Shown one piece after another: positions 1 through 64,000 of a DNA stretch of 64,000 bases (positions are counted from its first letter, which is position 1; the number at the start of each line of letters is the position of its first letter). The stretch spans positions 5,246,450-5,310,449 of the forward strand of contig NZ_CP129212.1 of NCBI RefSeq assembly GCF_030413175.1, given 5' to 3'. This stretch comes from Bradyrhizobium roseum. GTDB taxonomy: Bacteria > Pseudomonadota > Alphaproteobacteria > Rhizobiales > Xanthobacteraceae. A model generated the notes under the pieces. That model was not told the DNA's origin, ran no database searches, and saw only the letters and a program-made list of their open reading frames with translations. Made by a program: the position numbers and the translations under genes.

Positions 1-645
<645 letters not shown>

Positions 646-876
646 GGCGTGATCTCGGGTTGGGGCCGGCGGCGGCCAGAACGGCGCTGCGGCGATAGAC
701 CCGTTCTAAGCATTTTTTGGACAAAGGAAAGCTTGGGGAAGCCCCGGGTATTCTACTGCCTTCCGGACGGCTCTTCCCTTCATATCCTGACGGTTGCCGG
801 CCGCGAGTTGACTTCCGCGCGCGGCCCTTGCAGGAAATCCGCGCGCGGAGTTCAATGGCGCAAAGGGGCATTCAAA

Positions 877-1353
877 ATGGCTTTGGGACTACGATTTCGC
901 CGACCGACCTTGCTTGCCGCCACGCTGGCGCTGGTCGCCGCGTTCAGCGCTTCGCCGGCGCGGGCCGACCGTTGCGAGGACACCGCCAAGGAATTGAGGA
1001 ACCAGATCGACGGCATCAAGATCAGCATCAACACCGGCAACATAATCTATCTGACGCATCCGGCGGCCAAAGAGCTGTCGCTCGGCTGTCGCGGCCGCAA
1101 CTATTCCGTCGAGCTTTACGCCAAGGCCGACCGCAAGCCGAAGCCGCAATTCTTCGAACTGGTCGCCGCGGCCGGCGCCATCATTTTCACGATTCCGAAG
1201 CCCGACGTGGCGACCGGCTCCTCGCGCTGCATCAAGCGCATGGGCCTGCTCCGCGGCGACAAGGTTTCGATGCGCTTCCGCCGCCTCAACATGGAGTGCA
1301 CGCGCACCAAGACCGAGGCTTCGATCGTAGTGACCCGCGGCAAGGACGAATAG
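877..1353 (+). CDS. Small secreted protein of unknown function
   Basis: This encodes 158 residues from ATG 877. A clear Sec signal peptide (MALGLRFRRPTLLAATLALV followed by a small-residue stretch ending SPARA) leads to a mature protein starting DRCEDTAKELRNQIDG. Four Cys remain after the signal (DRCED, LGCRG, SRCIK, MECTR), so two disulfides in the periplasm are possible. The frame is open further upstream, but the start at 877 is chosen because it begins directly at the signal peptide. I do not recognise a family. It stands alone between the fumarase and a proline-rich small gene. Confidence 0.72.
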   Translation: MALGLRFRRPTLLAATLALVAAFSASPARADRCEDTAKELRNQIDGIKISINTGNIIYLTHPAAKELSLGCRGRNYSVELYAKADRKPKPQFFELVAAAGAIIFTIPKPDVATGSSRCIKRMGLLRGDKVSMRFRRLNMECTRTKTEASIVVTRGKDE

Positions 1354-1432
1354 AGAGCGTTTTCGAGCGAAGTGGACGCTGGTTCGCGTCTAGAAAGCGC
1401 GTCAAACAAAACTCCAGCTTCCGATCCGTCGC
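1354..1432. repeat. Interspersed Rhizobiales intergenic repeat (AGAGCGTTTTCGAGCGAAGTG type)
   Basis: Directly after the stop codon the sequence reads agagcgttttcgagcgaagt, followed by ggttcgcg and cgcgtcaaacaaaact. I recognise this as the GAGCGTTTTCGAGCGAAGTGGA...GGTTCGCGT...CGCGTCAAA element scattered between genes in Bradyrhizobium and relatives. It is not coding. Its function is unknown. Confidence 0.55.
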
Positions 1433-1568
1433 ATTTGAACGATTTCGCGCGTCCCCTGTTCACCATCGCCCGGAATTGACGGCACGGGCGCTGACATTGC
1501 GCCCCCGAATTCACCAATCGTTCGTTTCAAGCCGACCAGTGTCGGGTGCAACCAAAAGGATGCTCCCG

Positions 1569-1754
1569 ATGAACGTTTCTGCTGTCCCGCCGACCGTGGT
1601 GATCAAGGCGCCCGAAGTCCCGGTGTTCAAGGCCCCCGAAAAGACCCCCGACGTCCAGAACGGCGCTGCCGCCGACGGCACGCGCACGGCGAAGCCGCCG
1701 CAGGTCGCTCCCCTGCCGCCGGGTCAGGGAGCACGGATCGATCGGCTGGCTTGA
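1569..1754 (+). CDS. Small proline-rich protein, unknown function
   Basis: A 61-residue frame starts at ATG 1569 with an AAAAGGA ribosome binding site just upstream (1554-1560). The protein is acidic to neutral and rich in Pro, Ala and Val (VIKAPEVPVFKAPEKTPD), with no signal peptide or membrane segment, and ends QGARIDRLA. It is probably intrinsically disordered. No family is recognised. Support rests on the ribosome binding site, its codon usage and its separation from other genes. Confidence 0.5.
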   Translation: MNVSAVPPTVVIKAPEVPVFKAPEKTPDVQNGAAADGTRTAKPPQVAPLPPGQGARIDRLA

Positions 1755-1867
1755 GCCGCCCTCTCCGGCCGTCGTCACCCGCCCCGGGTCGCGCAACCGC
1801 GCGCCCGATGACGAACTCCTGCGCGACCCGGTACTGCGGAGACGTCTGATAGAGGCTGCGGCGTACT

Positions 1868-1893
1868 GGATCCCCGCCTGCGCAGGGGATGAC
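1868..1893. repeat. Short palindromic intergenic repeat (GGATCCCCGCCTGCGCAGGGGATGAC)
   Basis: ATCCCC and GGGGAT flank a GC-rich centre (gcctgcgca), forming a small hairpin. This is the ATCCCCGCCT-CGCRGGGGATGAC element common between genes in Bradyrhizobium and Rhodopseudomonas. It lies about 80 bases before the methyltransferase gene. No role can be assigned. Confidence 0.5.
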
Positions 1894-1970
1894 AGTCACC
1901 GAAAACGGCGGCGCCGCACGTTTGCCGGAAAATTGCGCCATCATGCTGTCACGGGGAATGGAACCCGGGC

Positions 1971-2645
1971 ATGATCGCAAAGCTCCTGTTGCAAAGCACC
2001 TTCTTCGTCGTTGTGTCCGGCGCATTGCTGTTCGTGTCGGCGGGTACGCTGGACTGGCCGTCGGCGTGGGTGTTCCTGCTCGTCAGCGCGACGCTTGGCC
2101 CCGCCTGCGGGCTGTGGCTCGCCAGGACCGATCCAGCCCTGCTCGCCGAGCGATTGCGGCCGACATTTCAGGCCGACCAGCCGGCGGCCGACAAGGGATT
2201 CATGCTGGCCTTCGCCGTTGCGGCGCTGGTCTGGCTGATCGCGATCGGGCTCGACCGGCGCGCGCATGCATCCCATGTTCCGTTCGCGCTGCAGGCTTTC
2301 GGGCTAGCGATGTACCTGCTCTCGACCGCCTTCATCATGTGGGTGTTCCGCGCAAACTCCTTTGCCGCGCCTGTGGTGAAGGTGCAAGATGCCCGTCACC
2401 ATCGCGTGATATCGAGCGGCCCCTATGCCTTCGTCCGGCATCCCATGTACAGCGGCACTATATTGTTTTTTGTAGGCGTTCCGCTGCTGCTGGGATCATG
2501 GTGGGGCGTGGCGATCGCGCCGGTGTTTTTTCTGCTCTTCGCTGTTCGTACCCGCATCGAGGAGCGCGCTCTGGTCGAAGGCCTGCCCGGCTATGCTGAC
2601 TATGCCGCGCGCGTGCGTTATCGTCTGGTGCCCGGAGTTTGGTGA
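1971..2645 (+). CDS. Isoprenylcysteine carboxyl methyltransferase (ICMT/PEMT-type) family membrane protein
   Basis: This encodes 224 residues with about five hydrophobic segments (near residues 5-25, 30-50, 75-95, 105-125 and 165-190). The C-terminal half carries SSGPYAFVRHPMYSG at about 144-158, followed by the RIEER...YADYAARVRYRLVPGVW region. This is the S-adenosylmethionine-binding signature of ICMT-like integral membrane methyltransferases. The bacterial substrate is not predictable, since bacterial members act on small molecules or lipids rather than prenylated proteins. It is followed after 15 bases by a GFA-family gene, so the two may be co-transcribed. Confidence 0.85.
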   Translation: MIAKLLLQSTFFVVVSGALLFVSAGTLDWPSAWVFLLVSATLGPACGLWLARTDPALLAERLRPTFQADQPAADKGFMLAFAVAALVWLIAIGLDRRAHASHVPFALQAFGLAMYLLSTAFIMWVFRANSFAAPVVKVQDARHHRVISSGPYAFVRHPMYSGTILFFVGVPLLLGSWWGVAIAPVFFLLFAVRTRIEERALVEGLPGYADYAARVRYRLVPGVW

Positions 2646-2660
2646 GAGAGGCGGAGCGAG

Positions 2661-3020
2661 ATGCCCGATAGCAAGACCTATACCGGCGGCTGCCATTGCG
2701 GCCAGGTGCGTTTCGAATGCACCGGCGACCTTGCCATGGTCACCGCCTGCAACTGCTCGATCTGCACCAAAAAGGGTCTGCATTTCACTTTCCTCGATCC
2801 GAAGAGCTTTCAGCTCCGGGCCGGCGAGGAGAACCTGAAGGAATACCTGTTCAACAAGCACGCGATCCACCATCAGCTCTGCGTCGATTGCGGCGTCGAC
2901 GTCTTCGCGCGCGGCAAGAAGCCCGACGGGTCAGACGTCATCGCGCTGAACGTGAGCTGCATCGACGGCATCGAACTGTCGAAGCTGAAGATGACGCCGG
3001 TCGATGGCCGGAACATGTGA
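2661..3020 (+). CDS. GFA-family (glutathione-dependent formaldehyde-activating enzyme-like) zinc protein
   Basis: This encodes 119 residues from ATG 2661, preceded by GAGCGAG. The cysteine pattern is that of the GFA/CENP-V family: GGCHCGQVRFEC near the N terminus, ACNCSICTKKG in the middle and LCVDCGVDVFARG near the C terminus. These bind a structural and a second zinc ion. The founding member makes S-hydroxymethylglutathione from formaldehyde, but most short members have no proven activity. The stop is only 5 bases from the stop of the convergent GST gene. Confidence 0.9.
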   Translation: MPDSKTYTGGCHCGQVRFECTGDLAMVTACNCSICTKKGLHFTFLDPKSFQLRAGEENLKEYLFNKHAIHHQLCVDCGVDVFARGKKPDGSDVIALNVSCIDGIELSKLKMTPVDGRNM

Positions 3021-3025
3021 CGGCG

Positions 3026-3733
3026 TCAGTTGTCCAGCGCCTTGTACCTGCGAAAAATCCCCTCCTCGTTGAACGCAATCCGCCGGTCGCTCGCCAGATA
3101 CGCCTTGATGTTCGGCCTCACCGCCACGCGATCGCGCAACCCGACGAGACCGGGGATTTTGCGCTCGAACGCCTTCATGCGGTTCGGAAAGGCGTAGCGC
3201 AGCCCCTCGACGATCTGGAACAGCGACAGGTCAACGTAGGTGAGGCGGCGGCCGGTGACGTAAGTCCCGCCATTGGCCGAAAGCAGCCCCTCGAAATAGC
3301 CGAGATATTTCGGCACGCGCTCCTTCCAGAACTCCTCGGTGCGCTTTTTGGCCGGCGCCTTCTGGTCCTCGTAGTAAAGCGACGGACCGAGCGGGTGATG
3401 GGTATCGTGAACCTCCAGCACCAGATCCGCGATCGTGAGCTGCAATTGGTGCACCCAGAGCCTGCCGGCCTCGGCCTTCGGCGCCAGCCCGTGGCGCGAT
3501 CCCAAATACAGCAGGATGTTGGCGGTCTGCCCGATCACGAGCTTGCCGGCCTTGAGAAACGGCGGTGCGAAGGGGGGCGGGCCCTTCCCCGCTCCCATCA
3601 GGCGGGTCATGGCGGCCATGCCGTTGCCGCGGCGCGCGACGTCGACATAGCCGGCGCCCGCCTCCTCCAGCGCAAGGCGGACATATTCGCCGCGGCCCTG
3701 GATCATTGGCCAGTAATAGAGCTCGTAACGCAT
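3026..3733 (-). CDS. Glutathione S-transferase family protein
   Basis: This encodes 235 residues. The N-terminal thioredoxin-like domain starts MRYELYYWPMIQGRGEYVRL, as in sigma/alpha-like GSTs with a catalytic Tyr near residue 7. The glutathione-binding region reads IGQTANILLYLG, matching the position of the usual Q-S-N/A-I-L motif. The C-terminal helical domain contains GGTYVTGRRLTYVDLSLFQI, the N-capping/hydrophobic staple region with the conserved Asp. A cytoplasmic conjugation or detoxification role is likely, with unknown substrate. It is a single gene divergent from the MHYT protein. Confidence 0.9.
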   Translation of the reverse strand: MRYELYYWPMIQGRGEYVRLALEEAGAGYVDVARRGNGMAAMTRLMGAGKGPPPFAPPFLKAGKLVIGQTANILLYLGSRHGLAPKAEAGRLWVHQLQLTIADLVLEVHDTHHPLGPSLYYEDQKAPAKKRTEEFWKERVPKYLGYFEGLLSANGGTYVTGRRLTYVDLSLFQIVEGLRYAFPNRMKAFERKIPGLVGLRDRVAVRPNIKAYLASDRRIAFNEEGIFRRYKALDN

Positions 3734-3923
3734 CGGCGAAGTCTCCCATTGCCACTCGACAGGCTTAACAAATCATTCCGCCTTGCGTTCGTCACGCGGC
3801 GCCCGCCTTCGTCACCGCATAGTTACGGTTCCTCAACGGTATTTCGCAACAGGGCCGGTGCCGCGCCAATCCGGCGCAACCAATTAATGGTCGCCCCGTA
3901 GTTTTCTGAGACGGGGAAACGCC

Positions 3924-5999
3924 ATGCCAGAAACCACCACCTTTGCGTTCGCGTACCACCAGCTGCTTGTGGCGATTGCGGGTGCCGTATGCCTGTTTGG
4001 AACCTGGGTCGGCATGCGCCAATTCGCCCGCGCCCGGGCCACCTCAGGCACCACGCGGATCGGCTGGCTGTTCATGGCCTCCGTCGGTACCGGTGCAGCG
4101 CTGTGGGCCGCGACGTTCCTCTCGATCCTGGCGCTCGACCCGACCCTGAACTCGGGCTTCGCGCCACTGGCGACCGGCGCGGTTCTGCTGGTCGCCATTG
4201 TCGCCTGCCTGATCGGCTTCGAGATCGGCAGCCGCCATTTTACGCTGGCGCCGGAGGCCGGCGGCCTCATGATGGGCGCCGGCATTCTTGCCATGCATTT
4301 CATCGCCTTCAAGGGCTGGCACGTCGCCGGGCATCTTGAATGGAACGTGCCTGGCGTGGTCGTGACCATCCTGCTCGGCCTCAGCCTCTCGGCGCTGGCG
4401 GTCAACCGCGCCAACCGGCCGGTGACGCGTTGGTGCCGCCACGGCGCGGCGATCGTGCTGGCGTTCATGATCTGCGTCATGCACTACGCGCTGACGGCGT
4501 CGACATCAGTGACAACAGACCCGTCGGTCGTGCTCCCGGCCGATCTCATTCCGGCGCATGTTCTGGGCCTCGCCATGGTCTGCGCGGTGTTGCTGGTGAT
4601 GGGCTCGGGTTTCTCGACCTATGTCATCGACCTCGAGATACGGACGGAATCGGCCGACCGCATCCATCAGCTCTCGTTCAACGACACGATGACCGGCCTG
4701 CCGAACCGCATCGCCTTCAACGAGCGGCTGGCGTTCGACGCCGCCGAAGCCCATGAGAAGGCGCACAAGCTCGCGGCGTTCTCGATCGATCTCGACGGCT
4801 TCAAGGACGTCAATGATCAGTTCGGCCACGGCGCCGGCGATCTGCTGCTGATCGAGGTCGCCGACCGGATGCGGCGGATATTGCGTCCCGGCGAATTTCT
4901 GGCGCGCCAGAGCGGCGACGAGTTTCTCGGGCTGAAGATGTCGGGCAACCACCCGCAGGACGCCCAGGCCTTTGCCGAGCGTATTGCCGGCGTGTTCGCG
5001 CACCCCTTCCAGGTCGGGGATCAGTCGGTGACGCTGACCGCCTCGATCGGCTTCTCGGTTTTCCCGATCGATACGCCGGAACGCGATCAGGTGCTCAGCA
5101 ACGCGAAGCTCGCGATGCACCGCGGAAAAAGCAAGCAGCGCGGCCTGATCTGCCAGTATCACCGCGAAATGGACGACACCGCGCGCGCGCGCCGCGCGCT
5201 GGCGCGCGACCTGCAACGGGCGGCCGCGCGCGGCGAACTCGAACTGCATTATCAGCTGCAGACCACGCTCGCCGACGGAAAGATTTGCGGCGCGGAAGCG
5301 CTGATGCGGTGGCGCCACCCGACGCGCGGCATGATTTCGCCGGCGGAATTCATTCCGCTCGCCGAAGAGACCGAGGCGATCATTGCGATGGGCGAATGGG
5401 CGCTCCGCACCGCCTGCCACGACGCCGCAGGGGGAAAAATCCCGGGCACCGTCGCCGTCAATCTGTCGCCGGTGCAGTTCGGCCGCGACGATCTCGCCGA
5501 CACCATTCATGCGATCCTGCTGGAAACCGGACTGTCGCCGCGGCGCCTGGAGGTCGAGGTGACGGAATCGACCATCATGTCCGACCAGAGCCGCGGCCTG
5601 CACATCCTGCGCAAGCTGAAAGCGATGGGCGTTTCGGTGTCGATGGATGATTTCGGCACCGGCTATTCTTCGCTGGCGACGCTGCACTTGTTTCCGTTCG
5701 ACAAGATCAAGCTCGACCAGTCCTTCGTCAAACGGCTGCCGGACGATGCCGCCGCTGCCGCGATCGTCCGCACCGTGCTGGCGCTGGGCGACAGCCTCGG
5801 CATGCCCGTGCTCGCCGAAGGCATCGAGACCGAGGCGCAGTGGCAATTCCTCGACCGCGCCGGCTGCGCCAAGGGCCAGGGCTATCTGTTCGCCAGGCCC
5901 GCAAGCCTTGCGCAATTGCCGGCCGCCATCGAGGCCACCGCGCGCTTCGTTCGCGAAGCGCCGCCCGCCGCGACCCATCGCGCGACGGCGGCGGCGTAG
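3924..5999 (+). CDS. MHYT-GGDEF-EAL membrane protein, cyclic-di-GMP turnover
   Basis: This encodes 691 residues with GGGGAAA upstream of ATG 3924. Residues about 10-240 form a seven-helix MHYT sensor. Motif copies two (MHFIAF, from residue 124) and three (MHYALT, from 186) keep their Met-His pairs. The first copy reads WAATFLSIL and has lost the His. A GGDEF domain follows (NDTMTGLPNR, active-site loop RQSGDEF, so SGDEF instead of GGDEF). The EAL domain keeps the key residues in GAEALMRW, VNLSP, EVTEST, DDFGTGYSS, KLDQSF and EGIETE. It probably breaks down cyclic-di-GMP, with the GGDEF domain regulatory or weakly active. MHYT domains are proposed to bind copper and sense a gas, and the lost His weakens that for one site. 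Confidence 0.93.
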   Translation: MPETTTFAFAYHQLLVAIAGAVCLFGTWVGMRQFARARATSGTTRIGWLFMASVGTGAALWAATFLSILALDPTLNSGFAPLATGAVLLVAIVACLIGFEIGSRHFTLAPEAGGLMMGAGILAMHFIAFKGWHVAGHLEWNVPGVVVTILLGLSLSALAVNRANRPVTRWCRHGAAIVLAFMICVMHYALTASTSVTTDPSVVLPADLIPAHVLGLAMVCAVLLVMGSGFSTYVIDLEIRTESADRIHQLSFNDTMTGLPNRIAFNERLAFDAAEAHEKAHKLAAFSIDLDGFKDVNDQFGHGAGDLLLIEVADRMRRILRPGEFLARQSGDEFLGLKMSGNHPQDAQAFAERIAGVFAHPFQVGDQSVTLTASIGFSVFPIDTPERDQVLSNAKLAMHRGKSKQRGLICQYHREMDDTARARRALARDLQRAAARGELELHYQLQTTLADGKICGAEALMRWRHPTRGMISPAEFIPLAEETEAIIAMGEWALRTACHDAAGGKIPGTVAVNLSPVQFGRDDLADTIHAILLETGLSPRRLEVEVTESTIMSDQSRGLHILRKLKAMGVSVSMDDFGTGYSSLATLHLFPFDKIKLDQSFVKRLPDDAAAAAIVRTVLALGDSLGMPVLAEGIETEAQWQFLDRAGCAKGQGYLFARPASLAQLPAAIEATARFVREAPPAATHRATAAA

Positions 6000-6117
6000 C
6001 GCGCCGCGCCGGGCGGCTCTCCACAGATCCCTATGGCGCGAAATCTGTCGCAACACGATCGGGCATGTTACGCTGCCTGCGTTTGAAGCGTCGATTTCTC
6101 AACATGGGAGAATGGGG

Positions 6118-6537
6118 ATGGCGGACAACAAGAAGAAGCGCGGCGGGGCCGATCGCGGACTGATCGCGCTGGGCGAGCCCTACGAGGTTGCCTACTGGTC
6201 GAAGAAATTCAAGATCACGCCGGCCAAGCTGAAGGCCGCCGTCAAGAAGGCGGGGCGCTCCGCCAAAAACGTCGAGGCCTACATCAAGCTGCAGAAGCAC
6301 AAGGCCGCCGACCGGGCGCGGATCGCAATCAGTCAGCCCTACGAAGTCAGCTACTGGTCGAAGAAGTTCAAGGTCACGCCCGCCAGATTGAAGGCAGCCG
6401 TCGCCGCCGTCGGACATTCTTCGAAGAGCGTCGGCGCCCATCTCGCCAAAGGCAAGGCCACGAAGAAGGCAAAGAAGAGCACCAGCAAGACGGTTCGGAA
6501 AACAGCCAAGAAGCGCGCAACGAAAAAGGCCGCCTAG
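6118..6537 (+). CDS. Tandem DUF3606 protein with histone H1-like lysine-rich tail
   Basis: This encodes 139 residues. ATG 6118 is chosen because GGAG lies 7 bases before it; an in-frame ATG at 6112 overlaps that site. Two DUF3606 units are visible, EPYEVAYWSKKFKITPAKLK (about 18-37) and QPYEVSYWSKKFKVTPARLK (about 69-88), each continuing into AAV and a gly-his or gly-arg turn. The last 35 residues are almost only Lys, Ala, Thr, Ser and Arg (KATKKAKKSTSKTVRKTAKK), like histone H1 or HU tails. A DNA-binding, nucleoid-associated role is an inference from the charge. DUF3606 itself has no established function. Confidence 0.85.
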   Translation: MADNKKKRGGADRGLIALGEPYEVAYWSKKFKITPAKLKAAVKKAGRSAKNVEAYIKLQKHKAADRARIAISQPYEVSYWSKKFKVTPARLKAAVAAVGHSSKSVGAHLAKGKATKKAKKSTSKTVRKTAKKRATKKAA

Positions 6538-6944
6538 CAGCGGCCAATTGGCGCAAGACATTGCGTTAGCATCAGCGCCGATTCCTTGGATGCGTCGTCG
6601 ATCAGGACGATGCGCCCAATGCGATGGCGGCCGAGCGGCGGCCTAATAGCTGGAGGTGCTGCAGCGCTGAAGATGGCCAGCATGAGCGGTGAAGACCGTT
6701 GCGCCGGCGCCGCCGCTGCCCAAGCCGGCATTCTTGCAAGATCGCAGCGTGTCTGACGCCGCCCGGCCCATGTCGATTAATTGCTTCCCGCGAGCGTGGC
6801 CCCGGGCGAGCATGATGCAAGACGCAACAAGCTCCAAAAAAATCGATCTTGCCGGGACGAACGCGGGGATTTGTCGGAAACCGATCAGGGCGGTTTCACG
6901 GATCGTGCTTTGCCGCCCTTGGCGGCGCAGGGGGAGACTTTTTC
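6538..6944. other. Gene-free stretch upstream of the ABC transporter operon
   Basis: No convincing gene, hairpin terminator or repeat was found in these roughly 400 bases. Short frames on both strands lack ribosome binding sites and recognisable sequence. The last 20 bases hold the strong GGGGGAG ribosome binding site of the substrate-binding protein gene. The promoter of the transporter operon should lie here, but no clear -35/-10 or sigma-54 element stands out. Confidence 0.4.
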
Positions 6945-7946
6945 ATGCACCGAAGCGCAATCAGCCGTATCGCCGCGCTTGCCGGCTACGCCGCCATTTC
7001 GTGCCTGGCCGTCGGGTCGAACAACGCTCTTGCCGCAGAACTGCTCAAGGCTCGTCTTGCGCAAAACCTGGCCCCTATCTCCGGCCTTGCGATCGTCGCC
7101 AAATCCAAGGGGATCTTCGAAAAGCACGGGTTGGACATCACGGTTTCCAATTTCACCTCCGGCAAGCAGTGCCTGGACACCGTCGTCGGCGGCGGCGCAG
7201 ACATTGCGACGACAGCGGAGGCGCCGGTCACGGCTTCCGCCATGGCCAACCAGCCGATCGCCTTCGTGGCCGGCATGGAATACTCCGATCTCAAGACCGT
7301 CGTGTCGGCAAAATCCGGCATCAAGAGCAAGGCCGATCTTCGAGGCAAGAAGATCGGGTTCACCGCCGGCACCGGCAGCGAAGTCTATACCGCAACGCTG
7401 CTGAAATCCGCGGGGCTGACACAAGCCGACGTTACGCTGGTGAACTTGCGGCCGCAGGAAATGCTGCCGGCGCTGGCGGCCGGCAGCATCGATGCGTTCG
7501 ACACCTGGGAGCCTCATGTTGCCAACGCCAAAAAAACGCTCGGAGATGCCGCCGTCGAACTCGACACCAAAGGCACCTACTCCGAAACCTTCAACATCGT
7601 CGTCATGCGCGCCTATCTCGACGCCAATCCCGCGATCGTCACGAAATTCATTGCGGCGCTGATCGACGCCGAGACCTGGGTCAAGGCGAATCCGGACGAG
7701 GCAATTGCGACGGTGGCGGACGCGGTAGGCATGAAGCGCGATGACCTTCGGCCGATCTGGTCCGACTACGTGTACCGCGTCCGGATCGACGACCGGCTGA
7801 TCGAAATCCTGAAGACCCACGCCGCGTGGCGTCTGGCCAGCGGCAATCATCCGCCGGGCGCCGTTATGCCGGACTTCAGCAAGGTGATCGTCTCCGAACC
7901 GCTGAAGAGCCTCGACCCTGCGCGCGCGACGTTTTCGTTAAAGTGA
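6945..7946 (+). CDS. NitT/TauT-type ABC transporter, periplasmic substrate-binding protein
   Basis: This encodes 333 residues from ATG 6945, with GGGGGAG 8 bases upstream. A signal peptide (MHRSAISRIAALAGYAAISC to NNALAA) is followed by a SsuA/NrtA/TauA-like fold: PISGLAIVAKSKGIFEKHGL, GGGADIATTAEAPVTAS, DLRGKKIGFTAGTGSE and AAGSIDAFDTWEPHV. It should bind an organic sulfonate, nitrate, nitrile or small amide in the periplasm and deliver it to the permease that follows 13 bases later. The linked amidase hints at an amide or nitrogenous substrate, but this is only contextual. Confidence 0.92.
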   Translation: MHRSAISRIAALAGYAAISCLAVGSNNALAAELLKARLAQNLAPISGLAIVAKSKGIFEKHGLDITVSNFTSGKQCLDTVVGGGADIATTAEAPVTASAMANQPIAFVAGMEYSDLKTVVSAKSGIKSKADLRGKKIGFTAGTGSEVYTATLLKSAGLTQADVTLVNLRPQEMLPALAAGSIDAFDTWEPHVANAKKTLGDAAVELDTKGTYSETFNIVVMRAYLDANPAIVTKFIAALIDAETWVKANPDEAIATVADAVGMKRDDLRPIWSDYVYRVRIDDRLIEILKTHAAWRLASGNHPPGAVMPDFSKVIVSEPLKSLDPARATFSLK

Positions 7947-7959
7947 AGGGTCTTCCCCT

Positions 7960-8778
7960 ATGACCCCCGACGCAGCTTTGCAAGCGCACGAAGGCGGCGG
8001 CCGTGCTCGCGCCCGCAGCAAAGCGGACCGCCTGCAGCGGCTCAACATTCTGATCGGCGCGCTCTCCGTCCCGTTGTTCGTGCTGCTTTGGGAGTTCGTT
8101 GCGCGATCCGGAATGGTCAACATCGTGTTGTTTCCGCCGCCGTCCGTGGTTGCGGTCGCCATTTTCGAATGGATGCGCACCGGGCAGTTCTTCCTGGACC
8201 TGACTGCCAGCCTTTATCGCGTGACGACCGGCTTCACTGTGGGGGCGGTGCTCGGGATCCTGCTGGGAATCATGACCGGTCAATTTCCTCTTGTTTCGAG
8301 CCTGCTCTCGCCGTTGTTCCACATCCTCCGCCCGATCCCGCCGATCGCATTCGTGCCGATCGTGATCCTCTGGTTCGGACTGTCGGAGGCGGGAAAACTG
8401 TTTCTCGTGGTGTGGGGCGTGTTTTTCACCGTATGGCTCTCCACCCATATCGGCGTGCAGAAGGTTGATCGCGGGTTGATCCGGGCCGCGTTGATGCTGG
8501 GAACGCCGCGGCGCCAAATGCTGCAGGAGATCATTCTGCTGGGAGCAATGCCCTATATCGTGGTCGGACTACGCACTGCGGTCAGCATCTCCTTCTATAC
8601 TCTGGTGGCGGCAGAGCTTGCCGGCGCCTTCGCCGGCATCGTCTACAGGATCGAGATCGCACAGCAGAATCTGCAAACCGGCCAGGTGATGGGCGGTCTT
8701 GCCGCGCTCGGACTGATCTCGTTCGCCGCCGACCGGATGTTTTCCGCCTTCGCCGAACGCACCGTCTGGTGGCGCTGA
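7960..8778 (+). CDS. NitT/TauT-type ABC transporter, permease
   Basis: This encodes 272 residues with about six membrane segments. The BPD_transp_1 coupling region reads EAGKLFLVVWGVFFTVWLST followed by RAALMLGTPRRQMLQEIILLGAMP, the EAA-loop equivalent that contacts the ATPase. The N terminus has a 35-residue basic cytoplasmic extension before the first helix (LSVPLFVLLWEFVARSG). Its stop codon overlaps the start of the ATPase gene (TGATG), so the two are translationally coupled. Confidence 0.93.
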   Translation: MTPDAALQAHEGGGRARARSKADRLQRLNILIGALSVPLFVLLWEFVARSGMVNIVLFPPPSVVAVAIFEWMRTGQFFLDLTASLYRVTTGFTVGAVLGILLGIMTGQFPLVSSLLSPLFHILRPIPPIAFVPIVILWFGLSEAGKLFLVVWGVFFTVWLSTHIGVQKVDRGLIRAALMLGTPRRQMLQEIILLGAMPYIVVGLRTAVSISFYTLVAAELAGAFAGIVYRIEIAQQNLQTGQVMGGLAALGLISFAADRMFSAFAERTVWWR

Positions 8779-9641
8779 TGCAGCCGAGTCATCGATCCAG
8801 CGCGGAGCTTTCCCTGACCGTTCCCCCACCGGCCACAGCGAGCGAGCGGCGCGAACCGGCCATTCAGGTCTCAAACCTGAGCATTGTCTTTGACACCAAT
8901 CGCGGCCAGCTGATCGCGGTCGACCGGGTTTCGTTCGACGTGCCGCATGGTGAATTCGTTTGCATCGTCGGGCCGTCCGGCTGCGGAAAATCGACCGTGC
9001 TCAATACGATCGCCGGGCTCGAGGTGCCGTTTGAAGGCGAGATCCTGGTGGAAGGTTTGCCGGTGCATCGTCCGCGGCCCGATGTCGGCATGGTGTTTCA
9101 GCAGCCTCATCTGTTTCCGTGGAAGTCTGTCCGGCGGAACATCGCCCATGGTCCGCGAATGCTTGGAAAGTCCGCACAGCAGGCCAATGCGATTGCAGAC
9201 GACCTGATCGCCATGGTCGGACTCAAGCGCTTTGCCGACGCGCTTCCGAACACGCTTTCCGGCGGCATGCAGCAGCGCGTCGCCATTGCGCGAGCGCTCG
9301 CGAACCAGCCCCGGGTGCTGCTGATGGACGAACCTTTCGGCGCCCTCGACGCCCAGACCAGGGCGGTGATGCAGGACAACCTCTTGGAACTGCGCGACCG
9401 GATCAACGCCACAATCGTCTTCGTCACCCACGACATTGACGAAGCGATCGTACTGGCAGACCGAGTACTGATCATGAGCGCCGGACCGGGACGTATCCTT
9501 CGCCATCTCAACGTCGACCTTCCGCGACCGCGATCGAACGCAATATTGCTCGAGCCGGCCTATCTGGCGCTCAAGAAGGACTGCCTCGATGTCATCCGTG
9601 CCGAGGGATTGCGCGCGTTCCGCCAGTCGGACGAGGCTTGA
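8778..9641 (+). CDS. NitT/TauT-type ABC transporter, ATP-binding protein
   Basis: This encodes 287 residues from ATG 8778, overlapping the permease stop by one base; a GTG at 8769 is also in frame. It has Walker A GPSGCGKST, Q-loop GMVFQQPHLFPW, signature LSGGMQQRVAIARAL, Walker B RVLLMDEPFGALDAQ, and the switch His in FVTHDIDEA. It is the SsuB/TauB-like subfamily that energises import through the preceding permease. A roughly 30-residue low-complexity N-terminal extension precedes the domain. Confidence 0.94.
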   Translation: MQPSHRSSAELSLTVPPPATASERREPAIQVSNLSIVFDTNRGQLIAVDRVSFDVPHGEFVCIVGPSGCGKSTVLNTIAGLEVPFEGEILVEGLPVHRPRPDVGMVFQQPHLFPWKSVRRNIAHGPRMLGKSAQQANAIADDLIAMVGLKRFADALPNTLSGGMQQRVAIARALANQPRVLLMDEPFGALDAQTRAVMQDNLLELRDRINATIVFVTHDIDEAIVLADRVLIMSAGPGRILRHLNVDLPRPRSNAILLEPAYLALKKDCLDVIRAEGLRAFRQSDEA

Positions 9642-9738
9642 TTCCAGTCAGCATCACGTCCTCCACACGATGCGCAGCCGCGCCGGTCTGGCATGATCTT
9701 TGAATGACCTGACCGGTCTCGCGGAGGCGGAACGGGCG

Positions 9739-10464
9739 ATGCAAAGGGCAAATAAGTCTATGGCGGCCGGCGTGATGTTGGCGGAGTCGGACAGCATGGT
9801 GAGGCCCCTTCCCGGCCTGCTGGACGGACTCGGCAAGGCCGACTGCAACCGGTTGCGTGCGATCGGCCGGGCAAAGGTGCTGGAGCCCGGACAACTGGTC
9901 TGGAGCCAGGGCGACGAACAGACCGGCATCTACCTAATCGGTTCGGGACGCATCCGCAGCTACTACGCGGCGCCGTCGGGACGAGAGGTTACGCTCGCCT
10001 ATTGGTTTGCCGGCAATTTCGTCGGCGGTCCCGATCTGTTCGGGACGGGACCGCACATGTGGACGTCGGTCGCGGTAGAACGGAGCGAGCTGACATTCCT
10101 GCCCGGGGTAGCGTTGCGAAGGCTAGCGCTGGAATCTGCTTCCATCGCCGTCGCCCTGCTCGATGCTCTCGCATTCAAGGCACGATGCTATTCCGCCATG
10201 GCGCAGATGCTGGGCACCCGTTCCGTGACCGAGCGGCTGTACCGCTTGCTGATCTTCCTGTCGCATATCTACGGCGTCAAGCAAGGCAGCCAGACCGTCA
10301 TCGGCACCCCGTTCACCCATGGCGACTTCGCAAAACTGATCGGATCGACGCGGCAATGGGTGACGGTGCAACTGGCCCGGCTTCAGGAGGAAGGCATCAT
10401 TCGGTACGATCGGGAGATAATTTCGATCCTGAATCTCGCCGCGCTCGATCGAGACATGAACTAG
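9739..10464 (+). CDS. Crp/Fnr-family transcriptional regulator
   Basis: This encodes 241 residues from ATG 9739, which has GGAGG about 11 bases upstream. TTG 9700 and ATG 9760 are in-frame alternatives. A cyclic-nucleotide-binding-like beta domain (GQLVWSQGDEQTGIYLIGSG, about 50-70) leads through a dimer helix to a winged helix-turn-helix (FTHGDFAKLIGSTRQWVTVQ). No N-terminal Fnr Cys cluster is seen. It lies 97 bases after the transporter genes and may control them and the amidase. The stop codon TAG (10462-10464) is made of the TA target site plus the first base of the inserted IS element. Without the insertion it would be TAA, so the protein is unchanged. Confidence 0.88.
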   Translation: MQRANKSMAAGVMLAESDSMVRPLPGLLDGLGKADCNRLRAIGRAKVLEPGQLVWSQGDEQTGIYLIGSGRIRSYYAAPSGREVTLAYWFAGNFVGGPDLFGTGPHMWTSVAVERSELTFLPGVALRRLALESASIAVALLDALAFKARCYSAMAQMLGTRSVTERLYRLLIFLSHIYGVKQGSQTVIGTPFTHGDFAKLIGSTRQWVTVQLARLQEEGIIRYDREIISILNLAALDRDMN

Positions 10465-11510
10465 AGCGTTTCATGTTTTTATGGAAGCGTATCCGGCATT
10501 GACGAAATAGTTGCTGCATTCGTCGGACATGACGCTTCTGACGAGGTGGCCGATGTGGTCGCAGGCGTCGTCGATCGTGCGTTTCTGTGCGATGCGCATC
10601 CAGTGCTTGATCTTGGCAAAGACCTGCTCGATCGGGTTGAGGTCGGGTGAGTACGGCGGCAGGTACCACAGCCTGGCACCGGCTTTCTGGATCATCTGAC
10701 GGACGGACGGTGACTTGTGGCTACCGAGATTGTCCATCACGACGATGTCGCCCGGCCGCAGCACGCGAACGAGTTGCTGTTCGACATAGGCGCGGAAGCT
10801 CTCGCCGTTGATCGGCCCATCGAACACGCAAGGCGCAGTGAGTCGGTCACAGCGGAGCGCGCCCAGGAAGGTCAGCGTTCGCCAGTGGCCGTGCGGCGCA
10901 AAGCCGCGCAGCCGCTCACCCTTGGGCCCCCAGCCGCGCAGCGGGGCCATGTTGGTCTTGATCCAGGTCTCGTCGATGAACACCAGCCGGCTTGGATCGA
11001 GGCGATCCTGTAGGCTATGCCAGCGCTGCCGCCGCCGCGCGACGTCGGCGCGGCCCTGCTCAAGGGCGAACAGTGTTTTTTTTGAAGCTCAGACCCTCGC
11101 GTCGCAGGAACGTCCACACCGCGTGGTGCGAGACCTTCACGCCTCGTGCGGCGAGTTCGTCCTTCAGACCGTGCAGCGTCAGATGTGGCGTCTGGCTGAT
11201 CCGCTCCGCGATGAACGCCCGATGCGGCTCCAGAATCGGCTTGCGGTGCCCGCCCATCTTGCCCGGAGCCACCGAACCTGTCGCGCGATAGCGTTGGCGC
11301 CACTTCACAACGGACGACACCGCAACATCGAACCGGGCCGCCACAGCATGGCAACTCTCGCCGGATTCCACCGCCCTCACGGCTCGTTCACGAAGATCGT
11401 TCGAAAGAGGTCGGACCATTCGATGCTGGCCTCCGATCCAGCCAGCATCTTGAATCACAAACCGCCCCCCAACGGAATCCCTCCCGATTCAATCAATCGA
11501 TGAACCGCTC
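10464..11510. mobile_element. IS630-family insertion sequence, about 1047 bp, flanked by TA
   Basis: The element is bounded by imperfect terminal inverted repeats: GAGCGTTTCAT at the left end (10464-10474) and GAGCGGTTCAT read from the right end (11510-11500). They match 10 of 11, with weaker matching to about 26 bases. TA dinucleotides flank it at 10462-10463 and 11511-11512, the expected IS630/mariner target duplication. It carries one transposase on the minus strand, split by a frameshift. Removing the element and one TA restores two convergent genes whose stop codons are one base apart. Confidence 0.88.
10471..11419 (-). pseudogene. IS630-family transposase, interrupted by a frameshift in an A8 run
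   Basis: The N-terminal part (start at 11419, MVRPLSNDLRERAVRAV) holds the helix-turn-helix DNA-binding domain (HAVAARFDVAVSSVVKWRQR). It continues to EGLSFKKNTVRP and stops at 11060. The C-terminal DDE domain is in another frame. It has VFIDETW (first Asp), DIVVMDNLGSHKS (second Asp) and YSPDLNPIEQVFAKIKHWMR (Glu). At 11077-11084 eight A residues (minus strand) separate the frames. Reading seven would give FKKTLFALEQGRADVARRRQ, the usual family sequence. It is either an inactivating one-base insertion, programmed slippage on the A run, or a sequencing error. Confidence 0.85.
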
Positions 11511-11514
11511 TAAA

Positions 11515-12909
11515 TTAGCGGTCGCGCGCGCGTGACCTGAGTTCGAACGCCGCGCCGCCTCCGTCGAGTTCGAGCCGCCGCGCCAGGCCGATGAGTTCCC
11601 GGTCGCGCCAGGCGGGTGCCAGCAGTGTCACGCCCATCGGCATGCCATCAGGCAGTCGCGCATTCGGGATCGCCACCGCGCAAAGATCGAGCAAATTGGC
11701 AAAATATGAGTAGTAGCCGAGCCGATTGTTGAGCGTGACCGGATCGCCGTGCATGTCGTCGAGGGTAAACGGGCGCGGCGCCGTCGGAACCACGAGTGCA
11801 TCGAGATCGGCGAAGATGTTCTGCACGGCCCGGCGCAGCCGATAGAGCCGGTGAATGGCAGCGAAGGCGTCCATTGCGGAATAGCTGGATGCCGATCGCA
11901 GCACCGTCCTTGTGACGTCCAGCAGGCCGCCACTGTCGATATCCGTCAGCGCCGCGATGACCGAGCGGCGCTCGGCGACCCAAGGGCCGGTGAACATCAT
12001 CTCGCCGGCCTGCCTGAAAGGCGCAAAGTCGATCTCGACCGCATGGCCGCCAAGCCGGGAAAAACGTGAGCAGGCGCTCTCATAGAGTTCGGCACAATCG
12101 TTCATTCCGAAGCATTCGATATCCGCCGGCGCGATGCGGCCGAACCGGAACGTCCCGCCGGGGCCGGCGGCAGCGGAAACTGTCGCAGGGCGGCTGTAGG
12201 GATCTTCGGGGTCAAAACCCTCGATGACGCCGAGGATCGCTTCGCCATCATGGACGGTGTTGCAGAAGATCGAAACGCAATCGATCGTCGGGCAGTTCGG
12301 GACCAGCCCGCGCGAAGACACCAGGCCGACCGTCGGCTTGATGCCCACCAACTCGTTGAAGCCTGCCGGAATACGGCCCGAGCCACCGGTGTCGGTACCG
12401 AGCGCGAACACGACATGGCCGGCGGCAACCGCGACGGCAGAGCCGGAACTGGAGCCTCCCGAAACATAGAGGGCGTTGGCAACCGACGCGCAGGAGCCGT
12501 AAGGCGAGCGCGCGCCGGAGAGGCCGGTGGCGAATTGATCCAGATTGGTCTTGCCGAGGCAGATGGCGCCGGCGGCAATCAGCCGCTCGACGCTTTTCGC
12601 AGATCGCTGCGGCATGTAGCTGAAGGCCGGATATGCGGCGGTAGTCGGCATCCCCTCGACATCGATATTGTCCTTCACGCCAAAGGGAATTCCAAGCAAT
12701 GGCAGGTTTTCACCGGCCCGGGCACGCGCCATCAGCTTGATGCACTCTTCGCGCGCTTCCTCGCGAGGACGAACATGAATCCAGCAATTGCGGTGGGGTT
12801 CGCCCTCGATGCGCCGATAGGCCGTCTCGATCGCTTGCAGCGGCTCGGGGGACCCCGCGACGGTTTCGCGGAGCGGTTCGGCCCGCGCATTTGACTGGTT
12901 CAACGCCAT
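11515..12909 (-). CDS. Amidase-signature hydrolase, allophanate hydrolase-like amidase domain
   Basis: This encodes 464 residues from ATG 12909, with GAGGGAG just upstream. A longer in-frame start at 12966 lacks such a site. It has the Ser-cisSer-Lys triad of amidase-signature enzymes: Lys79 in GIPFGVKDNIDVEG, the cis-Ser near 154 in SGGSSSGSAVA, and nucleophile Ser177 in GTDTGGSGRIPAG. PTTAAYPAFSY and TNLDQFATGLSGARSPYG resemble the amidase domain of allophanate hydrolase (AtzF/DUR1 side). The roughly 130-residue C-terminal domain of full AtzF is absent, and the IS element did not cause this. It may hydrolyse allophanate or another small amide brought in by the neighbouring transporter. Confidence 0.85.
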   Translation of the reverse strand: MALNQSNARAEPLRETVAGSPEPLQAIETAYRRIEGEPHRNCWIHVRPREEAREECIKLMARARAGENLPLLGIPFGVKDNIDVEGMPTTAAYPAFSYMPQRSAKSVERLIAAGAICLGKTNLDQFATGLSGARSPYGSCASVANALYVSGGSSSGSAVAVAAGHVVFALGTDTGGSGRIPAGFNELVGIKPTVGLVSSRGLVPNCPTIDCVSIFCNTVHDGEAILGVIEGFDPEDPYSRPATVSAAAGPGGTFRFGRIAPADIECFGMNDCAELYESACSRFSRLGGHAVEIDFAPFRQAGEMMFTGPWVAERRSVIAALTDIDSGGLLDVTRTVLRSASSYSAMDAFAAIHRLYRLRRAVQNIFADLDALVVPTAPRPFTLDDMHGDPVTLNNRLGYYSYFANLLDLCAVAIPNARLPDGMPMGVTLLAPAWRDRELIGLARRLELDGGGAAFELRSRARDR

Positions 12910-13023
12910 ATCTCCCTCTTCATCGACGCCATGAAGTTGCGGGAGGTCAATCAGGGGAACAAGCAATTAAGTGCCTTGCGCAAATGAGAGGCGCCGGCCC
13001 ATCGCATAGGGCGCTTCAGAATC

Positions 13024-13054
13024 AAAAAGGCGCCGCGGAACGAACTGCGGCGCC
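13024..13054 (-). terminator. Rho-independent terminator after the lectin-like gene
   Basis: GGCGCCGC and GCGGCGCC form a GC-rich hairpin. On the minus strand it is followed by TTTTTG, placing it correctly downstream of the minus-strand lectin-like gene (ends 13110). Stem and loop (CGGAACGAACTG) are nearly identical to the terminator at 13891-13930. Confidence 0.8.
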
Positions 13055-13109
13055 TATCCTTGTCGCGTGCCCGGCGTCCGCGGAGTTTTGTCCTCCGCCC
13101 AAACTCCCC

Positions 13110-13790
13110 TCAGTTCGCCGCGAAGCAATAAAACAGCCCGTCGCCACCGGTGCTCTTCAGGTCGGCCTGCGAGCAGCCGCCGTCCGGGCCGCGCGAGGGG
13201 TGCGAGGAGTTCCAGGACTTTGACGCGTCGTCGTCGCGCAGACCGATGCGATCGGTATGGCCGACCATCGCCGCGCCTTGGGTCGAACTCGTCCAGTTCT
13301 TGCAGGTGCGGTCTTCGCCGGCAGCGAACGCGGTGCCATCAGGCTGGGATCCGGTCAGCGCGTCGTGACGATTGGGGGTATCGCCGCGGCCGTTGATGAC
13401 CTCGCCCTTTTCGCTGAGCGCGGTCTGCTTGGTCAGGCCATTGGCGCCATGCAGGTCGGCGACATCCTTGGCGACCACCTGCCCCTTCGCATTCTTCCAC
13501 GGACCCGTGCCGATCCGGTCTTTCGCATTGACGGCCGGCTTACCGTCGGCGGCCTGGGTCGAAAGATAGGCCCGCCAGGTCTTGGCACCCGCGCCGGCCG
13601 CCTGCGCCAGGGTCTGGCAGTGATTGTCGGCACCGGCGAGCCCGCCGAGGTTGCCGCCATTTCCGATGCCGTTGCTGGTCAGGAAGAAGCTGGCGTCGGC
13701 GGATTGTGCCTGCGCCGGTACGCTTGCGGTAGCCGACATGGCGGCAACGGCAAAGCATGCCGGCAAGATGATTCGAACGAGATTGCTCAT
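13110..13790 (-). CDS. Secreted lectin-like (DUF1554-type) protein
   Basis: This encodes 226 residues with a signal peptide (MSNLVRIILPACFAVAAMSA to VPAQAQS). The mature part starts FFLTSNGIGNGGNLGGLAGA followed by DNHCQTLA. That is the C-type-lectin-like pattern of DUF1554-type secreted proteins, where sample is followed by a gly-asn-leu-gly-gly-leu turn. It continues with WRAYLST, GPWKNAKG, RTCKNWTSS and the C-terminal CSQADLKSTGGDGLFYCFA. Three further Cys could form disulfides. It is probably periplasmic or extracellular, with unknown ligand. It is a single gene with its own terminator. Confidence 0.72.
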   Translation of the reverse strand: MSNLVRIILPACFAVAAMSATASVPAQAQSADASFFLTSNGIGNGGNLGGLAGADNHCQTLAQAAGAGAKTWRAYLSTQAADGKPAVNAKDRIGTGPWKNAKGQVVAKDVADLHGANGLTKQTALSEKGEVINGRGDTPNRHDALTGSQPDGTAFAAGEDRTCKNWTSSTQGAAMVGHTDRIGLRDDDASKSWNSSHPSRGPDGGCSQADLKSTGGDGLFYCFAAN

Positions 13791-13890
13791 CGAAGTCCTC
13801 CCTTTTTTGTCTGGCTCGATGTCATCAGCGCATCGTGGCAGCCATTATCCCGGCATCTTAAAGCGCCGGGGCAAGTCAGTCATCCCACAA

Positions 13891-13930
13891 AGAAAAAGGC
13901 GCCGCGGAACGAACCGCGGCGCCCTTTTTT
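13891..13930 (-). terminator. Rho-independent terminator after the Tim44-like gene (both directions possible)
   Basis: A perfect 10-bp stem (13898-13907 with 13914-13923, GGCGCCGCGG / CCGCGGCGCC) around AACGAA is flanked by an A5 run on one side and a T6 run on the other. On the minus strand it ends in TTTTTC and terminates the Tim44-like gene that ends at 13946. It is a near copy of the terminator at 13024-13054. Confidence 0.85.
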
Positions 13931-13945
13931 GTCAGCCTTGAGCGA

Positions 13946-14932
13946 TCAGCTGGTCTGCTGGATCGCCGAGAGTTCCCAATCCGCGCCGCGACGGCGGGCG
14001 AAGGTCCACACTTCGGTGGCTTCGATCGGGGTGTCGCTGCCCGCGACCACGCGGCCGGTGGTCCGCTCCATGGTCTTGTCGACCAGCGAGAACCGCATCG
14101 CCACGCTGGCGAAATCGGTCTCACCCTCGCGCCAGGCTTCTGCGAGGTCACCCTGCAGCAGCTTGACGTCGGTCACCTTGTTGACGTCGTTGCGGGCCTT
14201 GTTCTCCTCGAGATCCTTGGAGAAGTAGGACACCATTTCGGGCGTCGCCAGCGTATGCAGTTTGGCGACGTCCTCATTCGACCATGCGGCCTGGACCTCG
14301 CCGAGCAGGCGCTCGAACGCTTCATAGTCAGCCGGCTGGATTTCCAGCGCCGGCTGGTTCGAACCCAGCCCAAAACCGCTCAGTCCGGAACGGAAGCTGT
14401 TCTGGGCGCCGGGGCCTTCCGCGGCGGGAGCAGGTCCGTTGGCGTAGGCGGCGGCCGGTGTGTGGCGGCGCTGCCACCACGACATCGCCAGCCGCACCAC
14501 GATAACGATCAGGGCCACCTGCAGCAGCAGGCCGATGATCGACGAGATGCCGCCGAGGCCGGAGAACAATCCGCCGCCGGTCAGCATGCCGAACAGGCCT
14601 GCGCCGAGGAAGCCCATGGCGAGACCGCCGAGCATGCCGCCCATCATTCCGGGCCGGTTGAAGAAGCCGCCCTTGGCGGCCGCGCCGGCCGCCGGTGCGC
14701 CCACGCCGGGGCTACCGGGCTGGGTGAAGGTTCGGTTCATCGGCTGCGCCGCGCCGGGCGCCGTGGTGGTGCTGGGGGGGGCCGAATAGGTACGTGATCC
14801 ACGCGAACCGGAGCTGCCGCCACCGCCAACGCGGGCGTCCGCCGCTTCGATCGTGATCGCCAGCGGAACGGCCACCGCCATCGCCAGCGCAATCATCCGT
14901 ACAATTCCGCGCGTAGTCTGCGTGAAATTCAT
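13946..14932 (-). CDS. Tim44-like domain membrane protein
   Basis: This encodes 328 residues from ATG 14932, with GAGGAAAA 8 bases upstream. A signal peptide or anchor (RGIVRMIALAMAVAVPLAIT) precedes a Gly/Ser/Pro-rich stretch. Two hydrophobic segments follow (GMLGGLAMGFLGAGLFGMLT and SSIIGLLLQVALIVIVVRLA). The C-terminal Tim44-like domain (about 190-328) reads DYEAFERLLGEVQAAWSNED, HTLATPEMVSYF and ATEVWTFARRRGADWELSAI. Bacterial members are linked to membrane-protein or lipid-related functions that remain poorly defined. It is monocistronic with its own terminator. Confidence 0.88.
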   Translation of the reverse strand: MNFTQTTRGIVRMIALAMAVAVPLAITIEAADARVGGGGSSGSRGSRTYSAPPSTTTAPGAAQPMNRTFTQPGSPGVGAPAAGAAAKGGFFNRPGMMGGMLGGLAMGFLGAGLFGMLTGGGLFSGLGGISSIIGLLLQVALIVIVVRLAMSWWQRRHTPAAAYANGPAPAAEGPGAQNSFRSGLSGFGLGSNQPALEIQPADYEAFERLLGEVQAAWSNEDVAKLHTLATPEMVSYFSKDLEENKARNDVNKVTDVKLLQGDLAEAWREGETDFASVAMRFSLVDKTMERTTGRVVAGSDTPIEATEVWTFARRRGADWELSAIQQTS

Positions 14933-15130
14933 GTCTTTTTCCTCGTTCCCCGGCATGGGGAAGTGCTCCTAAGATGGGCAGACCCACCCAAAAGTGAAGC
15001 CGCCATAGAGACGCACCGCTGCGGCCCTCGGTCGCGGGGATGTGACGTTATGGCTGTGGGCTCGTTACCTGGCCTTAACCGAACCGGCCCCAGACCCGCC
15101 AGGCGACCAAGGCCCCGGACCGGCCTGGCG

Positions 15131-17704
15131 CTACGACGTCATGGTCTCCTTCACCTTTTCGACCAGCGCGGACAGCGCAAACGGCTTTGGCAGGAAGGCG
15201 AATTGTTCGTTCTCCGGCAAGCTCTTGTCGAAGGCTTCTTCGGCGTAACCTGAGACGAAGATGATCTTCAGGTTCGGATTGCGCTTGCGCATTTCGCGCA
15301 GCAGCGTCGGGCCGTCCATTTCCGGCATCACGACGTCGGACACGACGAGATCCACCGCGCCGTCCTTCTCTTCCAGCGCCTCCATCGCCTCGATGCCGTT
15401 GGCGGCCTCGATCACGCTGTAGCCGCGAGAGCGCAGGCCGCGCGCGTTCAGGGACCGCAGGCCGTCCTCGTCCTCGACCAGAAGGATGGTACCCTGCCCG
15501 GTCAGGTCGGCGCGCGGTTTTGCCGGCTCGGCCGCGGCGCTCTTTGCGGCACCATTCGCAGCCCCATTGGTTCCCTGGACTTCGGGCTGGGTTTCCAGCT
15601 CGGGACGGTGCCGCGGCAGGAAGATGCGGAACGAGGTGCCTTCACCCGGCACGGAGTCGACATAGACAAAGCCACCGGTCTGCTTGACGATGCCGTAGAC
15701 CGTCGAGAGGCCGAGCCCGGTGCCTTTGCCGACCTCCTTGGTCGAGAAGAAAGGTTCGAAAATCTTGTCGACGATATCGGCCGGGATGCCGGTACCGGTA
15801 TCCGAAATGTCGATCCGCACGTAGTCGGCGACCGGCAATCCCTTGTAGGAGAGCTGCGCGGATTCATCCGCCGTCACATTGGCGGTCCGCACCGTCAGCT
15901 TGCCGCCGTCCGGCATCGCGTCGCGGGCGTTGACCGCGAGATTGACCACCACCTGCTCGAACTGCGAGACGTCGACCTTGACCGGCCACAGATCGCGGCC
16001 GTGCACGAGGTCGAGCTTGACCTTCTCGCCGATCAGCCGCCGCAGCAGCATGGTGAGATCGGACAACGCGTCGCCGAGGTCCAGCACCTGCGGCCGCAGC
16101 GTCTGGCGACGCGAGAACGCGAGCAGTTGCCGCACCAGCGTCGCGGCGCGGGTCGCGTTCTGCTTGATCTGCATGATGTCCTGGAACGACGGATCGGTCG
16201 GCTTGTGCGCGTTCAAGAGGAAGTCGTTCGCCATCATGATGGCCGACAGCACGTTGTTGAAATCGTGCGCGATGCCGCCGGCGAGCTGGCCGACCATCTC
16301 CATCTTCTGCGACTGGTTGATCTGGTTTTCCAGCGTGCGCCGCTCGCTGGTCTCCAGCAGGTAGACGATGGCAGCTTCGGTATCGCGCTCGTCCTCCTCG
16401 ACCGCGGTAACGAAAAACTGCCCCCAGCGCTCCTTGGCGCCGTCGAGCATGGCCTCGACCGGCGCGATGTCGCCCTGCCCCTCGGCCGCCTGGTTGATCG
16501 CCGCGATCAGATTACCGCGGTCGCGCGCATTCACGGTGCGGAAGATCGACTTGTTGGCCGCGCCGTCCGGGCTCAGGCTCTGCGCCAGCTTGGCGAAGCG
16601 GGCGTTGGCGCGGACGACGGCGCCGGCGCGGTCCACCGTCGCGATCGCCATCGGCGTATGGTCGAAGAACCGCATGAACCGAACTTCCGCGGCGCGTTCG
16701 GGGTCAGAATGCTCGTCGCGGGTGCGGCTGATCACCAGCGTGCGCGACGACCCCGGCGAACCGTCGGCGCCGAAGGCGAGCTTGTGGTAGAGCCGCACGG
16801 GCATGGTCTTGCCGCCGCGCATGCGCAGGTCGATGTCGAACACTTCGGTCTTGACCTCGCCGGGCACCGCCACGATCGAGGTCAGCAGCGCCGCGCCGTC
16901 GCCGGAAACGATATCGGTCAGCTTCAGTCCGCCCGACCCGATCTCGGCGAGATCGTAATCGAGCCAGTTCGCCAGCGTGGCGTTGACATAAATGACATCG
17001 CCGGCCGGCGCGACCGAGAAGAAGCCGCATGGCGCATGGTCGAGATACTCGATCGCGTGCTGCAGCTCGCGGAACACGTCTTCCTGGCGCTCGCGATCCC
17101 GCGTGATGTCGGCGATCGACCACACCGCGTATTTCGCTTCGCGCTTGCTCTGGCCAAGCGGCCGAACCCGCATCCGCAACCAGCGCCCCTGCGCCCCGTC
17201 CGAGCCGGCGATGCGGACTTCTTCCTGCTGCCGCTTGCCCTCGCGCGCGGCCTTGAGCAGGCGGAACACCGCCTCCGAGACGTCCGGATTGCCGATGAAC
17301 ACTCGCTCGATCGGGCGGACGTCCTGCGGCCCGGCGGCGCCGGTCAACGTCAGATAGGCGGCGTTCGAATAGACCACGTGGCCCTTCGGGTCGGTCACCG
17401 CCAACCCGTCATAAGCGTGATCGGCGATGCGGCCCATCACGGGGTCGTCGGCGGCGCGGTCGGTGAAGCGGACGATCCCGGCGGCAAAGGCGAACAGGTT
17501 GAACAGGCCGACCATGGCGAGCAGCGCCAGCACGCCGAGGATGTAGGGCTGGGCCTGGGCGCGACCGATGGTCATCAGCGCCACCGCCACCGCCACGATG
17601 CCGGCGGCCACCAGCAGCACCAGCACGATGCTACCGCCCCGCCGCGCCGGTTCGTGGGCCGCAAACGGCTCGGTCGACAAATGGCTGTCAGTTTCGACGG
17701 TCAT
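15131..17704 (-). CDS. cckA: Hybrid sensor histidine kinase CckA
   Basis: This encodes 857 residues. Two membrane helices (about 25-47 and 53-75) precede PAS-like domains ([20 protein letters not shown] and further copies). A HisKA domain follows with His480 in [20 protein letters not shown], then an HATPase domain ([32 protein letters not shown]). A C-terminal receiver has Asp790 in [13 protein letters not shown]. This matches CckA, which feeds phosphate through ChpT to CtrA and controls cell cycle and motility in alphaproteobacteria. It is the last gene in line with flgB-flgC-fliE-fliQ-fliR-flhB, 180 bases after flhB; whether it is co-transcribed is not shown. Confidence 0.93.
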
Positions 17705-17884
17705 AGGAAACGGCGCTGCTCTTCGGCGAGGAAATCAGACGGCACATGGAATTGGCCGGCCGCGGGCAACCCCGCGCCCGGTTGGCGCTTCTCCTGAGTG
17801 CCTGAATCGGGCCCGCAAGCGCAAGCCCATCGGGCGGCTATTTGACAGATTGAAGGCATTTCAAGGGGATTTCCAGCGGTTCCT

Positions 17885-18955
17885 TCACCTTCCCCGGGTC
17901 AGACCGCTCTTCAGGCGCATGACGTAGCCGATGATCTCGGCGACCGCGTGATAGTGCTCGACCGGGATCTCCTCGTCGATATCGACGGTGGCATGGAGTG
18001 CGCGCGCCAGCGGCACGTTCTCCACGATCGGAATGTCGTGCTTCTTGGCGATTTCCCTGATCTTGAACGCGACGTTGTCGACGCCCTTGGCGACGCAGAC
18101 CGGTGCCGTCATGCCGCTGTCGTAGCGCAACGCTATCGAATAGTGGGTCGGGTTGGTGATGACCACGCTGGCATTGGGAACCGCGGCCATCATGCGCTTC
18201 TTCATGCGCTGTTGGCGCAACTGGCGGATTTTGGCCTTGATGTGGGGGTCGCCTTCGGACTGCTTGAACTCGTCCTTGATCTCCTGCAGCGACATCTTCT
18301 GCCGTTCGAACCATTGCCGGTACTGGAAGAAGTAATCGGCGATCGCGACCGCGGCCAGCATCGCCACCACCGCGCCCATCAACTGCACCGTCAGATTGGT
18401 GGTGACGCCCATGATCGCCGAAGGATCGAACATCAGGAACGATTCCAGGCGATGGCGCTCGGGCCACAGCACCGCCGTCATGACGGCGCCGAGCGCGATC
18501 AGCTTGAACACGCCCTTGGCGAAATTGGCCACCGCCTGTTTGCCGAAGATGCGTTTCAGCCCGGCGCCGGGCGACACCTTGTTGAATTTCGGCTTCAGCG
18601 ATTCCGACGACCAGACCAGGCGGTGCTGCACCATGTTGCCGGCGATCGCGGCCAGCATCAGCATCAACAACGGCACGCCGATGGCGCCGAGCACGGCGTA
18701 GCCCAGCGTATTGCCGAGCGCGAGCAGCGCCGTGCCGTCGGCGCGAAGCTGGCCCGCATTGGCGATCAGGTTGCGCAGCGGCGTCAGGATGCCGCCGCCG
18801 ACCGACCCCGAAAAGGTCGACAATATCAGCGTGGCGCCCGCGATGATGAACCAGGTATTGACCTCCTGGCTCTTGGCGACGTCGCCCTTTTCAAGGGCGT
18901 CGTCCAGACGTTTTTGGGTTGGGTCTTCTGTTTTGTCGTCGGTATCCTCGGCCAT
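17885..18955 (-). CDS. flhB: Flagellar export apparatus protein FlhB
   Basis: This encodes 356 residues. An N-terminal cytoplasmic segment (DKTEDPTQKRLDDALEKGDV) is followed by four membrane helices. The cytoplasmic domain carries the autocleavage motif NPTH starting at Asn268 (VVITNPTHYSIALRY), needed for the switch from hook to filament export. The C-terminal tail ends shortly after VEHYHAVAEIIGYVMRLKSG. It acts in the inner-membrane gate of the flagellar type III export machine together with FliR, FliQ and FliP from this window. Confidence 0.97.
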   Translation of the reverse strand: MAEDTDDKTEDPTQKRLDDALEKGDVAKSQEVNTWFIIAGATLILSTFSGSVGGGILTPLRNLIANAGQLRADGTALLALGNTLGYAVLGAIGVPLLMLMLAAIAGNMVQHRLVWSSESLKPKFNKVSPGAGLKRIFGKQAVANFAKGVFKLIALGAVMTAVLWPERHRLESFLMFDPSAIMGVTTNLTVQLMGAVVAMLAAVAIADYFFQYRQWFERQKMSLQEIKDEFKQSEGDPHIKAKIRQLRQQRMKKRMMAAVPNASVVITNPTHYSIALRYDSGMTAPVCVAKGVDNVAFKIREIAKKHDIPIVENVPLARALHATVDIDEEIPVEHYHAVAEIIGYVMRLKSGLTRGR

Positions 18956-19044
18956 CGCGGCGTCCTAACTCGTTCGAGGACGGCGTGCGCGCAAAGGCGC
19001 TCCGCGTTCGTCGCAAGGAAAAACCGGCTCTTTCGGGTATTGCG

Positions 19045-19815
19045 TTACTTCAGCGGCGTCAGCTGGTGCATCACGCCGACGAAGTAATTGAGATAAGTCG
19101 CCATCATGCCGGTGAGGACGAAGGCGAAGATCAGGAAGCCGATCATGATGGAGAGCGGCACGCCGACGAAGTAGACCTGCATCGCCGGCATCAGCCGCGC
19201 CAGCACGCCGAGGCCGATGTTGAAGACGAGGCCGAACACCAGGAACGGCGCCGACAACTGCATGCCGATCTTGAAGGCTGCGGCGAACGCCCGGGTGGCA
19301 AGCGCCGCGACGTCGCCGCTCGGCAGCACCTCGCCCGGCGAGAAAATCCGGTAGCTCTCGTTCAGCGCCGCGATCACGAGATGGTGGCTGTCGGTGGCAA
19401 ACAACAGCGTCATGCCCAGAATGGTGAGGAAGTTGCCGATCAGCAGCCCCTGTTGCCCCTGGGTCGGATCGACCGCGGTGACGAAGCCGAGGCCAAGCTG
19501 CTGGGCGATCACCGAACCCGCCACCGCCAGCGCCGACAGCGTAACGCGCGCGGTCGCGCCGAGCACGATGCCGATGACGATCTCGTGCACCATCAGCACG
19601 CCGAGCGCGGCCATCGAGGTCAGATCGACCTGATAGGCGTTGCGGTGCAGTGGCAGGATGATTAACGTCAGCAGCAGCGCGATCGAGAGTTTGACGCGCA
19701 CCGGGATGTTGCTTTCGCCGAATCCCGGCAACAGCATCACCATCGCGCCCACGCGGGCGAACACCAGCATGAAGGTGGCGGCAAGGGCCGGCAGCAGCGA
19801 TATGTCGATGCGCAT
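19045..19815 (-). CDS. fliR: Flagellar export apparatus protein FliR
   Basis: This encodes 256 residues with six hydrophobic segments, starting MRIDISLLPALAATFMLVFA. Conserved FliR features are visible: RVGAMVMLLPGFGESNIPVR, DPTQGQQGLLIGNFLTILG and PAMQVYFVGVPLSIMIG. It forms the export gate with FliP and FliQ. It follows fliQ by 14 bases and precedes flhB by 89 bases. Confidence 0.97.
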   Translation of the reverse strand: MRIDISLLPALAATFMLVFARVGAMVMLLPGFGESNIPVRVKLSIALLLTLIILPLHRNAYQVDLTSMAALGVLMVHEIVIGIVLGATARVTLSALAVAGSVIAQQLGLGFVTAVDPTQGQQGLLIGNFLTILGMTLLFATDSHHLVIAALNESYRIFSPGEVLPSGDVAALATRAFAAAFKIGMQLSAPFLVFGLVFNIGLGVLARLMPAMQVYFVGVPLSIMIGFLIFAFVLTGMMATYLNYFVGVMHQLTPLK

Positions 19816-19829
19816 TCATCGACAATGCA

Positions 19830-20093
19830 TCAGCCGCCGATGATTCGCGACGATATCCGCATCATGTGAGCATGCATCGAATCCGCCATGAACGGCAAAG
19901 CCAGCAATAATGTCACGAAAATCGCCAGAATCTTCGGCACGAAGATCAGCGTCTGTTCCTGGATCTGGGTCAGCGCCTGGAACAGCGAGACCACGACGCC
20001 GACCACGAGCCCGATCACCATCAGCGGCGACGAAACCACCACGATGGTCCAGATCGCATCGCGCGCCACGTCGAGGGTTTCAGCACCGGTCAT
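19830..20093 (-). CDS. fliQ: Flagellar export apparatus protein FliQ
   Basis: This encodes 87 residues from ATG 20093, with AAGGA 7 bases upstream; longer in-frame starts run into the intergenic repeat and are rejected. It has two membrane helices (WTIVVVSSPLMVIGLVVGVV and FVPKILAIFVTLLLALPFMA) around the conserved loop SLFQALTQIQEQTL. It is a typical length for FliQ. It is a small component of the export gate. Confidence 0.95.
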   Translation of the reverse strand: MTGAETLDVARDAIWTIVVVSSPLMVIGLVVGVVVSLFQALTQIQEQTLIFVPKILAIFVTLLLALPFMADSMHAHMMRISSRIIGG

Positions 20094-20109
20094 TTGAATT
20101 CCTTTTTCT

Positions 20110-20213
20110 ATCCCCTCATGGTGAGGAGGCGCATCGCGCCGCCTCGAACCATGAAGCCCGTGGCCCATCCTTCGAGACGCCGGCTGCGCCGGCTCCTCAG
20201 GATGAGGACCATC
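20110..20213. repeat. Bradyrhizobium-type intergenic palindromic repeat between fliE and fliQ
   Basis: The spacer holds paired palindromes: CCCTCATGGTGAGGAGGCGC ATCGCGCCGCCTCGAACCATG, then ATCCTTCGAGACGCCGGC and GCCGGCTCCTCAGGATGAGGA. I recognise the CCTTCGAGACG...CTCCTCAGGATGAGG element as one of the most frequent interspersed repeats in Bradyrhizobium chromosomes. Here it sits inside an operon, where its hairpins would be transcribed between fliE and fliQ and could affect mRNA stability or processing. Confidence 0.7.
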
Positions 20214-20214
20214 G

Positions 20215-20526
20215 TCAGATCGGCATCTTCATGATGTCTTCGTAGGACTGGATCATGCGGTCGCGCACGGACACCAGCGTCGAAACCGCGACGTCGGTCT
20301 CCGCCACCGCCGTCACTACGTCCATGACGTTGGCCTTGCCCGAGGTCATCGCCAGCGTCTGCGCGTCGGATTTCTTGCCGGCATCGAGCACGCTGCCGAC
20401 CGCGTCCTTGACCAGCGCGCTGAAGGACGGGCCGCCGGCGGATGCGCCGCCCTTCTCGGCGCCGCCGGATTCCACGATGCGCGAAAGTGCGGCGTAGGCG
20501 TTTGCTGCAACGGTGGGTGAAGCCAT
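20215..20526 (-). CDS. fliE: Flagellar hook-basal body protein FliE
   Basis: This encodes 103 residues, MASPTVAANAYAALSRIVES at the start and AETDVAVSTLVSVRDRMIQS near the end, matching the conserved C-terminal FliE helices. FliE joins the MS ring and export gate to the proximal rod. It is 16 bases downstream of flgC and separated from fliQ by the palindromic repeat. Confidence 0.94.
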   Translation of the reverse strand: MASPTVAANAYAALSRIVESGGAEKGGASAGGPSFSALVKDAVGSVLDAGKKSDAQTLAMTSGKANVMDVVTAVAETDVAVSTLVSVRDRMIQSYEDIMKMPI

Positions 20527-20542
20527 TTTCTATGGTCCCTGT

Positions 20543-20968
20543 TCAGGCCTTGAGGATGTCGAGCGTGCGTTGGATCATGCGGCGCGTGGCGCTGATGATG
20601 TTGAGGTTGGCCTCGTAGGAGCGCTGCGCCTCGCGCATGTCGGTCATTTCAACCAGCGGATTGACGTTCGGATATTTGACGTTGCCGGCCGCATCCGACG
20701 CCGGATTGCTCGGCTCGTACTTGACCCGAAACGCCGACTGGTCGGGCCTGACCTTGCCCAGCGTCACCACCTTCGCATCGAGCGTGCGGTCGAGCGCGGA
20801 CGAAAACGTTGGCACCTTGCGGCGATAGGGATCGCCGCCCGCGGTCGGCGCGGTGGAATCCGCGTTGGCGATGTTTTCCGAGATCACCCGCATCCGTCCC
20901 GCCTGCGCGCGCAGGCCGGAGGTTGCGATGCTCATCGAGCGGGCGAAATCGCTTGCTTCATCTGCCAT
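20543..20968 (-). CDS. flgC: Flagellar proximal rod protein FlgC
   Basis: This encodes 141 residues. The N-terminal rod signature (SMSIATSGLRAQAGRMRVIS followed by ENIANAD) and the C-terminal coiled region (PLVEMTDMREAQRSYEANLN) are both present. It builds the proximal rod with FlgB and FlgF. It is the second gene of the flgB operon, 26 bases after flgB. Confidence 0.96.
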   Translation of the reverse strand: MADEASDFARSMSIATSGLRAQAGRMRVISENIANADSTAPTAGGDPYRRKVPTFSSALDRTLDAKVVTLGKVRPDQSAFRVKYEPSNPASDAAGNVKYPNVNPLVEMTDMREAQRSYEANLNIISATRRMIQRTLDILKA

Positions 20969-20994
20969 GATCCGGTTCTCCTAATCGTACCGCC

Positions 20995-21405
20995 TCAGCG
21001 CTTGCCGATGGCGGTCTTGAGCAGGCCGAGGCTGCGGGAGTAGAGCGACGTGGCGGCCGCATAGTCCATCTGGTTAGCCGAAACCTTCAGCATCTGGTCT
21101 TCCAGATTGACCGCATTGCCGGCGGGCTTGGTCAGGAAACCGCTCCGGCCGCCATCGCCCCTGAAACTGGGCGCGCCGCCGGCAGCACTGATATGGGTAG
21201 CGCTGGTGCGCGTCATGCCCAGCGAGCCGATGCCCCCGCCCATATTGGTTCCCTTGGTGTCGAACTTCGGCTCGATCAGGTCGGTGGGCTTGAAATTCGG
21301 GGTGTTGGCGTTGGAGACGTTTTCGGCAAGCACGCGCTGGCGTTCCTGATGCCACTGCATCTTGGTGCGTAGCGCCGACAGGAGCGGAAGATCGTTGATA
21401 GCCAT
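20995..21405 (-). CDS. flgB: Flagellar proximal rod protein FlgB
   Basis: This encodes 136 residues. The rod motif reads LRTKMQWHQERQRVLAENVS followed by NANTPNFKPTDL, and the C terminus has LEDQMLKVSANQMDYAAATS. It is the first gene of the minus-strand export/rod operon, which ends with flhB or cckA. A CtrA box lies 62-80 bases before its start codon. Confidence 0.96.
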   Translation of the reverse strand: MAINDLPLLSALRTKMQWHQERQRVLAENVSNANTPNFKPTDLIEPKFDTKGTNMGGGIGSLGMTRTSATHISAAGGAPSFRGDGGRSGFLTKPAGNAVNLEDQMLKVSANQMDYAAATSLYSRSLGLLKTAIGKR

Positions 21406-21838
21406 CGCAGGCGATTCCCGTTAACCTCTGGCAGGCGCCGCGAGGTAGGCAGAATTTGCCCGGTGTATGGTTAACGGCGGGTTAAGATCGCGGTTCGCCG
21501 CTGCCGGCATCGGCAAATGACCACCGTCAGTGGCAAAATGAGTGCATTTCGCCACGATAGCCGCGTTAACCAGCAGCAGCCGACGCCGCACAGGGCGCTC
21601 AGAAGTCGTTTTGGCTCACGCGATTCTTGGTCTATTAATTAACGGACGGCGGCGCTCGCCGCGGGGAATTAAGGAATAAGGCTGATCTCGGGCGTGATTC
21701 GCCATGTGCGGATCGCTCCGGAGCGTGGTCAGGATGGCGGGAATTCGGATTCCCGGGGAACCTGCCCGGACGGCAGGGCCTCGGCCGTACCCGTCGAAGC
21801 CAGCACCAAGAGAACGGCCCGTGGCCGGGGACTAAAGA
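21406..21838. other. Divergent control region between flgB and fliO
   Basis: These 433 bases separate two flagellar operons. They hold the CtrA box at 21467-21485 close to flgB. A weak sigma-54-like sequence on the plus strand at 21531-21547 (TGGCA...TGCAT, GG and GC spaced by 10) lies 292 bases from fliO. TTAATTAA-like AT-rich sequence lies near 21632-21642. No gene is supported. Confidence 0.5.
21467..21485 (-). promoter_or_regulatory. CtrA binding box upstream of flgB
   Basis: On the minus strand the sequence reads TTAA-CCCGCCG-TTAACCAT. This is a perfect TTAA-N7-TTAA CtrA box whose second half is the full TTAACCAT half-site known from Caulobacter. It ends 62 bases before the flgB start codon, a normal promoter position. 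Confidence 0.85.
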
Positions 21839-22945
21839 ATGCAGACACTGACATTCCTCTTCGCATTCATCGCCGTTCTGGCGTTGATCGGCGTGGCCGC
21901 GTGGCTGGTCCGCCGCTTCGCCAACAACCGCCTCGGCGCCAACACCCAGCGTGGACGGATGCCGCGGCTTGCCGTGATCGACGCCGCCGCGGTGGACGGC
22001 CGCCGGCGCCTGGTGCTGGTCCGCCGCGACAATGTCGAACATCTCCTGATGATCGGCGGCCCGAGCGACATCGTGGTCGAACCCAACATCGTGCGCGCGA
22101 TGCCCAACCGCGACCAGATGGCGCCGCGTCCGGCGGTGGGAGAGCAGCCGCCGCGGATCGCACCGCTGCCGGATACCGCCTGGAACGACGAGGCAGCCAA
22201 ATCCGACGCGCGGTCCGAGGGCTTCGATCATCATACCGAGCCGCAAATGCCGGAACTGCCGCCGCGCCCTGCGCGGCCTTCTTTCTCCGATGACGTCCGC
22301 CGCCCCGCGCCGCCACCGCCGACGACGCCGGAACGCCGCAACGATCCATTGACAGGCTTTGCACCGGAATCGATCAGCGGCGGCCGGGCGGAACCAGCTC
22401 CGCCACGCCTGCCCCGCGGCGAACCGCTGATGCCGCGGCCACAGCGCGAATTGTCAAAGGCGCCGCCGGTTCGGGAGGTTCCGCCGGTTCGCGAAGCGCC
22501 GCCGATGCCGATGCGTGAAGCGTCGACGACGCGCGAGCCGCCCCAAATCCGTGAGGCCCCCCAAATCCGTGAGGCCTCCCCGGTTCGCGAGGCGCCGCCG
22601 ATCCGCGAGGTACTCCCGGTCCGCGAGGCGCCGATGGTTCGTGAGCCGGCCCGCGCCCCTGAACGCCAGGTGGCCCCGCCCCCGCCCCCGCCGCCTCCTC
22701 CGCCGGCCCCCACCCCGTCGAGCGCGGACCAGAACCTTGCTGAAATGGCACAGCGGCTGGAGGCCGCCCTGCGCCGGCCGGCGGAACCCGTGGCGCCACC
22801 GGTGGCGCCGGAAACGCCGCCTGCGAGGGGCGCCCGCAGCGAACCACCGGCGCCGGCACCCGCCCCCGCTCCGCAGAAGAGCGGCTTCGAAAACCTCGAA
22901 GACGAGATGGCCTCGCTGCTCGGCCGTCCGAAGAACCCTTCGTGA
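21839..22945 (+). CDS. fliO: FliO-like flagellar biosynthesis protein with long proline-rich repeat tail
   Basis: This encodes 368 residues, far longer than the usual 100-130 of FliO. One N-terminal membrane helix (LTFLFAFIAVLALIGVAAWL) and the FliO-like domain (RRLVLVRRDNVEHLLMIGGP) end near residue 90. The rest is disordered. It includes at least ten copies of a x-R-E-[A/V/P] repeat with Pro spacers (APPVREVPPVREAPP, EAPQIREASPVREAP) and a run of ten Pro near residue 285. The stop overlaps the fliP start (GTGA). FliO assists assembly of the FliP ring. The family call rests on the N-terminal domain and position. Confidence 0.82.
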   Translation: MQTLTFLFAFIAVLALIGVAAWLVRRFANNRLGANTQRGRMPRLAVIDAAAVDGRRRLVLVRRDNVEHLLMIGGPSDIVVEPNIVRAMPNRDQMAPRPAVGEQPPRIAPLPDTAWNDEAAKSDARSEGFDHHTEPQMPELPPRPARPSFSDDVRRPAPPPPTTPERRNDPLTGFAPESISGGRAEPAPPRLPRGEPLMPRPQRELSKAPPVREVPPVREAPPMPMREASTTREPPQIREAPQIREASPVREAPPIREVLPVREAPMVREPARAPERQVAPPPPPPPPPPAPTPSSADQNLAEMAQRLEAALRRPAEPVAPPVAPETPPARGARSEPPAPAPAPAPQKSGFENLEDEMASLLGRPKNPS

Positions 22946-23697
22946 GGCTGCCGGCTTCTCCGCGTAGAGTTTTATTTTTCTTAATCCTGGCCGCCGCCGG
23001 ATCGTTTGCCGATCCGGCGGCGGCGCAGGATATCAGCATCAACCTGGGCCAGGGCGGCGGAGGCGTCACCGAGCGCGCGATCCAGCTGATCGCGCTGTTG
23101 ACGGTGCTGTCGATCGCGCCGTCGATCCTGATCATGATGACGTCGTTCACGCGGATCGTCGTCGTGCTGTCGCTGTTGCGTACCGCACTCGGCACCGCGA
23201 CCGCGCCGCCCAACTCCGTGATCATCGCGCTCGCGATGTTCCTGACCGCATTCGTGATGGGCCCCGTCCTGCAGCGGTCCTACGACGACGGCATCAAGCC
23301 CCTGGTCGCCAACCAGATCGGGGTCGAGGAGGCGCTACAGAGGGCTTCCGTGCCGTTGCGCGGCTTCATGCAGAAGAACGTTCGCGAAAAGGATCTGAAG
23401 CTGTTCATCGACCTCTCCGGCGAGCCGCCGCCGGCAACGCCGGAAGACCTGTCGCTGCGAATCCTGGTCCCGGCCTTCATGATCTCCGAACTCAAACGCG
23501 CGTTCGAGATCGGCTTCCTGCTGTTCCTGCCCTTCCTGATCATAGATCTCGTCGTGGCGTCGGTCCTGATGTCAATGGGCATGATGATGCTGCCGCCGGT
23601 TGTGGTGTCGCTTCCGTTCAAGTTGATCTTTTTTGTACTGGTCGACGGCTGGTCGCTGGTGGCCGGTAGCCTTGTGCAAAGCTATGGCGGCAGCTAG
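22942..23697 (+). CDS. fliP: Flagellar export apparatus protein FliP
   Basis: This encodes 251 residues from GTG 22942, which overlaps the fliO stop. A cleavable signal peptide (MRLPASPRRVLFFLILAAAG to PAAA) precedes mature QDISINLG, as known for FliP. Conserved blocks are SIAPSILIMMTSFTRIVVVL, TAFVMGPVLQ, LVPAFMISELKRAFEIGFLL and SMGMMMLPP. It forms the core ring of the export gate with FliQ and FliR. Confidence 0.97.
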   Translation: MRLPASPRRVLFFLILAAAGSFADPAAAQDISINLGQGGGGVTERAIQLIALLTVLSIAPSILIMMTSFTRIVVVLSLLRTALGTATAPPNSVIIALAMFLTAFVMGPVLQRSYDDGIKPLVANQIGVEEALQRASVPLRGFMQKNVREKDLKLFIDLSGEPPPATPEDLSLRILVPAFMISELKRAFEIGFLLFLPFLIIDLVVASVLMSMGMMMLPPVVVSLPFKLIFFVLVDGWSLVAGSLVQSYGGS

Positions 23698-23853
23698 CCG
23701 AAACCCCGTATTTTCACGGACTAATAGGTCAACATTAGGTACGTATTTGCGGCGGACTTTCCGGCGAAGTTTAAGGTCAGATTAGTTCCTTCGTGCACAA
23801 TGGGACGACAGGGAAACTGAGTTTTCGCAGCAAACGCATCACCGGATTGAACG

Positions 23854-24912
23854 ATGGTAGGCCAGTCTATCGGCGATATGGACGCTGAATACGCCACGAC
23901 GATTGCCGACCGAGCCATGCGCTTGATGACGCAGCAATCCGTACCGCCGACTCCGAACAATTTCGCAGTCTGGTTCGAATATTCGCTGGGCAACGCGCCG
24001 GCCCTGCGTAAGATCATTGATATTCTGATTGCGGGCAAGCGCAAGTTCGACGCGGCGACCAACGCCGAACTCTTCATCACTTACATCGCGCCACAGCAGA
24101 CCGGACGCGATCCGCTCAGCGACCTGCCCGATCAATTGAGCGGACTGATCGACAGCGCCCAGCAGTTCCTCAATACCGCCGTCACCGACAATCAGACCCA
24201 CATCAAGGCGCTCGGCGAGGTATCTTCCGAAGCCGCCACCGGCAGCGATCCGCGGCCGATCATCGCGAAACTGGTTGATGAATTGTCAAAGGCCACGCAA
24301 CGGGCTGCGGCGCTGGAGGCCAGTTTCGCCGCCACCTCCGAGGAGCTGGACAGCATCCGCGATTCGCTGAAGGCCGCCGAACAGCGCTCCAATACCGATG
24401 CGCTGACCGGCCTCGCCAACCGCCATTCGATGGACGAATTCCTCCGCCTCGCCCAGATCGCGGCGATGGAAAAGGACGAGGCGCTCAGCGTCTTCCTGAT
24501 CGACATCGATCACTTCAAGAAATTCAACGACGATTATGGTCATCAGGTCGGCGACCAGGTGCTTCGGCTGGTGGCAAAGGTGCTTCAGGAAGGCGTTCGC
24601 GAAGTCGATCTTGCAGCCCGCTACGGCGGCGAGGAACTGATCGCCGTGCTTCCGGGAGCGGATCTCGAAGCCTGCTCGGCGGTCGCCGAACGCGTTCGCC
24701 GCCGCATTTCCGAAGCCAAACTGACGCGCCGGGCGACGGGCAAGGAAATCGGAAGCGTCACAGTTTCGATCGGTGTCGCGCAATTCCGCCTCGCTGAATC
24801 CGCTGACGCCATGATTGAACGCTGCGACCGCGGGCTTTACAAGGCCAAACGGCTCGGCCGTAACCGCACGGTGACGGAGCTCGAGCTCGAGCCCGAGGCC
24901 GGCGCGGCCTAG
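23854..24912 (+). CDS. Diguanylate cyclase (GGDEF domain) next to fliP
   Basis: This encodes 352 residues. The N-terminal half (1-165) is a soluble helical region (MRLMTQQSVPPTPNNFAVWF, with a coiled coil near 145-175) seen in many alphaproteobacterial cyclases. The GGDEF domain (about 178-345) has NTDALTGLANRHSMD, FLIDIDHFKKFNDDYGHQVG and the active-site loop YGGEELIAVLP, so the GGEEF-type signature is intact. A product-inhibition RxxD is not obvious at the usual place. It should make cyclic-di-GMP in the cytoplasm. It follows fliO-fliP by 157 bases, so a motility role is plausible but unproven. Confidence 0.93.
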   Translation: MVGQSIGDMDAEYATTIADRAMRLMTQQSVPPTPNNFAVWFEYSLGNAPALRKIIDILIAGKRKFDAATNAELFITYIAPQQTGRDPLSDLPDQLSGLIDSAQQFLNTAVTDNQTHIKALGEVSSEAATGSDPRPIIAKLVDELSKATQRAAALEASFAATSEELDSIRDSLKAAEQRSNTDALTGLANRHSMDEFLRLAQIAAMEKDEALSVFLIDIDHFKKFNDDYGHQVGDQVLRLVAKVLQEGVREVDLAARYGGEELIAVLPGADLEACSAVAERVRRRISEAKLTRRATGKEIGSVTVSIGVAQFRLAESADAMIERCDRGLYKAKRLGRNRTVTELELEPEAGAA

Positions 24913-25077
24913 AACAACGCTTCATCGGATTCTGGTTAATTTCGGACTACGCCCGCCTCGTTACTTTCGCGCATTCTCGCCGCGTTCGAGGGAAGAAAAA
25001 ACGATGCCTCCCGCTCAGAGCGGAACTATTGCCGCAATCCCGGATTATTGCAGACGTCCTACAGCCGGGAGTATTTC

Positions 25078-25392
25078 ATGAAGATCGCAGGGACGATACT
25101 GGCGGCCATCGGCATCGCCGGCACGGCGGCCCTTGCCCAGCAAATGCGGGCCGGAATGGTGACGAAGATCGATCGGATCAGCGGCACCATATCGATCAGG
25201 GACATACCTGAGGGTACCATTGGTGCGAACGCCGGCGCCGCGACCGAAGAATTCAAGATGCAGGACGCCGCCAGGTTGAATGCCTTGCACGCCGGCGACA
25301 GGGTCAGCTTCGCGGTGAGCGACATGGCGGGCACCAAGACCATCACCAAGATCGACAGGGCCGACGCGGTCACCAAGATCGACAAGAAGTGA
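25078..25392 (+). CDS. Small exported protein with CusF-like fold
   Basis: This encodes 104 residues from ATG 25078 (CCGGGAG upstream). A signal peptide (MKIAGTILAAIGIAGTAALA) is followed by RAGMVTKIDRISGTISI, FKMQDAARLNALHAGDRVSF and TKTITKID, the five-strand pattern of CusF-type periplasmic metal-binding proteins. The His and Met ligands that bind Cu(I) in CusF are not clearly kept, so metal binding is uncertain. It stands alone. Confidence 0.65.
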   Translation: MKIAGTILAAIGIAGTAALAQQMRAGMVTKIDRISGTISIRDIPEGTIGANAGAATEEFKMQDAARLNALHAGDRVSFAVSDMAGTKTITKIDRADAVTKIDKK

Positions 25393-25735
25393 GACGTCGC
25401 GAACGCGACATCCCGACAATAGATATCCCGCTTCGGCCAAACAAGATCGAGGTCCGGAACACCTGTGATCCGGACCTCGAAACCGGAATGGCCCCTCCAT
25501 ACAGAGCCGCTCGGTACGGAGCTCACTCTGGAGAAAACCAGGTGAGATCGCCTTGATCTGCGGCAAATGATGCGTCCCGAAAAACCCGGACCGGGTTTCC
25601 ACGGGCCGGATGGATCATGACGCGATTTGATGAAGCGCTCGATGATCGCTTCGCTTTAATTTGCGCATGCTGCGCGCAAACGCGTTACGCGTCTGTCGCG
25701 AGGGAAACCCGGTTTCCAATTTTCCGGATCCTGCT
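25393..25735. other. Gene-free stretch with a perfect hairpin and an interspersed repeat
   Basis: A perfect 11-bp stem (CGAGGTCCGGA 25448-25458 with TCCGGACCTCG 25469-25479) lies 56 bases after the CusF-like gene. It has no T run, so it is a doubtful terminator. The second half is taken up by the repeat at 25609-25740. No gene is supported. Confidence 0.5.
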
Positions 25736-25740
25736 CTATC
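25609..25740. repeat. Interspersed Bradyrhizobium-type repeat (GAGGGAAACCCGGTTTCC...GGATC..GCTCTA)
   Basis: The stretch contains several short palindromes (TTTGCGCATGCTGCGCGCAAA, ACGCGTTACGCGT) and ends gagggaaacccggtttccaa, then ttccggatcctgctcta. This end is a variant of the GGAAACCGGTTTCC-TTCCGGATCATGCTCTA element frequent in Bradyrhizobium intergenic DNA. It overlaps the last few codons of the small minus-strand gene that follows. Confidence 0.5.
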
Positions 25741-25966
25741 GCGGCGGTGTGCGCGCAAGCGAAGCGCGAATCTCCGCGGCGGCTTCGTCACAATATTCGT
25801 TCAGCTTCTGAAAGCGCTGCTGCAACGCCCGAAGTTTAATCGCGCGCTTGGCCGGCCCGTCCCTGTCGATGTTGAATCTGTCGGCCGGCGATGGAGCCGA
25901 CACCGCGGCTTCCAAAGCGGCCAGCGCCGCCTGCAGCGATGTGTCGTGGCCTTTGATGGAGGACAT
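25736..25966 (-). CDS. Small helical protein, unknown function
   Basis: This encodes 76 residues from ATG 25966 (MSSIKGHDTSLQAALAALEA). It is charged and helical (KLRALQQRFQKLNEYCDEAA) with no signal or membrane segment. Longer in-frame starts add a low-quality basic stretch and are not used. No family is recognised and the ribosome binding site is weak. Confidence 0.4.
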   Translation of the reverse strand: MSSIKGHDTSLQAALAALEAAVSAPSPADRFNIDRDGPAKRAIKLRALQQRFQKLNEYCDEAAAEIRASLARTPPR

Positions 25967-26211
25967 TTCTGCACGCCTTGCAATGGCATCCACGCGGCCT
26001 GGATCCTGTGGAAGTGCCGTGGGGTCGCGCGCTGGCGTTGCGATTTGTGCCAGACAGTGTGTTGTTTGGATGCCCGGCGATGGCCGAAATGGTGGCAAAA
26101 GGTGGACAGCAAAAGCGAATGCGGCGGAGAACCTCGTATTCTTACGGACCATAATTCCACGATTAAGATGCAATCGGCTGCCAGCTTTGCCAGCGTTTTC
26201 TTTTGTGTACG

Positions 26212-26439
26212 ATGACTGTCCATATGTCGGTACCGCTTACAGAATCTGTGTTGCCGCCACGCTGCGACATTTGCGGCGTCGGCACCGTCAGAATTGGAAA
26301 GCTTCCGCAGGTAGGCCTGCGACCGCTCGTCTACGTCTACAAATGCGACGCTTGCAACCAGATCACGTCGGTCGAGCCGGGGCGGCAGGAAGATATGTCC
26401 CGCCGCCGGGTGATATCGATACGGCGGCCACGGCGCTGA
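26212..26439 (+). CDS. Small zinc-ribbon protein
   Basis: This encodes 75 residues from ATG 26212; ATG 26224 is an alternative. Two Cys pairs, PPRCDICGVGTV and YKCDACNQITS, are 28 residues apart. They form a zinc-ribbon knuckle pair like those of small regulatory or RNA/DNA-binding proteins. The tail is basic (MSRRRVISIRRPRR). The function is unknown, and nucleic-acid binding is only suggested by charge. Confidence 0.6.
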   Translation: MTVHMSVPLTESVLPPRCDICGVGTVRIGKLPQVGLRPLVYVYKCDACNQITSVEPGRQEDMSRRRVISIRRPRR

Positions 26440-26551
26440 TCGGGACCGATTGAATCCGAAAGCCTGTCTCCGCACGGCGCCCCCGGGTTTCCTCCGGGCC
26501 GCGCCGCGTGTAAAGCTTCCGCCGAGCTTCCAACCAAGAAGAGGCAGGGGC

Positions 26552-27946
26552 ATGTCCGGGGACTTGATTGACGAATTGCGTCGCAGGCTCGACAAGGGCG
26601 GGGTGCTGACGGGCGGCGACATCGAAGCGCGCTATCATCACGACAACGCCGGCAATCCGGCGCCGAAGCCGCGCGCGGTCGTCCGCCCGCGAACGACGGA
26701 AGATGTCTCCCTGTTGCTGCGGCTCTGTCACAGCGAAAGCGTTCCCGTCACGACGCAAGGCGGCATGACCGGGCTGGTGCGCGCCACGCTACCGAACGCG
26801 GATGAAATCGTGCTCTCGATGGAGCGCATGAACGCGATCGAGGAAGTCGACATCTCGGGCGGCGTGGCCATCGTGCAGGCCGGCACGCCGCTGCAGAAAC
26901 TCCAGGAGCGGGTCGAGCAGGACGGCATGATGTTTCCGCTCGATCTCGGCGCGCGCGGCAGTTGTACCATCGGCGGCAATATCTCGACCAATGCCGGCGG
27001 CAATCGCGTCATCCGCTACGGCATGACGCGCGAGCTGATCCTCGGCCTCGAAGTCGTCACCCCCGACGGCACGGTGCTCAGGGGCCTGCGAAAATACATC
27101 AAGAACAACACAGGCATCGATCTCAAGCATCTGTATATCGGCACCGAAGGCATTCTTGGCGTGGTGACGCGCGCGGCAGTCCGGATCTTTCCGGCGCCGG
27201 CCGAACGCCAGGTGGCGCTGTGCGCGCTGCCCTCCTTCGGCAAGGTCATGAGCTTTCTCAAGCTGGCGCGACGATCGCTCGGCGGCGAACTGACCGCGTT
27301 CGAGGTCATGTGGAACGCCTACTACCGCCAGACCGTCGAACGCGTGAAGGGCGTGGTCGGCCCGCTGCCGACCCATCATCCATTCTATGTGCTGCTGGAG
27401 GCCTCGGGAAGCGACGCCGAACGCATGCGGACCAGCCTCGAGCAAATGCTGGAAACGGCGATGAACGATGAGTTGATTCTCGACGCCACGCTTTCGACCT
27501 CGAATGCGTCTGCGGCCGCGATCTGGCGCATCCGGGATTCCAGCGTCGAACTGGGCCGTAGTTTTCCTTTCGCGGCCAGGATGGGCTTCGACGTCAGTAT
27601 CGCGATCGACCGGATGGAGGCTTACGCCGATGCGCTCGATGCCCGCGTCAAGGCGATCGATCCGCAAGCCTTCACCATCGTGATGGGGCATGTCGGCGAC
27701 GGCAATCTGCATCCGAGCGTCTATCACGAGCATACGCCGGACAAGCACGGCGAGTTCGAAAAGCTGGTCTACGACCTCACCGGCGAATTCGGCGGCTCGA
27801 TCTCGGCCGAACACGGCATCGGAATCCTCAAGCGGCCCTATCTGAAAATGAGCCGCACCGCGGAGGAAATCGAAACCATGCGCTCGCTCAAGCGCGCGCT
27901 TGACCCGAGGAACATTCTGAACCCAGGGCGGATTTTTACCGTATGA
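26552..27946 (+). CDS. FAD-linked oxidase (GlcD / D-2-hydroxyacid dehydrogenase family)
   Basis: This encodes 464 residues from ATG 26552 (MSGDLIDELRRRLDKGG). The upstream in-frame extension has no ribosome binding site. The PCMH-type FAD domain shows VVRPRTTEDVSLLLRLC, VPVTTQGGMTGLVRA and SCTIGGNISTNAGGNRVIRY, followed by GLEVVTPDG. The C-terminal FAD-oxidase domain has VMGHVGDGNLHPS and GGSISAEHGIGILKRPYL. This is the GlcD/DLD/D2HGDH group, which oxidises D-2-hydroxyacids and passes electrons to quinone or ETF. The substrate is not resolved. The gene stands alone. Confidence 0.92.
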   Translation: MSGDLIDELRRRLDKGGVLTGGDIEARYHHDNAGNPAPKPRAVVRPRTTEDVSLLLRLCHSESVPVTTQGGMTGLVRATLPNADEIVLSMERMNAIEEVDISGGVAIVQAGTPLQKLQERVEQDGMMFPLDLGARGSCTIGGNISTNAGGNRVIRYGMTRELILGLEVVTPDGTVLRGLRKYIKNNTGIDLKHLYIGTEGILGVVTRAAVRIFPAPAERQVALCALPSFGKVMSFLKLARRSLGGELTAFEVMWNAYYRQTVERVKGVVGPLPTHHPFYVLLEASGSDAERMRTSLEQMLETAMNDELILDATLSTSNASAAAIWRIRDSSVELGRSFPFAARMGFDVSIAIDRMEAYADALDARVKAIDPQAFTIVMGHVGDGNLHPSVYHEHTPDKHGEFEKLVYDLTGEFGGSISAEHGIGILKRPYLKMSRTAEEIETMRSLKRALDPRNILNPGRIFTV

Positions 27947-27970
27947 ACGGTCGGGGTTGCGCCGGCACCC

Positions 27971-28210
27971 TCACGCCTTGAAGTCATACTGCTTGCAGAG
28001 ATGGTCGCCGACCTGCACCAGCATGGCGACGCATTCGGGATAGCCCGGCTTGGCGATCGTGGCATCGTCGGCCTGGGCGCGGAATTCCCAGCTATCGCCG
28101 TCGCGGAGCACCGAGATCGCGATGCCATCGGGACAATCGGCGTGGACCTTCAACTCGGCACGCGCCATGGCAATGAGTTCGGCTTCGGTTTTGGCGGGCT
28201 TGCTCATCAT
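27971..28210 (-). CDS. Small conserved-looking protein, unknown function
   Basis: This encodes 79 residues from ATG 28210, with GGAGG 8 bases upstream. It reads SKPAKTEAELIAMARAELKV, then CPDGIAISVLRDGDSWEFRA, and ends GDHLCKQYDFKA. It is a soluble protein with two Cys. It resembles the small orphan proteins often found beside DUF1488 genes in Rhizobiales. No function can be given. Confidence 0.6.
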   Translation of the reverse strand: MMSKPAKTEAELIAMARAELKVHADCPDGIAISVLRDGDSWEFRAQADDATIAKPGYPECVAMLVQVGDHLCKQYDFKA

Positions 28211-28331
28211 GGCAGCGTCCTCCGGCAGGTTGTTTGCCCGGCAAGTTGCCGCTTCGACAGCCATCTGTCGAGGGTGACGAAGCGACGTGCCAGCGGCCCG
28301 CGCTGAATGGCCGACGTCGTAGCCCAACGCA

Positions 28332-28715
28332 TTATCGCGTCGCGTTGGCCGGCCTCGTTTCGACGATAAGCCGCAGCGACGCGGCGTTTTCCGCATCAGG
28401 CTCCGTTCCGGCCCCGATCCGTTCGGCCGGCGATGGCGGCGACTTCTGGACGTGCTTGGTGAATATCCTGATGACGCGGCCCTTGACCACAGGCACCCTG
28501 TCGAACATCTCGGATGCAACGCCCTCGACGGTATCGCGCAACGCCAGGAATTGCGCCTGCCGGGCCCTGCTTTCAGTACCCCTTGTGCCGCCCAGTTCGT
28601 CCATCGCGGCATCGCTGATCTGGCACTCGACCGTGTCGCCGCCGTTCAGCATCGTGAACCTGAACGCGAGGCGTTCGGTATCGTGTCCAATAATTCGGTC
28701 GCGGGTCAGCGGCAT
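28332..28715 (-). CDS. DUF1488-family protein
   Basis: This encodes 127 residues starting MPLTRDRIIGHDTERLAFRF. The core (RLAFRFTMLNGGDTVECQIS then DAAMDEL and QFLALRDTVEGVASEMFDR) matches the DUF1488 pattern. The last 35 residues are a variable disordered tail. DUF1488 proteins are small and uncharacterised. Confidence 0.65.
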   Translation of the reverse strand: MPLTRDRIIGHDTERLAFRFTMLNGGDTVECQISDAAMDELGGTRGTESRARQAQFLALRDTVEGVASEMFDRVPVVKGRVIRIFTKHVQKSPPSPAERIGAGTEPDAENAASLRLIVETRPANATR

Positions 28716-28834
28716 CAGAGGGGCAGTTTTTGACGGTTAGCGAACGACAATGAGAGGCCGTGCCAGAGTGGCGCCGACATTTCTCCCTAGTGCGTCAACT
28801 GGTCAAAAATTGGTCGAACCTGCGGCGGAATCCG

Positions 28835-31800
28835 CTACTTCGCCGGCTTCTTCAAATCGATATGCCGGATGGCTGATATCGTGGGCAAGGCGCCGGTATG
28901 CACCGGTTCGGCGCGGGACATTTCCGGCGACAGCGGCGCGCGGGCGGTGGTCGCATCCGGGAAGCGGAGCTTCATTTCGCGAATGAAGCCGTCGAGCGTA
29001 TCGACGCTGGCAGCCAACTTGGCGATCAGGGAGAATTCGGCGCTGTTGGAGGCGGCCGGCTTGCTCGCGATCTCGAATGCGGACCGGTCGGCCTCGCCGG
29101 TCATCAGCGGCGCGTATTTGTCGCGGAAACGGCCCAGGCCGATGGCGTCGCCGGCCAGCGCATAGCCGACCACGGCGCGGATCACGTCGCTCTTCTCATT
29201 GGCATTCAAGGGTTTGAAATCCCGCCAGCGCTCGCCGTAGTACAGTTCGATCTGCTCGGAAGCCTCCCGCCACTGCCGCGAGGCCCAATAGATGTCGGAG
29301 CGCAGCCGGATTGCCTCGCGGCCGGTCAGGTTGGAGATGATGTCGAGCGCGAGATCGTGGCGACCGACATCGCTCTGGGCCCGCGCCTCGAGCAGCAGGC
29401 GCTGCTGCCGCAGTTCGCCGGACAGATCGGAAATCCGGGTCAGGCGCAGCGCCGCGATCGCCCGGTCCGGCTTGCGGTTGCTCAGGTAGACCATGGCGAG
29501 GCGCGCCGCCACCTGTGCGCGGGCGGCGCCCTCCAGCCGCTTGTCCACCTGGTATTGCAGCAGTTCGGCGGCCTGGTCGAGCAGATCGATGGCGGCCAGC
29601 CGGTCCGCGAGGCGGCGGATCATCTCGTCGCCACGGCGGCCGATCGGGGTCAATTCGCGAAACTCATAGAACATCGCGAGCGCATCGACAGGCTTCATGT
29701 CGTCGGCCCTGGAGCCGAGATAGAGCTCGGCGAACAGCGCGGATGCCGTGTCCTGGCTCTGTCGCGCCAGTTCGGCATTGGGGTGCATCCGCGTCGCGGT
29801 CTTGGCCGCCGCCAACGAGTCGGCAAAGCGGCCGGTTTCGGCGTAGATCTGGGTCAGCCTGTTCAGGGTCTTCAACTCGATCGCATCGCCGCGCCAGGTG
29901 ACCGCCAGTATTTCCAGCTCGCGCGTGAGGTCGGCCGGATTGAGTTCGCCGCGCTTGCTGCGCAAGAGGGCCTCCAGCAGCTTTGCCTCGGACGACGCCT
30001 GCCGGTCGGAGGATTGCGCGGCGAACCCGTAGGCATCGAGCGCGTCCTTGTCGTGCCCCAGCGCCTCGGCGAGGCGCCCGCGCAGCACCGCGATCTCGGG
30101 CTTCATCTCGTCGGGGACGCCGATCACCTCGAGCTCGCTGCGCCGCCGTGACGCCCCGCCATAATCCTTCACCTCGAGCGAGGCCCGCATTGCGTCTGCG
30201 GTAACGATGCGCTGGAGCTCCAGCGGCAGCGCCGCAATCGAGAATTCGGCATTCTTGAATTTCTCGCGCGCATCGACCCATTTTTCCTGGCGGGCGAATG
30301 CAAAACCTTTCCACAACTGGGAATCGTGGCCGTTACCGATCGCGGGGCTTGCGAGGTCCTTGATGGCGCGTTCGGGATGGCCGATCAGGATGCTCGCGAC
30401 AGCATGCACCATCAGCACGGCAGCGTCCTCATTGCCCTGATTGGTTTCGGAAATGATCAGGTTGGTCATCCCCCTCGCCTCGTGATACATGCCGCGCGAC
30501 ATGTAAAAATTGGCAAGGTCAATCCGGGCCTGTGCCTTTTGTTGGGGTCCCGCGAAAGCCGCCGCCTTGATCAGCGCATCCAGCCTGGGGAAAAACTTCT
30601 CTTCCCGGTTCTTGCGCCATTCCGTGACGTCGAACAGCGGCCGCACCGCCGCGGTGGCGCGTTCGGCCGCAACGTCGGCGGACGACAGCGTCAATCCGCC
30701 GGGCCTTCCCAGCATCACCTTGTCGGAACCTACTTCGGCTTTGATGTCGTCGGCGTTCGGATGCACCACCACGCCGTGCATGGATTCCAGCAGCGATAGT
30801 TCGACGAAATCCTGACGCTTGATGAGGCCGCGGGTCGGTGGCGGCGCGGTGACGACCAGCAGCGTGTCGCCGGCATCGGGGTCGACCAGCCGGTGCATCG
30901 CGCCCGGGTTCGCCAGCGGCACGGTGACGTTGGCGAGCGCCGGCTCCGTAATGTTGCGCAGCACCGTCAGCGGCAGCGGCGTGGCCTGGCCGCGGTCGGC
31001 GAAGGTCAGCGTCCACTCGGCGCCGTTGGCGCGGCCTTCGCTTTCGAGCGAAGGAATCTGCGGCCGGTTGAGGCGGATGCGAATGGCTTGGCCCTTTTCC
31101 AGCGGCATCGCGCTGACATCGCCGATGATGGCCCCCCCTTTGAGGCGGATCGATTCGACATCGATCGGCCCGGCATGATCGAACACCAGCCAGACCGTAT
31201 CGGCGCGGCGGAACAGCGCGGCCGGGGTCGGCCCGGGAAATGAGAACTTGACGCGCAGGCCGTCGCTGTCGCGCCTCGCATCGACGGTCGCGGCCTTGTC
31301 AGCGGCCTTGTCCTTGGCGGAGCTTTCCGGCGGCGGAGCAGATAATGCCGGTGCGGGCTGCTTTGCCGGCTCGACCGGGGATGGAGCCGGCTTGGGCGGC
31401 GCGGTCTTCGGCGCTTCCCCGGCCGCGGCCTGAACCTGGTCGGCAGGCTTGGCCGCTTTCGCGGGCTCCGCCGACGCCAGTGCTTTTTCAGGCGCTGCGA
31501 CGACCTTCTCGGCCGCGGGCGGCGCGCTGTCATTGGCCGGCGTCACTTTGTCGACGGCAGGCTTCTTTTCAGGGGAAGCCTCGGCCACGACCGGCGCTTC
31601 GGCTGGTTGGGCGGGCTTGATTTCGACCTTGGCCTGTTCGGCGAACGTCTCGGAGGTGACAGGCCGAATTTCTGCCTGCGGCGGTGGCTGCGGTACTTCC
31701 TTTGCCTTGTCGCGCGACGTCCGCGGGGCCGGCCCGGGCTTGGCGGGGATCGGGGCTGGCTTGGCCGCGGCCTGCGGCTCGGGCGCGGCCGGCTTTTCCG

Positions 31801-32650
31801 CCTGCTGGAAGGCGACGTCGATCACGTAGTTCTTTTCCTCGCGGAACGAATGCACGTCAACCTCGCCGATCAGCACGATGTCGACGGCGGAGGAATCAAC
31901 GTCGGCGCGCTGGCTGATCGAGGCGACGTTCGGCGGCGCCGCGACCTTGGCATCCGCAAGGTCGAAATTGAGCACGCTGGTGAATTGCAGCGTCAGCTTC
32001 TGTTCGTTCAGCACCGAAGATACGCTGACGCCTTCAGGCATCTCGAACACGAAGCGGACGAAAGTCGGCTGCACGGAAGCGCGGACCCGTACCGGCGGGC
32101 GCTTCTTGGCGGCATTGGCCGCAAGCTGCGCGCGAAGCGCGCGTTCGGCAGCCCGCGCCCGCTCCGCGAGCTCGCGCACGACAGCCGCGGGCAGCGCGGG
32201 CGGCGGGCCGGTCCAGCTATCGGGCAGGAAATCGACGAAGATGCGCTCCCCCGCCGTCATGGTGTTGACGGTCGCCCGCCGCGCCAGCGACAGCCGGATC
32301 GCCGTGCCGTCGGGGTCGCGCCGCGCCGAGCCGACATAATCGGGAACGGCGTCCGACAGTTTTTCGACGGGAATGTCGACCGGACGTTTGAACTGGATGA
32401 TGATGATCGAGCCGGCCGTCGACACCTCGGATTCGACGTCCTCGGCCAGTTTCAGCACCAGCCGGGCAAAGCCGCCGCCGGAGGTGAACGTCGCTTCCCC
32501 CCGGACCGGATCCTCGGCCCGGCAGGGCTGGGAAGCGGCCAGGGAGGCGAGCATCAGAATGGCGGCCACCGGCCGGACAAGCCACAGCCGGGCCGCCCGC
32601 GCCAAAGCGCGGCCCTGCGACCCAGTTCCAGCGGCAGCCCTTTGCCCCAT
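28835..32650 (-). CDS. Large exported AMIN/TPR-type protein of the flagellar region
   Basis: This encodes 1271 residues. A long signal peptide (ARLWLVRPVAAILMLASLAA to PCRA) is followed by two beta-rich AMIN-like segments (ARLVLKLAEDVESEVS and VRFVFEMPEGVSVSSV). A roughly 160-residue Pro/Ala/Lys linker comes next (about 290-450), then a third AMIN-like segment (LRVKFSFPGPTPAALFRRAD). The C-terminal 550 residues are helical TPR-like repeats (ARIDLANFYMSRGMYHEARG, AARLAMVYLSNRKPDRAIAA). It is therefore likely periplasmic and scaffold-like, with peptidoglycan contact possible through the AMIN parts. It lies beside motE-fliM-fliL and has a CtrA box 78 bases upstream. No established name is recognised. 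Confidence 0.75.
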   Translation of the reverse strand: MGQRAAAGTGSQGRALARAARLWLVRPVAAILMLASLAASQPCRAEDPVRGEATFTSGGGFARLVLKLAEDVESEVSTAGSIIIIQFKRPVDIPVEKLSDAVPDYVGSARRDPDGTAIRLSLARRATVNTMTAGERIFVDFLPDSWTGPPPALPAAVVRELAERARAAERALRAQLAANAAKKRPPVRVRASVQPTFVRFVFEMPEGVSVSSVLNEQKLTLQFTSVLNFDLADAKVAAPPNVASISQRADVDSSAVDIVLIGEVDVHSFREEKNYVIDVAFQQAEKPAAPEPQAAAKPAPIPAKPGPAPRTSRDKAKEVPQPPPQAEIRPVTSETFAEQAKVEIKPAQPAEAPVVAEASPEKKPAVDKVTPANDSAPPAAEKVVAAPEKALASAEPAKAAKPADQVQAAAGEAPKTAPPKPAPSPVEPAKQPAPALSAPPPESSAKDKAADKAATVDARRDSDGLRVKFSFPGPTPAALFRRADTVWLVFDHAGPIDVESIRLKGGAIIGDVSAMPLEKGQAIRIRLNRPQIPSLESEGRANGAEWTLTFADRGQATPLPLTVLRNITEPALANVTVPLANPGAMHRLVDPDAGDTLLVVTAPPPTRGLIKRQDFVELSLLESMHGVVVHPNADDIKAEVGSDKVMLGRPGGLTLSSADVAAERATAAVRPLFDVTEWRKNREEKFFPRLDALIKAAAFAGPQQKAQARIDLANFYMSRGMYHEARGMTNLIISETNQGNEDAAVLMVHAVASILIGHPERAIKDLASPAIGNGHDSQLWKGFAFARQEKWVDAREKFKNAEFSIAALPLELQRIVTADAMRASLEVKDYGGASRRRSELEVIGVPDEMKPEIAVLRGRLAEALGHDKDALDAYGFAAQSSDRQASSEAKLLEALLRSKRGELNPADLTRELEILAVTWRGDAIELKTLNRLTQIYAETGRFADSLAAAKTATRMHPNAELARQSQDTASALFAELYLGSRADDMKPVDALAMFYEFRELTPIGRRGDEMIRRLADRLAAIDLLDQAAELLQYQVDKRLEGAARAQVAARLAMVYLSNRKPDRAIAALRLTRISDLSGELRQQRLLLEARAQSDVGRHDLALDIISNLTGREAIRLRSDIYWASRQWREASEQIELYYGERWRDFKPLNANEKSDVIRAVVGYALAGDAIGLGRFRDKYAPLMTGEADRSAFEIASKPAASNSAEFSLIAKLAASVDTLDGFIREMKLRFPDATTARAPLSPEMSRAEPVHTGALPTISAIRHIDLKKPAK

Positions 32651-33013
32651 CCAGGTTATCTCGCGGCCTCAATGAATTCTGCGGCGAAGCGCGTTCGCCC
32701 GCGGATCTGAATCTTGGAGTGCCCGACTTAAGGCTTTGTTAACGCCAACTCATTGATTTCAATGACGCGCCCGGCTTGCACGCGGGCGCGGTCGCCGGGG
32801 TAGCCGAAATGCGCCCTCTCATCCCGGAAACACGCGGGCCAGCGGCGGCAACGATCACGCGATGTCGCCGCGCATCATTATCGCAAATCGGCGGAACCAA
32901 TTGCGGCCTTCCGGTTTTAGCAGAAGCTAGACCCGGGATGCGGGCCGGCACTCGATCAACCAGCCCCCGGGCCTGCCCAAGCTTTCCACAGGCAGCAATT
33001 CGGAGTGGACGCA
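32651..33013. other. Divergent control region with a CtrA box
   Basis: The 363 bases between the AMIN/TPR gene (minus) and a small plus-strand gene hold the CtrA box at 32728-32742. No gene or terminator is visible in the rest. Confidence 0.5.
32728..32742. promoter_or_regulatory. CtrA binding box upstream of the AMIN/TPR gene
   Basis: TTAA-GGCTTTG-TTAA is a perfect TTAA-N7-TTAA CtrA box. It lies 78-92 bases before the start of the minus-strand 1271-aa protein and 271 bases before the plus-strand small gene, so the former is the likely target. Confidence 0.75.
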
Positions 33014-33235
33014 ATGGCAACCCAGATCGTGATGGATCGTACCGGCGACACCCGCCATACATTCGACATTCAGGATCGCGCGGAGGTCGAAAAGGCCGAG
33101 CGGAGGTTCAGGGAATTGACCGGCGCAGGTTTCACGGCCGCGGTCCGATCCGGCCCCGGTGAGCCGCGGCTGATCCGCGCCTTCGATCCCACGGCGGAGG
33201 AAACGCTGTTTTATCCGCGGCTCGTGGGCGGCTGA
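33014..33235 (+). CDS. Small protein, unknown function
   Basis: This encodes 73 residues from ATG 33014 (GGAG upstream at 33002-33005). It reads MATQIVMDRTGDTRHTFDIQ, then ERRFRELTGAGFTAAV and EPRLIRAFDPTAEETLFYPR. It looks like a small soluble alpha/beta protein. The stop is 5 bases before the next gene, suggesting an operon of two. No function is known to me. Confidence 0.55.
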   Translation: MATQIVMDRTGDTRHTFDIQDRAEVEKAERRFRELTGAGFTAAVRSGPGEPRLIRAFDPTAEETLFYPRLVGG

Positions 33236-33240
33236 CGGCG

Positions 33241-33687
33241 GTGTCGCAGCAGATCGGGCTCGCGATAGGCTCGTTCGTCATGGCCTTGTTGGGAACGCTG
33301 CTGCTTTCGGCGCTCTCCTTGGTCGTGGCGCGGTCCGGCTCCGGCGCCAGGACGTTTCGCTACCAGACCGAGGCAAGAGCGCTGACCTTGTTGAACGAAT
33401 GGCTCTCGCCGAAGCAGCGGGCCTGCTATGAGCGCTTTCGATATTTCGACGTCGTGGGCAGCGATACCGGGACACGCTATCGGATTCACCATGGCACCCA
33501 GACGAACATCGAGGAACTAAGCAGCACGGGCCAGCATGTCTGCAAATGGTGCTTCGTTCCGGACGGCGACCTCGTCGCGGGCGATGTCATGCTGGCGCAG
33601 AAGGTTGCCCTCGAGACCAACGAACGCGGCGCGCTCTCGGTCGCTCATCGCTCGTTCGTTGCGAACGGGCCGCGCCGCGGGTTCTGA
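33241..33687 (+). CDS. Membrane-anchored protein with a conserved Rhizobiales domain, unknown function
   Basis: This encodes 148 residues from GTG 33241. One N-terminal helix (LAIGSFVMALLGTLLLSALS) anchors a soluble domain: ALTLLNEWLSPKQRACYERF, VVGSDTGTRYRIHHG and CKWCFVPDGDLVAGDVMLAQ. The LLxEWLSPxQ...GTRYRIxxG...WCFVPxGxLxxGDVMLAQK pattern recurs in short uncharacterised Rhizobiales proteins. It is convergent with motE, with 39 bases between the stops. Confidence 0.6.
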   Translation: MSQQIGLAIGSFVMALLGTLLLSALSLVVARSGSGARTFRYQTEARALTLLNEWLSPKQRACYERFRYFDVVGSDTGTRYRIHHGTQTNIEELSSTGQHVCKWCFVPDGDLVAGDVMLAQKVALETNERGALSVAHRSFVANGPRRGF

Positions 33688-33726
33688 GCGCTTGGCGCGG
33701 TCCCTCCGCAGGCAAGGAGCGCCGCG

Positions 33727-34494
33727 TCAGGGCTTTTGCTGCAGGATCTTGCCTTCGATCTTCGGCAGTTCGGCGGCCGAGGCCGATTTGTCGGCGCCGG
33801 CGCGGCGGGCGAGTTCGACCGTCAGCCGCTCGGCCGCTTCGGGCTGCATCAGGCCCAGAATGTCGGACATCTTGCGCGGCGCGATCTGGGAAGCGATGTC
33901 GTAGAGCACGGACATTTCCAGCCGGTCGAACACCTTGGCGGCGTCCTTCGGTTTCATGCCCTCATACATCGTGATGATGCTCTTGAAGCGGGCGGCGTCC
34001 TGCTCCGCCTTCTGCCCCGTCGCGGTCGATATCTTAGCCTCGGTGGCCTTCGCCTCCTCGACACGGGTCTCGATGCGTTTCTCCGCGGACTTCAACAGAC
34101 TTTCGCGGATTTCGATTTCGCGCGCGCGCTGCTCCAGTTCCTGGCGTCGCGCCTGCAGCCGTTCCAGGATGGCGCGCTCCGACGGCGACACCGTTTGCGG
34201 ATTCTGGTCGGGAAACACCACCACGCCATCCGGCTTCGGTGCGTCGGCAGCCGGCGGCGGCTCTTCCTTCTTTTCTTCCTTCTTGACGGACCCGGTGACG
34301 TCGGCGGATTCGGCCTTGGCGTTGGCTGGATAGCCGAAATTATCCTGCGCCCAGGAGCGCTTGGGCGGCTGGCTGACCTGATGGTCGAACACGTATCCGC
34401 CATCGATCACGAGGCCGACGATCTTCAGCACCGCCAGGCCGAAGATCGCGACCAGCACGACCGGAATGACTCGGATATCGCGAAACGATTTCAT
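33727..34494 (-). CDS. motE: MotE-like flagellar protein (MgtE N-terminal-like domain)
   Basis: This encodes 255 residues. An N-terminal membrane helix (IRVIPVVLVAIFGLAVLKIV) is followed by a charged linker and a long coiled coil (about 105-180, ERLQARRQELEQRAREIEIR). The MgtE-N-like domain reads YEGMKPKDAAKVFDRLEMSV and SQIAPRKMSDILGLM. This matches MotE, the periplasmic chaperone-like motility factor of rhizobia. It overlaps the DUF6468 gene by 4 bases and ends the fliL-fliM-DUF6468-motE operon. Confidence 0.88.
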   Translation of the reverse strand: MKSFRDIRVIPVVLVAIFGLAVLKIVGLVIDGGYVFDHQVSQPPKRSWAQDNFGYPANAKAESADVTGSVKKEEKKEEPPPAADAPKPDGVVVFPDQNPQTVSPSERAILERLQARRQELEQRAREIEIRESLLKSAEKRIETRVEEAKATEAKISTATGQKAEQDAARFKSIITMYEGMKPKDAAKVFDRLEMSVLYDIASQIAPRKMSDILGLMQPEAAERLTVELARRAGADKSASAAELPKIEGKILQQKP

Positions 34495-34934
34495 GCGGCG
34501 AGGCCACTGGCCCTTCTGCGTTCGGAGAATGCTTCAGCCGCCGCGGCCACCGCCTTGGCGGTAGAAACCTGGGGCGCTGCCGGCGCGGGTTCGGACTCCT
34601 GCGAGGGCCGTGCCGCGACCGCGATCCGGCCCAGCCGGCGGATGACGCCGTCGCCCTCTGCGAGCATGCTCTTCAGATGCCCGGCCATCTGGGTCGCCGC
34701 CGTGAGCTGGCTGCCGAGATTCTCGTTGACATCCCGCACGGTGTGCTTGAGGCCGCCGATCGCCCGCTCGGCGATTTCGGTCGCGGTGATCAGTTCGGCG
34801 ATCGTTGCCTTCAGTGAATGCTCGTCGGCTTTCAGCCGCTGCAGCCGCTTGTTGAGCAGCATGCAGTAGCCGATGGTCAGCATCAGCAGCACCGCCACCA
34901 GACTCTCGATTACAACGCCGAGAAAATGACTCAT
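34491..34934 (-). CDS. DUF6468 protein between fliM and motE
   Basis: This encodes 147 residues. An N-terminal membrane helix (VVIESLVAVLLMLTIGYCML) leads into a charged coiled coil (LNKRLQRLKADEHSLKATIA then ELITATEIAERAIGGL) and an Ala/Pro-rich tail. This is the DUF6468-type protein that sits in the fliL-fliM cluster of alphaproteobacteria. Its start overlaps the fliM stop by 4 bases (ATGA) and its stop overlaps motE by 4, so translation is coupled. The role in the motor is undefined. Confidence 0.8.
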   Translation of the reverse strand: MSHFLGVVIESLVAVLLMLTIGYCMLLNKRLQRLKADEHSLKATIAELITATEIAERAIGGLKHTVRDVNENLGSQLTAATQMAGHLKSMLAEGDGVIRRLGRIAVAARPSQESEPAPAAPQVSTAKAVAAAAEAFSERRRASGLAA

Positions 34935-36133
34935 TGTGCCTCCATCAACTTGGTTTGCTCGTCGGCCTTCTCGAACATCGCGAAGGTGGTATTGGGTTTG
35001 CGCAACTGCTTGGTGACGCGGATGGCAACGCGGTCGCCGACCCGGCCCATGCGCCCTTCGGTCAACAGCACGTTGCCGCAGCGGACCTGCACCAGCGCTT
35101 CAGGGCGCATTTCCAGCGGCAGGGTATCGCCGACCTTCAGCTTCATCAGCTGCTTCAGCGGAATGTCGGCTTCATACAGCACCGCATCGACCGATATCTC
35201 GGCCTGCGCCACTTCGGTCGCGAAATGCCCTTCCCAGATCGGATCGCGGCCGAACTTTTCGCCCATGAACATCTGGAGCAGAACCGGGCGGATCGGCTCG
35301 ATGGTGGCGTAGGGCAGCAGCAGTTCGACAATGCCGCCGCGGTCTTCCATGTCGATGCGCAGGCGCACCAGGATAGCGGCGTTAGCTGGCCTGGAGATTG
35401 CGGCAAAGCGCGGATTGGTTTCCAGCCGGTCGATCGAGAAGGTCACGGGCGACAGCGGGCGGAAAGCCTGTTCGGCATCCGCCAGAATGACTTCAACCAG
35501 GCGCTTGACCAGGTTGGTTTCGATCGTGGTGTAGGGCCGGCCCTCGATACGCAGCGAGGTCTGGCCGCGGCGGCCGCCGAGCAACACGTCGATGATCGAA
35601 TAGATCAGGCTGGAATCGACGGTCGCGAGGCCGAAATTTTCCCACTCCTCGGCCTTGAAAACGCTGAGCACCGCGGGCAGCGGAATTGAATTCATATAGT
35701 CGCCGAAGCGGACCGAGGTGATCCGGTCGAGCGAGACTTCGACGTTGTCGGAGGTGAAATTGCGCAGGCTCGTGGTCATCAGCCGAACCAGGCGGTCGAA
35801 CACGATTTCGAGCATCGGCAGACGCTCGTAGGACACCATCGCGGAATCGATGATGGCGCGAATGCCGGAATGGTCGTCGAGATTGACGTCGCCGACGGTG
35901 AAACCGAGCAGGTTGTCGATTTCTTCCTGCGACAGGACCCGTTCGCCGGAATTCTTGTTGCCGAACTCGCGACCGCCATCCTCCACCATGGCCGCCCATT
36001 GCAGCGCCATGCTTTCGGAGAGTTCATTGGCGGCGGCTTCTTCCGCCGCGGCGGTGGGATCCTCGGAATCGAGCGACGCCTCCCATTGGGCGGCAATCGC
36101 GTCCTGGTCCATTTGATCCTGGTTGCCGGCCAT
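34931..36133 (-). CDS. fliM: Flagellar motor switch protein FliM
   Basis: This encodes 400 residues. An acidic N-terminal extension (about 1-60, rich in Glu and Ala) precedes RVLSQEEIDNLLGFTVGDVN. The middle CheC-like domain includes SVRFGDYMNSIPLPAVLSVF, where the usual GGxG motif reads LGGRRGQ after YSIIDVL. The C-terminal SpoA domain reads VLYEADIPLKQLMKLKVGDT. It binds FliG and CheY-P in the C ring. It is 18 bases after fliL. Confidence 0.96.
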   Translation of the reverse strand: MAGNQDQMDQDAIAAQWEASLDSEDPTAAAEEAAANELSESMALQWAAMVEDGGREFGNKNSGERVLSQEEIDNLLGFTVGDVNLDDHSGIRAIIDSAMVSYERLPMLEIVFDRLVRLMTTSLRNFTSDNVEVSLDRITSVRFGDYMNSIPLPAVLSVFKAEEWENFGLATVDSSLIYSIIDVLLGGRRGQTSLRIEGRPYTTIETNLVKRLVEVILADAEQAFRPLSPVTFSIDRLETNPRFAAISRPANAAILVRLRIDMEDRGGIVELLLPYATIEPIRPVLLQMFMGEKFGRDPIWEGHFATEVAQAEISVDAVLYEADIPLKQLMKLKVGDTLPLEMRPEALVQVRCGNVLLTEGRMGRVGDRVAIRVTKQLRKPNTTFAMFEKADEQTKLMEAQ

Positions 36134-36151
36134 GACGCTAGATCCGTTCCA

Positions 36152-36637
36152 TCACTGCACGATGATTTCCTTGAACAGCACGGCGCTCACCTGCTGCGGC
36201 GCCACCGCGGTGTTCACCCGCTTGGTCAGTTCTTCCTTGAGGCGGAACAATCCGGCCGAACCATTGATGTCGGAAGGACGCAGTTCGCGCAGGTAGGTCT
36301 GGAACAGATCGGTGACGCGCGGCAGGTTCGGCTTGATGGCGTCGACCTCCTTGGCTTCCTTGATCTCGAGCACGACCTTGACGCGGAGATATTGCACCCG
36401 CTCGCCGGGCCCGCCGACCAGGTTGACCATCATGTCGGGTACATCGATGAAGGACGGCGGCTTCGGCGGCGGCGCCGCCTCGGCATGCTTCTCCGCGCCA
36501 TCGCCGCGCATCAGAAAGAACCAGCCGGCGCCGGCGCCGAGGACGACGACGAACCCCCCCACCGCAATCAGCAGCTTGAGCTTGCCCTTTTTCGCTGGTG
36601 CGGCGTCTGCGCCTTCCGCCTGCTCGTTCTCAGCCAT
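36152..36637 (-). CDS. fliL: Flagellar basal body-associated protein FliL
   Basis: This encodes 161 residues with one membrane helix (LKLLIAVGGFVVVLGAGAGW). The periplasmic FliL domain shows PPSFIDVPDMMVNLVGG, RVQYLRVKVVLEIKEAKEVD and GLFRLKEELTKRVNTAVAPQ. It surrounds the stator. It is the first gene of the fliL-fliM-DUF6468-motE operon, with a CtrA half-site 126 bases upstream. Confidence 0.95.
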   Translation of the reverse strand: MAENEQAEGADAAPAKKGKLKLLIAVGGFVVVLGAGAGWFFLMRGDGAEKHAEAAPPPKPPSFIDVPDMMVNLVGGPGERVQYLRVKVVLEIKEAKEVDAIKPNLPRVTDLFQTYLRELRPSDINGSAGLFRLKEELTKRVNTAVAPQQVSAVLFKEIIVQ

Positions 36638-36762
36638 TGCCCCGCCCGCTTCGATTCATCGAACGAACGCGGTTGCCACCAGCCTGGGTAACGATGCCCC
36701 CACAACGCGAAACAAAAGCCGCCAGCGCACACGCGCTCTCCATGTGCAACGCTAGGGTAATA

Positions 36763-36770
36763 ATGGTTAA
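36763..36770 (-). promoter_or_regulatory. CtrA half-site (TTAACCAT) upstream of fliL
   Basis: On the minus strand TTAACCAT is followed by TATTACC, so the second TTAA half is degenerate. The half-site is the form described for part of the Caulobacter CtrA regulon. It lies 126 bases before the fliL start codon. Confidence 0.45.
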
Positions 36771-36897
36771 CGGAACCTTTCCATCGGGCTCCAAGTAGGA
36801 AAAATCTGCCGGGCAAACATGGTGAACAAGACCTTTCTGCCGGTCGTCCCGCACCTCGAAAACACCTAACCCCTTATAATTACAGCACTTCCGTAAC

Positions 36898-36913
36898 TGG
36901 CACGGCTTTCGCT
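36898..36913 (+). promoter_or_regulatory. Sigma-54 (-24/-12) promoter of the flgF operon
   Basis: TGGCACGGCTTTCGCT has GG and GC separated by exactly 10 bases, and the -24 element TGGCAC is perfect. The -12 element reads TCGCT for the consensus TTGCW. It is 111 bases before the flgF start. Confidence 0.75.
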
Positions 36914-36935
36914 GAACAACCGGTGTAGCCCGCCG

Positions 36936-36990
36936 GCTTGGGAGAGCCCAAGGGTTTACGACAGATCCGGACCACGGGCTTGGGAGAGCC
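36936..36990 (+). repeat. Two 13-bp direct repeats in the flgF leader
   Basis: GCTTGGGAGAGCC occurs at 36936-36948 and again, identical, at 36978-36990. Their spacing of 42 bases is four helical turns. They lie downstream of the sigma-54 promoter, where Caulobacter FlbD enhancer (ftr) sites are found in some flagellar operons. Confidence 0.7.
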
Positions 36991-37023
36991 TGTTTTTGGA
37001 TCGATCAAGGGGAGAACCACCCG

Positions 37024-37788
37024 ATGGAGAATACGCTTCTCGTCGGACTATCGCGGCAGATGACGTTGGAACGGCAGATGGATGTCGTCGCCAACAACGT
37101 CGCCAATATCAACACGAACGGTTTCAAGGCCGACCGGTCGCTGTTCGAGGAATATCTGCGCTCGCCGGCGCATGAAGACAATTTCATGCGCGCCGACCGC
37201 CGCGTCTCCTTCGTACACGACCGCGCCACCTTCCATGATTTCGCAGCCGGCCCCTCCGAGCAGACCAAGAACCCGCTCGATGTCGCGATCGACGGCAACG
37301 CCTTCCTGGTGGTGCAGACGGCGGCGGGCGAGCGCTACACCCGCGACGGCGGCCTGCAGATCAACAACCAGGGCCAGCTCGTGACCGCAAGCGGCGATCC
37401 GGTGCTGGGCACGTCCGGCCCGATCGTGTTCCAGCCGACCGACAAGGCGATCAACATCGCGCCCGACGGCAACATCACGGTTCTCGAGGGCACCGGCACC
37501 ACCGACTCGGTCCGAGGCAAGCTGCGGCTGGTCAATTTTGCCGATCCGCAGAAGCTGGTGAAGGAAGGCGGCAACCTCTACTCCGCCGGCCAGGGCATCG
37601 CCGCCCAGCCCGACACCACTTCGCGCCTGCGCGCCGGCTTCGTCGAGAAGTCGAACGTCAATTCGGTCCACGAGATGAGCCGGATGATCGAGATCACGCG
37701 CACCTACACGCAGATCTCGGCGCTGCTGCAGCAGCAGCAAGATCTGCACCGAACCGCAGTCGAGAAACTCGCCGACGTTCCGGCATAA
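37024..37788 (+). CDS. flgF: Flagellar rod protein FlgF
   Basis: This encodes 254 residues from ATG 37024 (AAGGGGAG upstream). The N-terminal rod motif is RQMDVVANNVANINTNGFKA. FlgF-type features include GNAFLVVQTAAGERYTRDGG, and the C-terminal coiled coil reads NVNSVHEMSRMIEITRTYTQ. It is part of the proximal rod and first gene of flgF-flgG-flgA-flgH. Confidence 0.95.
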   Translation: MENTLLVGLSRQMTLERQMDVVANNVANINTNGFKADRSLFEEYLRSPAHEDNFMRADRRVSFVHDRATFHDFAAGPSEQTKNPLDVAIDGNAFLVVQTAAGERYTRDGGLQINNQGQLVTASGDPVLGTSGPIVFQPTDKAINIAPDGNITVLEGTGTTDSVRGKLRLVNFADPQKLVKEGGNLYSAGQGIAAQPDTTSRLRAGFVEKSNVNSVHEMSRMIEITRTYTQISALLQQQQDLHRTAVEKLADVPA

Positions 37789-37805
37789 CCGTAAGGCACT
37801 GATCG

Positions 37806-38594
37806 ATGCGCGCACTCTACACAGCAGCGACCGGCATGGCGGCACAGGAACTCAACGTTCAGGTGATCTCCAACAACATCGCCAACATGCGTACCACCGG
37901 CTACAAGAAGCAGCGCGCGGCGTTCCAGGACCTGATCTACGACCACGTGCGCCGCGTCGGCGCGCAGGCCTCCGACCAGGGCACCATCGTGCCCGTCGGC
38001 GTCGACATCGGTGGCGGCGTCAAGACCGTCGGCACGCCGCGCCTGATGGGCCAGGGCACGCTGTCGCCGACCGGCAACGACCTCGACGTCGCGATCCGCG
38101 GCGAAGGCTTCTTCAAGATCCAGGTGCCCGACGGCACCTTCGCCTACACCCGCGACGGCTCGTTCATGATGGACGCGCAGGGCCGCGTCGTCACCGCGCA
38201 GGGCAATCCGGTGCAGCCGACGATCACCATCCCGCAAAACTCCTCGCAAATCACCATCAGCCCGCAGGGCCAGGTCACGGTGGTGCTGCCGGGCTCGACC
38301 ACGCCGACCCTGGTCGGCCAGATCGGCCTGACGCGATTCATCAACAAGGCCGGCCTCAATCCGATCGGCGACAATTTGTTCACGGACACGCCGGCCTCCG
38401 GCACGCCGCAGGACGGCGTCGCCAATACCGACGGTTTCGGCGACTTGCAGCAAGCCAACCTCGAACAGGCCAATGTCGAGGTGGTGACCGAAATCTCCGA
38501 CCTGATCGCCGCCCAGCGCGCCTATGAGATGAACGCCAAGGTGGTCAGCGCCGCCGACCAGATGCTGCAATCCACCTCCAACATGTTCCGCTGA
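37806..38594 (+). CDS. flgG: Flagellar distal rod protein FlgG
   Basis: This encodes 262 residues. The start MRALYTAATGMAAQELNVQV and then ISNNIANMRTTGYKKQRAAF are typical, as is LQQANLEQANVEVVTEISDL near the end. It forms the distal rod that passes through the P and L rings (FlgI and FlgH, also in this window). It follows flgF by 17 bases. Confidence 0.97.
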   Translation: MRALYTAATGMAAQELNVQVISNNIANMRTTGYKKQRAAFQDLIYDHVRRVGAQASDQGTIVPVGVDIGGGVKTVGTPRLMGQGTLSPTGNDLDVAIRGEGFFKIQVPDGTFAYTRDGSFMMDAQGRVVTAQGNPVQPTITIPQNSSQITISPQGQVTVVLPGSTTPTLVGQIGLTRFINKAGLNPIGDNLFTDTPASGTPQDGVANTDGFGDLQQANLEQANVEVVTEISDLIAAQRAYEMNAKVVSAADQMLQSTSNMFR

Positions 38595-38603
38595 GGACTG
38601 GCC

Positions 38604-39689
38604 ATGATTGTCCGCACCCTCCTGCTGGCCACCGCCCTGATCGCCGCATCAGGCGCGGCCGCGATCGCACAGACCCAGGATACTTTTGCGAACCGCAACG
38701 CGATCGCCGCGCCCGTGCTGCGCGCCGAGGTGCAGGTGTCGGGCGACCTGGTGCGGATCGGCGACGTCATCGATAACGCCGGCAGCGCCGGCCAGATAGC
38801 GATCTACCGCGCGCCGGATCTCGGCGCTACCGGCGCGCTGCCGGTCGCGCAAGTGCTCAATACCCTGCGCGCCCACCATGTGATCGGCGTCGATACAGGC
38901 GGCCTGAAGGAAATCAGGGTGACGCGGCTGGCCCGCGCGCTGGATGGCAAGGACATCGAGCTTCAGATCGCGCGTGCGCTGGAGCGCCGCAACGGCCTCG
39001 GCGAGGCCGCCAACTTGACACTGACCTTCGACCGCGACCCCGGCGACGTCAGGCTGGACTTGGGCTTCAGCGGCGCCCTGCAGCCGACCACCGTGCGTTA
39101 CGACAACCGCAACGGCCGTTTCGACATTACCCTGGAGATCGCCAACGACAGCGGCGCCGCCGCGGCCAAGTTGCGTTTCACCGGCACGGCGATCGAAACA
39201 GTCGAAGCGGCGTTGCTGACGCGCAACGTCGAGCGCAACGAGATCCTGAAACTATCCGATTTCGTGATCGAGCGCCGCCCGAAGGCGGAAATCGGCGCCG
39301 ACGCCGCCGCGCGCGACCGCGCGGTCGGCATGCAGGCTCGCCGGCAACTCCGCGCCGGCCAGGCCGTCAAGACCGCGGATCTCGTCAAGCCCGACCTCGT
39401 GCAGCGCGACCAGAGCGTCACCCTGACCTACGAGGCGCCCGGAATCTATCTCACCATGCGTGGCAAGGCGCTCGAAAACGGCGCCGAGGGCGACGTCGTC
39501 ACCGTCATGAACCTGCAGTCGAAGCGCACGCTGTCCGGCACTGTCACCGGACGCGGCCAGATTTCGATCACGCCGGTGATGTCCCGCCCGCCGCAGACCA
39601 ACGATACCACCTCATCGCTAAGCGCGCCGCAGCCCGCGCCCGTCGCGGTCGCCACCGTCAGTTCTCCTGTCGCTCCAAAAACCGAGTAA
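38604..39689 (+). CDS. flgA: Flagellar P-ring assembly chaperone FlgA
   Basis: This encodes 361 residues, somewhat longer than enterobacterial FlgA. A signal peptide (MIVRTLLLATALIAASGAAA) ends near AIA-QTQ. The N-terminal half is a poorly conserved periplasmic domain. The SAF domain (about 205-335) has ERNEILKLSDFVIERRP, RRQLRAGQAVKTADLVKPDL and GAEGDVVTVMNLQSKRTLSG. A Pro/Ser tail ends the protein. It helps FlgI polymerise in the periplasm. Confidence 0.94.
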   Translation: MIVRTLLLATALIAASGAAAIAQTQDTFANRNAIAAPVLRAEVQVSGDLVRIGDVIDNAGSAGQIAIYRAPDLGATGALPVAQVLNTLRAHHVIGVDTGGLKEIRVTRLARALDGKDIELQIARALERRNGLGEAANLTLTFDRDPGDVRLDLGFSGALQPTTVRYDNRNGRFDITLEIANDSGAAAAKLRFTGTAIETVEAALLTRNVERNEILKLSDFVIERRPKAEIGADAAARDRAVGMQARRQLRAGQAVKTADLVKPDLVQRDQSVTLTYEAPGIYLTMRGKALENGAEGDVVTVMNLQSKRTLSGTVTGRGQISITPVMSRPPQTNDTTSSLSAPQPAPVAVATVSSPVAPKTE

Positions 39690-39694
39690 TGTAG

Positions 39695-40450
39695 ATGTCA
39701 GTCATTCGTCTCAACCGCATCGTTCTCACGGGCGCCATGCTGTCGCTGGCCGCCCTGGCCGGCGGTTGCTCCTCGATCGACCGCCTGTCGCAGATCGGCG
39801 AAAAGCCGAAGCTGACCGAGATCGAGAACCCGACCACGCAGCCCGGCTACAAGCCGGTGCAGATGCCGATGCCGAAGCCGGAACAGGCTTCCTACAACGC
39901 CAACTCGCTGTGGCGAAACGGCTCGCGCGCGTTCTTCAAGGACCAGCGCGCGGCGCGGATCGGTGACCTTCTGACGGTGACCGTCAATATCACCGACAAG
40001 GCTAACATCGCCAACCAGACCCAGCGCAGCCGCTCCAACAAGGAGGATTCCGGCATCACCGATTTCATCGGCGCCCAAACCTTGGGCGCGCAGGCACAGA
40101 AAATTCTGCCCGGCCGCATCCTGACCGCCGATTCCACCACCTCCAGCGACGGCAAGGGCTCGGTCAACCGCCAGGAAGCGTTGCAGACCAACGTCGCGGC
40201 CGTGGTCACGCAGGTCCTGCCGAACGGCAATCTCGTGGTCGAGGGCAAGCAGGAGATCCGGGTCAACTTCGAAATCCGCGAACTGATCGTCGCCGGCATC
40301 GTTCGCCCCGAGGACATCCAGAGCGACAACACCATCGATTCCTCGAAGATCGCGCAGGCCCGCATCGCCTATGGCGGCCGCGGCCAGATCACCGACGTGC
40401 AGCAACCCCGCTACGGCCAGCAGGTGATGGACGTGCTGCTGCCGTTCTAG
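39695..40450 (+). CDS. flgH: Flagellar L-ring lipoprotein FlgH
   Basis: This encodes 251 residues. A lipoprotein signal with lipobox LAGGC (Cys25, followed by SSID) is present. The L-ring domain includes SLWRNGSRAFFKDQRAARIG and DLLTVTVNITDKANIANQTQ, and it ends LVVEGKQEIRVNFEIRELIV and GQQVMDVLLPF. It sits in the outer membrane. It is the last gene of the operon. Confidence 0.97.
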   Translation: MSVIRLNRIVLTGAMLSLAALAGGCSSIDRLSQIGEKPKLTEIENPTTQPGYKPVQMPMPKPEQASYNANSLWRNGSRAFFKDQRAARIGDLLTVTVNITDKANIANQTQRSRSNKEDSGITDFIGAQTLGAQAQKILPGRILTADSTTSSDGKGSVNRQEALQTNVAAVVTQVLPNGNLVVEGKQEIRVNFEIRELIVAGIVRPEDIQSDNTIDSSKIAQARIAYGGRGQITDVQQPRYGQQVMDVLLPF

Positions 40451-40507
40451 CCAATTCAGAGCTCCCACATCTCGTTTGCGAACCTAGGCGCGACCGAGAT
40501 GTTCTAC

Positions 40508-40538
40508 GCGGCCTCCGTCAGCTCCCCTGGCGGAGGCC
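40508..40538 (+). terminator. Probable terminator after flgH
   Basis: CGGCCTCCG and CGGAGGCCG form a perfect 9-bp stem with a 13-base loop, 58 bases after the flgH stop. It is followed by TCGTCGTTTC, so the T run is weak. Confidence 0.5.
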
Positions 40539-40553
40539 GTCGTCGTTTCACGG

Positions 40554-40844
40554 CTAGTTTGCCAGTCTGGATTTGCGCCTGGCAATCTTCACCAGAGTTT
40601 CGTCGATTCGTGTCTGCCAGCCTGGACCATCTGCTTTAAAGTGCTTCAGAACCTCAGGGCTAAGCCGCAACGAAACCAACCTCTTGGTCGGCGCTTTGTT
40701 CGGGCCGCGGCCCTTGCGCATAGTCGGGAAAACCTCGTCGAAGGGCTTCGCCTTCGCAAAGTCACTCTTGGTCCACCGAGGGTTATCGCTCACCGCACGC
40801 ATATCACTGGCAGTGTAGCGTTTCTTAGCGACGGTTCGCTTCAT
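40554..40844 (-). CDS. brnA: BrnA-family antitoxin
   Basis: This encodes 96 residues from ATG 40844, basic at the N terminus (MKRTVAKKRYTASDMRAVSD). The ribbon-helix-helix core reads TKRLVSLRLSPEVLKHFKAD followed by GPGWQTRIDETL, the BrnA signature. It should neutralise BrnT and repress its own promoter. Its start lies inside the end of brnT (20-base overlap), giving coupled translation. Confidence 0.92.
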   Translation of the reverse strand: MKRTVAKKRYTASDMRAVSDNPRWTKSDFAKAKPFDEVFPTMRKGRGPNKAPTKRLVSLRLSPEVLKHFKADGPGWQTRIDETLVKIARRKSRLAN

Positions 40845-41085
40845 AGAGGTCCCTTTCTCTCTTGCTGGCCGGGCGCATGCTGATAATGCTGACAGCTTCC
40901 ACGCCGTAGACGGCAAAGATCACCGAAATGACGCCCCGAACGTTCATGCCGATGGCGCGATAGCGTTTTCCATAGGCATTGAGAACCAGCGCGGTATCGA
41001 AGAACTTCTCATTGATGTCAGCGAAGTCCATCCCGTGTTTGTCGAGATTGGCGATGCGCTTGGGTTCGTCCCAAACGATCTTCAT
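40825..41085 (-). CDS. brnT: BrnT-family ribonuclease toxin
   Basis: This encodes 86 residues, MKIVWDEPKRIANLDKHGMD at the start, the BrnT signature, then GKRYRAIGMNVRGVISVIFA and ISMRPASKRERDLYEANRR at the end. BrnT is a RelE-like mRNA-cleaving toxin of type II systems. No ribosome binding site is visible: a perfect operator-like palindrome begins only 2 bases before the start codon. The pair sits between flgH and an efflux system. Confidence 0.93.
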   Translation of the reverse strand: MKIVWDEPKRIANLDKHGMDFADINEKFFDTALVLNAYGKRYRAIGMNVRGVISVIFAVYGVEAVSIISMRPASKRERDLYEANRR

Positions 41086-41087
41086 CG

Positions 41088-41111
41088 ATTATTTTGTCGC
41101 TACAAAATAAT
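41088..41111. promoter_or_regulatory. Perfect inverted repeat, probable BrnA operator
   Basis: ATTATTTTGT-CGCT-ACAAAATAAT has 10-bp perfect arms around a 4-base centre. It is AT-rich in a GC-rich region and directly abuts the brnT start. BrnT-BrnA systems are known to be autorepressed by BrnA, so this is the likely operator, overlapping the promoter -10 region. Confidence 0.75.
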
Positions 41112-41161
41112 AGGAAGTCAATAGCGATCCTGGACGATGCGTCGCCCCAAAACGGAAAGCA

Positions 41162-42691
41162 CTAGGCCTTGCGGCGCTGGACCATCAGCGCGAAGACCAC
41201 CGCGAGCGCCGATGTCGCGGTGTACATCGCAAACGCGTTCAGGTAGCCGATCATCGTCGCCTGGCGCAGGATTTCCTTCGCCACCCGCGCCAGTCCCTGC
41301 ACCGTGTCGAAATTCCAGGCTCCGGTCGTGCCGGGCGTTGTCAGCGCGCGGTTGTAGGGCGTGATCATCTCGGTCATGCGGCTGTAATTGGCGCCCGACG
41401 CGCGCACGATCTCGGCGATCGACAGCGAGATGAAGAAGCTCGAGCCGATATTGCGCAGGAGATGAAACACCGCCGACGCTTCGGCATAGTGTTTCGGGTC
41501 CAGCGTGCCGAACGCCACCGCCGTGATCGGCACCCAGACGACGCCCACGGCAAATCCCTGCACTGCGCTGTTGAAGACCAGCACTTCCATGGTGACGTTG
41601 AGATCGAAGGTCAGCATCCACAGCCCGGCCAGGGTCTGCAGGCCGAAGCCGAACGCCATGCTGATGCGCGGATCGATCCGGCTCATGAAGCCGGCGGTCA
41701 TGAACCCGACCAGCATGCCGACGCCCCGGCATCCGATCACCTGCCCGACCAGCGCATCGGGAAAGCCGGCCTGCTGCTGCAGTAGCGGCGGCAACAGCAC
41801 CATCGGCGTGAAGTTCAGCATGCCGTAGATCGTCACCAGCGCCAGCCCGATCGCATAGTTGCGGTCGGCGAGCAGCTTCAGGTTCAAAAACGGCTCGCGT
41901 GCGCTCAGGCTGTGGACCATGAAGATGTAGAAGGCGAGGCCGGCGATCAGGCATTCAATGACGATCTCCATCGAATCGAACCAGTCCAGCCGCACGCCCC
42001 GCGCCAGCACCAGCTGCACGGCGGCGAGCGCCACGGCGAGCGCGATGAAGCCGGTCCAGTCGAAGCGGACTTTGGTGAGGTCGGTGTCCGGCCGCAGCGT
42101 CCAGCTCATGCCGATCGTGGCGCAGACACCGATCGGCACCAGCATATAGAACGACCAGCGCCAGCTGTAGATTTCAGCGAGATAGCCGCCGATCACGGGA
42201 CCGAACGCCGGCGCGACCGCGACCGCCATGCCGAACACCGACATCACCATCGTGTGCTGCCGTCGCGGAAACGTATTGAACAGGATCGACTGCGACAGCG
42301 GCACGATCGGCGCCCCTGCCCCGCCCTGCAGGATGCGCCACAGCACCAGCATCTCGAGCGACTGCGCCATGCCGCACAGCAGTGTCGCCAGCGTGAAGAC
42401 GCCGATCGAGTAGACCACGGTTCGCCGTGTGCCGAAGCGCGATACCAGCCATCCGGTCATCGGCGTCACCACGGCAGTGGCGAGGATGTTGAACGTCATC
42501 ACCCAGGCGATCTCGTCCTGGGTCGCCGACAGCGCGCCCTGCATCTGCGGCAAAATGGTCGATGTGGTCAGCAGCGCCGTACCGTAGAGCGAGGACCCCA
42601 GCACGACGGTCGCCATGGTCAGATAGCGTTGCGCCGGGGGCAAGTATCCGGCCGCCTCTTCGGCGTCGATGGCGGCGGTGCTCATGCCCAA
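41162..42691 (-). CDS. emrB: DHA2-family (EmrB/QacA-like) multidrug MFS transporter
   Basis: This encodes 509 residues with about 14 membrane segments. It has DHA2 motifs QDEIAWVMTFNILATAVVTP, GWLVSRFGTRRTVVYSIGVF (motif A) and GPVIGGYLAEIYSWRWSFYM (motif C). It starts MGMSTAAIDAEEAAGYLPPA; ATG 42685 is an alternative. It should export drugs or phenolics across the inner membrane with the divergent membrane fusion protein EmrA. It is divergent from marR with shared control DNA. Confidence 0.92.
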   Translation of the reverse strand: MGMSTAAIDAEEAAGYLPPAQRYLTMATVVLGSSLYGTALLTTSTILPQMQGALSATQDEIAWVMTFNILATAVVTPMTGWLVSRFGTRRTVVYSIGVFTLATLLCGMAQSLEMLVLWRILQGGAGAPIVPLSQSILFNTFPRRQHTMVMSVFGMAVAVAPAFGPVIGGYLAEIYSWRWSFYMLVPIGVCATIGMSWTLRPDTDLTKVRFDWTGFIALAVALAAVQLVLARGVRLDWFDSMEIVIECLIAGLAFYIFMVHSLSAREPFLNLKLLADRNYAIGLALVTIYGMLNFTPMVLLPPLLQQQAGFPDALVGQVIGCRGVGMLVGFMTAGFMSRIDPRISMAFGFGLQTLAGLWMLTFDLNVTMEVLVFNSAVQGFAVGVVWVPITAVAFGTLDPKHYAEASAVFHLLRNIGSSFFISLSIAEIVRASGANYSRMTEMITPYNRALTTPGTTGAWNFDTVQGLARVAKEILRQATMIGYLNAFAMYTATSALAVVFALMVQRRKA

Positions 42692-42748
42692 ATCTCTTTC
42701 AATTCGGCCCCCTCAGCTCCTTCCCTTGCGGCATCGCGCAACAGGATG

Positions 42749-42782
42749 ATAACCCTGCTTACTATTTTATAACCTAGCTTAC
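42749..42782. promoter_or_regulatory. Two direct 14-bp repeats between emrB and marR, probable MarR operators
   Basis: ATAACCCTGCTTAC (42749-42762) and ATAACCTAGCTTAC (42769-42782) match at 12 of 14 positions. They are 20 bases apart, two helical turns. Each is a weak palindrome around CTAG. They lie between the divergent emrB and marR genes. Confidence 0.55.
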
Positions 42783-42811
42783 CAATTGTGCCGCGGCTAC
42801 AATGGACCGCC

Positions 42812-43327
42812 ATGCCAAATACCGAAGAATATATCGGCGTCGTGATCTCGGACGTCGCCCGCCTGCTGCGGACCGAATTCGATCGCCGCGTGCGCCGGCT
42901 CGGGATCACCCGCGGCCAATGGCTGGTGCTGACCCGCCTGCATCGCCGGCCCGGGGCGTCGCATTCCGAACTCGCCGAGATGATGGAAGTGGAAAAGGCG
43001 ACCGCCGGCCGCATGATCGACCGGCTGGTGGCCAATGGCTGGGTCGAACGCCGCGCCGAACCCGGCGACCGGCGCGTCAAGCGCGTCTACCTGACGCCTG
43101 AAGCCGAACGGGTGCACAAGCGCATCTGGCGGGTCGCCGAGGACACGGTCGAAACTGCGCTCGCCGACCTGTCGGCCCGGGAAAGCAAGCAGCTGTTCAC
43201 ATTGCTGCAGCGCGTCAAGGAGACGCTGGTTTCCGGAGGCAATGGCACGGCAAGAGCCTCGGTGGTCGCCGGTCGAAACCCGGCTCCGCGCGGGCCGCGC
43301 CGCCTCAACGGAAGGATCGCGCCGTGA
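42812..43327 (+). CDS. MarR-family transcriptional regulator of the efflux genes
   Basis: This encodes 171 residues from ATG 42812. The winged helix reads SHSELAEMMEVEKATAGRMI and the wing RRAEPGDRRVKRVYLTPEAE. A basic Ala/Gly/Pro tail of about 30 residues follows the dimer helix. Its stop overlaps the emrA GTG start (GTGA). It probably represses both directions until a phenolic ligand binds. Confidence 0.9.
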   Translation: MPNTEEYIGVVISDVARLLRTEFDRRVRRLGITRGQWLVLTRLHRRPGASHSELAEMMEVEKATAGRMIDRLVANGWVERRAEPGDRRVKRVYLTPEAERVHKRIWRVAEDTVETALADLSARESKQLFTLLQRVKETLVSGGNGTARASVVAGRNPAPRGPRRLNGRIAP

Positions 43328-44403
43328 CGCCGCGCCAACGAAGGCTGGCACTGATCGGCGTGCCCGTGCTCGTCATTGCCGGTGCGATCGCCGTCTGGCT
43401 GCAGGGCGGCCGCCACGTCACCACCGAGAACGCTTACGTCAAGGCCGACATCACGCAGATCGCCAGCGAAGTTCCCGGCCGCATCGTCGAGGTGCGGATC
43501 AGGGACCACTCGACCGTCACGGCGGGCGAACTGCTCGTGCGGCTCGACCCGGCTCCCTATCAACTGGCGCTGGCCAAAGCCGAGGCCGACGCCGATTCCG
43601 CGCGTTCCGCCGTCGAACAGCTCAAGGCGAGCCTGCGCGAGATCAGGGCTGAGACGAAAGAGGCCCAGAACAAGCTGACGTTCCTGCAGGCGCAGGCGCA
43701 GCGCGCGCGCGACCTGTCGGGGCGCGGCGTAACGTCGGCCGTGAAGCTCGAGCAAACCAACAGCGAGGAGCAGGAAGGGCTGGATCGCGTCGCGGTGCTG
43801 CATCAGCGAATCGCCCGCGTCGAGGCAGCACTGGGTGGCAGGCCGAACCGGCCGACCGATGAATTCGCAGCGGTCCGCGAAAAACTGGCGCTGCGCGACC
43901 GGGCGGCACTCGATCTCGCCTATACCGAGATCAAGGCGCCGCGGGCCGGCGTCGTGGTCAATTTCCGCCTCCAGCTCGGCGAGCAGGTCAAGGCGCAGAC
44001 CTCGCTGTTTGCGCTGGTTGCCGATCGCAGGCCGTGGCTGGAGGCCAACTTCAAGGAAACCGACCTCACCCATGTCACCGTCGGGCAGCGGGCAAAGGTC
44101 GTGCTCGACATGCACCCCGACGTCACCTGGGATGCAGAGGTCGAGAGCATCAGTCCGGCGACCGGCGCGGAGTTTGCGATTCTGCCGGCGCAGAATGCGT
44201 CCGGAAACTGGGTCAAGGTGGTGCAACGCCTGCCGGTGCGGCTGCGGCTGATCGAACGTGCCGGCGAGCCATCCTTGCGCGCCGGCATGACCGCCTATGT
44301 TAGCATCGACACCGGCCGTACCCGAAGCCTCGCCAACATCTTTGGCAACGGCGCCGCCATTGCCGCGCGCCCGCAGCCGGCGGAAGCGGCCAAGACGCAG
44401 TGA
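43324..44403 (+). CDS. emrA: HlyD/EmrA-type membrane fusion protein
   Basis: This encodes 359 residues from GTG 43324. One N-terminal helix (LALIGVPVLVIAGAIAVWLQ) is followed by TTENAYVKADITQIASEVPG, the lipoyl half motif. An alpha-hairpin coiled coil (about 80-180) comes next, then the second half (YTEIKAPRAGVVVNFRLQLG) and the beta-barrel domain (PWLEANFKETDLTHVTVGQR). It bridges EmrB to an outer-membrane channel, which is not encoded here. Confidence 0.93.
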   Translation: MTPRQRRLALIGVPVLVIAGAIAVWLQGGRHVTTENAYVKADITQIASEVPGRIVEVRIRDHSTVTAGELLVRLDPAPYQLALAKAEADADSARSAVEQLKASLREIRAETKEAQNKLTFLQAQAQRARDLSGRGVTSAVKLEQTNSEEQEGLDRVAVLHQRIARVEAALGGRPNRPTDEFAAVREKLALRDRAALDLAYTEIKAPRAGVVVNFRLQLGEQVKAQTSLFALVADRRPWLEANFKETDLTHVTVGQRAKVVLDMHPDVTWDAEVESISPATGAEFAILPAQNASGNWVKVVQRLPVRLRLIERAGEPSLRAGMTAYVSIDTGRTRSLANIFGNGAAIAARPQPAEAAKTQ

Positions 44404-44521
44404 GCGCAGGCTCGCCGCGCCTGGTTTCATGCGTGACGCTGCGCTTCGTCGATCGACGGCTCAACAGGAACGTTTCCCGGCACTTCCCGTTTCCCCTCTT
44501 CAACCCCATGGAGGAGAAACC

Positions 44522-44881
44522 ATGTCTCTGGAATCGAACGAAACCGGCAACCTGATCGGCAGCGACAAGGTCGAGGGAACCGCAGTCTATGGCTCCGACA
44601 ACAACAAGATCGGCTCGATCGAGCGCGTCATGATCGACAAGAAGAGCGGCAGGGTGTCCTACGCCGTGCTCTCCTTCGGCGGCTTTCTCGGCATCGGCGA
44701 CGATTACTATCCGCTGCCTTGGCAATCGCTGAAATACGATACTTCGCTCGGCGGTTACGTTACCGGCGTGACGGAAGCGCAGCTCAAGGGCGCGCCGCAT
44801 TACGGCAACGACAATACCTGGAACTGGGGCGACCCAGCCCGGGCCCGCGCCGTCAACGACTATTACGGCGTCGCGATCTGA
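44522..44881 (+). CDS. PRC-barrel domain protein
   Basis: This encodes 119 residues from ATG 44522, with GGAGGAGAAA upstream. The PRC-barrel core is LIGSDKVEGTAVYGSDNNKI followed by GSIERVMIDKKSGRVSYAVL and FGGFLGIGDDYYPLPWQSLK. The C terminus is Trp/Asn-rich. Such proteins are often general stress or RNA-processing linked. It is monocistronic and follows emrA by 118 bases. Confidence 0.88.
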   Translation: MSLESNETGNLIGSDKVEGTAVYGSDNNKIGSIERVMIDKKSGRVSYAVLSFGGFLGIGDDYYPLPWQSLKYDTSLGGYVTGVTEAQLKGAPHYGNDNTWNWGDPARARAVNDYYGVAI

Positions 44882-45007
44882 TCGCAGTCAAACTTGATAT
44901 TCGGAGGGCCCGCCTCAAGGGTGGGTCCTCCATCAAGGCTGGCACATTCGTCTGCCCGCAGCGAACCTTTTGCGCTGTTCCGCGTTAGGGGCCTGTGGAG
45001 GCAGAGC

Positions 45008-45088
45008 ATGGGAAAATTCTTCTTGTTCATAATCGCCCTGAGCGTCGCCGTTTTGCTGGCAATGAGCGCCTACATCATTAGCCTGTGA
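45008..45088 (+). CDS. 26-residue single-pass membrane microprotein
   Basis: ATG 45008 is preceded by GGAGG at 7 bases (TGGAGGCAGAGC). The product MGKFFLFIIALSVAVLLAMS with AYIISL is almost one membrane helix. The ideal ribosome binding site in an otherwise gene-free spacer is the main support. No family is recognised. Confidence 0.5.
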   Translation: MGKFFLFIIALSVAVLLAMSAYIISL

Positions 45089-45501
45089 TGATGGGCAGCT
45101 TAGCCCGGACTTGGCTATGACGAGCCGGAAGCGGTGCCGGTGTGCAAGTTTGTCGCAGGAACGGACGCGCCCGGCATAAGGCGCCCAGCGTCAGCACGCG
45201 GCGATTAGTTAACGCGACCGAGGATAGCGCGGTCCGGCATGCGTCGTTTTCTGCCGCGCATGCAAACTTTGTCATCGCTGACCACATCCTCGATTAACCA
45301 TTCATCCCCATCGCAAGCATCGTGCGCCTGCCGACGATGCGCGCAGTTTGCTTGGATATGACGATCTGTCTCTCCGCGCCCTCTTTCTTTTTCGAAGGAA
45401 CTGGGTAGCATGATCCGCGGGTGAAATGGGCTGTGCAACGCAACGCGCAGTTGTCATTCGCTCGCCCGGGCAGGCGAGCGGATATTCCAGAGACAGTAGT
45501 A
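45089..45501. other. Gene-free stretch before the SspB-like gene
   Basis: The 413 bases contain a lone TTAACCAT (45294-45301, CtrA half-site form) and a hairpin CGCTCGCC-CGGGCA-GGCGAGCG near 45461-45482, about 20 bases before the next start codon. No gene with a ribosome binding site was found on either strand. Confidence 0.4.
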
Positions 45502-45921
45502 ATGGGCACGACAGGTCGCGGTGTACCGGATATCCCGCAGGCGCGGGGTGTGACCATCAGCCGTGCGTTATGGCTTGTCATGGCGCTGATAATGCAGGCC
45601 TCGCCTGCGTTCGCCGAACCATGCAGCAAACCGGCGGCGAGGGCCAAGATTGTCGAAGCGCTCCCGCGGGCCTCGGAGCAGCGGCCGGTCAATATCACGT
45701 TTCGAACTCACGCCGAAGGCGTGAAACTTTCGCTTGGCCTCAAGTCGAAATATCCAGACGACATGACCATTATTCTGCAGCACGACTTCGAGCAGTTGAA
45801 TATCAGGGACGACCGCTTCGAGGTTTTGCTGCGCTTGATGGGGGCGCGGGAACGCCTTTCCATACCTTTCGCCGCGATCAAGGCGTTCTGGGATAAATCA
45901 GAACTGAAGTGCTCCGACTGA
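45502..45921 (+). CDS. SspB-like domain protein with an apparent signal peptide
   Basis: This encodes 139 residues from ATG 45502; GTG 45550 would give a 123-residue form starting right at the signal peptide (TISRALWLVMALIMQASPAF, cleavage after AFA). The domain that follows matches the SspB substrate-binding fold. PVNITFRTHAEGVKLSLGLK is followed by SKYPDDMTIILQHDFEQLNI, then DRFEVLLRLMGARERLSIPF and AAIKAFWDKS. Normal SspB is a cytoplasmic ClpXP adaptor with a C-terminal ClpX-binding tail. Here the tail is missing and the protein ends LKCSD. Cys in EPCSK and LKCSD could pair, fitting a periplasmic location. Confidence 0.72.
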   Translation: MGTTGRGVPDIPQARGVTISRALWLVMALIMQASPAFAEPCSKPAARAKIVEALPRASEQRPVNITFRTHAEGVKLSLGLKSKYPDDMTIILQHDFEQLNIRDDRFEVLLRLMGARERLSIPFAAIKAFWDKSELKCSD

Positions 45922-45925
45922 CACG

Positions 45926-46738
45926 TCACCGCGGCGTCGCGCGCCTGATCAGGGCGCAGAGCCCCGTCATGCGCGCGATCGGATGTTCGACAAACAGGCG
46001 GCAGGACGCGAGCGCGCGATGCAGCGTGTCCGGCGGCGCGGCAGGTTTCAGGTGCGAAGCCAGAACCGCGCCATGGGCATGGCCAAGCGCGCGAGTCGAA
46101 AGCGTCAATGCGTTCAGCCGTCCTTCCCGCTGCAGCGGCACCAGCATGGTCCGCACCAGCGCCAGGTAGCCTGGCCAGTACGCCAGATGTCGGTACATGC
46201 TCGCAATCAATTGCGACTCGGTATCTTCGCCGAACCCGTTCAGTTCCTCGATCAGCGCCGCCACTTCGGGGTCCAGCGCCTCCATCGGCGGCAACTCCGG
46301 AATTTTGGCGCCCGGCGGCCGTGGCGCGGCGCCGGCCGGCCTCACCGCATCTGCCGGCCGCGGCTCGCAATGCGCCAGCAGCGCGGACAGCACGACGAGC
46401 GCCAACGCGTTGGTGTGATGATAGCTGTCGAGTACGTCATGAATGCGCGCGCGTTCGCTGTCGTCCACGCCCACCGCAAGCAGCGTGTCGGTCGACAAGC
46501 CGGGCCAGTCCGGCAGCGCGATGGTCTGCCTGATGGCTTCGGCATGTAGCGGCGCGTCGCCGAGATAGAGCGGACGAACGGCGGACCATGTCCATGGCAG
46601 CGCGCCCGGCATGGTCGCGAGGTGGCGCCAGATCAGGTTGACGACGCTGGTGCCCAGAACGTTGCGAATGTCGGCATAGATGTCAGCGATGTCACCTCGC
46701 GCTTCGGATTCGAGAACTGACGGGACGCTTTCTGCCAT
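45926..46738 (-). CDS. DehI-like (haloacid dehalogenase group I / AhpD-fold) protein with internal duplication
   Basis: This encodes 270 residues. Two related halves are visible: IRNVLGTSVVNLIWRHLATM with PGALPWTWSAVRPLY (about 24-60), and LIASMYRHLAYWPGYLALVR with MLVPLQREG (about 175-205). This pseudo-twofold pattern and the N terminus (ESEARGDIADIYADIRNVLG) resemble DehI-type enzymes. A catalytic Asp could not be assigned. The gene lies 9 bases after the hydratase gene on the same strand. Confidence 0.5.
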   Translation of the reverse strand: MAESVPSVLESEARGDIADIYADIRNVLGTSVVNLIWRHLATMPGALPWTWSAVRPLYLGDAPLHAEAIRQTIALPDWPGLSTDTLLAVGVDDSERARIHDVLDSYHHTNALALVVLSALLAHCEPRPADAVRPAGAAPRPPGAKIPELPPMEALDPEVAALIEELNGFGEDTESQLIASMYRHLAYWPGYLALVRTMLVPLQREGRLNALTLSTRALGHAHGAVLASHLKPAAPPDTLHRALASCRLFVEHPIARMTGLCALIRRATPR

Positions 46739-46747
46739 CAGGCCTGC

Positions 46748-47554
46748 TCAGCTCCGAAATTCGGCGAAGACGGTGCCAAGCCCATCGAGCTCCATTTTCA
46801 CCTTGTCACCCGCCTTGAGCCACACCGTCTTCACGAGGCTCCCTGTCAGCACGATCTGGCCGGCATGCAGCCCCTTGCCCTCGTCGGCGAGATGATTGGC
46901 AAGCCAGGCCAGCGCGTTGTGGGGATGGCCGAGCACGTCGGCGCCGGTGCCGTGGCCGGCTTCCTCGCCGTTGATCAAGGCGCGTCCCTTCACCGTGAGC
47001 AGGTCCGGCGCCTTGCTGCGCGGCACCGCCGTGCCGAGCACGCAGCCGGCGGCGAAGAAATCATCGGCGACCAGCGTCGGCGCGCCCATCGCCTCCCATC
47101 TGATGTAGCGGTCGTCGACGATTTCGATCGCGGGATAGTAGGCCTCGATCGCCTCCATCATCGATTCCGCGGTAAACGGCCCTTCGCCGGGCGACAGGCT
47201 GCGCGCCATCCGCACCGCGATCTCGCACTCGACACCGACGCGAACATAATCGCCTGACCGCAGCGAAGCGCCGCTGTCGTGCACGCCCCTTGCGAACACG
47301 CCGCCGCAGCAGGGATGAGGGATGCCGAGGTATTGCTGCATGACCGGGCTGGTGCAGCCGATCTTGTAGCCCACCAGACTGCCGGTCTGCGGCAACATCA
47401 GATCGTGGACCGCACGCTGGATTTGATAGCCCGAGGCCTCATCGGCCGGAACGAGATCAGGCGGGAGCACGTCCAGCGGCGCGCCCGCCCGGCGGGCGGT
47501 GGCGATCATCTGTGCGGCCGCGAGAGTTTGGTCCATCAGCGGCGGCTTTCTCAT
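46748..47554 (-). CDS. 2-keto-4-pentenoate hydratase / fumarylacetoacetase-family protein
   Basis: This encodes 268 residues; ATG 47536 is an alternative start. MhpD-like sequence includes SGYQIQRAVHDLMLPQTGSL, VGYKIGCTSPVMQQYLGIPH, VECEIAVRMARSLSPGEGPF (metal-binding Glu) and FAAGCVLGTAVPR. It ends HAGQIVLTGSLVKTVWLKAG. It would hydrate a 2-hydroxydienoate from meta-cleavage or decarboxylate a related keto acid. It is the first gene of a two-gene unit with the DehI-like gene. Confidence 0.85.
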   Translation of the reverse strand: MRKPPLMDQTLAAAQMIATARRAGAPLDVLPPDLVPADEASGYQIQRAVHDLMLPQTGSLVGYKIGCTSPVMQQYLGIPHPCCGGVFARGVHDSGASLRSGDYVRVGVECEIAVRMARSLSPGEGPFTAESMMEAIEAYYPAIEIVDDRYIRWEAMGAPTLVADDFFAAGCVLGTAVPRSKAPDLLTVKGRALINGEEAGHGTGADVLGHPHNALAWLANHLADEGKGLHAGQIVLTGSLVKTVWLKAGDKVKMELDGLGTVFAEFRS

Positions 47555-47607
47555 TTCAAAGCGCGGCGATGCGCCCGCGCGCAGGCGATCAGCCGCGCGC
47601 CGATACC

Positions 47608-48024
47608 CTACTCGTCCCGGTAAACCTTCTCACGCTTCTCGTGGCGTTCCTGCGCTTCCACCGACAGCGTCGCGATCGGACGGGCTTCGAGCCGCTTCAG
47701 CGAAATCGGCTCGCCGGTCTCCTCGCAATAGCCGTAGGTGTTGTCCTCGATGCGTTGCAGCGCGGCGTCGATCTTGGAGATCAGCTTGCGCTGGCGGTCG
47801 CGGGCGCGCAGTTCGATGGCGCGGTCGGTTTCGGAAGAGGCGCGATCAGCCAGATCGGGATGATTGACATTCTCTTCCTGGAGGGTCTGCAGGGTGATCT
47901 TCGATTCTCTGAGGATCTCGTCCTTCCATGCCAGCAGCTTGGCGCGGAAATAGTCGCGCTGCCGATCGTTCATGAAAGGCTCTTTTTCGGAAGGTCGATA
48001 GTTCTTCAACTTTTCCAAGGCCAA
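47608..48024 (-). CDS. dksA: DksA-family RNA polymerase-binding regulator
   Basis: This encodes 138 residues from TTG 48024 (LALEKLKNYRPSEKEPFMND); ATG 47973 would remove the conserved PSEKEPF segment. The coiled coil reads QRDYFRAKLLAWKDEILRES then DLADRASSETDRAIEL, with the Asp-Ala-Asp-like tip. The zinc region keeps one Cys (NTYGYCEETGEPISLKRLEA), the form with reduced Cys number seen in alphaproteobacteria. It modulates RNA polymerase together with ppGpp. Confidence 0.9.
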   Translation of the reverse strand: MALEKLKNYRPSEKEPFMNDRQRDYFRAKLLAWKDEILRESKITLQTLQEENVNHPDLADRASSETDRAIELRARDRQRKLISKIDAALQRIEDNTYGYCEETGEPISLKRLEARPIATLSVEAQERHEKREKVYRDE

Positions 48025-48148
48025 CCCATCTTCACGTACAAGGCGGGGCGGAAAATTGTCCGTCCGCGCGCGCCTTATATAGCGGCGGGTTGTGACAGAC
48101 AATATAGGTCGCTCCCGTCCTTGCACAGGCAAAGGTATCCCTCCGCCG

Positions 48149-48760
48149 TCAGTAGCCGACCGTGAAGCGCTGGCGGATATGGGCCGGCCGTTCGATCTCG
48201 TCGGCGAGTGCAACTGCGAAATCCTCAAAGGAAATCCAGCTTTTGCCGTCGGAAGCGGTCAAAAGCTGGTCGGTGCCGAGCCGGAACTTGCCGGTTCGTT
48301 GGCCGGCCACAAACAAGGCTGAGGGCGACACGAAGGTCCAGCTGAGTTCCTGCTCGGCCCGAAGCAGGTCGAGGAAGGCGGCGCCCGCTTCGGCCTCGGG
48401 CTTGTATGCCACGGGAAAGGACGGGGTGGTCACCAGCCGGACGCCGGGCGACACGTCGAGGCTGCCGGCGCCGCCGACCACGAGATAACGGCCAACCTTC
48501 GATTCCCTGGCAGCCGCAATCAGCTTGACCGGGTCGCTGGCCAGAAAATGAACCGAGCTGATCGCGGCGGCGTGGCCGGTGACCAGCCGGGCAAGGCCGG
48601 CCTGGTCCATGACGTCGCCCCTGGCCGGCGTGACATTGGCGTGCGGCGCTATCCGTTCTGGATGACGGGCGATGGCGGTGACCTGGTGGCCGCGGCCAGC
48701 CAGTTCGGCGGTGATACGCGAGCCGGCATTGCCGGACGCGCCGATGACGGCGATTTTCAT
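48149..48760 (-). CDS. NAD(P)-binding reductase (NmrA/YwnB-like SDR)
   Basis: This encodes 203 residues. The Rossmann motif is MKIAVIGASGNAGSRITAEL, followed by RHPERIAPHANVTPARGDVM and RYLVVGGAGSLDVSPGVRLV. YKPEAEAGAAFLDLL has Tyr-Lys at the position of atypical SDR active sites. It probably acts on quinones or as a redox sensor. It is divergent from the HxlR regulator, the common arrangement for HxlR-controlled reductases. Confidence 0.88.
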   Translation of the reverse strand: MKIAVIGASGNAGSRITAELAGRGHQVTAIARHPERIAPHANVTPARGDVMDQAGLARLVTGHAAAISSVHFLASDPVKLIAAARESKVGRYLVVGGAGSLDVSPGVRLVTTPSFPVAYKPEAEAGAAFLDLLRAEQELSWTFVSPSALFVAGQRTGKFRLGTDQLLTASDGKSWISFEDFAVALADEIERPAHIRQRFTVGY

Positions 48761-48874
48761 GGAAGCCTCCTTTTGATTCCGCGAATGCGGTATCCAATGG
48801 TGACTAGATAGAGAAATGGATGTAAGTGTTAAGAGAGCACTTTCGTCTCACCTGATAACCCTGGAGTAACCGCC

Positions 48875-49264
48875 GTGAAGGCCGCCAATTCGAAAATCCC
48901 GAACGCCTATTCGGCCGATTGCCCGACGCGCCAGATTCTCGATCGCGTCGGTGACAAATGGGCGGTGTTGATCCTGCTTCTCCTGCGCGACGAGCCGATG
49001 CGTTTCAATGCGTTACGGCGCACGATTGAAGGCATCTCGCAGAAGATGCTGAGCCAGGTTCTCAAATCGCTCGAACGCGACGGGCTGATCCGCCGGCGCG
49101 CGATCGCGACCGTGCCGGTAACGGTGGAGTATTCGATCACGCCGCTCGGCGCGACGCTCGCCGGCGCCGTCGATCCGTTGCGCGACTGGGCCGAGCAGAA
49201 CTTGAAGGAAGTGTTGAACGCACAGCGCCGCTACGACGCACAGCGCAAGGATATCGCAGCGTGA
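48875..49264 (+). CDS. HxlR-family redox-type regulator
   Basis: This encodes 129 residues from GTG 48875 with GGAG 8 bases upstream. The single Cys sits in AYSADCPTRQILDRVGDKWA, the usual HxlR sensing position. The helix-turn-helix is LRRTIEGISQKMLSQVLKSL, and the wing EYSITPLGATLAGAVDPLRD. It probably controls the divergent reductase gene in response to quinones or electrophiles. Confidence 0.9.
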   Translation: MKAANSKIPNAYSADCPTRQILDRVGDKWAVLILLLLRDEPMRFNALRRTIEGISQKMLSQVLKSLERDGLIRRRAIATVPVTVEYSITPLGATLAGAVDPLRDWAEQNLKEVLNAQRRYDAQRKDIAA

Positions 49265-49300
49265 GTCGCGCCGCGCTCACCCGGCGACATGCGTTAAAAG

Positions 49301-49714
49301 CTAGACTTGCCCGGCCTTTGCCAGTTCGACCTCAACCCGCAATTCAATCTCGGACAGCACCGCGTCGAGGCCGGGATCGCCCGAGGAGGACTTCAGGTTG
49401 GCCGCGGCGTCGCGCAGCCGGCTGACGGTGGAAGCATCGAGGGTGCCGGAGAGCAGCCCCATCTTGAGTTCGTCGAGCACGTCGAGCGCGCCCCTGCCCC
49501 GCGCCACCGAACGCTTGCGACGCTCGGTCGGATCCTCGACACCCTGCAGCGCGAGCAGCGCGTCGATGTTGCCGGCGGCCCTCGGTGCTGTAGCCGAGCG
49601 CGGCTCCTCGGGCGTCGACGGCGCTTCCGGCAGCGAGAAACCGGTCGAACTGGTTCGCCGCGTGTGATTGGCGGGCGATCCGATCGTGGTGCCATTGGGT
49701 CCGTAGATGCGCAT
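49301..49714 (-). CDS. fliX: Flagellar assembly regulator FliX
   Basis: This encodes 137 residues starting MRIYGPNGTTIGSPANHTRR. The C-terminal part has IDALLALQGVEDPTERRKRS and GALDVLDELKMGLLSGTLDA, and ends DAVLSEIELRVEVELAKAGQ, the FliX signature. In Caulobacter, FliX couples basal-body assembly to the sigma-54 activator FlbD. It is divergent from flgI as in Caulobacter, with a CtrA box 44 bases before its start. Confidence 0.92.
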   Translation of the reverse strand: MRIYGPNGTTIGSPANHTRRTSSTGFSLPEAPSTPEEPRSATAPRAAGNIDALLALQGVEDPTERRKRSVARGRGALDVLDELKMGLLSGTLDASTVSRLRDAAANLKSSSGDPGLDAVLSEIELRVEVELAKAGQV

Positions 49715-49757
49715 CGTAGTGCTCTCGGCATGAGAATGATGCGAGCTTGGCCTCCTT

Positions 49758-49776
49758 ATGGTTAACGAGACGTAAA
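49758..49776 (-). promoter_or_regulatory. CtrA box in the fliX-flgI spacer
   Basis: On the minus strand it reads TTTA-CGTCTCG-TTAACCAT: one mismatch from TTAA-N7-TTAA plus a complete TTAACCAT half. It lies 44 bases before the fliX start and 203 before flgI, so fliX is the likely target. The architecture and orientation match the box ahead of flgB. Confidence 0.7.
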
Positions 49777-49891
49777 TGGCCCGGCAAAATTTGCCGACGC
49801 ACGGCAGTTTCGCCCGTCATGGTGAACCGCCGCCGCATCCTGCCCACGCGAACTTGCAGCAATATCAAGCCATTGCCCGAGCAGCGCGACA

Positions 49892-49908
49892 TGGCACGAC
49901 CCTCGCAT
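49892..49908 (+). promoter_or_regulatory. Sigma-54 promoter of the flgI operon
   Basis: TGGCACGACCCTCGCAT has a perfect TGGCACG -24 element and GC placed exactly 10 bases after GG. The -12 element reads TCGCAT for TTGCAT. It lies 71 bases before the flgI start. Confidence 0.8.
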
Positions 49909-49978
49909 AGTTAATCGCGGACCGCCGTCATGGGAGTGGCGCCAACGGTCCGGTGGAAGACCTTGAGGGGAGCACAGG

Positions 49979-51103
49979 ATGCCCGGCATCCGTTCGGCAC
50001 GACTGATTTGGGTGGCCTGTGCGGCGCTGATGGCGCTGGCGCTGGCACCCCAGCCCTCGGGCGCAACGTCGCGGATCAAGGATCTCGCCAATATCGAGGG
50101 CGTGCGGCAGAACCAGCTGATCGGCTACGGCCTCGTGGTCGGCCTCAACGGAACCGGCGACACGCTGAACAACATTCCCTTCACCAAGCAGTCGCTGCAA
50201 GCGATGCTCGAGCGCATGGGCGTCAACATCCGCGGCGCCACCATCCGCACCGGCAACGTCGCCGCCGTCATGGTCACCGGCAACCTGCCGGCCTTCGGGA
50301 CGCAGGGCACGCGGATGGACGTCACGGTGTCCGCACTGGGCGACGCCAAGAACCTGACCGGCGGCACCCTGCTCGTCACCCCCCTGCTCGGCGCCGACGG
50401 CAACGTCTATGCGGTGGCACAAGGCTCGCTGGCGATCTCGGGCTTTGCGGCCGAGGGCGCTGCCGCCAGCGTCACCCGCGGCGTGCCGACGGTGGGCCGC
50501 ATCGCCAACGGCGCCATCATCGAGCGCGAGATCGAATTCGCGCTCAATCGCCTGCCCAATGTCCGCCTCGCACTGCGCAACGCCGACTTCACCACCGCCA
50601 AGCGCATCGCCGCCGCCGTCAACGACTTCCTCGGCGTCAAGACCGCCGAGCCGATCGACCCCTCCACGGTGCAGCTTTCGATTCCGGCGGAATTCAAGGG
50701 CAACGTCGTCGCCTTTCTGACCGAGATCGAGCAGTTGCAGGTCGAGCCCGATCTCGTCGCCAAGATCGTGATCGACGAACGCTCCGGCATCATCGTGATG
50801 GGCCGCGACGTCCGCGTCGCCACCGTGGCGGTGGCGCAGGGCAACCTCACGGTGACGATCTCCGAAAGCCCGCAAGTGAGCCAGCCCAACCCGCTGTCGC
50901 GCGGCCGCACGGTGGTGACCCCCCGGTCGGGCGTCAGCGTCAGCGAGGACGGCAAGAAATTCGCGGTCGTCAAGGACGGCGTCTCGCTGCAGCAGCTCGT
51001 CGACGGCCTCAACGGGCTCGGCATCGGGCCGCGCGACCTCATCAGCATCCTGCAGGCGATCAAGGCCGCCGGCGCGATCCAGGCCGACATCGAGGTGATG
51101 TGA
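49979..51103 (+). CDS. flgI: Flagellar P-ring protein FlgI
   Basis: This encodes 374 residues. A signal peptide (MPGIRSARLIWVACAALMAL to SGA) precedes TSRIKDLANIEGVRQNQLIG. It includes GLNGTGDTLNNIPFTKQSLQ and AMLERMGVNI, and ends LNGLGIGPRDLISILQAIKA. It builds the periplasmic P ring with help from FlgA. Its stop overlaps the next start (TGATG). Confidence 0.97.
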   Translation: MPGIRSARLIWVACAALMALALAPQPSGATSRIKDLANIEGVRQNQLIGYGLVVGLNGTGDTLNNIPFTKQSLQAMLERMGVNIRGATIRTGNVAAVMVTGNLPAFGTQGTRMDVTVSALGDAKNLTGGTLLVTPLLGADGNVYAVAQGSLAISGFAAEGAAASVTRGVPTVGRIANGAIIEREIEFALNRLPNVRLALRNADFTTAKRIAAAVNDFLGVKTAEPIDPSTVQLSIPAEFKGNVVAFLTEIEQLQVEPDLVAKIVIDERSGIIVMGRDVRVATVAVAQGNLTVTISESPQVSQPNPLSRGRTVVTPRSGVSVSEDGKKFAVVKDGVSLQQLVDGLNGLGIGPRDLISILQAIKAAGAIQADIEVM

Positions 51104-51429
51104 TGAACGGAATTGACAAGACTTCGCTGATCAACGGCCGCAAGGATCCGCAGCTCGCCGAGGCGCTGACTAAAATCTCGCCCGAGGCGCAGAAGAAGAC
51201 GCGCGCCAAGGCCCAGGAGTTCGAAGCGATGTTCCTCAACTCGATGTTTTCGCAGATGACCACCGGCGTCAAAGGCGACGGCCCGTTCGGCGACACCACC
51301 GGCACCGGAGCCTGGCGCTCGATGCTGACGGACGAATATTCGAAATCCTTTGCCAAGTCCGGCGGCATCGGCATCTCCAACGACGTCTTCCGCACCCTTA
51401 TCCTGCAGCAGGCCAACCGGGCCGGCTGA
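51103..51429 (+). CDS. flgJ: Rod-binding protein, FlgJ N-terminal domain only (CheL type)
   Basis: This encodes 108 residues from ATG 51103, coupled to flgI. The rod-binding domain reads RAKAQEFEAMFLNSMFSQMT followed by WRSMLTDEYSKSFAKSGGIG. The muramidase domain of enterobacterial FlgJ is absent, as usual in alphaproteobacteria, where the short form is also called CheL. It serves as a rod cap or scaffold in the periplasm. Confidence 0.9.
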   Translation: MNGIDKTSLINGRKDPQLAEALTKISPEAQKKTRAKAQEFEAMFLNSMFSQMTTGVKGDGPFGDTTGTGAWRSMLTDEYSKSFAKSGGIGISNDVFRTLILQQANRAG

Positions 51430-51447
51430 TCCAGAAGGAGATTCGAC

Positions 51448-51939
51448 ATGAATGCGCGCCCCCAGGCCAATCCCGCGCCGGCTCCGGCAAGAGCGATCAC
51501 CACACCGGCGGAAGCGCGCAAGCTCGCCGAAGATCTGATGAACGTGATGAGCGGCCTGCTCGGCATCATCGAACGCGAAACCGAACTGGTGCGCGCCGGC
51601 AATGTCGGCGAGGCGATGCGGTTGGAAGAGCAGAAGGGCGAGCTGTCGCGTCGCTACATGATCGCGGTCGAGAATCTGAAGAACGCACAAAAGTATCTCG
51701 CGCAGGTTTCGCCGGAACTGCTGACCACGCTGCGCAAGCATCACGACACCTTCCGCGCGATGCTGCAGATCAACCTCACCGTTCTTGCGACCGCACACGC
51801 GGTGTCCGAAGGCATCGTGCGCGGCGTCAACACCGAGATCCAGCGCAAGAACATTCCGAACACCTACACGGCATCGGGACAACGAGCGGCGCCGGGGCCG
51901 CGCAACATCACGCCGCTGTCGGTCAGCCGTTCGCTGTAG
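51448..51939 (+). CDS. flgN: FlgN-like flagellar export chaperone
   Basis: This encodes 163 residues. A disordered Pro/Ala start is followed by a long helix (ARKLAEDLMNVMSGLLGIIE then RETELVRAGNVGEAMRLEEQ), the FlgN pattern, and a second helix KYLAQVSPELLTTLRKHHDT. It should keep FlgK and FlgL ready for export; both are encoded 5-10 kb away. It may correspond to Caulobacter FlbY by position. It is 18 bases after flgJ. Confidence 0.7.
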   Translation: MNARPQANPAPAPARAITTPAEARKLAEDLMNVMSGLLGIIERETELVRAGNVGEAMRLEEQKGELSRRYMIAVENLKNAQKYLAQVSPELLTTLRKHHDTFRAMLQINLTVLATAHAVSEGIVRGVNTEIQRKNIPNTYTASGQRAAPGPRNITPLSVSRSL

Positions 51940-52086
51940 TCCGCGAATAGCTACAATTTTAGCCAAATTTATCCAACCGCTTCAGTGCGGAATTGAGCGT
52001 ATTCGCTAACACGACGTTGAGAGGTGCCGGGCAATATTGCGTCGACGAGGGGTTGGGATTTGACTCGCGCAAGCCAGGAGGCTGCC

Positions 52087-52467
52087 ATGAGTACAGATTT
52101 CAACATCAAACCGGTGGGGGCACCGGTTGCCGCACCGATCGCTCAGCACGTGAGCGAGTCGGCACAACAAGCGGTCGCAACCGTACTGCCGGCGAACAAA
52201 AGCGTCGCGGCGGTAGAGACCAGTGCGCGCGCCAGCACTGATTCCGCAGCTGTCCGCGTCTCCATTTCGAGCGCGGCGGTGGCCAACCAGGTGGTGATCG
52301 ACCGCGACGCCCGCGCCGTCGTCTATCAGGTCATCGATACCAAGACGAGCCAGGTGGTGAAGCAGTTCCCCGAGGAAGCTGTGCTTCGCCGCCGCGCCTA
52401 TTTCCACACGCTCGACCTGACCAAGGACGCCCCGCAGCGCCTCGCCGCCACCGACCGCACGGCCTGA
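52087..52467 (+). CDS. flaG: FlaG-like flagellar protein
   Basis: This encodes 126 residues from ATG 52087, with a perfect AGGAGG 5 bases upstream. A disordered Ala/Val N-terminal half is followed by VVIDRDARAVVYQVIDTKTS and QVVKQFPEEAVLRRRAYFHT, the FlaG core (two beta strands and an Arg-rich helix). FlaG proteins influence filament length in other bacteria. It is 147 bases after flgN and followed by a terminator. Confidence 0.75.
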   Translation: MSTDFNIKPVGAPVAAPIAQHVSESAQQAVATVLPANKSVAAVETSARASTDSAAVRVSISSAAVANQVVIDRDARAVVYQVIDTKTSQVVKQFPEEAVLRRRAYFHTLDLTKDAPQRLAATDRTA

Positions 52468-52501
52468 TCCAGAGCGGGCCGTGCGTGTCCTCAGACGAAA
52501 T

Positions 52502-52522
52502 ATGCCCCCTGTTCGGGGGCAT
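52502..52522 (+). terminator. Terminator after flaG
   Basis: ATGCCCCC and GGGGGCAT form an 8-bp stem around TGTTC, 34 bases after the flaG stop and followed by CTTTCGTT. It probably ends the flgI operon. Confidence 0.65.
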
Positions 52523-52562
52523 CTTTCGTTGCGATCGGATCAGAACAGATGAAGTTCCCGAT

Positions 52563-52928
52563 TCAACTGACGCGGGATGCGTAGGCCTGATCGAGATAGG
52601 TCTGGCCGCTGCCCGCGTCGGTGACGACGTTCTTGATCTCCGCCTTTCCAAGCGCGGACAGCGTAAACTTGGTGTCACCGATCCGGAACGACAGGTCCTT
52701 GATCAAAACTTCCTGGAACTTGTTGGTGCCGCCGCTCTGGTACTGCACCTTGGCGCGAAATCCGTTGACGTCCGAGACCGTGAACTTGAACGTCTTGTTG
52801 TCGGGATATTTGCCGGTCCAGGTGCCTTCGTACAATTTGGGATCGACCGCGACATAGGGTGTCTTGGACGGGACGGTCAGCCCCACCGTCTTGTAGTTGG
52901 CCGATATGATGCTCCAGAGATCAGCCAT
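52563..52928 (-). CDS. Unknown protein downstream of flaF in the flagellin unit
   Basis: This encodes 121 residues, MADLWSIISANYKTVGLTVP at the start, without a signal peptide. The middle is beta-rich (YEGTWTGKYPDNKTFKFTVS, VNGFRAKVQYQSGGTNKFQE) and the end helical (SGQTYLDQAYASRVS). It lies 23 bases after flaF on the same strand, so it is likely co-transcribed with flaF and perhaps fliC. I recognise no family. Confidence 0.6.
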   Translation of the reverse strand: MADLWSIISANYKTVGLTVPSKTPYVAVDPKLYEGTWTGKYPDNKTFKFTVSDVNGFRAKVQYQSGGTNKFQEVLIKDLSFRIGDTKFTLSALGKAEIKNVVTDAGSGQTYLDQAYASRVS

Positions 52929-52951
52929 GCTGGCGCACTCCCCTCACCCGG

Positions 52952-53317
52952 TCAGCCGCGGCCTGCAAGGCCGGCGGCCAGATTGCAGTTGATGTCGATC
53001 AGCGACTTCAGCTTGGCCGGGTCCGGATTCAATTGCATGTCGACCGTCTGCTTCATCACGAACACGCCGATGTTGGCGATGTTCTGGCGTACTTCCATCG
53101 GTTGCTGATTCTCGTTCGCCTCGACGGCGCTCATGAAGATCGACCAGAGCCTGCGATTGAAAAGCAACGCGTTGTGCATTGCGGAATCGGGGCCGTTCCA
53201 GTTGGCCTGAACTTCCTGCAATTGCCGTGCAGCCTTCAGCAACGCCTGCGCTTCGATTTCACGGGGAGACGTCGTCGTCTGCGATGTACGCGCGTAGGCT
53301 TGAGCTGCATTAGACAT
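52952..53317 (-). CDS. flaF: Flagellar biosynthesis regulator FlaF
   Basis: This encodes 121 residues, MSNAAQAYARTSQTTTSPRE then IEAQALLKAARQLQEVQANW, LLFNRRLWSIFMSAVEANEN and VRQNIANIGVFVMKQTVDMQ. These match FlaF, which in Caulobacter binds flagellin and is needed for its translation and secretion, acting against FlbT. It lies downstream of fliC on the same strand. Confidence 0.93.
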   Translation of the reverse strand: MSNAAQAYARTSQTTTSPREIEAQALLKAARQLQEVQANWNGPDSAMHNALLFNRRLWSIFMSAVEANENQQPMEVRQNIANIGVFVMKQTVDMQLNPDPAKLKSLIDINCNLAAGLAGRG

Positions 53318-53625
53318 TCACGAACCTCGATGGAGCGATGTGCAAGACCGCAGGATTCTTCGGAAAAGCTGCCTAAGATACATACAGGTTTCGCCTTTAA
53401 ATATGGTTAGCACGAGTTACCCATTGTGTCGGCACTCCGGCAAAAACTCCATATTTGAGGCAGCATGCGGACCATCAAGTTCCCATGGAATTAATTTCGA
53501 AGCCCAAATTATCCGCTTCGATCCCTTTATTCATGCCAGCGTTTTCTCGTCCGAAAAATGCGTTACCCGAAACGAAAGACGGCGGGGTTTCCCCCGCCGT
53601 CTGATCGTTGAAGTCGACGTACCGC
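53318..53625. other. Spacer between fliC and flaF
   Basis: The 308 bases contain the fliC terminator (53577-53602). No further gene is seen. flaF therefore probably has its own promoter in this spacer, but none could be placed with confidence. Confidence 0.4.
53577..53602 (-). terminator. Terminator after the flagellin gene
   Basis: AGACGGCGGGG and CCCCGCCGTCT form an 11-bp perfect stem. On the minus strand it is followed by TTTCGTTTC. It lies 24 bases after the fliC stop. Confidence 0.8.
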
Positions 53626-55890
53626 TTAGCGGAGCAGCTGCAGCACGCTCTGCTGGCTCTGGTTGGCCAGCGCCAGCGCGGACACCGCGATCGACTGGCG
53701 GGTCGACAGCGCCTGGCTGTTCGCCGCTTCCTCGTTGGTGTCGGCCAGCGTCAGGTTCGACGAACCGGTCTGCAGCACGTTGATCAGGTTCTTCGAGAAG
53801 TCCTGACGGATCTGCACGATCGACAGGTTCGAACCCAAGGCAGACGCCTGCGAGCGCAGCAGGGTCGAAGCGGAAGCCAGGTTGGCAATCACCTTGTTGG
53901 TCGCGGAGTTGTCGATGAAGTCGGTGCCGCTGACCAGATTCGCCAGGCCGAGACCAGTCGCATCGAAGTTGACGCCGGTGATGTTCAGCGTCGATTTGCC
54001 GGTTTCGTTGAACGTCAGCTTGAGTTGATCGCCACCGAGCAGGTTGATGCCGTTGAACGACGCATCCTGCGCCGTCGTGGTGATCTGTGACAGGATGCCG
54101 TTGAACTGCGTCACCAGGTTGCTGCGAACCGCTTGCGCGGATATGTCAACCACCGGAGCCGCTGCGGTCGTGAAGCTGATCGCAGAGGTCAGCGTACCGC
54201 CGATCGCCCCTCCCGCCTGCGCCGAACCGAGGGTCGACGAAGCATAGTCGTTGGTAGTCGTGATCGTCAGCTTGCCGGTCGAGTCGATCGTAGCGTTGAG
54301 ATTATTGGCCAGCAGAGCGGCGTTGAGCTGGTCGAGCGTCTTGACCGTGCCGCCGGAGCCATCGCCGAACGTGACGTTGACCGGCGTGCCGCCGTTGAAG
54401 GAGGTGAAGGTCAGGTTCTTGCCGGACAGGCTGCCCGGCGCCGCGGCGCGGCCTGCGGTGAAGTTGGTTCCTGTGCCGGTGTTGCCGGTCAGGCCCAGCG
54501 CGGAAAGCGCGTTGCCGGTACCGATGATCGACAGGTCGGCCGTGGTGCCGGTGCTGATCTGCAGCACGCCGCTCGCCGAGATCGACGAGGGGGTGCCGAC
54601 AGTCGTCAACGTTGCCGTACCGCCGACGTTGGCGGCGGTCTTGACGCCCGTGGCCAGATCGATCGCGGTGAGCGTGTCGGCGAGCGTCGCGTCCTGCAGA
54701 TAGACGGTCGAGTTGCCGCTGCCGTCGGTGACGACGTTGCCGGTAACGCCGGAGCCGGTGGGCACGTTCGCAGCCAACGGAGCCTCAGCGTTCTTGAACG
54801 TGACGGTCTTGCCGTTGACGATCAGCGACGAGCCGTCCTCAATCAGGCTGCCGAGCGTCGAGGCAGCGGTCGTCCGCGCCCTCGTCACGGTGGCGTCACC
54901 GCCGCCCACTGAAGTCGTCAGACCGAGAGCCTTCAGCAGGTCGGCCTTGCCGGTGATGCTGAGGTCAGCGCCGGTACCGGTCGTCAAGGTGACAACGCCG
55001 GCAGCGATCGCGCCACTGGTGCCCGACGAGGGGGAGAACGCCGCGACGCCGGTCGTGGTGTTGATCACGGCCTTCTGAACGCCGCTGGCAAGATCGATCG
55101 CAGTCAAGAGATCGCCCACGGTGCCGAGCGGCGTGCCGGTGGTCCCGAGGTAAACCGAAGAGTTGCCATTGCCGTCGGTGACGACATTGCCCAAAACGCC
55201 GGAGCCGGCGGGAAGAGCCGTTCCGGCCGGGGCCGTGCCCGACTTGAAGGTGATCGTTTTACCGTTGACCGTCAGGGTCTGGCCATCGGTCGGCTGGGCA
55301 TTGCCCAACAAGCCGGTCGCGGTGGCTGGACCGCTTGCGATCAGGGTGATGCCGGCGGCGAGCGCCGTGGTGCCGTCACCAGCCGTCGCGGCAGTGCCGA
55401 CCAGCGAGGCGGAAACGCCCCCGAGTGTCGTGGTTGAAAGGGCTGGCGTGGTCCCGCCGGCCGTGCCGTTGAACAGCACGTTGGAGGTCGCCGTCGCACT
55501 GGTATAGGTCGTGGTTCCACGCAGGTCGGTCGCGGTCGCACCGGGGATGGTCGCCGAGACGTTCGACTTGGTGGAGTAGCCGACCGCGCTCTGCAGCGCC
55601 TGGTTGGCGATCGACTTGGCGGTATCGACCAGCTTCTGCAGCGAGGTGATGCCGGTGTTGGCGGCCTGCAGCACCTGCACGCCGTTGCCGATGCCGTCGA
55701 GCAGGTTGTTGATGTCACCGGCGCGCGCGTCGAGCGACTGCGCGGTGAAGAAGTTGGTGGGGTTATCGAGGGCGGTGTTGACCTTCTTGCCGGTAGCAAG
55801 TCGGTTCTGCGTGGTCGCCAGCAGGTCGGCGGTCGACTGCAGCGAGAGAAGGTTCTGGCGAACCGAAGCTGAAAGAACAATACCGGACAT
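53626..55890 (-). CDS. fliC: Large flagellin (thick-filament type)
   Basis: This encodes 754 residues. The conserved D0/D1 parts are at the N terminus (SASVRQNLLSLQSTADLLAT, TALDNPTNFFTAQSLDARAG) and C terminus (ASALGSNLSIVQIRQDFSKN to ALANQSQQSVLQLLR). The surface-exposed middle (about 150-560) holds two tandem copies of a roughly 150-residue module, each with VNGKTxTFK...SGVxGNVVTDGxGNSxVYL...ADLSI...ALGLT. No Cys is present. The size fits the thick subpolar flagellum of Bradyrhizobium. It is exported through the FliP/Q/R/FlhB gate and regulated after transcription by FlbT and FlaF. Confidence 0.95.
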   Translation of the reverse strand: MSGIVLSASVRQNLLSLQSTADLLATTQNRLATGKKVNTALDNPTNFFTAQSLDARAGDINNLLDGIGNGVQVLQAANTGITSLQKLVDTAKSIANQALQSAVGYSTKSNVSATIPGATATDLRGTTTYTSATATSNVLFNGTAGGTTPALSTTTLGGVSASLVGTAATAGDGTTALAAGITLIASGPATATGLLGNAQPTDGQTLTVNGKTITFKSGTAPAGTALPAGSGVLGNVVTDGNGNSSVYLGTTGTPLGTVGDLLTAIDLASGVQKAVINTTTGVAAFSPSSGTSGAIAAGVVTLTTGTGADLSITGKADLLKALGLTTSVGGGDATVTRARTTAASTLGSLIEDGSSLIVNGKTVTFKNAEAPLAANVPTGSGVTGNVVTDGSGNSTVYLQDATLADTLTAIDLATGVKTAANVGGTATLTTVGTPSSISASGVLQISTGTTADLSIIGTGNALSALGLTGNTGTGTNFTAGRAAAPGSLSGKNLTFTSFNGGTPVNVTFGDGSGGTVKTLDQLNAALLANNLNATIDSTGKLTITTTNDYASSTLGSAQAGGAIGGTLTSAISFTTAAAPVVDISAQAVRSNLVTQFNGILSQITTTAQDASFNGINLLGGDQLKLTFNETGKSTLNITGVNFDATGLGLANLVSGTDFIDNSATNKVIANLASASTLLRSQASALGSNLSIVQIRQDFSKNLINVLQTGSSNLTLADTNEEAANSQALSTRQSIAVSALALANQSQQSVLQLLR

Positions 55891-56198
55891 CTTTCATACC
55901 TTTCTGGTGTGAAATTAAGACAAGCCACTACCCGACCTCGCGATCAGGCGACAGCTCACTCTGAAACCAAGTCTCTAAGAAAAAATGAATCTGGCCGGAT
56001 AAGGCGCCCTTAAAGACGGTGAATTTCAAATTAATCGGCCGGATCAGGATGCCCCCCGTATTCATACGGGCCGTTGGCAGAAAGCCCCGTGAAATGGGCA
56101 CAAATCGCACGTTCACCATTGGTTAACCATCATCGGAAAGGATGCGACTCTGCCGGCGGGCAAGACAACGCGCGAAAAGCGTCAAACGGAGAACAGGC
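55891..56198. other. Divergent leader region between fliC and flbT
   Basis: The 308 bases include a perfect hairpin CCCGTAT-TC-ATACGGG (56055-56070) and a TTAACCAT (56123-56130, inside the palindrome TGGTTAACCA) 68 bases before flbT. A possible but weak sigma-54 element facing fliC lies at 55922-55939 (GG-N10-GC only). FlbT is known to act on the flagellin mRNA leader, so hairpins here are of interest. No gene is supported. Confidence 0.5.
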
Positions 56199-56627
56199 AT
56201 GGCCTTGAAAGTCGAGCTCAAACCGCACGAGCGAATCATCATCGGCGCCTGTGTGGTCACCAATACCGATCAGCGCGCCAGACTGCTGATCGACGGCGAC
56301 CGGATTCCGATCCTGCGCGAGAAGGATATCCTCACGCCCGACACCGCCGACACGCCGGCAAAACTGGTCTACCTCGCCGTGCAGCTGATGTACCTGTCGC
56401 CGGATCCGATGGCGCATCATCCGACCTATTTCAGCCTGGTCCGCGATATCCTCACCACGATGCCGAGTGCGTGGCCCTTCATCGAAGGGATCAACAACTT
56501 CATCCTGAACGGCGATCTCTACCATGCGCTGAAGGAATCGAAGAAGTTGATCGGCCACGAAGAGCAGATCCTGGCGAGCGCCCGAAAAATGCAATCCCTC
56601 GACGAGTTCGATCGCAAGTCCGCATAG
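56199..56627 (+). CDS. flbT: Flagellin translation regulator FlbT
   Basis: This encodes 142 residues from ATG 56199 (GGAG 8 bases upstream). It starts MALKVELKPHERIIIGACVV and continues RARLLIDGDRIPILREKDIL, VQLMYLSPDPMAHHPTYFSL and NGDLYHALKESKKLIGHEEQ, the FlbT signature. It controls flagellin mRNA stability or translation. It is divergent from fliC, whose product it regulates. Confidence 0.95.
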   Translation: MALKVELKPHERIIIGACVVTNTDQRARLLIDGDRIPILREKDILTPDTADTPAKLVYLAVQLMYLSPDPMAHHPTYFSLVRDILTTMPSAWPFIEGINNFILNGDLYHALKESKKLIGHEEQILASARKMQSLDEFDRKSA

Positions 56628-56643
56628 CGATTGCATCGCTTCC

Positions 56644-56681
56644 AAATGAAAAGGCCTCCTCACGGAGGCCTTTTCATTTTT
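56644..56681. terminator. Strong bidirectional terminator between flbT and flgL
   Basis: A perfect 16-bp stem (AAATGAAAAGGCCTCC with GGAGGCCTTTTCATTT) encloses TCAC. It has A-rich and T-rich ends on both strands. It lies between the convergent flbT (ends 56627) and flgL (ends 56698). Confidence 0.9.
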
Positions 56682-56697
56682 GCCCGAAAAATTATCC

Positions 56698-58575
56698 TCA
56701 GACCGGCAGGAACTTGGTCAGCGTGGTCTGGTAGAGCATCGACGTGGTCTGATACGAGGCCTGCAGGCTGGTCTGCAGCGCCAGGACCTTGGTCGCGACC
56801 TCGTCCTGGTTGATGCCCTCGATCTGGTCGAGCATGGTTTGCGCCATTCCCTTGAGTTGTGTCTGGCGATCGGTCGAAGCCTTGATCGCGTTCTGCGCGC
56901 CGGCGAACTGCGCCTGCATATCCTGGATCGACTGCTGGCCGGTCTGCGGCGCGAGGTTTGCCGAAATCCGTTGCTGCAGCGCGTTGACCTGCCCCTTCGA
57001 GTTCGGATTGGCGGAGTTGGTCGTGACCGCGCAATACACCGCGATATTCTGCAACTGATAGCGCAACGCCTGCTCGTTGGCGCGCGCGCCGTACTGCACC
57101 GTGATCGACTGGTCGATGCGGGCGATCGCGGTGCCGCGCGGCGAATCAGTGCCGATTTCGCCGGTGTACCAGGAAACGGTGTTGGCGGACGTGCCGCCGA
57201 TCAGATTGGTGGCGGTGGCGAACGGCGGACCGTTGACACGCAGCGGGGCCGGATTTGCGCTCGCCGTGCCGCTGAAGCCCAGCGCGGCGAAGGCTGCCGC
57301 GTTCGAACTGGAAATTGCCAATGCATCGCCGTCGCCTCCGTGCAGCGCAATCACGCCGCCGGTGACGGTCGACGGCGTATTGGTGCCGGTGATCGAATCG
57401 ATCTTCGCCAGCAGCGACTGCACGCTGTCGGTGACGTTGAGCTGGTTGCCGGTCGCACCCGAAGCCACGAAGGTGATCGGCGTACCGTTGACCGTGATCG
57501 TATCGCCCGCCGCAAAGCTTGCGGCCAAGGAGTCCGTTCCTAAAGCGCCCGAGAGCAGTGTAGCGCCCGTGATCGGCGCCGGTGTACCGGCCTGGTTGTT
57601 GACCGCAGTGCCCGTAACGGTAGCCGACGGGTTGAAGAAGTTGTTCGACGCCGCGATCGCGGATGCAGCGACCAGCGACGTATCGCTCAGCGTCTGGATC
57701 GAGGACGTCAGCAGGGCTTGAAGGTTCGTCGTGGTTGCGGCGGTATCAACTCCGATCAGGAACGAGCCTGACGGCGGCGGATTCTTCGTTGTCGCGGTCA
57801 GCACGATGGGCTCGCTGGTTCCGTCCGGCAGTTTGAAGTTGAACGTGACGCTTTCACCATCGTTCGGATTGACGGCGCCGAGATCGACGGTGATGGAAGG
57901 CGGCGTGCCGGTCGGCTGCGTGACGGTCGCCCCGGTCAGCGACGTGCTGACCGAGCTGAGCTTCAATCCAAACGACGAGCCATCTTCGGTCAGGCTGGTC
58001 ACGGTGGTCGTCAATGGCGGCGACGCGACGGTCAGATGGCCCATATTGCCGACACCCTGGTCGGCCTGGCGCCGTTCGTTGATCAGTTGCCTCAGCCCGG
58101 CCTGGGTTCCGATACCGTCGAGCATGACGTCGGCTGCCACCGTTGCCGGGGTATCAGTGGTCCGGCCGGAAAACAGATAGCGGTCGCCGGTCTGGCTGTT
58201 GAGCAGCGACACCGCGTTCGAGAACGCCGCCTGTGCGGTGATCTGGCCGGAAGTCTGACCGTTGTCGTTGAGCACGATGGTCGACGTACCGGCCGCCTTC
58301 TTCACCGACGTCCCGATGTCGGACAAGCCCTGCAGCGCAAGGTTGACGACGTTCAGCCGCGTGTTGACGTTGGTCGCGGTGTCCGCATAGGCATTGATGC
58401 TGCTGACCTGCGCGCGCAGGCTGAGCGCAAAGCCGCGATTGGCGCCCTGTCCCGAATAGGTCGTCGAGACCCGGCCGCTGGCGAGCTGCTGCGTCAGATC
58501 GTCGAGCTGCGCGCGAATATTGAGGATCGAAGTCCCGATATACGATGTTCTGCCGTTAACGCCGTCGATCGACAT
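56698..58575 (-). CDS. flgL: Hook-filament junction protein FlgL, enlarged
   Basis: This encodes 625 residues, about twice the enterobacterial length. The N-terminal part has TSILNIRAQLDDLTQQLASG and RGFALSLRAQVSSINAYADT. The C terminus has MAQTMLDQIEGINQDEVATK and QASYQTTSMLYQTTLTKFLP. The middle insert (about 330-450) contains the module GDTITVNGTPITFVASGATG ... SSNAAAFAALGFSGT that also occurs in FlgE. It joins the adaptor FlgK to the filament. It is the last gene of flgE-flgK-flgL, 7 bases after flgK. Confidence 0.95.
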   Translation of the reverse strand: MSIDGVNGRTSYIGTSILNIRAQLDDLTQQLASGRVSTTYSGQGANRGFALSLRAQVSSINAYADTATNVNTRLNVVNLALQGLSDIGTSVKKAAGTSTIVLNDNGQTSGQITAQAAFSNAVSLLNSQTGDRYLFSGRTTDTPATVAADVMLDGIGTQAGLRQLINERRQADQGVGNMGHLTVASPPLTTTVTSLTEDGSSFGLKLSSVSTSLTGATVTQPTGTPPSITVDLGAVNPNDGESVTFNFKLPDGTSEPIVLTATTKNPPPSGSFLIGVDTAATTTNLQALLTSSIQTLSDTSLVAASAIAASNNFFNPSATVTGTAVNNQAGTPAPITGATLLSGALGTDSLAASFAAGDTITVNGTPITFVASGATGNQLNVTDSVQSLLAKIDSITGTNTPSTVTGGVIALHGGDGDALAISSSNAAAFAALGFSGTASANPAPLRVNGPPFATATNLIGGTSANTVSWYTGEIGTDSPRGTAIARIDQSITVQYGARANEQALRYQLQNIAVYCAVTTNSANPNSKGQVNALQQRISANLAPQTGQQSIQDMQAQFAGAQNAIKASTDRQTQLKGMAQTMLDQIEGINQDEVATKVLALQTSLQASYQTTSMLYQTTLTKFLPV

Positions 58576-58582
58576 GATACCC

Positions 58583-60469
58583 TCACATGGCCTGGATCAG
58601 CGTGTCGTACATCTGCTTGATGGACGACATGACGCGTGCATTGGCGGAATAGGCGTTCTGCAGCGCGAGCAGATGCGCCAGCTCGTCGTCGATGTTGACA
58701 CCCGAGGCATCGGTCACCTTCTTCTGCAGGGTATTGAGCACCACCGACTGGCCTTCGGACAGCTGCTTGGCAGCGGTCGCGGCTTCGCCCTGCTGGCTGA
58801 TGAACTGCTTGACGAAATTAGTCAGCGTGCCGGTAAACGGCGCGCCGGTGGTTCCGATGCCGGTCTGCGGCGAATAGCGATAATTGCCCGATTGCAGCTG
58901 CGTCAGGACGAAGTCGGAGCGCGTGGTGTCGCCTGCCGGCGTCAACGGGCTGGTGGAAAGTATGACGGCGCGCGAGGGATCGCCGAGCAGTCCGAGATTG
59001 ACGCTGATGCGACCGGCAAGACCCGTCTGCTGCGAACCGTTGGCTGTGATCGCGCCGGTGAACAGCCCGCCATTGTCGGTGAAGAGCGCGAACTGCGGGT
59101 TGCCGCTGGTGAGCGACGACATCGTCGTCGTGACCGACGCGGCCAGTACGTCCGAGCGGTTCGTCGCGCCGTCATCCAGTACGCGCAGCGTGGAGCCGGA
59201 CGGATTCGAAAACTGCAGATTGGCGCTCGTCCCCAGCGCAGCGTTGAGCTGGGTAACCACCGAAGCCATGCCGGCCGAAAAATCGATGCCGAGCACCTCA
59301 TCGTTCGGATCGAGCGTCGTGGTGTTGCTCAGCGGCAGCACGCTCGGATCGTCGACGCGCAGGATCGAGAGATTGTGCGTGACGCCTGTCGTATTGTTCT
59401 TGTAGCTGACGTGGATGACGTTGCCCGATTGAAGTCCCGTCAGATCGAGATCGTAACCGGCCTGCGGCAGCACCGATGCAGGCGCGGCCGTTCCTGCGGT
59501 CGTCTTGTCCGACAGCGCGCTCGCCATCGATGCCGCGAACTGATCGATCTGCGCCTGCGCCTTCACCAGCGTATTGTCGCGCAGCTCGAGATAGGCGGCG
59601 ATCTTGCCTGAGCGGATCGATTTGGTCGACACCAGATCGTAGCTGCCGCCATGCGGGAAATTGATCGAGATGGTGCCGACGTTGCTCTTGGTCGGATCGG
59701 TGGGATTGTACAGCGTGTTGGGCGTGATCGTGCCCTGGGGATTGAACGTCAGTTGCGCCGCCTCGGTGCCGACGAGCTGGACGCCCGAATTCGTGAACAC
59801 CGTCACCTGGTTGAGGTCGTTGACGACGGTGCGGATGTCCATCAAGCTCGACAGTTGCGTGATGTACTGGTCGCGCTGATCCAGCAGCGACGCCGTCGCC
59901 GCATCGGTCTTGCCGTTGTTCTGCAGCTGATTGTTGATGAACGCGATCTGCGCCATCGCGTTGTTCGCCGTCACGATGGAATCGTTGATGCCCATTTCGG
60001 CGTTGGCGCGCAGGTTCTGGATCCCCTGCGTCGCCGCATTGAGCGTCTGGGCCATCGTCTGCGCCGCGCTGACGGCGCCGATCCGCGCAGATTGCGAGTC
60101 CGGGCTGGTCGACAAGCCCTGAAAGGCGGTCAGCAGCTTGTTGAACGAATCCTCGATGGTGCCGGTTTCCGACGGGTTTCCGTAGACGTTCTGCAAGTTC
60201 TGCAGGAATGTCGAGCGGATGTCTGCATAGGCCGCGCCGGAGGTTTCCGTTCGCAGTTGCGTCTGCAGATACTGATCGAGCTGCCGGTCGACGCCGTTGA
60301 GCAGAACGCTCGAGCCGTAGTCGCCGGTCATGCCGGCGACCTGGATTATCGATTTCCTGACGTAACCGGGCGTTTCCGCGTTGGCGACGTTGGATCCGAC
60401 CAGCGAGATCGCGGCTTGCGTCGCGCGCAGGCCGGACATTGCGGTGGAGAGAGCCTGACTCAAACCCAT
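58583..60469 (-). CDS. flgK: Hook-associated protein FlgK
   Basis: This encodes 628 residues. The N terminus is MGLSQALSTAMSGLRATQAA followed by ISLVGSNVANAETPGYVRKS. The middle has INDSIVTANNAMAQIAFINN and DQRDQYITQLSSLMDIRTVV. The C terminus is DDELAHLLALQNAYSANARV. It is the hook-proximal adaptor of the junction. It is the middle gene of the hook operon, 44 bases after flgE. Confidence 0.97.
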   Translation of the reverse strand: MGLSQALSTAMSGLRATQAAISLVGSNVANAETPGYVRKSIIQVAGMTGDYGSSVLLNGVDRQLDQYLQTQLRTETSGAAYADIRSTFLQNLQNVYGNPSETGTIEDSFNKLLTAFQGLSTSPDSQSARIGAVSAAQTMAQTLNAATQGIQNLRANAEMGINDSIVTANNAMAQIAFINNQLQNNGKTDAATASLLDQRDQYITQLSSLMDIRTVVNDLNQVTVFTNSGVQLVGTEAAQLTFNPQGTITPNTLYNPTDPTKSNVGTISINFPHGGSYDLVSTKSIRSGKIAAYLELRDNTLVKAQAQIDQFAASMASALSDKTTAGTAAPASVLPQAGYDLDLTGLQSGNVIHVSYKNNTTGVTHNLSILRVDDPSVLPLSNTTTLDPNDEVLGIDFSAGMASVVTQLNAALGTSANLQFSNPSGSTLRVLDDGATNRSDVLAASVTTTMSSLTSGNPQFALFTDNGGLFTGAITANGSQQTGLAGRISVNLGLLGDPSRAVILSTSPLTPAGDTTRSDFVLTQLQSGNYRYSPQTGIGTTGAPFTGTLTNFVKQFISQQGEAATAAKQLSEGQSVVLNTLQKKVTDASGVNIDDELAHLLALQNAYSANARVMSSIKQMYDTLIQAM

Positions 60470-60513
60470 GACTGACTGCCCATCTCAAATCGCATCGCGA
60501 ACGTCGCGGCCCG

Positions 60514-62322
60514 TTATCGCAGCACGTTCAGGAGATCCTGCACCATCGTGTTGGCTGTGGTGATGACCTTGGTGTTGGCCGAGTAGGCCTGCTGGGTGAC
60601 GATCAGTTTGGTGAACTCGTCGGCGATGTCGGTGTTGGATCCTTCCAGCGAGGAGCCGACGATGGTTCCGGACTTGCCGAACAGCGCCTGTCCGGATCCG
60701 TCCGTGACCTCGAACGCGCCGCCGTTGACGCGCTTGAGGAAGTTGGTGCCGTTGAACGTTGCGACCGAGATTTCGGCGAGGTCGAGGTTGCGGCCGTTGG
60801 AATAGTTGCCAACGATGCGACCGTTGGCGCCGACGCCGACCGACTGCAGCTGGCCGGCCGGGAAGCCGTCCTGCTGGATCTGGTTGACCTGCACGTTGCC
60901 GTTGGCGTCGGCGAACTGGGTGACACCGCCGGTGCCGAAATTGATGACTGGGCTGCCGAGCGCGACGCCGTTGACCACGGCATTGGTGAGCGTGACCGAG
61001 GGAACGGCCGGCGACATCTGGCCCGAGGCCGAGAAGGTGAAATTGGTATTGACGTTCTGCCAGGAGACCTGGGTGCCGGTCGCGTTGGGGTTGACCTGGT
61101 AGAACAGGTTCCAGGTGTCGGTATGGCCGGCACCGAGCGTGGAGCTGTCGGTCTTGGCCCAGCGGAACTGCAGGTTCACCGGCGCGCCAGAGACGTCGTA
61201 GGTGGTGACCGCGCCACCCGCGATCGATTCGTTGAGGAACGTCGAGTTGTCGTTGCCGATCACCTGACCGGTGCCGATGCCGCCGCCGCCGCCGCGCGTC
61301 GCGGTCACGGTGCCGGTGAAGCCGAGCGCGGCAAAAGCCGCCGTGTTCGAGCTGCTGACCGAGAGGTCGGAGGCCGTGCCGGAATGCAGCGTGATCGAAC
61401 CGCCGCTGATGCCGGACGAGACGGCCGTTCCCGTCAGCGCGTCGATCTTGCCCAGCAAGGTTCCGATGCTGTCACCGATGTTGATCTGATTGTTGCCGAC
61501 GGCGCCGGACGCCATGAAGGTGATGGTCTGGGCGTTGACCGTGATGGTGTCGCCTGCGATGAAATTGGCGGCAATCGAGTCGCTCGGCGCCGCGCCGTTG
61601 AGCAGCGTCGCAAGCGTATTTGCAACCGACGGCGTGGCCTTGTTGCTCTGCGTAGTGCCGCTGACGGAAGTGTCGGTATAAGGCGCCGGCGGCGTGCCGA
61701 GAGACAGCGGATTACGTCCGGCGGTATACGATCCCGGCGCGATCAATTCCGACCCTGGAACGGAAACGTCGTGCTTGGTCGTCAACGGATAGCTGGCAAG
61801 GTTGGCGCGGTAGTCGATGCGCGTGGTTTCCTGCGCCGGCAGGAAGTCGTTCTGGAAGCGGAGCACCTGCGGCGAGCTGCCCGATGGGTTGCCGGTGGTC
61901 GGGTCGATCGGCACGCCCTGCAGATAGTAGCCGGCGCCATTGACGAGATAGCCGCTCTTGTCGAGCTGGAAGTCGCCGCGGCGGGTGTAGCGGTCGACAC
62001 CGTCGAACACCGGCGTGCCGTCGGTGAAGGTGCCGGGCTTTTGCACCGCGAAGAAGCCATTGCCGTTGATCGCCATGAAGGTCGCAACCGAGGCCGACTG
62101 CACGTCGCCTTGCACCGAGTTGGTGGAACGGGATTGCGTGGTCACGCCGCCGGCGAGCTGGGAGGTGACGGCGGTCTGCGGAATCAGATCGAGGAACGAG
62201 GTATCGATGCGCTTGAACGCCGTGGTCTGCGAGTTGGCGATATTGCCCGAGACGTTTTCCAGGGCATAAGAGTTGGCGCGGAGGCCGCCGACCGCGGTGG
62301 TAAGTGCGCCGAAGATACCCAT
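60514..62322 (-). CDS. flgE: Flagellar hook protein FlgE
   Basis: This encodes 602 residues from ATG 62322 (GGAG 8 bases upstream); a longer frame upstream lies across the sigma-54 promoter and is rejected. The N terminus is MGIFGALTTAVGGLRANSYA then LENVSGNIANSQTTAFKRID. The C terminus is EFTKLIVTQQAYSANTKVIT. A roughly 100-residue insert near 235-340 (SDSIAANFIAGDTITVNAQT ... SSNTAAFAALGFTGT) is homologous to one in FlgL. It polymerises into the hook. Confidence 0.96.
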   Translation of the reverse strand: MGIFGALTTAVGGLRANSYALENVSGNIANSQTTAFKRIDTSFLDLIPQTAVTSQLAGGVTTQSRSTNSVQGDVQSASVATFMAINGNGFFAVQKPGTFTDGTPVFDGVDRYTRRGDFQLDKSGYLVNGAGYYLQGVPIDPTTGNPSGSSPQVLRFQNDFLPAQETTRIDYRANLASYPLTTKHDVSVPGSELIAPGSYTAGRNPLSLGTPPAPYTDTSVSGTTQSNKATPSVANTLATLLNGAAPSDSIAANFIAGDTITVNAQTITFMASGAVGNNQINIGDSIGTLLGKIDALTGTAVSSGISGGSITLHSGTASDLSVSSSNTAAFAALGFTGTVTATRGGGGGIGTGQVIGNDNSTFLNESIAGGAVTTYDVSGAPVNLQFRWAKTDSSTLGAGHTDTWNLFYQVNPNATGTQVSWQNVNTNFTFSASGQMSPAVPSVTLTNAVVNGVALGSPVINFGTGGVTQFADANGNVQVNQIQQDGFPAGQLQSVGVGANGRIVGNYSNGRNLDLAEISVATFNGTNFLKRVNGGAFEVTDGSGQALFGKSGTIVGSSLEGSNTDIADEFTKLIVTQQAYSANTKVITTANTMVQDLLNVLR

Positions 62323-62394
62323 GACATGTTCTCCACATTCGATACGGGCGGCTCGCCATTCCCAGGGAACCGAGGCCGCGTCGGGAGAACATGT

Positions 62395-62410
62395 CGCAAG
62401 CGCTGTGCCA
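62395..62410 (-). promoter_or_regulatory. Sigma-54 promoter of the flgE-flgK-flgL operon
   Basis: On the minus strand TGGCACAGCGCTTGCG matches TGGCAC-N5-TTGCW at all but the last base, with GG and GC spaced by 10. It is about 73 bases before the flgE start, the expected place for a class III hook promoter. Confidence 0.88.
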
Positions 62411-62443
62411 GGCAACAAAATCGAGAAATATCAATATCTTGAC

Positions 62444-62471
62444 AAAAAAGCCCCGGTCCAAGGACCGGGGC
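62444..62471 (-). terminator. Terminator after msrB
   Basis: GCCCCGGTCC and GGACCGGGGC form a perfect 10-bp stem with a 2-base centre. On the minus strand it is followed by TTTTTT. It lies 40 bases after the msrB stop and separates it from the flgE promoter. Just beside it CATTTGCCGGGC occurs twice (62473-62484, 62491-62502). Confidence 0.88.
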
Positions 62472-62510
62472 ACATTTGCCGGGCGGGCAACATTTGCCGG
62501 GCAGCGTTGC

Positions 62511-63011
62511 CTATGAGGCCTGCGGTCCGGCGGGGTGAAACACCAGCCCGAACCCGTCGATGCAATAGCGCAGACCGGTCGGTTGCGGCCCGTCGTCGAA
62601 CACGTGCCCCATGTGGCCGCCGCAGCGGCGGCAATGCACTTCGGTGCGCGTCATCCCGAACGTCGTGTCCTTGGTTTCGCCAAGGGCGTTGTCGAGCGGC
62701 TTCCAGAAACTCGGCCAGCCGGTGCCACTTTCATACTTGGTTTCCGAGGAAAACAGCGGCAGGTCGCAGCCGGCGCAGGCAAAGATGCCCTTGCGCTTTT
62801 CCTTCAACAGCGGGCTCGAGCCCGGCCGTTCGGTGCCGTGCTTGCGCAGGATCTCGTACTGCTGCGGCGTGAGCTGCGCGCGCCACTCGGCGTCGGTCTT
62901 TTCGATCTCGAATTTCCCGGCGGCCTCAGCCGGCGTGGCGCGCAGCCAGCGGAAAGCGGCGAGGCCAAACAGGCTGGCCACGGATGCGAGCAGGATACGG
63001 CGGTCCATCAT
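62511..63011 (-). CDS. msrB: Exported peptide-methionine (R)-S-oxide reductase MsrB
   Basis: This encodes 166 residues from ATG 63011 (CGGAG 8 bases upstream). An N-terminal signal (MMDRRILLASVASLFGLAAF to PAEAA) with twin Arg suggests export, possibly by Tat. The MsrB domain has WRAQLTPQQYEILRKHGTER, the zinc pairs CAGCDLPLF and CRRCGGHMGHVFDDGP, and the catalytic Cys in GLRYCIDG. It reduces methionine-R-sulfoxide in periplasmic proteins. It is a single gene with its own terminator. Confidence 0.94.
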   Translation of the reverse strand: MMDRRILLASVASLFGLAAFRWLRATPAEAAGKFEIEKTDAEWRAQLTPQQYEILRKHGTERPGSSPLLKEKRKGIFACAGCDLPLFSSETKYESGTGWPSFWKPLDNALGETKDTTFGMTRTEVHCRRCGGHMGHVFDDGPQPTGLRYCIDGFGLVFHPAGPQAS

Positions 63012-63075
63012 GTAAAATCTCCGTGCGGGGCGAACGTAACGGTTCGCTATCAGGTACGGCCCAACCACGCCGACG

Positions 63076-64000
63076 TTACACCGAACCGTCCCGAATGATC
63101 TCACTTTCCTGCGAGGACGCCGCGGCCGGCCGCGGCGGCTGCGGGCGCGGCCCGGCCGGCGGACGGGCCTGCCGGGTTCCGGCCTGCCGGTTGGCTTCGG
63201 CCAAACGCGCCTCGCGCATGCGTTCCCGGGCGCGGGCGCCTTCGCGGTAGCGGGCCAGCGCGCCCGCGGCGGCGGAATGGCCCCGCCCCCATAGGCCGAT
63301 CAGGTGGCCGGCAACGCGGCCGGTGGCGCCGCCCGCCCAGACCAGTTCGAACGGCGAAAACAGCTTCCAGCGTTCCTCGCCCCACAAAATGCTGCGCGCG
63401 ATCACCTGCCCCGCCATCGCCGAGGTATTGAGCCCGTGGCGGCCAAAACCGGAGGCGACCCACAGCCCTTTGCGCAACTGCCCGATCTGCGGCATGCCGT
63501 GCACGGTTACCCCGACCGCGCCGCCGAACACATCCGCTATCGCGACCTTGCCGAGCTGGGGAAAGACCGTGGCGATGCGGCGCTGGATGGCGGGCCCGAA
63601 ACGGCGTGGCCGCGCCTCCCAAGTGGTTTCCGGGCTCGCCCATAACAGCCGGTCGCCGTCGACGATGCGGAAATGATCGATGCCGTCGCTGTCGGCGATC
63701 GACCCCCTGAAGGCGATCACCTGCGCGAGCCGCTCGCCCAGCGGCTCGGTGACCGCCGCGTAGCGCCAGACCGGCAGCAGCGTCTCCGACAGCCGGCGCA
63801 ACGGGGCGCCGAGGTGAACGTTGCCGGCCAGCACGATATGCGAGGCGCGCAGCCGTGCCGACGGCGTTACGATGCGCTTGCGAATGCCCGAGGGATCGAT
63901 GCTGACGACCGGCGTATCCTCGAAAATGCGCGCGCCCGCCCGCCGCGCCAGCGCGGCCAGCCCGTGGACATATTTGCAGCCGTCGATCTGGAAGGCGCGC
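63076..64000 (-). CDS. FAD-dependent oxidoreductase (DAO family), C-terminal part, cut by window edge
   Basis: The frame is open from base 64000 to the stop at 63076, giving the last 308 residues. ARRAGARIFEDTPVVSID, then VWRYAAVTEPLGERL, FGGAVGVTVHGMPQIGQLRK and GLWVASGFGRHGLNTSAMAG show a DAO-type oxidase of the gamma-glutamylputrescine oxidase (PuuB-like) group. The second FAD-binding block GFGRHGLNTSAMAG is intact. The N-terminal Rossmann motif lies outside. A low-complexity Pro/Ala/Arg tail of about 45 residues ends it. The substrate is probably an amine or amino acid. Confidence 0.85.
   Translation of the reverse strand, partial: RAFQIDGCKYVHGLAALARRAGARIFEDTPVVSIDPSGIRKRIVTPSARLRASHIVLAGNVHLGAPLRRLSETLLPVWRYAAVTEPLGERLAQVIAFRGSIADSDGIDHFRIVDGDRLLWASPETTWEARPRRFGPAIQRRIATVFPQLGKVAIADVFGGAVGVTVHGMPQIGQLRKGLWVASGFGRHGLNTSAMAGQVIARSILWGEERWKLFSPFELVWAGGATGRVAGHLIGLWGRGHSAAAGALARYREGARARERMREARLAEANRQAGTRQARPPAGPRPQPPRPAAASSQESEIIRDGSV

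Follow-up and report, generated by a model that had tools for sequence, protein, structure and literature searches.

SspB is the textbook case of a cytoplasmic adaptor. According to two publications on the canonical protein, a folded domain recognises the substrate and a C-terminal tail docks ClpX (PMC13251409, PMC12373786). The canonical SspBs of known structure from Caulobacter (2qaz, 2qas) and Agrobacterium (2nys) share a homologous domain and fold with a protein encoded in a stretch of 64,000 nucleotides of the Bradyrhizobium roseum genome (hereafter, the window). This protein belongs to a branch of the family that differs from canonical SspB by the presence of a signal segment and of two cysteines, one on either side of the domain, as well as by the absence of both the ClpX-docking tail and the conserved Trp that follows QF/QY. 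The fold and the family were already known, and what is new is the apparently exported branch, of which our search of the open-access literature (PMC) found no description, weak evidence as it covers open-access papers only.

A second SspB gene and its start codon

A preliminary description of this DNA, made from the letters alone, had proposed that positions 45502-45921 encode an SspB adaptor domain, and the open reading frame (+ strand, 139 amino acids) was found as described. The Pfam SspB profile (PF04386) matched residues 64-133 (45691..45900, +) with 76.2 bits (cut-off 27, E 3.8e-21), and the three SspB core stretches that had been singled out were all found in the translation. In this line, the structure prediction that had been proposed as a check, done for a single chain, gave an SspB fold with the alphaproteobacterial structures 2qaz, 2qas and 2nys as nearest neighbours. 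The protein is a member of the SspB family both by profile and by fold; none of the NCBIfam models matched the 139-residue sequence up to E 1. The same genome (7.32 Mb, one contig) encodes another SspB of 172 amino acids, which ends in AEVVRLDRFRKK and whose gene lies immediately 3' of a tmRNA gene. Given this separate canonical SspB, the gene in the window is a paralogue. A lone oddity or a misread frame can be discarded, since at least 59 of 265 Bradyrhizobium genomes carry a copy.

The genome contains two alphaproteobacterial tmRNA genes, at 5903113-5903470 (+) and 7053954-7054312 (-) (L194, L195), with different predicted tags, ANDNYAPVAQAA for the gene just before the canonical sspB and ANDNVALNEVRLAA for the other one. 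Two tmRNA matches occur in 41 of the 265 genomes of the genus, that is, in 19 of the 59 genomes with the exported-type gene (59 being a lower bound) compared with 22 of the 206 without it (Fisher p 1.7e-4). However, 14 of those 19 genomes fall among the 30 with close copies of the gene, and many genomes have one feature alone. Because kinship among the genomes confounds the comparison, and because either feature often occurs without the other, no link with tmRNA is claimed.

The beginning of the gene required a closer look. A copy of a dispersed intergenic repeat (45483..45548, +) overlaps it, and the same segment finds three further places in the rest of the genome with 76-77% identity across 57-66 bases, whereas a partial copy lies elsewhere in the window (1859-1878). 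The core of the repeat was found in 28 distinct contexts within 968,630 bases, 9 of them away from the start of the gene. Two cores, GTATTCCAGAGAC and GCGTACTGGATNCCCCGC, can be distinguished, with copies in L064, L065, L068, L069, L071, L090, L168 and L191. By eye, the repeat bears no resemblance to the consensus sequences of Br-REP1 and Br-REP2 as printed in PMC5082802. As a consequence of this overlap, the N-terminus originally proposed for the protein is mostly repeat: codons 1-16 (45502..45549, +), which would follow from the alternative ATG start, lie within it. Among 26 close orthologues (four others with a deletion were omitted from all pN/pS calculations), codons 2-16 showed a pN/pS of 1.12, diversity being low at synonymous and non-synonymous sites alike, and codon 17 was ATG or GTG in 23 cases, the remaining ones being GGG (two) and ATT (one). 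Since the first 16 codons sit in a dispersed repeat with no constraint on codons 2-16 at the protein level, and codon 17 mostly keeps a start triplet, translation probably begins at the GTG at 45550, giving a likely coding sequence of 123 amino acids (45550..45921, +). Counting against this choice, 29 of 30 close orthologues have ATG as codon 1 (ATT in L060), and codon 17 is deleted in four close copies (L058-L061), so that codon 1 may serve as the start in some of them. Public databases reflect the same ambiguity for one orthologue, which has versions of 141 (P0090) and 125 (P0136) amino acids. The start codon at 45502 given in the preliminary description is then probably wrong, a correction that leaves its conclusion unaffected, as the signal is kept with either start.

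Beyond these first codons, purifying selection acts on the encoded protein. In the 26 close orthologues, pN/pS amounted to 0.53 across the signal segment, 0.35 in residues 39-62, 0.21 in the SspB core and 0.11 in the last six residues.

Signal segment, cysteine pair and C-terminus

The signal segment comprises residues 17-38 (45550..45615, +), with a Kyte-Doolittle mean of 2.1 in a window of 11 residues. As previously proposed, it ends in AFA, and its hydrophobic part (residues ~22-38) is present whichever start is used. One cysteine was also correctly placed on each side of the domain: Cys41 (45622..45624, +) at its N-terminal side and Cys137 (45910..45912, +) at its C-terminal side, both of them invariant in 26 close and 20 diverse sequences. 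Finally, the protein stops only six residues beyond the Pfam match, which bears out the reported lack of a ClpX-binding tail.

These features were compared between 54 exported-type copies, picked by homology (30 close and 21 distant ones from Bradyrhizobium plus three from Tardiphaga), and 55 canonical SspBs. The set covers 51 of the at least 59 Bradyrhizobium copies; the other eight, duplicate copies, L029 and a gene with an in-frame stop (L122/G373) were omitted from the counts. Taking the most hydrophobic 11 residues within the first 45, Kyte-Doolittle peaks ranged from 2.05 to 3.63 in the exported-type copies and from 0.74 to 1.55 in the canonical ones, without overlap between both ranges. 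An AxA-type end, defined by a loose pattern, precedes the first cysteine in 54 of 54 exported-type copies, whereas a lipobox at that place was found in none of the 54, which speaks against a lipoprotein. All 54 have cysteines flanking the domain on both sides, and a script counted exactly two cysteines in 52 of them, L057 and L061 having one more in the signal region. In contrast, none of the 55 canonical proteins contains any cysteine. Conserved cysteine pairs fit an oxidised, exported protein.

The opposite distribution was observed for the elements of the canonical adaptor. Of the canonical SspBs, 54 of 55 carry a docking tail with an end of the RLDRFRKK type, as opposed to 0 of 54 exported-type copies. 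Similarly, by pattern, the Trp after QF/QY occurs in 55/55 canonical proteins compared with 1/54 exported-type ones, the single match (L076) being a Trp near the C-terminus in a non-equivalent place. With the loss of this residue, the ligand site may have changed. This comparison of sequence features gives good support to a predicted export of the protein from the cytoplasm, and to its description as an SspB fold with a putative signal peptide, cut off from ClpXP.

Distribution of the branch and its genomic surroundings

Within the 265 Bradyrhizobium genomes, close copies (69-100% identity) were detected in 30 and more distant ones (38-60%) in at least 29. A search of 296 genomes of the family revealed second copies in Tardiphaga as well, one of them (G373) with an in-frame stop, and two SspB matches each in G289 and G401, from other genera, and in G449, from Tardiphaga. 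At the level of the order, where 297 genomes were surveyed with at most 14 candidates scored per genome, a second match at E 1e-10 appeared only in Bradyrhizobium and Tardiphaga. The survey of other Rhizobiales suggested at the outset has therefore added Tardiphaga and, among those 297 genomes, nothing beyond the two genera. Five metagenomic relatives (P0128-P0132) have the same signal and cysteine pattern, as judged by reading.

The Tardiphaga (L120, L121, L123) and metagenomic proteins resemble those of Bradyrhizobium in their signal segment, in the cysteines before and after the domain and in the absence of a tail. They keep, however, the canonical GLxGxHH segment and a DPSV-type region, while the Bradyrhizobium copies are devoid of GLxGxHH. 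Moreover, the Tardiphaga genes occupy a different locus, near a gene for an exported Sel1-repeat protein. In L120, L121 and L123, this Sel1-repeat gene (recognised by Pfam in the former two and by reading in the latter) lies within ~3 kb, and its product starts with a signal-like segment. In a quick tree (112 columns, without bootstrap), the 34 exported-type sequences fell on one side of a branch and the 27 canonical ones on the other (SH-aLRT 97). A topology grouping the exported-type Tardiphaga proteins with the canonical SspB of Tardiphaga was not rejected (p-AU 0.127), and the Tardiphaga copies may have had a separate origin. A mobile gene was also considered and discarded: 11 of 72,556 plasmids and 1 of 50,697 phages gave matches, none of them over more than 80% of the protein and all below 60% identity, and the matches listed span residues 65-133, as expected of ordinary SspB.

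In the window, the gene sits between flgH, for the flagellar L-ring protein (39695..40447, +; Pfam FlgH), and flgI, for the P-ring protein (49979..51100, +; Pfam FlgI). Next to it, on the opposite strand, there is a gene for a protein of 270 amino acids (45926-46738, -) without Pfam matches up to E 0.001, which adjoins the gene in many loci, followed by a convergent gene of the FAA-hydrolase family (46748..47554, -; Pfam FAA_hydrolase) and by dksA (47608..47976, -; Pfam DksA_N and zf-dskA_traR). The FAA-hydrolase-family gene is 3' and convergent in all 33 Bradyrhizobium loci mapped (L062-L094), and dksA follows in 31 of them. The flagellar genes were seen in fewer of these 33 loci (flgH upstream in 12, flgI downstream in 16), although many of the stretches were too short to reach them. 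Among 18 genomes chosen for lacking the gene, the FAA-hydrolase-family gene was present in 16, in seven of which it is separated from flgH by a gap of ~150-315 bases, indicating that the site also exists empty. When 15 stretches between flgH and the FAA-hydrolase-family gene at gene-less sites were searched with the 54 exported-type proteins for remnants, the matches in the two best ones (L183, L191) fell on the dispersed repeat instead of the SspB core; the weaker hits had E values of 0.03 or higher.

Upstream of the gene, the preliminary description had noticed a lone TTAACCAT, which we take to be a CtrA-type half site. The motif is indeed present, 208 bases before codon 1 (45294..45301, +), but it is not an isolated occurrence: of 30 close orthologues, 27 have it within 350 bases upstream of codon 1, 24 of these at -268 to -315 and often as TTAACCATTAAT. 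The copy of the window, at -208, is out of register with these. No TTAACCAT was found ahead of 24 more distant copies, the upstream sequence of one of them being limited to 85 bases. The whole window holds five TTAACCAT (21467, 36763, 45294, 49758 and 56123), where 0.31 are expected. Closer to the gene, ~100-120 bases upstream, a block of CCCTCTTTCTTTTTYGANGGAAC and then TAGCAT (45379-45411; CCCTCTTTCTTTTTCGAAGGAAC at 45379..45401, +) is nearly invariant in close orthologues; allowing up to three mismatches, the block has a single match in the genome. Searches against Rfam with positions 44880-46000 gave no matches up to E 1, and no sigma-70-type promoter was found within 45100-46000.

Possible roles in the cell envelope

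ClpXP is absent from the envelope compartment, which makes a new role for the seemingly exported copy probable. The reading that we favour, at roughly even odds (about 0.5), is that of a putative periplasmic, disulfide-locked peptide binder with an SspB fold, uncoupled from ClpXP. Under this proposal, a paralogue of SspB would have gained a signal and a cysteine pair flanking the domain and lost the ClpX-docking tail. The protein would be exported, its signal being removed at AFA|EPC, and a disulfide would join C41 and C137 under the oxidising conditions of the periplasm, from where any delivery to ClpXP would be impossible. With less certainty, the fold might still bind short unstructured peptide tails, now those of exported or envelope proteins, and the bound tails could be either shielded or presented to a periplasmic protease or to an assembly partner. 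This periplasmic binding of peptide tails, already put forward in the preliminary description, is a plausible extrapolation from the fold. A more specific version, in which a disulfide-bonded periplasmic tail receptor passes envelope proteins that are tagged or unassembled either to a protease of the periplasm or to an assembly machine, the adaptor having been relocated once or perhaps twice (in Bradyrhizobium and in Tardiphaga), is rather doubtful, with chances that we would put at about half those of the general proposal.

Other explanations place the same domain elsewhere or give it a different partner. The signal might stay uncleaved and anchor the domain to the periplasmic face of the inner membrane, an arrangement that measures of hydrophobicity and AxA patterns cannot separate from a signal peptide; the loose AxA-type end found before the first cysteine in every one of the 54 copies argues for cleavage, and we regard a membrane anchor as unlikely. 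A role as periplasmic helper in building the flagellar rings, in which it would bind FlgH, FlgI or further components of the rod and rings during assembly, appears similarly unlikely. CtrA controls flagellar genes, and this role would agree with the upstream TTAACCAT of the 27 close orthologues, with the position between flgH and flgI, with a locus kept in the 33 mapped Bradyrhizobium cases and with two of them (L093, L094) in which the gene comes ~185 bases after flgH on the same strand. Nevertheless, flgH lies several kb away in the window, with unrelated genes in between, the Tardiphaga copies are found at other loci and the gene does not accompany the flgH locus wherever this occurs, since flgH is still present in the 18 of 18 genomes chosen for lacking the gene.

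Two further readings deny the export or the function altogether, and both seem highly improbable. If translation started after the signal, the product would be a cytoplasmic variant of SspB, or a rival of the canonical protein for tagged substrates, as the kept domain and the canonical SspB encoded in the same genome would allow. It would then be difficult to understand why all 54 copies read have the signal segment even though its sequence varies between subfamilies, why its pN/pS (0.53) lies below 1 and why the cysteine pair is invariant. A functionless, decaying paralogue, for its part, would account for the scattered distribution of the gene (in at least 59 of 265 genomes), for the in-frame stop in the Tardiphaga copy and for the ATT at codon 1 in L060, but it is at odds with a core pN/pS of 0.21 over 26 orthologues and with cysteines and core residues that are invariant across subfamilies.

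For the family, this conserved and exported-looking branch suggests that the SspB fold was co-opted for use in a second compartment, where it would probably serve as a receptor of peptides. The public name that such proteins receive, 'ClpXP protease specificity-enhancing factor SspB', is probably misleading with respect to their function. Binding studies could make use of them as naturally occurring SspB domains in which a disulfide is likely, and substrate selection of the adaptor type in the periplasm becomes a testable idea. If a periplasmic tail receptor were indeed the case, the SspB-ssrA system would have an equivalent outside the cytoplasm.
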